33,159 nt of DNA from assembly GCA_005877965.1 (NCBI GenBank), contig VBNP01000028.1, positions 1 through 33,159 on the forward strand, read 5' to 3'. The DNA comes from Gammaproteobacteria bacterium (GTDB taxonomy: Bacteria > Pseudomonadota > Gammaproteobacteria > Steroidobacterales > Steroidobacteraceae). Numbering within the stretch: position 1 is the first letter of the stretch; each line of letters opens with the position of its first letter. Positions 1-33,159 of the stretch are shown in pieces. Made by a program: the position numbers and the translations under genes. Below the pieces are notes generated by a model. It was given only the letters and a program-made list of their open reading frames with translations, did no database searches and was not told the DNA's origin.

Positions 1-1448
1 AGCGCCGAGAACCCCATGGAGAGTGCGATGGTGAGCGCGAACTGCCGGTAGATGACCCCGGTGCTGCCGCTCTGCAGGGCGCTCGGTATGAACACCGCGG
101 CGAGCACCGAGGTAATGGCGACGATCGCGCCGGTGATCTGGTGCATGGCCTTGCGCGTGGCCTCCTTAGGCCCCAAATGGTCCTCGCGCATGATGCGCTC
201 GACCGCCTCCACCACCACGATGGCATCGTCCACCACGATGCCGATCGCCAGCACCATCGCGAACAATGTCAGCTGGTTGATGGAGAAGCCGACCGCGTAC
301 ATCCCCACCAGCGTACCCAGCAGCGCCGAGGGCACGACCAGGGTCGGGATGAGCGTGGCGCGAAAGCTCTGCAGGAACACCAGCATCACCAGGAACACCA
401 GCGCCACCGCTTCAGCGAGGGTGATGATCACCTCGCGGATGGCCACCTTGATGAAGGTGGTCGAGTCGAACGCCCAGAACCAGCTGACGCCGGCGGGGAA
501 GCTCGGCTGCATGTCGTTCATCTTCGCCACCACCGCCTCGGAAACCTCCAGCGCGTTGGCGTTGGGGGCGAGCTGGATGCCGAAGGCCGCGACCGGTGTG
601 GTGCCGACGTTGGTCTCGAAACCGTATTGCGCCGCGCCCAGCGTGACGCGCGCCACATCCTTGAGGCGCACCGAGGCGCCGGTGGGATCGGTGCGCAGCA
701 GGATGTTCTCGAACTGCTCCGCGGAGCGGAAGCGTCCCTCCGCCGTGACGGTCGCGGTCACGGCCTGGTTCGCCACGGCCGGCTGTGCGCCGATGGCGCC
801 GGAGGCGAACTGCGCGTTCTGCGCCTGTACCGCGGCGAGCACTCTGACTGACGACAGGCTGTAGGCACGCAGCTTGTCGGCGTCCAGCCAGATGCGCATC
901 GCGTACTCGGAGCCGAACTGCACCACCGCGCCCACCCCGGGGATGCGCTGCACCTGATCGAGCACGCGCGAGGCCACGATGTTGTTGAGCTCCTGGGCAT
1001 CCGGGCCACCGGCGGCGGCGCGCAGTCCGATGCCGCCCAGGAACCCGGCGCTCACTTTCGCAATGCGGATGCCCTGTTGGTTGACTTCCGTGGGCAGGCG
1101 CGGCTGGGCGAGCGTCACGCGGTTCTGGGTCTGCACCGCGGCAATGTCCGGGTTGGTGCCGTTCTGGAAGGTGAGCGTGATGGTCGCCGAGCCGTCGGAG
1201 GCCGACTGCGAGGTGAAGTACAGGAGATTGTCGAGGCCGGTGAGCTGCTGCTCGATGACCTGGGTGACGGTGGTCTCCACCGTGGCGGCACTCGCGCCCG
1301 GATAAGTCGTAGTCACCGCGACTTGTGGCGGGGCAATCTGCGGGTAGGCCTCCGACGGCAGTCGCGTGAGCGCGAGCAGTCCCCCGAGCGTGATGAGGAT
1401 GGCGAGCACCCAGGCAAACACCGGGCGATCGATGAAAAATTGCGGCAT
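1..1448 (-). CDS. RND multidrug efflux permease, AcrB/MexB type (HAE1), C-terminal part outside the window
   Basis: Inner-membrane proton-driven pump of a tripartite RND exporter. About 482 of the roughly 1040 residues usual for the family are present; the gene runs off the left edge. The start MPQFFIDRPVFAWVLA is the canonical HAE1 N-terminus: a short cytoplasmic stretch followed by TM1. Periplasmic porter sequence follows, then the TM block with GIVVDDAIVVVEAVER, which carries the two adjacent aspartates of the TM4 proton relay (AcrB D407/D408). The ATG lies 6 nt after the stop of the adaptor gene at 1455-2663, so the two form one operon in the usual adaptor-permease order. Family assignment is secure; the substrate range cannot be read from sequence. 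Confidence 0.95.
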   Translation of the reverse strand, partial: MPQFFIDRPVFAWVLAILITLGGLLALTRLPSEAYPQIAPPQVAVTTTYPGASAATVETTVTQVIEQQLTGLDNLLYFTSQSASDGSATITLTFQNGTNPDIAAVQTQNRVTLAQPRLPTEVNQQGIRIAKVSAGFLGGIGLRAAAGGPDAQELNNIVASRVLDQVQRIPGVGAVVQFGSEYAMRIWLDADKLRAYSLSSVRVLAAVQAQNAQFASGAIGAQPAVANQAVTATVTAEGRFRSAEQFENILLRTDPTGASVRLKDVARVTLGAAQYGFETNVGTTPVAAFGIQLAPNANALEVSEAVVAKMNDMQPSFPAGVSWFWAFDSTTFIKVAIREVIITLAEAVALVFLVMLVFLQSFRATLIPTLVVPSALLGTLVGMYAVGFSINQLTLFAMVLAIGIVVDDAIVVVEAVERIMREDHLGPKEATRKAMHQITGAIVAITSVLAAVFIPSALQSGSTGVIYRQFALTIALSMGFSA

Positions 1449-1454
1449 GAACCC

Positions 1455-2663
1455 TTACTTGCCCGGGGCGGCCGGCGCCGCAGCGCTCGCGGCCTGCGCG
1501 GTTTCTGCCTGCGCCGCATAGGGCACCGCGGCCACGGTGGCGCCGGGTCGCGCATTCTGCGTGCCGGAGACGATCATTCGGTCGCCCTCGGCGAGACCCT
1601 CGGTGACGATCCACTCGGGTCCCGCGAGCGCCTCGACTACCACACGCTTCTGGATGACCTTGTCATCGGGGCCGACGGTGAGCACGTACGGCCCGGTGGC
1701 GTCGCGCTGCAGGCCGGCCTGCGGCACGAGAAACCCGTGATTCACGGCGCCGGAGCTCAGGCGCACGCCGACGAACATGCCCGGCAGCAGCCGATGCTCC
1801 GGATTGGGCAGGATGGCGCGCAGCGCCACCGCACCGGTCGCCGGGTCGACGCTGAGGTCGAGGAAATCGAGCGTTCCCGCGTGTGGGTACGGCGTGCCGT
1901 CCGGGAGCGTGAGCCGCACGCTCACCCCATCGGGCGCCACGGTCACGCTGCCGGCGCTTTGTGCACGGCGCAGCCGCTCGATGTCCACCGCGGGCTGGTC
2001 GAAGTTGACGTAGATCGGATCGATCTGCTCCACCGTCGTGAGCAGTGTCGGCGTGCCGGCCCCGACCAGGGCTCCTTCGGTGACGCCCTGCTGGCCGGCG
2101 CGGCCGCCGATCGGCGCGCTCACGCTCGCGTAACCGAGGTTGATGCGCGCGCTGCTCACGCCGGCCTTCGCCTGCTGCACGCTTGCTGCGGTGGAGCGCT
2201 CGGCGGCCTGCGCGTTGTCCAGATCCGAGCGCGACACCAGGCCGCTCGCGATGAGCTCGCGCGCCCGCTCGGCGGCGACGTGAGCGTTGGTGGCGTTCGC
2301 CTGCGCCTGTGCGAGCGCCGCCTCGGCGCCATCGAGCGCCGCGCGCAGCGGCGCCGGATCGATCTGGAACAGCGCCTGTCCGGCCCTGACGTCCGAGCCC
2401 TCCTTGTAGAGGCGCTTGAGCAGCACGCCCGCGACCCGCGCGCGCACGTCCGCGGTGCGCGTGGCGGCCAACCGTCCCACCAGCTCGCGCGTCAGCGGCA
2501 CGGATTGCGAGTGCGCCACCACCACCCGGACCTGCGCCGGGGGCGGGGCGGGCGGGGGCGCTTGCGACCCGCAGCCGCCCAGCAGCGCGAGGAGCGTGAC
2601 TGGCGCCGCCGCGCGCCGCAGCCTCGTCCGTGCGAACGACCTCAGGTACCCGGCCCTGGCCAC
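1455..2663 (-). CDS. RND efflux periplasmic adaptor, AcrA/MexA-type lipoprotein
   Basis: Membrane-fusion subunit linking the RND pump to an outer-membrane channel. The chosen GTG start at 2663 has an AAGGAG Shine-Dalgarno at 2669-2674 with a 5-nt spacer, giving 402 aa. An upstream GTG at 2753 would add 30 residues that do not look like a signal. The N-terminus has an Arg-rich region, a hydrophobic core and a lipobox-like LLGGC, so the mature protein is probably acylated. The body shows the expected lipoyl half-motif, an Ala-rich coiled-coil hairpin (ALAQAQAN...AHVAAERARELI, then SRSDLDNAQAA), the second lipoyl half (GYASVSAPIGGRAG) and a beta-barrel domain. It is followed directly by the permease gene. 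Its 5' end faces the NodT-type channel gene, so one promoter region probably serves the whole exporter. Confidence 0.95.
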   Translation of the reverse strand: MARAGYLRSFARTRLRRAAAPVTLLALLGGCGSQAPPPAPPPAQVRVVVAHSQSVPLTRELVGRLAATRTADVRARVAGVLLKRLYKEGSDVRAGQALFQIDPAPLRAALDGAEAALAQAQANATNAHVAAERARELIASGLVSRSDLDNAQAAERSTAASVQQAKAGVSSARINLGYASVSAPIGGRAGQQGVTEGALVGAGTPTLLTTVEQIDPIYVNFDQPAVDIERLRRAQSAGSVTVAPDGVSVRLTLPDGTPYPHAGTLDFLDLSVDPATGAVALRAILPNPEHRLLPGMFVGVRLSSGAVNHGFLVPQAGLQRDATGPYVLTVGPDDKVIQKRVVVEALAGPEWIVTEGLAEGDRMIVSGTQNARPGATVAAVPYAAQAETAQAASAAAPAAPGK

Positions 2664-2688
2664 GCGCGCTCCTTCAATCGACAAATAC

Positions 2689-2700
2689 CTGCCAAGGCAG
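2689..2700. promoter_or_regulatory. Small inverted repeat in the divergent efflux promoter region
   Basis: CTGCC-AA-GGCAG lies in the roughly 80-bp gap between the divergent adaptor gene (GTG 2663) and channel gene (ATG 2746). Five-base arms with a 2-nt spacer are short enough to occur by chance. The position would suit a repressor site, but no cognate regulator is adjacent. Confidence 0.2.
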
Positions 2701-2745
2701 TCTACCTCGGACGGATGATCGATAACGGCCAACCCAAGGGGGACA

Positions 2746-4203
2746 ATGCGCACTCACCTACAGGCGCCGATCATGAGCACCCGCAACATCGTTCTCGCAG
2801 CAACCCTGGCGGCCTCGCTCGCCGGCTGTGTCGACCGCGGTGACTGGAAGGCGGCACCGCGACTCGAGCCGCAGGCGCTCGGCGCGCAGCAGGCGCTCGC
2901 GGATGCGAGGCTCGACGCCGCGGCCTGGCCGGCGGACCTGTGGTGGCAGGCTTACGGCGATCCGCAGCTCGATGCGCTCATCGCCGAGGCGCTCGCCGGC
3001 AGCCCCTCGCTCGCGATCGCCCAGGCACGGCTGCGGGCCGCCCAGGCGCAGGCCCTCGCGGCGGGCGCCGCACGGGTGCCGGGGGCGGCGCTCGACGCCG
3101 AGACCACCCGCCAGCGATACCCGGAGCATGGGCTGTTCCCGACGCCCTTCGCCGGCAGCTACTCGACCGACGCTCGGGTGGCGCTCGACTTCAGTTTCGA
3201 TCTCGACTTCTGGGGCCGCAACCGCGCCTTGCTGGCCGCGGCACGCTCGGGCGTAGCGGCGGCGGATGCCGACCGCGCGGCGGCGCGCCTGGCGCTCGCG
3301 GTCGGCGTGGTGCGCGCTTACATCCAGCTCGACCTGTGGTACGCGCTGCTGGATGTCAGCAACGACAACCTCAAACAGCAGACTGCGATTCTCGAGCTGA
3401 CGCAGCAGCGCGTCAGCGCGGGCCTGGAAAACACCGCGCGCGTGAAACAGTCGGAAGGCAGTGTGGCGCTGACGCGCGCCGGCGTGGCGGCGGTGCAGGC
3501 GAGCATCGAGCTCGCGCGCAATCAGCTCGCCGACCTGGTCGCAGCGGGCCCCGATCGCGGCCAGCGCCTGCAGCGCCCGCAGCTCGCGGCGCCGGCCGAC
3601 CTGGCGCTGCCCTCGGCGCTGCCCGCGGATCTGCTCGCGCGCCGCCCGGACGTGGCCGCGGCGCGCGCGCAGGTGGAGGCCGCGGCTCACGGGGTCGCGG
3701 CGGCGCAGGCGGATTTCTACCCGAACGTGAACCTGACGGCGTTTGCGGGCCTGCAGAGCATCGGCCTGTCGCAGCTTTTCGAGGCGTCCGACCGCATCGT
3801 GGGCGCGGGGCCGGCGCTGCACCTGCCGGTGTTCAACCGCGGCGAGCTGCGCGGCGCGCTGCAGAGCCAGCAGGCGCGGCTCGATGAGTCGGTCGGCCAG
3901 TACAACCAGACGCTGCTCGATGCCGTGCGCGAGGTCGCCGACGTGATCGCGAACTGGCGGGCGCTCGAGCGCGAGAGCCACGAGCAGCAGATCGCGCTCG
4001 AGGCCGCGCAGCGCTCCTACGACCTAACCACCGAGCGCTATCGCGCCGGGCTCGACAACTACTTGAGCGTGCTGTCGAGCCAGAACCAGGTGTTGCAGGC
4101 GCAGGGGCTGCGCGCGCAGTTGCAGGCGCGGCGCCTGTCCTTCAGCGTCGAGCTGGTGCGCGCGCTCGGCGGCGGCTACGCCCCGCGCTCATCAGCCACC
4201 TGA
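2746..4203 (+). CDS. Outer-membrane efflux channel lipoprotein, NodT/OprM type
   Basis: TolC-family channel that would complete a tripartite exporter. The ATG at 2746 is preceded by AAGGGGGA. A second in-frame ATG at 2773 (MSTRNIVLAATLAASLAGC) gives a more compact lipoprotein signal and is a real alternative. The lipobox SLAGC predicts acylation. Family features are WWQAYGDPQLDALIAEAL near the N-terminus, LDFSFDLDFWGRNRALLAAA, a mid-protein LLARRPDVAAARAQVEAA, and a repeat of the same fold in the C-terminal half (YNQTLLDAVREVADVIANW). At 485 aa it is full length. It is divergent from the RND adaptor/permease pair and is followed after 34 nt by an EmrA-like adaptor on its own strand. It could therefore serve either system or both. 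Confidence 0.93.
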   Translation: MRTHLQAPIMSTRNIVLAATLAASLAGCVDRGDWKAAPRLEPQALGAQQALADARLDAAAWPADLWWQAYGDPQLDALIAEALAGSPSLAIAQARLRAAQAQALAAGAARVPGAALDAETTRQRYPEHGLFPTPFAGSYSTDARVALDFSFDLDFWGRNRALLAAARSGVAAADADRAAARLALAVGVVRAYIQLDLWYALLDVSNDNLKQQTAILELTQQRVSAGLENTARVKQSEGSVALTRAGVAAVQASIELARNQLADLVAAGPDRGQRLQRPQLAAPADLALPSALPADLLARRPDVAAARAQVEAAAHGVAAAQADFYPNVNLTAFAGLQSIGLSQLFEASDRIVGAGPALHLPVFNRGELRGALQSQQARLDESVGQYNQTLLDAVREVADVIANWRALERESHEQQIALEAAQRSYDLTTERYRAGLDNYLSVLSSQNQVLQAQGLRAQLQARRLSFSVELVRALGGGYAPRSSAT

Positions 4204-4237
4204 AGCGCGCACGGCCGCACCTGCCGCGCAACCCCTG

Positions 4238-5440
4238 ATGGATGCCCCCGCCACCACCGCCCCCTCGGCCCTGGCGCGCCTCATGCGGCCGCGCCGCCAG
4301 AGGTGGCTCGTCGGCCTGACGGTGGCGGTGCTCCTCGTGGCGCTGCTCACCCTCGCCTGGTGGTGGCTGTACGCGAGCCATTACCAGAGCACGGACGACT
4401 CCTACGTCGCGGGCGACCTGGTGAGCGTCATGTCGCAGGTGAGCGGCACGGTGGTCGCGATCGACGCCGACGAGACCGACCTGGTGCGGGCCGGCCAGGA
4501 GCTGGTGAGGCTCGACGCCACCGATGCGGGTATCGCCTTGCAGGATGCCGAGCAGCAACTGGCGCGCACCGTGCGCCAGACCCGCACGCTGTTCGCCACC
4601 CGCGACCAGCTGGCGGCGGTCGTGGCGCAGCGCCGCGCGGACCTCGACAAGGCGCTGGCGGATGTCAACCGCCGCAGGGATCTCGCCGCCACCGGGGCGG
4701 TGTCTGGCGAGGAGGTCGGGCACGCGCGCGATGCGCTGAATGCGGCGCGCGATGCGCTGATCGCCGCGCAGAAGAATCTCGCCGCCAGCGCCGCCCTGGT
4801 CGGGCGCACCGGCATAGCCGATAACCCGGACGTGCAGGCGGCCGCGACCGTGGTGGAGCGGGCGTGGCTCGCCCTGCGGCGCACCAGCGTGCGCGCGCCG
4901 GTCACCGGCTACCTCGCCCGGCGCGCCGTGCAGCTCGGCGAGCGCATCGCGCCCGGCGGGCCGCTCATGGCCATCGTGCCGCTCGAGCGGCTGCGGGTGG
5001 ATGCCAACTTCAGGGAAGTGCAGCTCACGCACATGCGCATCGGACAGCCCGCGACGGTGGTCACCGACCTGTACGGCGGGCAGGTCGAGTACCACGGCAC
5101 GGTCGTCGGCCTCGGCCTCGGCACCGGCGCGGCGTTCGCGCTGCTGCCGGCGCAGAACGCCACCGGCAACTGGATCAAGGTCGTGCAGCGTGTGCCGGTG
5201 CGCATAGCACTGCAGGCGCGCGAGCTGCTGGCGCACCCGCTGCGCATCGGACTGTCCACCCGCGCGCGCGTCGACGTGCACGATGACTCGGGCCCGCAGC
5301 TCGCACCGGCGCCGCCCCAGGAGCCGGTGCTCGCCACCAGCGCCTACGACATCGACCGCAGCGAGATCACGGCGCGTATCGCGCACATCATCGCCGAGAA
5401 CTCGCCCGAGGGAGCGGTGAGTCAGTCGAGCTTGAGGTAG
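4238..5440 (+). CDS. EmrA-like HlyD-family membrane-fusion protein
   Basis: Inner-membrane-anchored periplasmic adaptor of EmrAB-TolC-type exporters, 400 aa. A basic N-terminus precedes one TM helix (about residues 24-46). The EmrA hallmark STDDSYVAGDLVSVMSQVSG follows, then a lipoyl domain, a long Ala-rich coiled coil (about 90-190), and the second half-motif RTSVRAPVTGYLARRAVQLGE. It starts 34 nt after the channel gene, with no clear Shine-Dalgarno, so the two are probably cotranscribed. The usual partner, an EmrB-like 14-TM MFS permease, is absent: the next gene is convergent and overlaps this one by 19 nt at its 3' end. Either the permease is elsewhere or this adaptor is a leftover. Confidence 0.92.
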   Translation: MDAPATTAPSALARLMRPRRQRWLVGLTVAVLLVALLTLAWWWLYASHYQSTDDSYVAGDLVSVMSQVSGTVVAIDADETDLVRAGQELVRLDATDAGIALQDAEQQLARTVRQTRTLFATRDQLAAVVAQRRADLDKALADVNRRRDLAATGAVSGEEVGHARDALNAARDALIAAQKNLAASAALVGRTGIADNPDVQAAATVVERAWLALRRTSVRAPVTGYLARRAVQLGERIAPGGPLMAIVPLERLRVDANFREVQLTHMRIGQPATVVTDLYGGQVEYHGTVVGLGLGTGAAFALLPAQNATGNWIKVVQRVPVRIALQARELLAHPLRIGLSTRARVDVHDDSGPQLAPAPPQEPVLATSAYDIDRSEITARIAHIIAENSPEGAVSQSSLR

Positions 5441-5889
5441 TCGAGCGGCAGGGCGGTGGTGTACTTGATGGTCTCGAGGGCGAAGCTGGCACTCACGTCC
5501 TGGAAGTCCACCGCCGAGATCAGCCGCTTGTACACGACATCATAGGCGTCGATGTCCGGCACCACGATGCGGATGAGGTAGTCGACGTCGCCGCTCATGC
5601 GGTGAATCTCCGTCACCTCGGGGATGTCGCGCACCGCACGCACGAACTTGTCGAACCACGCTTCGCTGTGATTGCCGGTCTTGAGGGTCACGAATACCGT
5701 CGTGCCGACGTTGAGCGCATGCGCATCGAGCAGCGCCACGGTGCGCCGGATGACCCCGTCCTGCTGCAGCTTCTGGGTGCGCCGCCAGCAGGGGGCCTTG
5801 GAAAGGCCGATGCGATCGGCGATCTCCGCGGCGCTCAGTTCGCCGTTGCCCTGCAGCAGCTCCAGGATTCTGGCATCCAGCTTGTCCAT
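5422..5889 (-). CDS. Lrp/AsnC-family transcriptional regulator
   Basis: Feast/famine-type DNA-binding protein, usually responding to amino acids. The start chosen is the ATG at 5889 (MDKLDARILELLQGNGELS), which gives 155 aa and the canonical family N-terminus; an upstream extension to 6003 would be atypical. An AsnC-type HTH spans about residues 5-50 (SAAEIADRIGLSKAPCWRRTQKL). After it comes a RAM ligand-binding/oligomerisation domain with FVTLKTGNHSEAWFDKFVRA and the turn MSGDVDYLIRIVV. The gene is convergent with the EmrA-like gene (19-nt tail overlap) and divergent from the DUF6356 gene. A perfect 17-bp palindrome sits 31-47 nt upstream of its start. The regulated pathway and effector are unknown. 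Confidence 0.95.
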   Translation of the reverse strand: MDKLDARILELLQGNGELSAAEIADRIGLSKAPCWRRTQKLQQDGVIRRTVALLDAHALNVGTTVFVTLKTGNHSEAWFDKFVRAVRDIPEVTEIHRMSGDVDYLIRIVVPDIDAYDVVYKRLISAVDFQDVSASFALETIKYTTALPLDYLKLD

Positions 5890-5919
5890 GAAACGCGGTG
5901 GGTCATTCTCCGGCAAAAC

Positions 5920-5936
5920 GCGCAACATTGTTGCGC
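5920..5936. promoter_or_regulatory. Perfect palindrome, probable Lrp/AsnC operator
   Basis: GCGCAAC-ATT-GTTGCGC: perfect 7-bp arms around an AT-rich centre, in the divergent region between the Lrp/AsnC gene (start 5889) and the DUF6356 gene (start 5993). Family regulators commonly autoregulate from 15-17-bp palindromes with AT-rich centres, so the position and form fit. The assignment to this regulator is inferred. Confidence 0.55.
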
Positions 5937-5992
5937 AGCCGGCCCCGGTTTGCCAGACGAACGCAACCGCGTAGCGCGCGCTCGCGGCTAGC

Positions 5993-6253
5993 ATGAGCCC
6001 CATGGATCTGATCCGCGCCTTCAGCGAACATCCCGCTTCGGTCGGTGAGACCTACAGCGAGCACCTGGTGAGGGCGGTGTGCTTCGGCACCCGCATGGTG
6101 CTCGCCGGTTTCGCCTGCCTGGTGCACGGCCTGCTGCCGTTTCTGTTCGTGCGCACCGGCAGCCAGACGATCGCCGAGCTGAACGAGAGGATGATCGCCA
6201 ACCGGCCCCTGCCGCTGCACCCGATCGCGAGCGACAAACGGCTGCCGCTGTAG
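5993..6253 (+). CDS. DUF6356 family small membrane protein
   Basis: Protein of 86 aa with the pattern I associate with DUF6356: an N-terminal segment with [23 protein letters not shown], one hydrophobic helix (about residues 34-53, [18 protein letters not shown]), then [14 protein letters not shown] and a polar tail. Its function is unknown. The helix and the conserved His/Glu-containing N-terminus suggest a small inner-membrane protein. A second in-frame ATG at 6002 would remove only three residues. It is divergent from the Lrp/AsnC gene and may be controlled by the palindrome at 5920-5936. The following folE gene begins 61 nt downstream and appears to have its own promoter. Confidence 0.8.
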
Positions 6254-6302
6254 CGGTGCGCTCGCGCGCGGCTGGACGGTCGTATCGCGCGGCCGCGCCC
6301 GC

Positions 6303-6308
6303 TACACT
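6303..6308 (+). promoter_or_regulatory. Possible folE -10 box with nearly leaderless start
   Basis: TACACT ends 6 nt before the folE ATG at 6315. The region one 17-nt spacer upstream (TCGTAT at 6280-6285) is a poor -35. If this -10 is used, transcription would begin at or very near the start codon. The call rests on one hexamer. Confidence 0.3.
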
Positions 6309-6314
6309 GCCGCA

Positions 6315-6914
6315 ATGGCGAGTGCCCGATCCCGGATCTCCCGCCGCGCCGCCGAGGGCGCGGTGCGCACGCTGTTGCGCTGGGCGGGTGAGGATCCGCG
6401 CCGCGAGGGCCTGCGCGCCACGCCGCGCCGGGTCGTGGATGCCTACCGCGACTGGTTCTCCGGCTATCAGATCGACCCGGCCGCCTACCTGCGGCGCACC
6501 TTCGAGGAGGTCGGCGGCTACGACGAGATGATCGTGCTGCGCGACATCAGCTTCGAGTCGCATTGCGAGCACCACATGGCTCCCATCATCGGCCGGGTGC
6601 ACATCGGCTACCTGCCCGCCAACAAGGTGGTGGGCATCAGCAAGCTCGCGCGCGTGGTCGACGGCTACGCGCGGCGTTTCCAGGTGCAGGAGAAGCTCAC
6701 CTCCCAGATCGCCGACTGCATCACCGAGGTACTGAGGCCGCGCGGCGTGGGTGTGGTCGTGGACGCCGTGCACCAGTGCATGACCACGCGCGGGGTGCAC
6801 AAGCGCAACGTGTCGATGGTCACCAGCCGCATGACCGGCACCTTCCGCAGCGACGCCCGCACCCGGGCCGAGTTCCTGCGCTTCATCGACATCACCGGCG
6901 CGCGCGAGCTCTGA
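6315..6914 (+). CDS. folE: GTP cyclohydrolase I
   Basis: Cytosolic enzyme that converts GTP to 7,8-dihydroneopterin triphosphate, the first step of tetrahydrofolate and other pterin synthesis. At 199 aa it is full length. Zinc and catalytic motifs are intact: [20 protein letters not shown] supplies the zinc-binding Cys and His and the catalytic His, and [19 protein letters not shown] supplies the second zinc Cys. [24 protein letters not shown] is the usual substrate-pocket helix. The N-terminal segment ([27 protein letters not shown]) matches the type IA enzyme. It stands alone between a DUF6356 gene and the convergent typA gene; no other folate gene is in the window. Confidence 0.98.
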
Positions 6915-6956
6915 GCGCGAGGCCAGGCGCAGCCGCGAGCGCCCTTTGCGCGCTCA
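6912..6956. terminator. Hairpin-forming region between convergent folE and typA
   Basis: TGAGCGCG (6912-6919, overlapping the folE stop) pairs perfectly with CGCGCTCA (6949-6956). A competing inner hairpin, GAGCGC (6937-6942) with GCGCTC (6950-6955), uses part of the same arm. There is no T-tract on either strand, so this is at most a weak bidirectional terminator or 3'-end stabiliser. Confidence 0.3.
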
Positions 6957-6964
6957 CCCGCTCC

Positions 6965-8788
<1,824 letters not shown>

Positions 8789-8899
8789 GGATGGGTGGCT
8801 GGCGTCGGCCCGCGAGCGCCGGCAGGCAAGGCCCGCGGCTGAGCGGTGTCCGAAAAGGGTGCGCAGGGTAGCAGATTCGCCCGCCGCGCGCCTGGTTTT

Positions 8900-8920
8900 G
8901 CGCCCCGCCGGCCGGGGCGC
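8900..8920. other. GC-rich hairpin abutting the DUF2721 stop codon
   Basis: GCGCCCC (8900-8906) and GGGGCGC (8914-8920) form a perfect 7-bp stem with a 7-nt loop, immediately after the stop codon (8921-8923, minus strand). The minus-strand RNA continues with AAAA rather than U, so this is not a standard intrinsic terminator. It could protect the 3' end or modulate readthrough into typA. Confidence 0.4.
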
Positions 8921-9346
8921 TCAGCGGGCCTTCGGCGGGCCGATGCGCAGCGCCGCGGTGGCGAGCCGCACCTCGATGAAGAACGCAATGAAGGCCGCGC
9001 TCAGGCACACCATCGCGGCGACGAACAGCAGCGCGATCAGCAGCGCGAGCTCCGAACCCAGAAACGCGTTGGCAAACAGCGTCACCACCACCAGCGCCAC
9101 CAGCAGTGCCGCGATCGCGCACATCGAGATCGCCGCGTTGATGTAGCGGGCGCGCCGCGCCAGCACCGCCAGATCCGCGTGCAGGTGCGGCGCGCTACCC
9201 GGGTGACCCTCGAGCTGTCGCTCGAGCGTGCGCGCGCGATCGACGATGCGCGCCAGGCGGTTGGTGAGCACCACCAGCGTGGCGGCCACACCGGACAGCA
9301 GGAACACCGGTGCAACTGCCGACTGGATCAGGCGCGCAATATCCAT
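8921..9346 (-). CDS. DUF2721 family membrane protein
   Basis: Predicted inner-membrane protein of 141 aa. It matches the DUF2721 pattern: an N-terminal hydrophobic helix ([21 protein letters not shown]), the conserved [14 protein letters not shown] segment, then a helical hairpin and two strongly hydrophobic segments (about residues 68-92 and 97-125). Its molecular function is unknown. It is transcribed away from the Rieske cassette, from the same 140-bp intergenic region, and toward typA. The ATG at 9346 is the only good candidate, and no strong Shine-Dalgarno was identified. Confidence 0.82.
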
Positions 9347-9438
9347 AGGCTAGCGACACTCCCGGACGACACGGCTGGCGCGGACCGGCGGGCCATGGGG
9401 CGGTCGCGGCAGGCCTGTATTGCGGGCGCGGTTCGTGC

Positions 9439-9458
9439 TGTTGTACGATCGTTCAACA
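9439..9458. promoter_or_regulatory. Probable BetI-like (TetR-family) operator
   Basis: TGTTGTACGATCGTTCAACA is a 20-bp palindrome with a single mismatched pair, centred on CGATCG and ending 27 nt before the Rieske start codon. One half, ACGATCGTTCAAC, closely resembles the GAACG/CGTTC inverted repeats known for BetI sites. The cassette ends in a BetI-like repressor gene, which makes autoregulation through this site plausible. The site is read directly; the pairing with the regulator is inferred. Confidence 0.65.
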
Positions 9459-9485
9459 ACGCACCTCGCCACGCCGTGTGCTCCC

Positions 9486-10661
9486 ATGAAACCCAGCCGC
9501 CTGCAGTCAGTCGAACCCGCCGCGCCCGCCGACACCGACGGCCTGAGTCTACCCGCCTGGATTTACCACGATGCGGAATTCTTCGCGCGCGAGCAGCAGG
9601 CGATCTTCCGCAACAGCTGGCAGCTGGTGTGCCACCTGAGCGACGTGCCGCGCCCGGGGGACTTCCATACCTTCGAGTTCTACGGCGAATCGGTGCTGGT
9701 GCTGCGCGCCGAGGACGGCGCGCTGCGGGCATTTCACAATGTCTGCCGCCACCGCGCGGCACGCCTGCTCGACGGGCCGCGCGGCCACTGCGGCCGCCGC
9801 ATCACCTGCCCGTACCACGCCTGGACCTATGCCCTCGACGGACGCCTCATCGGCGTGCCGCAGCGCGACAGCTTCAGCGGGCTCGATCGGGCGCGGCACG
9901 GGCTGGTGCCGCTCGAGCACGAGGTGTTCAAGGGCTTCATTTTCGTGCGCTTCGCGCCCGGGCTGCCGAGCGTGCGCGAGATGGCGGCGCCGTACGAGCA
10001 CGAGCTCGCGCCCTACCGCCTGGAGGAGCTGGTGCCGCTCGGGCGCGTCACCCTGCGTCCGCGGGCGGTGAACTGGAAGAACGTCGCGGATAACTATTCC
10101 GACGGGCTGCACATCAACGTCGCGCACCCGGGCCTGACCCGCCTGTTCGGCCAGGGCTACGGCATCGAGGCGCGGCCCTGGATCGACAAGATGTGGGGCA
10201 CGCTGCGCGATACACCTTCCGCCAACTGGTCGGAGCGGCTCTATCAGCGGCTGCTCCCGCAGCTCACCGCTCTGCCGCCCGAACGGCAGCGACTGTGGAC
10301 CTACTTCAAGCTCTGGCCGAACCTCGCCTTCGACATCTACCCCGACCAGATCGACTTCATGCAGTTCCTGCCGGTGTCGCCGACCGAGACCCTGATCCGC
10401 GAGATCGCTTACGCGCACCCGGACGCTCGCCGCGAGATGCGCGCCGTGCGCTATCTGAACTGGCGCATCAACCGGCGCGTCAGTCTCGAGGACAAGGCGC
10501 TGATCGAGCGGGTGCAGGCCGGCATGGCCTCGAGCAGCTATACCTGCGGACCCTTGAGCGAAGGGGAGGTGTGCCTGCGCAGTTTCGCGCGGCGCATGCG
10601 CACCCTGATTCCGGAAAGCGTCCTGCCGCGGGCTCCGGCGCGCGGGTGGAGCCATGGGTGA
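9486..10661 (+). CDS. Rieske [2Fe-2S] monooxygenase alpha subunit, choline monooxygenase/GbcA-like
   Basis: Oxygenase component of a Rieske non-heme iron system. The start chosen is ATG 9486 (391 aa); a longer form to 9420 would run through the palindromic operator. The Rieske ligands are C87-x-H89 and C108-x-x-H111 (NVCRHRAARLL...CPYHAWTY). The mononuclear iron site is NYSDGLHINVAHPG (D206, H209, H214) with a probable third ligand D290 (DQIDFMQFLP). The motif spacing and C-terminus (EDKALIERVQAGMASSSYTCGPLSEGEVCLRSF) resemble the plant choline monooxygenase and glycine-betaine demethylase group more than ring-hydroxylating dioxygenases. No reductase or ferredoxin gene lies in the cassette. 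The stop overlaps the next start by 8 nt. The substrate is unknown; a quaternary amine is the first guess because a BetI-like gene follows. Confidence 0.9.
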   Translation: MKPSRLQSVEPAAPADTDGLSLPAWIYHDAEFFAREQQAIFRNSWQLVCHLSDVPRPGDFHTFEFYGESVLVLRAEDGALRAFHNVCRHRAARLLDGPRGHCGRRITCPYHAWTYALDGRLIGVPQRDSFSGLDRARHGLVPLEHEVFKGFIFVRFAPGLPSVREMAAPYEHELAPYRLEELVPLGRVTLRPRAVNWKNVADNYSDGLHINVAHPGLTRLFGQGYGIEARPWIDKMWGTLRDTPSANWSERLYQRLLPQLTALPPERQRLWTYFKLWPNLAFDIYPDQIDFMQFLPVSPTETLIREIAYAHPDARREMRAVRYLNWRINRRVSLEDKALIERVQAGMASSSYTCGPLSEGEVCLRSFARRMRTLIPESVLPRAPARGWSHG

Positions 10662-12297
10662 GGCGGCGCGGCGCGCCGAGCGGCGCTGCGATGCGCTGAT
10701 CATCGGCGGCGGACACAACGGGCTGGTGTGCGCCGCGTACCTGGCGGCGGCGGGGCTCAAGGTCACCGTGCTCGAGCGGCGCGCGGTGGTCGGTGGCGCC
10801 GCGGTCACCGAGGAGTTCCATCCCGGGTTTCGCAACTCGGTCGCCGCCTATACGGTCTCGCTCCTGAACCCGAAGGTCATCCGCGATCTCGATCTCGCCG
10901 GCCACGGCCTGCGCATCATCGAGCGACGCTGCGCCAACTTCCTGCCGACCGCGGACGGGCGCTACCTGCTCACCGGCGAGGGCCGCACGCAGGCGGAGGT
11001 GGCGCGCTTCTCGGCGCGCGATGCGGCACGCCTGCCCGAGTACGGCGAGCGGCTGGAGGCCATCGCGGACGTGCTGCGGGACCTGGCGCTGACCACGCCG
11101 CCGAATGCGCTCGAGGGCAGCTGGCGCGCGGCGCTGCCGGAGCTGGTGCGCGCGGCGCGCGTGGGCGGCCGCCTGCGGCGGCTCGACATGAGCTCGCGGC
11201 GCGAGCTGCTGGCGCTGTTCGCCATGTCGGCCGGCGACTACCTCGATAACTGGTTCGAGAGCGACCCGATCAAGGCGGTGTACGGCTTCGACGGCATCGT
11301 CGGCAACTACGCGAGCCCCTATTCGGCGGGTTCCGCCTACGTGCTGCTGCATCACGTGTTCGGCGAGGTGAACGGCAAGCGCGGCGTGTGGGGCCACGCC
11401 ATCGGCGGCATGGGCGCCATCACCCAGGCGATGGCGCAGGCCGCGACGGCGCGCGGCGCGCTGATCCGTGTGGCGACCGCGGTGCGCGAGGTCCTGGTCG
11501 AGGGCGATCGCGCGGTCGGGGTGCTGACCGAGTCGGGCGAGAGCCTGCGCGCGGCGGCCGTGATCTCCAATCTCAACCCGAAGCTGCTGTACCTCGAGAT
11601 GTTCGCACCTGAGGCCCTGCCGCCGGAGTTCCGCGAGCACATCAGTCACTGGCGCTGCGGCTCCGGGACCTTCCGCATGAACGTGGCGCTCACCGAACTG
11701 CCGGATTTCAGCTGTCTGCCGGGAAGGAAGCCCGCCGACCATCACACCGCGGGCATCATCATCGCGCCGACGCTCGCTTACATGGAGCGCGCCTACTTCG
11801 ATGCGCGCACCCACGGCTGGTCACGAGCGCCGATCATCGAGCTGGTGATCCCCTCGACGCTCGACGACACGCTCGCCCCCCGGGATAAGCACGTGGCGAG
11901 CCTGTTCTGCCAGCACGTGGCGCCGCAGCTGCCCGGCGGTGAGTCCTGGGACGCGCACCGCGAGGCGGTCGCGGATCTGATGATCGACACGGTGAACGCC
12001 TACGCCCCCAACTTCAAGGCGGCGGTGCTCGGCCGTCAGATCATGAGTCCGCTCGATCTGGAGCGCACCTTCGGCCTCATCGGCGGCGATATCTCGCACG
12101 GCACGCTGAGCCTCGACCAGCTGTTCTGCGCGCGCCCGATGCTCGGCTACGGCAACTACCGCGGACCGCTGCAGGGGCTGTACATGTGCGGCGCCGGCAC
12201 GCATCCGGGCGGGGGCGTGACGGGCGCCCCGGGTCACAACGCGGCGCGCGAGATCTTGAGCGATTTTCGCCGCGGGCGACTGCGGCGGGTGGCGTGA
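10654..12297 (+). CDS. FAD-dependent oxidoreductase, PYROXD2/phytoene-desaturase-like
   Basis: Flavoprotein of 547 aa in the CrtI/PYROXD2 group. The N-terminal dinucleotide-binding fold is intact: ALIIGGGHNGLVCAAYLAAAG (glycines 18-20 and 23) and the ribose-binding acidic end VTVLERR (E41). The C-terminal FAD signature is GLYMCGAGTHPGGGVTGAPGHNAA. The characteristic PYROXD2 segments AYTVSLLNPKVIRDLDL and VWGHAIGGMGAITQAMA are present. Its start overlaps the end of the Rieske gene by 8 nt and its stop overlaps the regulator's GTG, so all three are translationally coupled. There is no phytoene synthase nearby, so carotenoid synthesis is unlikely. The reaction is unknown; it may act before or after the Rieske enzyme on the same compound. 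Confidence 0.9.
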   Translation: MGEAARRAERRCDALIIGGGHNGLVCAAYLAAAGLKVTVLERRAVVGGAAVTEEFHPGFRNSVAAYTVSLLNPKVIRDLDLAGHGLRIIERRCANFLPTADGRYLLTGEGRTQAEVARFSARDAARLPEYGERLEAIADVLRDLALTTPPNALEGSWRAALPELVRAARVGGRLRRLDMSSRRELLALFAMSAGDYLDNWFESDPIKAVYGFDGIVGNYASPYSAGSAYVLLHHVFGEVNGKRGVWGHAIGGMGAITQAMAQAATARGALIRVATAVREVLVEGDRAVGVLTESGESLRAAAVISNLNPKLLYLEMFAPEALPPEFREHISHWRCGSGTFRMNVALTELPDFSCLPGRKPADHHTAGIIIAPTLAYMERAYFDARTHGWSRAPIIELVIPSTLDDTLAPRDKHVASLFCQHVAPQLPGGESWDAHREAVADLMIDTVNAYAPNFKAAVLGRQIMSPLDLERTFGLIGGDISHGTLSLDQLFCARPMLGYGNYRGPLQGLYMCGAGTHPGGGVTGAPGHNAAREILSDFRRGRLRRVA

Positions 12298-13007
12298 ACG
12301 GCCGCGGCGCCTCGGTGGCGCGCGCGTCCCGCGGGCGGGCGCGCCGGCCGCGTTTCGAGCGCCAGCTGCCGCAGCAGCGGCGCCAGGCGCTGATCGACGC
12401 CACCATCGAAAGTCTCAAGCGCTACGGTCACGCGGGACTGTCGATCCGCACCATCAGCGCCCAGGCCGGCGTGTCGGTCGGTCTCATCAATCATCACTTC
12501 CCCAACAAGAACCAACTCATCGCGGCGGCCTACCGGCACTTCAACAGCGAGCTGGTCGGCGGCCTGCAGGCGGCGGTGGCGCGTGCCGCGGATTCGCCCC
12601 GGGCACGCATGCGCGCCTTCCTCGAGGCGTCCTTCTGCCCGCCGAATCTCGACCAGGACGCGCTCGCGGTGTGGGTGGTGTTCTGGGGGCTGTACCGGCA
12701 CTCGCGCCTGATCCAGCGGGTGCAGCGTGACACCTACCGCGGCTACGTGCGCCTGTTGCGCGGCATGCTCGCCGAGCTGCTGGCGCAGGCGCGCGCGCCG
12801 CACAGCCGCCGCCCGCGAGGCGCTGCGCGCGCGGCGCGCGGCGCGGCGCGGCCGGACCTGCGCCTCGCCGCCATCGGGCTCACCGCGCTCCTGGATGGCC
12901 TGTGGCTCGAATGGTGTCTGGAGCCGGGCGCCTTCCGGCCCGCCGAGGCCGTGGCGCTGTGCGAGGCGTGGGTGGAGGATCTGTGCCGGCGCGCCAGCGG
13001 TTCCTGA
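12294..13007 (+). CDS. BetI-like TetR-family transcriptional repressor
   Basis: TetR regulator of 237 aa. The GTG at 12294 overlaps the preceding stop (GTGA), which argues for this start; GTG 12315 is an alternative. The HTH lies at about residues 48-74 (LSIRTISAQAGVSVGLINHHFPNKNQLI), and VGLINHHF matches BetI closely. The ligand domain also follows BetI: ALAVWVVFWGLYRHSRLIQRVQ and LAAIGLTALLDGLWLEWCLEPGAF align with the corresponding E. coli BetI helices. Two oddities are an Arg-rich N-terminal extension of about 30 residues and an Ala/Arg-rich insert at about 166-187. As the last gene of the Rieske cassette it probably autoregulates through the palindrome at 9439-9458. Choline or a related amine is the likely type of inducer, by family analogy only. 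Confidence 0.88.
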   Translation: MNGRGASVARASRGRARRPRFERQLPQQRRQALIDATIESLKRYGHAGLSIRTISAQAGVSVGLINHHFPNKNQLIAAAYRHFNSELVGGLQAAVARAADSPRARMRAFLEASFCPPNLDQDALAVWVVFWGLYRHSRLIQRVQRDTYRGYVRLLRGMLAELLAQARAPHSRRPRGAARAARGAARPDLRLAAIGLTALLDGLWLEWCLEPGAFRPAEAVALCEAWVEDLCRRASGS

Positions 13008-13016
13008 GCTGGAATA

Positions 13017-13081
13017 GCCGATAATTCTGGCCGCCGGGCTGAGTCATTGACTTACTGGCGGCGCTTGTAGCAGCCGATAAT
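13017..13081. repeat. Two direct copies of AGCCGATAAT-type motif
   Basis: AGCCGATAAT occurs at 13016-13025 and again at 13072-13081 in the 138-bp gap after the BetI-like gene. The motif resembles the sigma-28 -10 element GCCGATAA, but no TAAA-like -35 lies 15 nt upstream of either copy. Function is uncertain. Confidence 0.3.
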
Positions 13082-13125
13082 CGTCCCCACATCATTTTAA
13101 GGTTTTACGGCGGAGGGGGCGTTGC

Positions 13126-13232
13126 ATGGCCCGGGGCGAGCGCGGATGGTGATTGTCGGTTGCGGCTGCGGCGGTCTGTTTGCCGCCCGCGCGCTCAAGC
13201 GTACGCACATCGCCCGGCCCATCCGCTCCTGA
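13126..13232 (+). pseudogene. N-terminal remnant of a type II NADH dehydrogenase, now a short coupled ORF
   Basis: A 28-codon ORF from ATG 13146 to TGA 13230-13232 begins MVIVGCGCGGLFAARALKR. This is the first beta strand, glycine-rich loop and helix of an FAD-binding Rossmann fold as found at the start of NDH-2 (VVIVGGGFGGLxAARALRR). It ends right after the helix, and no further ndh sequence follows. Upstream, a strong GGAGGGGG stands 7 nt before ATG 13126, which encodes MARGERGW and then stops. That frame differs from the Rossmann frame by one nucleotide, as expected if an original start was frameshifted. The final TGA overlaps the ATG of the ABC transporter gene (TGATG). It could be pure decay, or a leader peptide feeding ribosomes into the ABC gene. 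Confidence 0.6.
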
Positions 13233-15088
13233 TGGCCACACCGGTTCATCCTGCGCACCACCCGGGCACGCCGAGCGGCGGTCGCGAGGCCACGACGCTG
13301 CGGGGCTTTTTCGGGGTATTCCGCTACAGCCGGCGCGCGCTCGAACTGGTGTGGAGCACCAACCAGGCACTGACGCTCGCGCTCGCCCTGCTCACGCTCA
13401 TCGCCGGCATCGTGCCCGCCTCGGTCGCCTACGTCGGCGCACTGATCGTCGATGCGGTCGTGGCCGCGATCCGCGCCGGCGGCGGCGTGGCGACGCACGT
13501 CGCGCAGCTGGTGCTACTGGAAGGAGTCCTGGTGGCGGCGATCGCGGCGGCGCAACGCGGGCTGTCGCTGTGCCAGTCACTGCTGCGCGCGCAGCTCGGC
13601 CAGCGGGTCAACGTGATGATCCTCGAGAAGGCGCTCACCCTCGAGCTGCAGCACTTCGAGGACTCGGAATTCTACGACAAGCTCACGCGCGCGCGCCGCG
13701 AGGCATCCACCCGCCCGCTGAGTCTCGTCACCCGCACCTTCGGGCTGGTGCAGAACGGCATCTCGCTGGTGAGCTACGGCGTGCTGCTGGCACGGTTCTC
13801 GCCGTGGGCGGTCGCGGTACTGCTGCTGGCCGGGCTGCCGGCATTCGTCGCGGAAGCCAAGTTCTCCGGCGATGCGTTTCGGCTGTTCCGCTGGCGCTCG
13901 CCCGAGACGCGCATGCAGATCTACCTCGAGACCGTGATCGCCCGCGAGGATCACGCCAAGGAGGTCAAGCTCTACGGCCTGGGTCCGCGGCTGCTCGAGC
14001 GCTACCGCGACATTTTCCGGCGACTGTACCGGGAGGATCGGGCGCTCACCATGCGCCGCGATGCCTGGGGCTTTGCCCTGGGACTCATCGCAACCGCCGC
14101 GCTCTACGGCGCCTACGCCTGGATCGCGGTCACCGCCGTGCGCCGTGTCATCACCCTCGGCCAGATGACCATGTATGTCGCGCTGTTTCGCCAGGGTCAG
14201 GCGGCCGTGTCCGCCATGCTGGCGGCTGTCGGCGGCATGTACGAAGACAACCTGTACCTGTCGACGCTGTACGAGTACCTGGAAACCAACGTGCCGCAGC
14301 CGGCCGGCACCGCGGTGCTCGGTCCGCATCCGGAGGATGGCGTGCGCTTCGAGGACGTGAGCTTCAGCTATCCGGGAGCCGAGGAGCCGGCTCTCGAGCA
14401 CGTCACGCTGCACCTGACCCCGGGCACGAGTCTCGCCCTGGTGGGCGAGAACGGCTCGGGCAAAACCACCCTGATCAAGCTGCTGACACGCCTGTACGCA
14501 CCCACCTCGGGAAGGATCCTGCTCGACGGACAGGATCTGGCGCAGTGGGATGAGCGCGCGCTGCGCGAGCGCGTCGGCGTCATCTTCCAGGACTTTGCCC
14601 GCTATCAGATGCTGGTCGGTGAAAACGTCGGCGCCGGCGATGAGCGCTTCTTCGAGGACGAGTCGCGCTGGCGCGCGGCGGCGGACAAGGGGCGGGCGAG
14701 CGAGTTCATCGAAACCCTGCCCGCGGGCTATCGCACGCAGCTCGGCAAGTGGTTCCGCGACGGGCGCGAGCTCTCCGGCGGCCAGTGGCAGAAGATCGCG
14801 CTGTCGCGCGCCTTCATGCGCATCCGCGCGGACATCCTGGTGCTGGACGAGCCGACGGCGGCCATGGACGCGCAGGCGGAGTCCGAGGTATTCGAGCATT
14901 TCCGCCAGCTGGCGCGCGAGCGCATCACCATCCTGATCTCGCACCGTTTTTCCACCGTGCGCATGGCCGATCAGATCGCGGTGCTCAATCACGGCCGCAT
15001 CATCGAACGCGGCCGCCACGAGGAGCTGATGAAGCTCAACGGGCGCTACGCGCAGCTGTTCACGCTGCAGGCGCGTGGATACCGCTGA
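13232..15088 (+). CDS. ABC exporter, fused permease and ATPase (MdlB/MsbA-like type)
   Basis: Half-transporter of 618 aa with an N-terminal TM domain (about residues 40-330) and a C-terminal nucleotide-binding domain. Walker A is GENGSGKTT (from about residue 405), the Q-loop is VIFQDFARYQ, the signature is LSGGQWQKIALSRAF (from about 514), Walker B is ILVLDEPTAAMDA (D539) and the H-loop is ISHRFSTV (H571). All motifs are intact, so it should be active as a homodimer. The start chosen is ATG 13232, which overlaps the stop of the ndh-like remnant; an in-frame start at 13160 would add residues read from the remnant's DNA in another frame. There is no good Shine-Dalgarno, which favours translational coupling. 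Substrate unknown; no biosynthetic or precursor-peptide gene was seen next to it. Confidence 0.92.
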   Translation: MATPVHPAHHPGTPSGGREATTLRGFFGVFRYSRRALELVWSTNQALTLALALLTLIAGIVPASVAYVGALIVDAVVAAIRAGGGVATHVAQLVLLEGVLVAAIAAAQRGLSLCQSLLRAQLGQRVNVMILEKALTLELQHFEDSEFYDKLTRARREASTRPLSLVTRTFGLVQNGISLVSYGVLLARFSPWAVAVLLLAGLPAFVAEAKFSGDAFRLFRWRSPETRMQIYLETVIAREDHAKEVKLYGLGPRLLERYRDIFRRLYREDRALTMRRDAWGFALGLIATAALYGAYAWIAVTAVRRVITLGQMTMYVALFRQGQAAVSAMLAAVGGMYEDNLYLSTLYEYLETNVPQPAGTAVLGPHPEDGVRFEDVSFSYPGAEEPALEHVTLHLTPGTSLALVGENGSGKTTLIKLLTRLYAPTSGRILLDGQDLAQWDERALRERVGVIFQDFARYQMLVGENVGAGDERFFEDESRWRAAADKGRASEFIETLPAGYRTQLGKWFRDGRELSGGQWQKIALSRAFMRIRADILVLDEPTAAMDAQAESEVFEHFRQLARERITILISHRFSTVRMADQIAVLNHGRIIERGRHEELMKLNGRYAQLFTLQARGYR

Positions 15089-15130
15089 CGGACTGCGCCG
15101 CAGCGCCCGCCCCGCGGTGCAGCCGGCGCG

Positions 15131-15571
15131 TTACGGGCCCGCCCGGGCCTTGCGGGACTGCGCCTCGAGGCGCAGATCCGCCTGCATGCGCCGGTAATCG
15201 ACCCTGCGGATCTCCTCGATCGGGCAGCGCCACTGACCGGTGGTCACGGAATCGAAGCGCGAATAGACCGCGCCGCCTGTGGAGGTCAGTCCGATGCGGG
15301 TCGCGAACTGCAGGTTATCGCACGGCGGCCCCACCTTGAGGAGGTAGGCGTCGCTGACTCCCGTAAACACGACCAGCTCGTCGCGGCCGATCGGCTGCCA
15401 GCCGTCGTAGCGCCCGAGCCACGTAAAGCGATCGATCGGCTCGCCGGAGTAGGCGGTGAAGCGATCGCGCTCTTCCTGCTGGCTCTGGTGCAGGGGGATG
15501 CCGCTCGCACAGCCGGCAAGCAGGGCGAGCGCCGCGGATACTCCCGCAAGTCCCGAGTGCTTGTGCAACAT
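15131..15571 (-). CDS. DUF6491 family lipoprotein
   Basis: Protein of 146 aa with a lipoprotein signal (GVSAALALLAGC) and a strong TAAGGAGG Shine-Dalgarno at 15577-15584, 5 nt from the ATG. The body fits DUF6491: FTWLGRYDGWQPIGRDELVVFTGVSDAYLLKVGPPCDNL, then IGLTSTGGAVYSRFDSV and QWRCPIEEIRRVD. Two conserved cysteines (in PPC and RCP) may form a disulfide. Its function is unknown. It is convergent with the ABC exporter and lies 105 nt downstream of treY on the same strand. It may have its own promoter, since that gap contains a TGAAA-GTTAG-TTTCA inverted repeat near 15592. Confidence 0.85.
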   Translation of the reverse strand: MLHKHSGLAGVSAALALLAGCASGIPLHQSQQEERDRFTAYSGEPIDRFTWLGRYDGWQPIGRDELVVFTGVSDAYLLKVGPPCDNLQFATRIGLTSTGGAVYSRFDSVTTGQWRCPIEEIRRVDYRRMQADLRLEAQSRKARAGP

Positions 15572-15676
15572 GCGATCCTCCTTAGGGTGAAAGTTAGTTT
15601 CATCCTGCGCTGTCTCCGACCCACGCCCCGCTCGGAAGTTCCATTGAATGTCCGTGTTCCCCCTGTTCCCCGAGTG

Positions 15677-18631
15677 TCAACCGGCCGCGGCGTGCGGCGT
15701 TGCGCCGTCCGGGTCCGTGCCCGGCGCATCGCAGCCGCAGGTGAGCAGCGCCACCGGGAACTCGGCCAGGGCGTGCGCGGCCAACACGCCTGCGCTCTCG
15801 CCCTGCCTCACCGGCGAGAGCTGCGCGCCGTCGAGGACGTTGCGGAACGATGCCCGCGAGCGCTCCTCGCGCGGCAGCTCGATGAGCGTCTCGCCCCACA
15901 CGGCTTCCCCGAGGGGCAGTGCGCCCTCGTCACCGAGCAGGCGCCGGTACAGGCGCGGCGCAATGACCACGAGGGACTGCTGCCGGAAGCGGCGCGCGAA
16001 GGCGCACACGTGCTGTGCCTGGCTGCCGCGCACGCGCAGCCGCCGGTAGTCGCCGTCGCGAAACAGTTGCGGGTGCGCGCGCCGCAGCTGCAGGGTCTTC
16101 CAGGTGAGCAGCAGCTTAGCTCGCCCGTCCTGCAGGCGCTGCGCGAGCGCGCGCGGCGAGGCGCCGGCGTCGGCGTGGTGCAGCTCGGCGAGCAGGGCGC
16201 GCCGGCAGCGGTAATCGACCGCGCGCCGATTGTCAGGATCGACCAGCGAGAAATCCCAGAGCTCGTTCCCCTGGTAGATGTCCGGCACCCCCGGTGCGGT
16301 CAGCTTGCACAGCGTCTGCGACAGGCCGTTCAGCAGCCCGAAGCGCGCGACGCGCTGCTGGAACTCGAGAAAGTCGCCGAGAAACAGGTTGTTGTCACGC
16401 GGCTCCAGCACGCTGCGCACGAACTGCAGCAGCGCCTCTTCGTAGGGCGCGTCCGTCTCGGTCCAGCTGGTGCGCAGCTTCGCCTCGCGCGCCGCCTTGA
16501 TCATGTAGGCCTCGATGCGCTCGCGATAGGCGGCGGCAGCCGCCGGGTCCGGCTCGGTAAGCGGCCAGGTACCCACCAGGGTCTGATAGAAGTGGTATTC
16601 GTCGTTACGCGAGGGGGCCTGCCGCCCGTCGACTTCGCGCGTGCGCGAGCGGTTGATGCGGCTCCAGCGCCGCACGGCGTCGCGCCACGGCGTGCTCATT
16701 TCCGAGAGGACGTTGAGCCGCGCGCGCACGTCCTCGGAGCGCTTGGTGTCGTGGGTGGAGGTGGCGAGCATCTCGTGCGGCCAGTGCCGGACGCGGTACT
16801 CCGCGTCCGCATGAAACGCGCGTACGCCGCCGCCGTAATTGCCGGGCTCGCCGCCGACCTCGTTGAGCGACAGCAGGCGGTTGAAGCGATACAGCGCGGT
16901 GTCCTCGATTCCCTTGGCGGTGATCGGCGCGGTGATCTGCTGGAACTTCATGGCGAAAGCGCGCATGCGCCGCCGCAATTCATCGGTCGGCGCCGGCAGC
17001 TCCAGCAGCAGCGCCGCACGCACGAAATCGAACACCGACGCCTCGGTCGCGGCGTGGCGCCGCCGCGCGCTGGCGATTGCCCATTCGATGTAGCGCCGGT
17101 CGCTGTCGGCAACCGTTGCCGCCACGTAAGTCCGGTATACCGGGAAACAGGCGATGACTTCCGCGAGCGCGGTCCGCAGGCCGTTGTAGGTGAAGTCGCG
17201 CGTGCGCCGGTCGGCACGCGCGATCCGCGCCAGCTGGTTGGTGGCGACGTTCAGCTCCGAGGCCAGCGAGCGGCGCAGCACCAGCTGCTGGCACTCGTAC
17301 GCCACGTCCCGCCACTCGAGCGGCTCGTCGATGACTGCGCGGTACACGCGGTCCATGCGCGCGCGGGTGGCGGAATCCACCAGCATGCGGTTGACCACGT
17401 TGGCGAAGTGGTAACCGGTCTCGCCGTGCACCGGCCAGTCCGCCGGCAGGTGCTCGAATGAGGCGGTGATCTTCTCGACCACCAGGTACAGCGCCCGCGC
17501 GCCGCGCCGGCCGGTGACGGCGGCGATGCGCTCCTGCAGGCGGCGAAAATACCCGGCCGGGTCGTACAGCCCGTCCGCGTGATCGATGCGCAGGCCGTCG
17601 ATCATGCCGGCGGCGATCAGCTGCAGCACCAGGCGGTGCGTGACCTCGAAGACCGCGTCGTTGTCGACCCGCAACGCCGCCAGATCGTTCACATCGAAGA
17701 ACCGCCGGTAGTTGATGTCTTGGGCCGCGACGCGCCAGTAGGCGAGGTGATAGGCCTGCAGTTCGAGCAGCTCGTGCAGCGCATCGAAGCTCGCCGGTTC
17801 CGCCGCCGGGCCGCCGAAGCTGCGCACCGCCGCTTCGATCGCGGCGGCGACCTGCGGGTTGCCGGCCGCCAGCACCGCCAGGCGCTGCTTGTGCAGCTGC
17901 TTCTCCCGGTTGCGCTCGGCCACCTGTTCGGGCATGAGCGCCTGGCGGTCCGGCAGCGCCGCCAGCGAGCGCCTGATATTCTCGAGCTCGGTGTTGGAGA
18001 CCAGCGCCGCCACGCGATCGAGGATCCGCGGGTAGGTGCGCGGATCGAGCGGCAGGCGGTGCCACTGGTAGTACACGGCGAAGGAGCCCGAGTGCGGTTC
18101 GAAGCGCAGCTCGAGCTCGCCGCGCTCGAGCACCGTGCCGTAGGGACCGGCCAGCACCGGCACCAGCACCTTGTGAGCGCGCTCCGGATTGGAGGGCGCC
18201 CAGTCGATGTCGAAGAACGCCGCGTAGCTGGATGCCTCGCCGTTCTCCAGCACGTCCATCCACCAGGCGTTGTCGGCGCCCAGGATGCCGACATGATTCG
18301 GCACGATGTCGACGATGTGACCCATGCCGTGCGCGCGCAACGCCGCGACGAACAGCTCGAAGTCATCGCGCTGACCGATCTCCGGGTTGAAGGAGTTGTG
18401 GTCGACCACGTCGTAGCCGTGCGTGCTGCCCGCGCGGGCGCGGAAATACGGCGAGCAGTACACGTGGCTGATTCCGAGCGCCGCCAGATACGGAACGATC
18501 GCCGTCGCGTCGCGGAAGGTGAAGCCGGCGTTGAGCTGCACCCGGTAGGTGGCGCGCGGAACGAGGACTTCGGGCGCGTCGCTGAGGCCCGCGCGCCGGC
18601 GCGCCGGGCCGCGCCGCTCAGCGCGATTCAC
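15677..18631 (-). CDS. treY: Malto-oligosyltrehalose synthase
   Basis: GH13 intramolecular transglucosylase that converts the reducing-end alpha-1,4 bond of malto-oligosaccharides to the alpha,alpha-1,1 bond. The start chosen is GTG 18631 (984 aa), with GGAG 7 nt upstream, overlapping the treZ end by 14 nt. The N-terminus ATYRVQLNAGFTFRDA and HIVDIVPNHVGI are typical of TreY. Catalytic residues are the nucleophile D350 (GLRIDHADGL), acid/base E386 (LVVEKITA) and D628 (TSTHDTKRSEDVRARL). The C-terminal PDIYQGNELWDFSLVDPDNRR is also diagnostic. It is last in the glgB-treS-treZ-treY run and works with TreZ to release trehalose from glycogen-type chains. Confidence 0.97.
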   Translation of the reverse strand: MNRAERRGPARRRAGLSDAPEVLVPRATYRVQLNAGFTFRDATAIVPYLAALGISHVYCSPYFRARAGSTHGYDVVDHNSFNPEIGQRDDFELFVAALRAHGMGHIVDIVPNHVGILGADNAWWMDVLENGEASSYAAFFDIDWAPSNPERAHKVLVPVLAGPYGTVLERGELELRFEPHSGSFAVYYQWHRLPLDPRTYPRILDRVAALVSNTELENIRRSLAALPDRQALMPEQVAERNREKQLHKQRLAVLAAGNPQVAAAIEAAVRSFGGPAAEPASFDALHELLELQAYHLAYWRVAAQDINYRRFFDVNDLAALRVDNDAVFEVTHRLVLQLIAAGMIDGLRIDHADGLYDPAGYFRRLQERIAAVTGRRGARALYLVVEKITASFEHLPADWPVHGETGYHFANVVNRMLVDSATRARMDRVYRAVIDEPLEWRDVAYECQQLVLRRSLASELNVATNQLARIARADRRTRDFTYNGLRTALAEVIACFPVYRTYVAATVADSDRRYIEWAIASARRRHAATEASVFDFVRAALLLELPAPTDELRRRMRAFAMKFQQITAPITAKGIEDTALYRFNRLLSLNEVGGEPGNYGGGVRAFHADAEYRVRHWPHEMLATSTHDTKRSEDVRARLNVLSEMSTPWRDAVRRWSRINRSRTREVDGRQAPSRNDEYHFYQTLVGTWPLTEPDPAAAAAYRERIEAYMIKAAREAKLRTSWTETDAPYEEALLQFVRSVLEPRDNNLFLGDFLEFQQRVARFGLLNGLSQTLCKLTAPGVPDIYQGNELWDFSLVDPDNRRAVDYRCRRALLAELHHADAGASPRALAQRLQDGRAKLLLTWKTLQLRRAHPQLFRDGDYRRLRVRGSQAQHVCAFARRFRQQSLVVIAPRLYRRLLGDEGALPLGEAVWGETLIELPREERSRASFRNVLDGAQLSPVRQGESAGVLAAHALAEFPVALLTCGCDAPGTDPDGATPHAAAG

Positions 18632-20432
18632 GGCCGTGCTCCAGCAGCCACACGACGCTCCAGGGCGCCAGTTGCCGCCGGCCAAGCGCGGCCTCAGCGT
18701 CACGCTGGGTGGCGAAGATCACGCGGCCCGCGGCGCTCCCGACCAGCGGTGCCGTTGCCGCGCTGAGATTGGCGCTGAGGCGCAGCAGCGTCTCGCCGCC
18801 CGCCCACTGCACCGTGAAGGCCCCGCCGGCTTCGCCCCTGGAGCAGCGTCCCGCGCGCAGCTGCGGAATCAACGGCGCGATCTCGCGGCGCCTGATCGCC
18901 AGCAACCGCCGGTGGTATTGCAGCGCGTGCGCGTGCCAAGGCTCATCGAGGCGCCCCCAGTCCAGGCGCGCGCAGTCCCAGGTCGCCGCAGCCGCCGGAT
19001 CCGCGCAGCCCGGGAACTCGCGGCGGCGATGCGCGTACACCCGCGCCGCCAACTCCGGCTCGAAGTCGCAGAACCACGGGAACGGCTCGCTGGCCGCCCA
19101 CTCCTCGCCCATGAACAGCAGCGGGGGTGCGGGCGCAAGCAGCAGCACCGCGGCCGCGGCGCGCAGCGCCGCCGCGTCGCGCACGAGGGCGGTGAGCCGC
19201 TCGCCGCCGGCGCGATTGCCGATCTGGTCGTGGTTCTGCAGGAAGTTGACGAAGGCGCTTGGCGGCAGGTGCGCACTGCTCGCGCCGCGCCCCCGGCCGA
19301 GGTAGCGCGAGGGCTCACCCTGGTAGGCGAAGCCCTCCGCCAGGGCGCGGCACAGCAGCGCGTGCGGCTCTGGGGCGTAGTCCGCGTAGTAAGTGCCCGA
19401 TTCACCACTCAGCAGGACGTGCAGGCAGTGGTGCGCGTCGTCATTCCACTGCGCGTCGCAGGTCCAGGCGGCGCCCGCGGCGCCGAGAAAGCGCACGGCG
19501 TTGTCGAGGTTCTCGAGCGTGAGGTAGATCGTGCGGGTGCGGCCTTGGGCCGCGCGCGCCACGCGGGCGATCTCGTTGACGATGTGCGGTTCGCTCTGGT
19601 CGTGAACCGCGTGAATCGCGTCCAGACGCAAGCCGTCAAAATGGTATTCCTCGAGCCAGTAGAGTGCGTTGTGGATGAAAAACTCACGCACCGCGGCGCT
19701 GTCCGGTCCGTCGAAGTTGATCGCCGGACCCCAGGGGGTGACGTGCCGCTCGTTGAAGAATTGCGGCGCATACCAGTGCAGGTAATTGCCCTCGGGGCCG
19801 AAGTGGTTGTAGACGACGTCGAGCAGCACCGCGAGCCCACAGCGATGGGCGGCCGCGATCAGGGCCTTCAGCTCCTGCGGCGTGCCGTACGAGCCGTGCG
19901 GGGCGTAGGGCAGTACGCCGTCGTAGCCCCAGCCGCGCGTGCCCGCAAAGGCCGCCACCGGCATCAGCTCGACGGCCGTGACACCGAGCTGCGCGAGGTG
20001 CTCGAGCCGTGCCGCCACCCCGGCAAACGTACCCTCGGGACTGAAGGTTCCAACATGCAATTCGTAGATGACCGTGGCGGACCAGGGCGGGGCGCGCCAG
20101 CCCGCGTCATCCCAGGCGAAGGCGCACGGATCGATGACCTCGCTCGGCCCGTGAACGCCCTGCGGATTGCAGCGCGAGGCGGGATCGGCGACCTCGCGTA
20201 CGCCATCGAGCCGAAAGCGGTACAGGCTGCCGGCGCGGGCCGCGCCGGTCTCGAGTTCGTACCAGCCGCCGGGGAGCGAGCGCATCGCCAGCGGCTGCGT
20301 GCCGCCCGCGTCATGGAGGATCACATCGACCCGCCGCGCCGCCGGCGCCCACAGCCGAAAGCGCACCTGTCCTGCCTCAGTGAGCTGCGCCCCGAACGGC
20401 ATGTGGTGCTGGCGCCGGATCTGCGGCTGCAT
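18618..20432 (-). CDS. treZ: Malto-oligosyltrehalose trehalohydrolase
   Basis: GH13 enzyme that hydrolyses the bond next to the trehalosyl end formed by TreY, releasing trehalose. The start chosen is ATG 20432 (604 aa), 14 nt after the treS-mak stop; a longer form to 20492 would overlap treS. An N-terminal CBM48-like domain (FRLWAPAARRVDVILHD) precedes the barrel. Motifs are VIYELHVGTFSPEGTF, LLDVVYNHFGPEGNYL, nucleophile D271 (DGLRLDAIHAV), acid/base E307 (LTLENLDN), and FLQNHDQIGNRA with the third acid. FMGEEWAASEPFPWFCDF is characteristic of TreZ. Its 3' end overlaps treY by 14 nt, so the two are translationally coupled. Confidence 0.97.
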   Translation of the reverse strand: MQPQIRRQHHMPFGAQLTEAGQVRFRLWAPAARRVDVILHDAGGTQPLAMRSLPGGWYELETGAARAGSLYRFRLDGVREVADPASRCNPQGVHGPSEVIDPCAFAWDDAGWRAPPWSATVIYELHVGTFSPEGTFAGVAARLEHLAQLGVTAVELMPVAAFAGTRGWGYDGVLPYAPHGSYGTPQELKALIAAAHRCGLAVLLDVVYNHFGPEGNYLHWYAPQFFNERHVTPWGPAINFDGPDSAAVREFFIHNALYWLEEYHFDGLRLDAIHAVHDQSEPHIVNEIARVARAAQGRTRTIYLTLENLDNAVRFLGAAGAAWTCDAQWNDDAHHCLHVLLSGESGTYYADYAPEPHALLCRALAEGFAYQGEPSRYLGRGRGASSAHLPPSAFVNFLQNHDQIGNRAGGERLTALVRDAAALRAAAAVLLLAPAPPLLFMGEEWAASEPFPWFCDFEPELAARVYAHRRREFPGCADPAAAATWDCARLDWGRLDEPWHAHALQYHRRLLAIRRREIAPLIPQLRAGRCSRGEAGGAFTVQWAGGETLLRLSANLSAATAPLVGSAAGRVIFATQRDAEAALGRRQLAPWSVVWLLEHGRESR

Positions 20433-20446
20433 GGGAGCTCTCGATC

Positions 20447-23779
<3,333 letters not shown>

Positions 23780-23811
23780 CCGCTGTTGCGTCCTTCCGGG
23801 TCCGGCGCGGC

Positions 23812-25704
<1,893 letters not shown>

Positions 25705-25729
25705 GCCGGAAGTCTAGCAAGTCGCGTGC

Positions 25730-25750
25730 GGCTGCGCCGCCGGCGCGGCC
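25730..25750. other. Hairpin between the GGDEF-EAL stop and glgB
   Basis: GGCTGCGCC (25730-25738) and GGCGCGGCC (25742-25750) pair with one mismatch around a 3-nt loop, almost directly after the GGDEF-EAL stop codon (25752-25754). No T-tract follows on the minus strand. It may reduce readthrough from the upstream gene into glgB, or mark the 3' end of its mRNA. Confidence 0.35.
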
Positions 25751-25751
25751 T

Positions 25752-28358
25752 TTAGGGGGCGCGCCGCCGACCCGAGCTGCCGACGAACACCAGCGATTGG
25801 TCCGCCTCGTCAGGCGGGCGCTGCGCGGCCGCTTCCAGGGCCTGCCGCGCGCGCGTGCCGGCGGCCTGCGCTTCGGCGGCGGCGGCGGCGGCTTCGACCG
25901 GATTGCCCAGCAGGAACCCCTGTACGCCGATCGGACCGCAGCGCGACAGGAACTCCAGTTGCGCCGCCCTCTCGACGCCTTCCGCCACCACCTGCAGACC
26001 CAGTCCATGGCACAGGGCGACGATGGAGCGCACGATCGCCGCGGAGCGCGGGTTGGTGTCCACGGCCGCCGTCAGCTGTCGGTCGAGCTTCACGCGCGAG
26101 ATGGGCAACTGCTCGAGTGAGGTGAGCGAGGAATAGCCGATGCCGAAGTCATCCAGCGCGATCGCCACGCCCAGCGCACGCAGCCGGCGCAGCGACTCGA
26201 CGATGGCGGGGCCGGTCTGAAAGACCGTCTCGGTGATCTCCAGCTCGAGCGCGCTCGCCGGCAGCCCGGTGTCTGCCAGGGTGCGCGCCACGCGATCCAC
26301 GAAATCGCTCTCGAAGAACTGCGGCGGCGACACGTTGATCGCCACGCTGGCGCGGTGCCAGCCTTGCGCGCGCCACGCCGCGGCGGTCGAAGCCGCCGTG
26401 TGCAATATCCAGTCGGTCAGATCGTGAATGAGGCCGGTATTCTCGGCCACGTGGATGAACTCGGTGGCGGTGGCGATGCGGCCGTCGGATTTACGCCAGC
26501 GCAGCAGCGCCTCAACGCCCGTCGACTCGAGGCTGTGCAGCGCGACCTGGGGCTGGTACATGAGCAGCAGGTCGCCGGCCTGGACCGCGCGGCGCAGCGA
26601 CTGCTCGAGCCGAAAACGCTGCGCCGCGGCGTCGTAGAGCGCCGGACTGTAGAGGGCGAAGCGGTTGCGTCCCAGCTCCTTGGCGCGAAACAGCGCCACG
26701 TCCGCTGCGCGCAGCAGCCCTTCCGCGTCCGCCGCGTGATCGGGGTACAGGCTCGCGCCGACGCTGGCGCTGGTCGTGAGCGCGCGGCCGTCGACAATGA
26801 GCGGCTCCTGCAGCGTCGCGACGATCTGTGCCGCGCGGCTCTCGACCTCATCGCTCGATCGCACATCCTCGAGCAGCACCGTGAACTCGTCGCCTCCCAG
26901 GCGCGCCAGCAGGCCCGTGGCCCCGGTGGCGGCGTGCAGGCGCTCGGCGATGTGCTGCAGCACCCGATCGCCAAAGCTGTGACCGAGCGTATCGTTGATC
27001 GACTTGAAGTTGTCCACGTCCACGAACAGCAGCGCCAGGCGCTGCTGCGTTCCGGCGCGCGCCAGCGCGCTCGCCAGGCGCGCCGACAGCGTGCGGCGGT
27101 TGGGCAGCTGCGTCAGCGGATCGTGGTGCGCGAGGTGATGGAGCTGCTGGGTGCGCTCGGCGACGTGACGCTCGAGCTGCGCCTGGTGAGCGCGCAGCTC
27201 CGCCTCGGCGTGCGCGATGCGGTCGGCCATGGTGTTGAAGGATTCGGCGAGCTCATCGACTTCGGCCGAGCCGCCGCGCGGCGCACGTGCAGCGCGGTCG
27301 CCGCCCGCGAGCCGCCGCGTGGCCGCGGTCAGGCGGCGCACCGGCACGCTGATGCTCACCGCCAGCATGAGCGACACCAGCAGCACCAGCCCCAGCACCG
27401 CGGCCGCGGTTTTCCTCAGTGTCTGTTCGGCCTCTTCGGCCGCCGTGGCGGCGTGCTGCGCCGCCCGCACCAGGCCGAGGCGCGCGGGCATCTGCAACTG
27501 CTGCTGCACGCCGAGGGTGAGGGCGGCGCTGTCCTCGCGCAGGCCGTGCCATTGCGGCCCGCTCTGCGCGTCATAGCGGCCGATCTCGCGCCGCAGGCGC
27601 GCGGCCTGCGCGAAGTCCTGCCGCACCAGGCCGAGCCAGGCCCGGCCGGGGGAGCTCTCGAACTCCGCGGAATGCGCATTCAGCACCGTCCTGAAGTCGC
27701 GCTCGCGCCGCGCGGTCTCGCCGGAGGCGGCGACGTTGCCGCGTACGGTGTTGATGGCCGACGCGAGCTCGGCCAGCGAGCGCCGCGCCACCACCTGTGT
27801 GCCGTTGATGGCCAGTCCCGAGCCGCCAGCGGAGGCGATGCGCTGGTAGACCTGGTTGAGAGCCGCCTGGCGCTCCGCGACCCACTGCGCGCGCTGCGCG
27901 GCGCGGCTGGCGAGCTCGCGCGCGTTGGCGATGTGGCGGGTGAGCTGCAGGCGCAGGGCGGTGCCGTCCGCGGTGACCGGCGCCGGCGGCGAACTGCCGA
28001 AGTAGTCGGCGACCGCCGCTTCGAGCGCGCCGCCGGCCTGAATGATGGCGCCGAAATCGTCCGGGCCGTGCGCCTGCATGTCCTCATCGACCGCGCGATC
28101 GTAGGCGAGGAGTTTTTCCAGCACGGCGTTGGCGCTGTTGGCGAGCGGCTCGTCCTCGTTCTGCATGCTGCGAACCGCCGCGAGCGCCTCGCGGGTGGTG
28201 CGCGCGGCGAGCATCTCCCCGAGCACCAGCACGGTCGTGACCGCGGCAAGGCCCAGACCGAGGCGCCGGCCGATCCCGAGTCGCGGGCCGCGCAAGCGCC
28301 AGCCGCGCGCTACGCGTGGCGCGGGCGGCGGGACGGTTTCAGCGATCGGTTTATGCAT
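25752..28358 (-). CDS. Membrane GGDEF-EAL cyclic-di-GMP signalling protein
   Basis: 868 aa. TM1 is at about residues 30-50, a periplasmic helical sensor region at 51-316, TM2 at about 317-338 and a HAMP-type linker at 339-390 (SVPVRRLTAATRRLAGGD). A short coiled coil leads to a GGDEF domain (about 410-570) with intact GGDEF at 488-492 and DxDNFKxINDTLGH. No RxxD inhibitory site is seen just upstream. The EAL domain (about 590-840) has EAL at 616-618, NVSPPQF, LEITE, LDDFGIGYSSL, KLDR and AEGVE, so phosphodiesterase activity looks possible as well. The start ATG 28358 lacks a good Shine-Dalgarno. Its gene precedes the glgB-tre run on the same strand, but cotranscription is not certain. Confidence 0.95.
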   Translation of the reverse strand: MHKPIAETVPPPAPRVARGWRLRGPRLGIGRRLGLGLAAVTTVLVLGEMLAARTTREALAAVRSMQNEDEPLANSANAVLEKLLAYDRAVDEDMQAHGPDDFGAIIQAGGALEAAVADYFGSSPPAPVTADGTALRLQLTRHIANARELASRAAQRAQWVAERQAALNQVYQRIASAGGSGLAINGTQVVARRSLAELASAINTVRGNVAASGETARRERDFRTVLNAHSAEFESSPGRAWLGLVRQDFAQAARLRREIGRYDAQSGPQWHGLREDSAALTLGVQQQLQMPARLGLVRAAQHAATAAEEAEQTLRKTAAAVLGLVLLVSLMLAVSISVPVRRLTAATRRLAGGDRAARAPRGGSAEVDELAESFNTMADRIAHAEAELRAHQAQLERHVAERTQQLHHLAHHDPLTQLPNRRTLSARLASALARAGTQQRLALLFVDVDNFKSINDTLGHSFGDRVLQHIAERLHAATGATGLLARLGGDEFTVLLEDVRSSDEVESRAAQIVATLQEPLIVDGRALTTSASVGASLYPDHAADAEGLLRAADVALFRAKELGRNRFALYSPALYDAAAQRFRLEQSLRRAVQAGDLLLMYQPQVALHSLESTGVEALLRWRKSDGRIATATEFIHVAENTGLIHDLTDWILHTAASTAAAWRAQGWHRASVAINVSPPQFFESDFVDRVARTLADTGLPASALELEITETVFQTGPAIVESLRRLRALGVAIALDDFGIGYSSLTSLEQLPISRVKLDRQLTAAVDTNPRSAAIVRSIVALCHGLGLQVVAEGVERAAQLEFLSRCGPIGVQGFLLGNPVEAAAAAAEAQAAGTRARQALEAAAQRPPDEADQSLVFVGSSGRRRAP

Positions 28359-28543
28359 AGGACATAAGCCGCTGTCGGCAGATGCGGACGTGCTTCACAC
28401 TCAATGCAACCGCCGCATGATGCGCGCGCCAGTCGCCGCGCTTCCGTGGACGGCATCGCATAAAGCACACGCGCGGCTGCAAACGGGGGTGCGGGATCAG
28501 GCCCGGACGGGGTGCTGCGTGTCGGTCGTCACGTTCTTTGCCA

Positions 28544-28549
28544 TATACT
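28544..28549 (+). promoter_or_regulatory. Possible -10 box for the small Cys-containing gene
   Basis: TATACT lies 31 nt upstream of ATG 28581, which would give a short leader. The -35 region (about 28520-28526) is a poor match. This is the most AT-rich spot in the 222-bp gap between the divergent GGDEF-EAL gene and this gene; nothing else was recognised there. Confidence 0.35.
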
Positions 28550-28580
28550 AGGCGCCAACGATGAAGGGCGGCCGAAGAGC

Positions 28581-28880
28581 ATGAGCGAGCTTGCTGATAC
28601 CTTTGACGCGGCCTTTTCGAAGGCGGTCGATCTGGGCAACCGGATCGCAGACAAGGATAAGGACGCCGACCTTTGGGACATCGCCGACGGGTTGCTCGCC
28701 GGCGCGATCCAATACTGGTTGTATTCGCGTCAACCGTGCGGCGATCCGCGCTGCCAGGACTGCATGCCCATCAGTACCGCCCAGGGCCGCATGGCGGAAC
28801 TCAACCGCCTCCTCGGGCAGTTAGCTTCCGAGAGCGAGTACTTCCACACGCCGACCGACGCCAACGCCGGCCGCGCGTGA
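28581..28880 (+). CDS. Small protein of unknown function with a CxxxxCxxC motif
   Basis: I do not recognise this 99-aa protein. The start MSELADTFDAAF at 28581 is preferred over an upstream one at 28512, whose extra residues read through the probable promoter. No signal peptide or TM helix is evident. The N-terminal half is helical and acidic/basic (DLGNRIADKDKDADLWDIADGL), followed by the aromatic patch IQYWLYSRQP. Then comes CGDPRCQDC (C53, C58, C61), which could bind a metal or Fe-S cluster, and a helical tail (GRMAELNRLLGQL). Its codon use looks less GC-extreme than its neighbours'. It is divergent from the GGDEF-EAL gene and convergent with gabT. That it is a real gene is supported by the -10-like box and protein-like composition. 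Confidence 0.65.
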   Translation: MSELADTFDAAFSKAVDLGNRIADKDKDADLWDIADGLLAGAIQYWLYSRQPCGDPRCQDCMPISTAQGRMAELNRLLGQLASESEYFHTPTDANAGRA

Positions 28881-28912
28881 GGGCGCGGCGCCCGCGCAGT
28901 CAGCGCGGCGAA

Positions 28913-30220
28913 TCAGATCGCGGCGCTCGCTTGCAACCGCGCGCCCGCCACTTCCTCCAGCGCCAGCTCGAACAGGTGGCAGCCTTCCTTCAGGTGTGTG
29001 TCGGAGATCGTCAGCGGCGCGAGGAAGCGGATCACGTTGGAGTAGACGCCGCAGGAGAGAATCACCAGCCCGCGCCGGCCGGCGGCCTGCACCAGCGCCC
29101 TGGTGAGATCCGCATCCGGCGCATCGGCGCGCGAGTTCTTCACCAGCTCGACGGCCACCATGGCGCCGAGCGCGCGCACGTCGCCCACACACGGAAAGCG
29201 CACCTGCAGCCCCTTCAGGCGCGAGCTCATGAAGCGCCCGATGTCCTGCGCGCGTTTCAGCAGCTGCTCCTCGCGCATTACCGCGAGCACCGCCAGCCCC
29301 GCGGCGCAGCCGAGCGGGGAGCCGGCGAACGTGCCCCCCAGCCCGCCCGGGCCCGGCGCGTCCATGATGTCGGCCTTGCCGGTCACGGCTGACAGCGGTA
29401 CCCCGCCGGCCACGCTCTTCGCGATGGTGATCAGATCCGGCTCGACGCCCGAGTGCTCGATGGCGAACATGCGTCCGGTGCGGCCAAAGCCGCTCTGGAT
29501 CTCGTCGGCGATCAGGACGATGCCGTGGCTGTCGCACAGGCTGCGCAGCCGTCGCAGAAACTCCGACGGCGCCGCGTAGAACCCGCCTTCCCCCAGCACC
29601 GGCTCGATGATGATCGCCGCCACGCGCGCCGGGTCCACGTCCGCCTTGAACAGCTGCTCGAGCGCCTGCAGCGAATGCTCGAGCGTGACGCCGTGATACG
29701 GCATCGGGTAGGGCAGGTGATAGACCTCCGGCAGCATCGGCCCAAAGCCGGCCTTGTAGGGATGCACCTTGCCGGTGAGACTCACGCATGCGAGCGTGCG
29801 GCCGTGGAAGCTGCCCGAGAACGCGATCACGGCCGAGCGCCTGGTATGGAAGCGCGCGATCTTGATGGCGTTCTCGACCGCCTCCGCGCCGGTGGTCAGG
29901 AATATGGTCTTCTTGGGACTGGCGCCCGGGGCGAGCGCGTTCAACTGCTCGGCGAGGGCGATGTAGCTCTCGTAGGGCGTCACCTGAAAGCAGGCATGCA
30001 TGAGGTTTTCCAGCTGCCGTGCGACCGCCTGCTGCACCTTCGGGTGCAGGTGGCCGGTGTTGAGTACCGAGATGCCGCTGGCGAAGTCGATATAGCGCCG
30101 GCCCTCGACGTCCCAGATCTCGGCGTTGGAGGCACGCTCGGCGTACACCGCGAGCGAGTTGGTGACGCCGCGCGGCACGGCTTGCTGGCGGCGGGCATGC
30201 AGTTCGGCGTTCGACGTCAA
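28913..30220 (-). CDS. gabT: 4-aminobutyrate aminotransferase (class III PLP enzyme)
   Basis: Transfers the amino group of GABA, or a related omega-amino acid, to 2-oxoglutarate. 435 aa from a TTG start at 30220, supported by AAGGGG about 8 nt upstream; no nearby ATG keeps the N-terminus. The PLP lysine is K268 (DLITIAKSVAGG), D239 (IADEIQSGFGRTG) contacts the pyridine nitrogen, and E211 (GEGGFYAAP) and FSGSFHGRT match GabT/PuuE. The residue numbers E211, D239 and K268 coincide with E. coli GabT. It follows the orphan [2Fe-2S] subunit gene by 52 nt on the same strand. No gabD is present, so the partner dehydrogenase must be elsewhere. 5-Aminovalerate or putrescine-derived substrates are also possible. 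Confidence 0.93.
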   Translation of the reverse strand: MTSNAELHARRQQAVPRGVTNSLAVYAERASNAEIWDVEGRRYIDFASGISVLNTGHLHPKVQQAVARQLENLMHACFQVTPYESYIALAEQLNALAPGASPKKTIFLTTGAEAVENAIKIARFHTRRSAVIAFSGSFHGRTLACVSLTGKVHPYKAGFGPMLPEVYHLPYPMPYHGVTLEHSLQALEQLFKADVDPARVAAIIIEPVLGEGGFYAAPSEFLRRLRSLCDSHGIVLIADEIQSGFGRTGRMFAIEHSGVEPDLITIAKSVAGGVPLSAVTGKADIMDAPGPGGLGGTFAGSPLGCAAGLAVLAVMREEQLLKRAQDIGRFMSSRLKGLQVRFPCVGDVRALGAMVAVELVKNSRADAPDADLTRALVQAAGRRGLVILSCGVYSNVIRFLAPLTISDTHLKEGCHLFELALEEVAGARLQASAAI

Positions 30221-30272
30221 GGCGGTTCCCCTTAGCTTGTGAGAATTGCGGCGGACACTTCGGTGCCGCAGA

Positions 30273-30734
30273 TCAGCCGCCGGCTTTCAGTTGCGCGGCG
30301 CGATGGATCGCGGCGCGAATGCGCTGATAGGTGCCGCAGCGGCACAGATTGCCGGACATCGCCGCGTCGATGTCGGCATCCGATGGCTCCGCGGTGTGCG
30401 CCAGCAGCGCCGCCGCCGACATGATCTGACCGGACTGACAATAGCCGCATTGCGGAACATCCAGCTCGATCCAGGCCTTTTGTACCGGATGGCTGCGATC
30501 CGGCGACAGGCCCTCGATGGTGGTCACACGCCGCGCGCCGACGGCGCTCACGCGCGTGACGCACGAGCGGATGGGCTGTCCGTCCAGGTGTACGGTGCAC
30601 GCACCGCACAAGGCCATGCCGCAGCCGAACTTGGTGCCGGTCAGGCTCAGCGTGTCGCGCAGCACCCACAGCAACGGCATGTCGGGATCGACATCGACGT
30701 CGGTGTCCTTGCCGTTGACGCTGAGCCTGATCAT
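30273..30734 (-). CDS. [2Fe-2S] small subunit, isoquinoline 1-oxidoreductase/xanthine dehydrogenase family
   Basis: 153-aa electron-transfer subunit of molybdenum hydroxylases. The plant-type cluster ligands are C38, C43, C46 and C58 ([17 protein letters not shown]...RSC). The second cluster in the helical domain uses C96, C99, C131 and C133 ([11 protein letters not shown]...NLCRCGTY). Both are complete. It starts at ATG 30734 behind a G-rich GGGGGTG. The catalytic large subunit (IorB/CoxL type) that normally adjoins it is absent: downstream is gabT, and upstream is a divergent reductase gene. It may pair with a large subunit encoded elsewhere, or be a relic of a lost operon. Confidence 0.93.
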
Positions 30735-30805
30735 CGCACCCCCGCAGCGGAGCGTCCCGCGAACGAGCGGGCGGGCCGAGTTGGCGCGCGCACTGCGCGC
30801 GCCAC

Positions 30806-30818
30806 CCGTACTATACGG
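30806..30818. promoter_or_regulatory. Short inverted repeat in the divergent iorA-like/FNR promoter region
   Basis: CCGTA-CTA-TACGG is a perfect 5-bp-arm palindrome in the 180-bp gap between the divergent genes starting at 30734 and 30915. On the minus strand it contains TATAGT, which could be a -10 for the [2Fe-2S] subunit gene. The -35 match is poor. Confidence 0.3.
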
Positions 30819-30890
30819 CCGGCCGCGAGCGGCGCGCACCCTTTGCGCCTCTTCCGGGGTAGGCCTCATGCGAGGGGGCGGCAGACCCTC

Positions 30891-30896
30891 TACAAT
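30891..30896 (+). promoter_or_regulatory. Possible -10 box for the ferredoxin-NADP reductase gene
   Basis: TACAAT lies 18 nt before the GTG at 30915 and 33 nt before the alternative TTG at 30930. The hexamer at 30868-30873 is a weak -35. Transcription from here would give a very short leader. Confidence 0.4.
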
Positions 30897-30914
30897 GCCT
30901 GGCCGCAACTGCCT

Positions 30915-31988
30915 GTGAAAGCGAGCGCCTTGAGCCAGATTCCGACCCAGGCCACCTCCACCGCGGCCATCACCACCGAGGTCGTCGTCATCGGGGCGGG
31001 TCCCTGCGGGCTGTTCCAGGTGTTCGAGCTGGGGCTGCTCGGGATCGGCGCCCAGGTGGTGGATTCGCTGCGCCATCCCGGCGGACAGTGCGCGGAGCTG
31101 TACCCCGACAAGCCGATCTACGACATTCCGGCGTTGCCGGTGTGCGGCGCCCAGGAGCTGGTCGACCGGCTCATGCAACAGATCCGGCCCTTCAATCCGC
31201 AGCTGCACCTCGGCCACGAGGTAGTGCAGTTCGCGCGACGCGAAACCGGGCGCTTCCACCTGCGCACCGCGGGCGGCGTCAGCTTCGACGCCGGCACCGT
31301 GGTGATCGCGGCGGGCGTCGGCTCGTTTCAGCCGCGGCGCATCGGAGTGGAGGGCGCAGACGCGTTCGAAGGCAGCACCATCCGATACCGGGTGCAAAAT
31401 GCGGCCGAGCTGGCGGGCAAGCATCTGGTGATCTTCGGCGGCGGCGACTCGGCGCTCGACTGGACGCTCGAGCTGCTGCCACGGGCCGCGAGCCTCACGC
31501 TGGTGCATCGCCGGCACGAGTTCCGCGCCGCGCCCGCCTCGGTCGCGCGGATGCAGGAGCAGGTGGCGGCCGCGCGCATGCGCTGCTTCGAGGCGCAGCC
31601 GCACTCGCTGATCGTCAGGGACGGCGCGCTGCGCGGCGTCACCATCCGCAGCCCCGACGGCGCGCTCCACGGGCTGGCGGCCGAGCAGCTGCTGGTGTTC
31701 TTCGGCCTGCACCCGAAGCTCGGACCGATCGCGGAGTGGGGCCTGGCGCTGGAGCGCAAGGCGCTGACGGTCGACACCGAGAAGTTCCAGACGAGCCTCC
31801 CGGGAGTATTCGCGGTGGGTGACATCAACACTTACCCGGGAAAGAAGAAGCTGATCCTGTCCGGGTTTCACGAGGCGGCTCTGGCCGCGTTCGCGATCCA
31901 GCATCATCTGTATCCGCAAAAGAAACAGTTCCTGCAGTACACCACCACCAGCCCGGTGATGCACAAGCGCCTGGGAGTGCCGGACTGA
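30915..31988 (+). CDS. Ferredoxin--NADP(+) reductase, thioredoxin-reductase-like type
   Basis: FAD flavoprotein that passes electrons between NADPH and ferredoxin or flavodoxin. 357 aa from GTG 30915; TTG 30930 (SQIPTQATS) is an equally reasonable start, and neither has a good Shine-Dalgarno. The FAD site is [29 protein letters not shown]. The segment [31 protein letters not shown] is diagnostic of this subgroup. The NAD(P) site is [14 protein letters not shown] with HRRHEFRA, and the C-terminal FAD motif is [26 protein letters not shown]. It lacks the CxxC redox pair of true thioredoxin reductases. The next gene on the strand is azurin, 24 nt downstream. Confidence 0.94.
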
Positions 31989-32012
31989 TCTCGCCCTTTG
32001 AAGGAGGACCCC

Positions 32013-32477
32013 ATGACCCTGATGCGTAACACCCTCGCCACCGCCGCCGTGCTCGGCGCACTCGCCGCGGCCCCGTACGCACACGCGGCCGACCCGTGCA
32101 AGCTGGAGATCAGCGGCAACGACCTGATGCAGTACGACAAGCCGGAGCTGAGCGCGCCGGCGACCTGCAAGCAGATCACGGTCACGCTGCACCACACCGG
32201 CAAGCTGCCCCGGGAAGCGATGGGGCACAACTGGGTGCTGGTGAACGCGGCCGACCTCACCGCGGTGGCCACCGCCGGCATGGGCGCGGGGCTCGCGAAC
32301 GACTACGTCGCGACCGGTGACAAGCGCGTGCTCGCGCACACCACGACCATCGGCGGCGGCGAGAGCACCAGCGTGACGTTTGCCACCTCGATCCTCAAGA
32401 AGGGCGGCGCCTACGAGTACCTGTGCACCTTCCCGGGCCACAACGCGCTGATGCACGGCATCTTCAAGTTCGGCTGA
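32013..32477 (+). CDS. azu: Azurin, periplasmic blue copper protein
   Basis: Small periplasmic electron carrier. 154 aa from ATG 32013, with AAGGAGG at 32001-32007. The signal peptide ends at AHA (about residue 25), leaving a mature protein of about 129 aa, the usual azurin length. Copper ligands are all present: G71-H72 (MGHNWVL), C138 and H143 (CTFPGHNAL) and axial M147. C29 and C52 match the structural disulfide. The motifs SGNDLMQYD and [12 protein letters not shown] follow the family. It is close behind the ferredoxin-NADP reductase gene and may be cotranscribed, although its strong ribosome binding site suggests high independent expression. Confidence 0.97.
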
Positions 32478-32497
32478 AGGCAAGCGCGCACCGCCCC

Positions 32498-33159
32498 ATG
32501 GATCAACGCCTGGCCGATCTGCTGGCGCTGCTCGAGCTCGAGCAGCTCGAGGTCAACCTGTTCCGCGGCGCGAGCCGCGACATCGGGGCTCCGCAGGTGT
32601 TCGGCGGGCAGGTGCTGGGGCAGGCCCTCAGCGCCGCAGCCGCCACCGTCGAGGGTCGCGTGGTGCACTCGCTGCACGCGTATTTCCTGCGGCGCGGTGA
32701 CTGCAACGCGCCCATCGTCTATCAGGTCGATCGCAGTCTCGACGGCCACAGTTTCGCCAACCGCCGCGTGGTGGCGATCCAGCACGGGCAGCAGATTTTC
32801 AACATGGCCGCCTCGTTCCAGGCGACCGAGGCGGGCTTCGATCACCAGATCGACATGCCACCGGTGCCGCCGCCGGAGGGCCTCGCGGACTCGAGCGGTC
32901 CGCCGGCCGAGCTGCTGGCGCGCCTGCCGGAGCGGGCGCGGCGCCTGTTCGAGCAGCCGCGTCCATTTGAATTCCGCATGGTGCAGAGGATCGATTACCT
33001 GCGCCCGCAGCCCGCAGCTCCCGAGCGCCAGATCTGGTTCCGCGCCGTCGATGCCCTGGGCGACGACGAGATGCTGCACCGGCGGCTGCTGGCGTACGTG
33101 TCGGATTTCTTCCTGCTCGATACCGCGACCCTGCCGCACGGCACCTCGTTCCTCAGACC
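32498..33159 (+). CDS. tesB: Acyl-CoA thioesterase II, C-terminus outside the window
   Basis: Cytosolic double-hotdog thioesterase that hydrolyses medium- and long-chain acyl-CoA. About 220 of the roughly 285 usual residues are present; the frame is open to the right edge. Family motifs are [79 protein letters not shown] and the second-domain [10 protein letters not shown]. The catalytic Asp expected in the second hotdog domain is probably the D of YVSDFF. It lies 20 nt after azurin on the same strand, though a functional link is not evident. Confidence 0.94.

Follow-up and report, generated by a model that had tools for sequence, protein, structure and literature searches.

A remnant of a type II NADH dehydrogenase gene in front of an ABC exporter gene, and its possible role as a translational leader

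Gene arrangement and promoter

The window, meaning the whole stretch of 33,159 nucleotides analysed here, is part of a metagenome-assembled genome of uncultured soil Gammaproteobacteria (2.79 Mb, 275 contigs, 82% complete), whose nearest named relatives belong to the Rhodanobacter/Steroidobacter part of the class. For comparisons, one genome per species was used. At the locus, a BetI-like gene, a short reading frame and an ABC exporter gene follow each other on the forward strand, on which all features of the window described below are located. The regulator gene of the TetR/BetI type occupies positions 12186-13007 (TetR_N, E=6.5e-12; TetR_C_6, E=1e-20), with its true start probably at about 12297. 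The exporter gene, 13232-15088, specifies a membrane domain and an ATPase and is MsbA/ABCB-like (ABC_tran, E=3.6e-31). Matches to the exporter were obtained in 60 of 60 relatives searched, and in most of them the orthologs are near-full-length. Other arrangements were also seen. In G034 (L177) and G062 (L176), an ORF of about 440 aa, which by eye looks like an APC-type permease gene, separates the BetI-like gene from the promoter of the exporter gene; the window does not contain it. In G002 (L009), the exporter gene is found behind a gene for a putative M48-type peptidase, also named by eye. Directly upstream of this exporter gene, neither the type II NADH dehydrogenase (NDH-2) gene ndh nor the promoter described below is present, and no NDH-2 match was found in the G002 genome (98% complete).

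The short frame, referred to as the stub, extends from a TTG at 13122 to a TGA ending at 13232 and comprises 36 codons. It is syntenic with intact ndh of relatives, in which TTG is the usual start across the genus. A Shine-Dalgarno (SD) sequence derived from ndh, GGAGG (13112-13116), precedes the in-frame TTG by 5 nt, exactly as in ndh of G060; the start regions read CGGAGGGGGCG-TTG-CAT-GGC in the window and CGGAGGGCGCG-TTG-CAC-GGC in G060. The calculated energy of the anti-SD duplex is -10.6 kcal/mol before TTG13122 versus -1.7 kcal/mol at ATG13232 of the exporter gene. The native ndh stop and the exporter start overlap in TGATGG (13230-13235; TGATG, 13230-13234), and the stub ends in CGCTCCTGATGG, exactly as ndh does in G015, the nearest ndh-bearing genome. 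Folding predictions of the leader RNA revealed nothing unusual (z=+1.6). The first-pass annotation had already recognized the strong SD and the overlap with ATG13232. It had described a frame of 28 codons, which does exist between ATG13146 and TGA13230-13232, but the true ORF starts at the conserved TTG13122. The start codon that it had placed one frame away, ATG13126, is present as well, but only because of a C-to-T difference (CAC to CAT) relative to G060 (TTGCATGG in the window, TTGCACGG in G060). It opens an incidental out-of-frame ORF of 8 codons (13126-13152), which is absent in G060, and was ruled out as a real start since it is not conserved in relatives.

Upstream of the stub, a -35-like element, CTTGTAG (13064-13070), and a -10-like element, CCCCACAT (13085-13092), constitute a predicted promoter that is called sigma32-like here on account of its sequence. 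With a spacer of 14 nt, CTTGTAG-N14-CCCCACAT (13064-13092) matches at 12 of 13 positions (shuffle p=0.02). Element and spacing are conserved across the genus; the consensus CTTGNAA-N12-15-CCCCANAT was detected at a constant position before the first gene of the unit in most genomes, most loci scoring 10 to 13 of 13 with shuffled means near 8. The strict pattern has a single match in the 2.8-Mb window genome. As a control, the htpG promoters of the genus were inspected; they read ATTGAAA/CTTGAAA-N14-CCCAAAAT/CCCAAGAT, i.e. (C/A)TTGAAA-N14-CCCAA(G/A)AT, and the promoter of the window resembles them. In front of groES, a related-looking element was seen which, with the promoter motif, scored no better than shuffles. 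A GATAAT within the spacer could instead serve as a sigma70 -10 element, but it is missing in several genomes in which the CCCC box persists. Right after the BetI-like gene, at 13009-13025, the string CTGGAATAGCCGATAAT represents a decayed promoter copy: it matches the bet-proximal ndh promoter of G060 (ACTGGAATAGCCGATAATCACCCCCACAT), but the CCCCACAT box is gone.

The distance from promoter to start is 8-13 nt when the exporter gene comes first and mostly 24-35 nt when ndh or a stub does. Exporter-first loci, with the start 8-13 nt after the -10 box, are L176, L177, L180, L183 and others. This layout would give leaderless or near-leaderless mRNAs in many species of the genus. Since there are lineages of the genus in which the promoter lies 8-13 nt before the exporter start with no ndh in between, the exporter promoter may be older than ndh. 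Its conservation, whether ndh is there or not, and its resemblance to the htpG promoter suggest a heat-shock-like exporter.

Identity of the short frame

At least 15 congeneric genomes possess ndh, either intact or cut by a contig end, directly before the same exporter gene. It is intact at the site in G060, G009, G073, G019, G017, G061, G027, G001, G016, G072, G077 and G078; G010 and G005 have an intact ndh with a longer gap to the exporter gene, and in G015 and G033 only the C-terminal part is seen, at contig ends. In most relatives, the ndh stop overlaps the exporter start (TGATG) or abuts it. That the gene at this site specifies NDH-2 is indicated by its best solved relative in phmmer searches, 9mqy, a non-electrogenic NADH:ubiquinone reductase (E=1e-105).

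Two parts of NDH-2 are joined in the stub. Codons 1-28, LHGPGRARMVIVGCGCGGLFAARALKRT (segment A, 13122-13205), match the N-terminus of NDH-2, codons 1 to about 28, with the first beta-alpha unit VGCGCGGLFAARALKRT (72% amino acid identity over 25 aa), and over codons 12-27, 42 of 48 nt are identical to ndh of G060. Codons 29-36, HIARPIRS (segment B, 13206-13229), correspond to NDH-2 codons of about 60-67; for 10 out of the 12 ndh relatives compared, the best match falls on one and the same orthologous codon. The equivalent sequence is DIARPIRS in G027 and G061 and DIAQPIRT in others, the seven residues IARPIRS being identical in the window, G027 and G061. At the nucleotide level, segment B has best matches of 17-20 of 24 nt to ndh relatives, and taken singly these scores are barely above, or equal to, those of shuffled controls; the assignment of segment B to NDH-2 relies on the shared position, on the frame and on seven residues that are identical. 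One frame is common to both segments and the native stop. The earlier statement that only the first beta-alpha unit of NDH-2 had been left is therefore correct for codons 1-28, but the remaining eight codons stem from NDH-2 as well.

When the window genome was searched with NDH-2 of a relative, the sole match was the stub, 13134-13208 (72% identity, 25 aa, E=1.7e-4), and a second ndh was not found with this query in the 82% complete genome. Other flavoproteins of the Pyr_redox_2 fold are encoded, none of which scored as NDH-2 with the same query, and a Complex I subunit is encoded too. Generic Pfam and NCBIfam profiles gave weak values with the 36-aa peptide, which is too short for them (E about 0.02-0.1; Pfam Pyr_redox_2, E=0.1). 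Profile support for the proposed NDH-2 similarity was thus poor, but the protein of the relative hit the exact spot. The profile values could be read as a fortuitous resemblance to GxGxxG, the widespread Rossmann motif. Such a coincidence has practically no probability; it is refuted by the exact syntenic position as well as by the conserved start and SD, the second NDH-2 segment in frame and the native stop. Because of syntenic position and the 42 of 48 identical nucleotides shared with G060 ndh, the identity of the remnant is beyond doubt, and judged by sequence and synteny the frame 13122-13232 is a real remnant of an NDH-2 gene. Most of the gene is missing, including the NADH-binding and C-terminal parts, so that a catalytic protein is impossible.

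Deletion of ndh in the window, as had been proposed from the stub, is almost certain, given intact ndh at the exact position in relatives, a comparison that the first-pass annotation had suggested as a check. In place of the single event originally envisaged, ndh lost about 400 codons through two in-frame deletions, from which its native start and stop were spared. The first took about 31 codons after codon 28; the second, of about 380 codons, reached from codon 67 into the last few codons. At the second junction, the sequence CGCTCC is similar to both flanks, which could reflect microhomology. A fragmented assembly of 275 contigs and 82% completeness raises the question of whether the assembly process collapsed or mis-joined an ndh that is in fact intact. 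This is highly improbable: the join lies inside a contig of 33 kb and maintains the frame twice, the sisters G062 and G034 likewise lack ndh, and the stub carries substitutions of its own.

Loss of ndh in other lineages

Stubs are not confined to the window. In G031 (L034), an in-frame stub, LAGRGQARVVMIYSYVFFRRGSRLVSRAAPRQ followed by a stop, is located directly upstream of the exporter gene and consists of the NDH-2 start joined to the C-terminal IYSYVFFRRGSRL; it is clearly independent of the stub in the window. G063 (L181/L039) has a 16-codon ORF starting with TTG, preceded by GGAGG at 7 nt and ending in TGATG at the exporter start. It begins 33 nt from the promoter, as is the case for ndh, and, with a body too short for an NDH-2 match, is probably a third ndh stub. 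The peptides specified by these two stubs differ from that of the window. No trace of ndh is left in G074, in G075/G021/G025 and in G062/G034, where the exporter start is found 9-13 nt after the promoter.

In the exporter tree, losses of ndh nest beside ndh-bearing relatives: G031 groups with ndh-bearing G019 (100/99), G074 with G027 (93/83), and the window together with G062/G034 with G015 (95/95). Several losses are therefore judged to be independent. The trees of ndh and exporter agree on well supported pairs, which is consistent with shared descent of the two genes. Equal-cost parsimony does not settle the state of the genus root, as a root lacking ndh requires 8 changes and a root possessing it 9; ndh could have been gained once at the base or later. 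Gain instead of loss was rejected as a general account, since stubs are present in the window, in G031 and probably in G063, and since ndh-bearing sisters adjoin G074 and G031 in the tree.

The stub as a candidate leader of the exporter gene

The explanation favoured for the whole locus, at a probability of about 0.75, is that of a collapsed ndh operon, the stub of which would act as a translational-coupling leader feeding the exporter gene. The ancestor would have possessed a two-gene operon consisting of the sigma32-like promoter, ndh and the exporter gene, in which the stop of ndh and the start of the exporter gene overlapped. In the lineage of the window, a first cistron of 36 codons would have been left with promoter, SD, TTG start and stop of ndh; that promoter and ribosome binding site were retained ahead of the exporter gene had been noted in the first-pass annotation. 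Ribosomes would load at the strong SD, translate the stub as far as TGATG and, after termination there, reinitiate on the exporter gene. Promoter activity, translation of the stub and reinitiation are all predicted from sequence features. The stub was read as a coupling leader because the start of the exporter gene itself is almost devoid of an SD, and two features expected of a leader cistron are present: an upstream ORF with good SD and start, and a stop overlapping the downstream start. By analogy with cbrX-cbrA of Pseudomonas putida (see below), the overlapping TGATG and the contrast in SD strength would constitute a layout in which translation of a leader, whatever its peptide, feeds the downstream gene. 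For the coupling role itself, the case is somewhat better than even.

Coupling is not the only workable arrangement, because sisters without ndh have the exporter start 9-13 nt after the promoter (G062, G034 and G074), where the SD is equally poor, and manage without a leader. The stub-free deletions in the close sisters G062 and G034 can in fact be taken to mean that the stub is a decaying pseudogene without a role, that the exporter gene is translated independently and that the frame was preserved by accident. The change from GFGG to GCGG in the stub, an unusual substitution, fits this reading, and the chance of staying in frame is not negligible. Neutral decay is nevertheless considered unlikely, though it is the most serious competitor: the stub contains no stop or frameshift, the exporter start is almost without an SD, and the in-frame stubs of G031 and probably G063 keep SD, start and stop at the exporter start. 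That three of three stubs are in frame fits selection for maintaining the coupling, but is only suggestive; such selection is not proven, because the chance expectation is 1/27 at best and the third stub is only probable. An open, SD-led ORF could also specify a selected small protein or a leader peptide with a function of its own. There is very little to recommend this, since the product would be half a Rossmann beta-alpha unit plus eight codons from further along, the stubs of G031 and G063 encode different peptides, and the closest sisters have none, which leaves no conserved peptide to select.

Returning to the coupling leader, a tentative extension, held to be somewhat less likely than not, is that several lineages of the genus lost ndh convergently by net in-frame deletions that keep start, SD and stop, as the exporter gene would need ribosomes from the first cistron, and that deletions without a stub place the exporter 9-13 nt from the promoter, which would make its mRNA near-leaderless. 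The rule suggested is that deletion of a gene coupled to a needed neighbour must either preserve the reading frame or extend precisely to the promoter. If true, the requirement for exporter translation constrains how the neighbouring gene can be deleted, and collapse of a first cistron would be a natural origin of bicistronic leader peptides. The deletion itself is ordinary genome biology, and the locus catches gene loss in the act; the points of interest are that in-frame stubs recur and that the exporter gene can revert cleanly to a near-leaderless state. In addition, the locus appears to tie a conserved uncharacterised ABC exporter, along with NDH-2 in relatives, to a promoter of heat-shock-like type in these uncultured soil Gammaproteobacteria.

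Among the papers searched, no direct precedent was found for a remnant leader of this kind or for an ndh-ABC heat-shock operon, but the components can be compared with known systems. The intact ndh-ABC operons of the genus, such as those of G060, G009 and G019, have the promoter, the SD, the overlap of stop and start, the exporter and, in most cases, the TTG start in common with the window; they encode about 435-468 NDH-2 codons versus 36. With sigma32 (RpoH) heat-shock promoters, the window promoter has in common a CTTGNAA-like -35 element, a 14-nt spacer and a CCCC(A)-type -10 element, but its CTTGTAG departs from CTTGAAA, and the likeness is one of sequence alone. Leaders of the bicistronic design (BCD) resemble the stub in their strong SD, short first cistron and stop overlapping the second start; they are engineered and, unlike the window, contain an additional SD within the first cistron (PMC5995908). 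A natural counterpart is cbrX-cbrA of Pseudomonas putida, where a gene lacking a recognisable SD is overlapped at its start by a short leader ORF that its translation requires, the sequence of the leader being unimportant (PMC6591292). In the parts of that report drawn upon here, cbrX is conserved and is not described as a gene remnant, whereas the leader in the window is a collapsed enzyme gene for which coupling is proposed.
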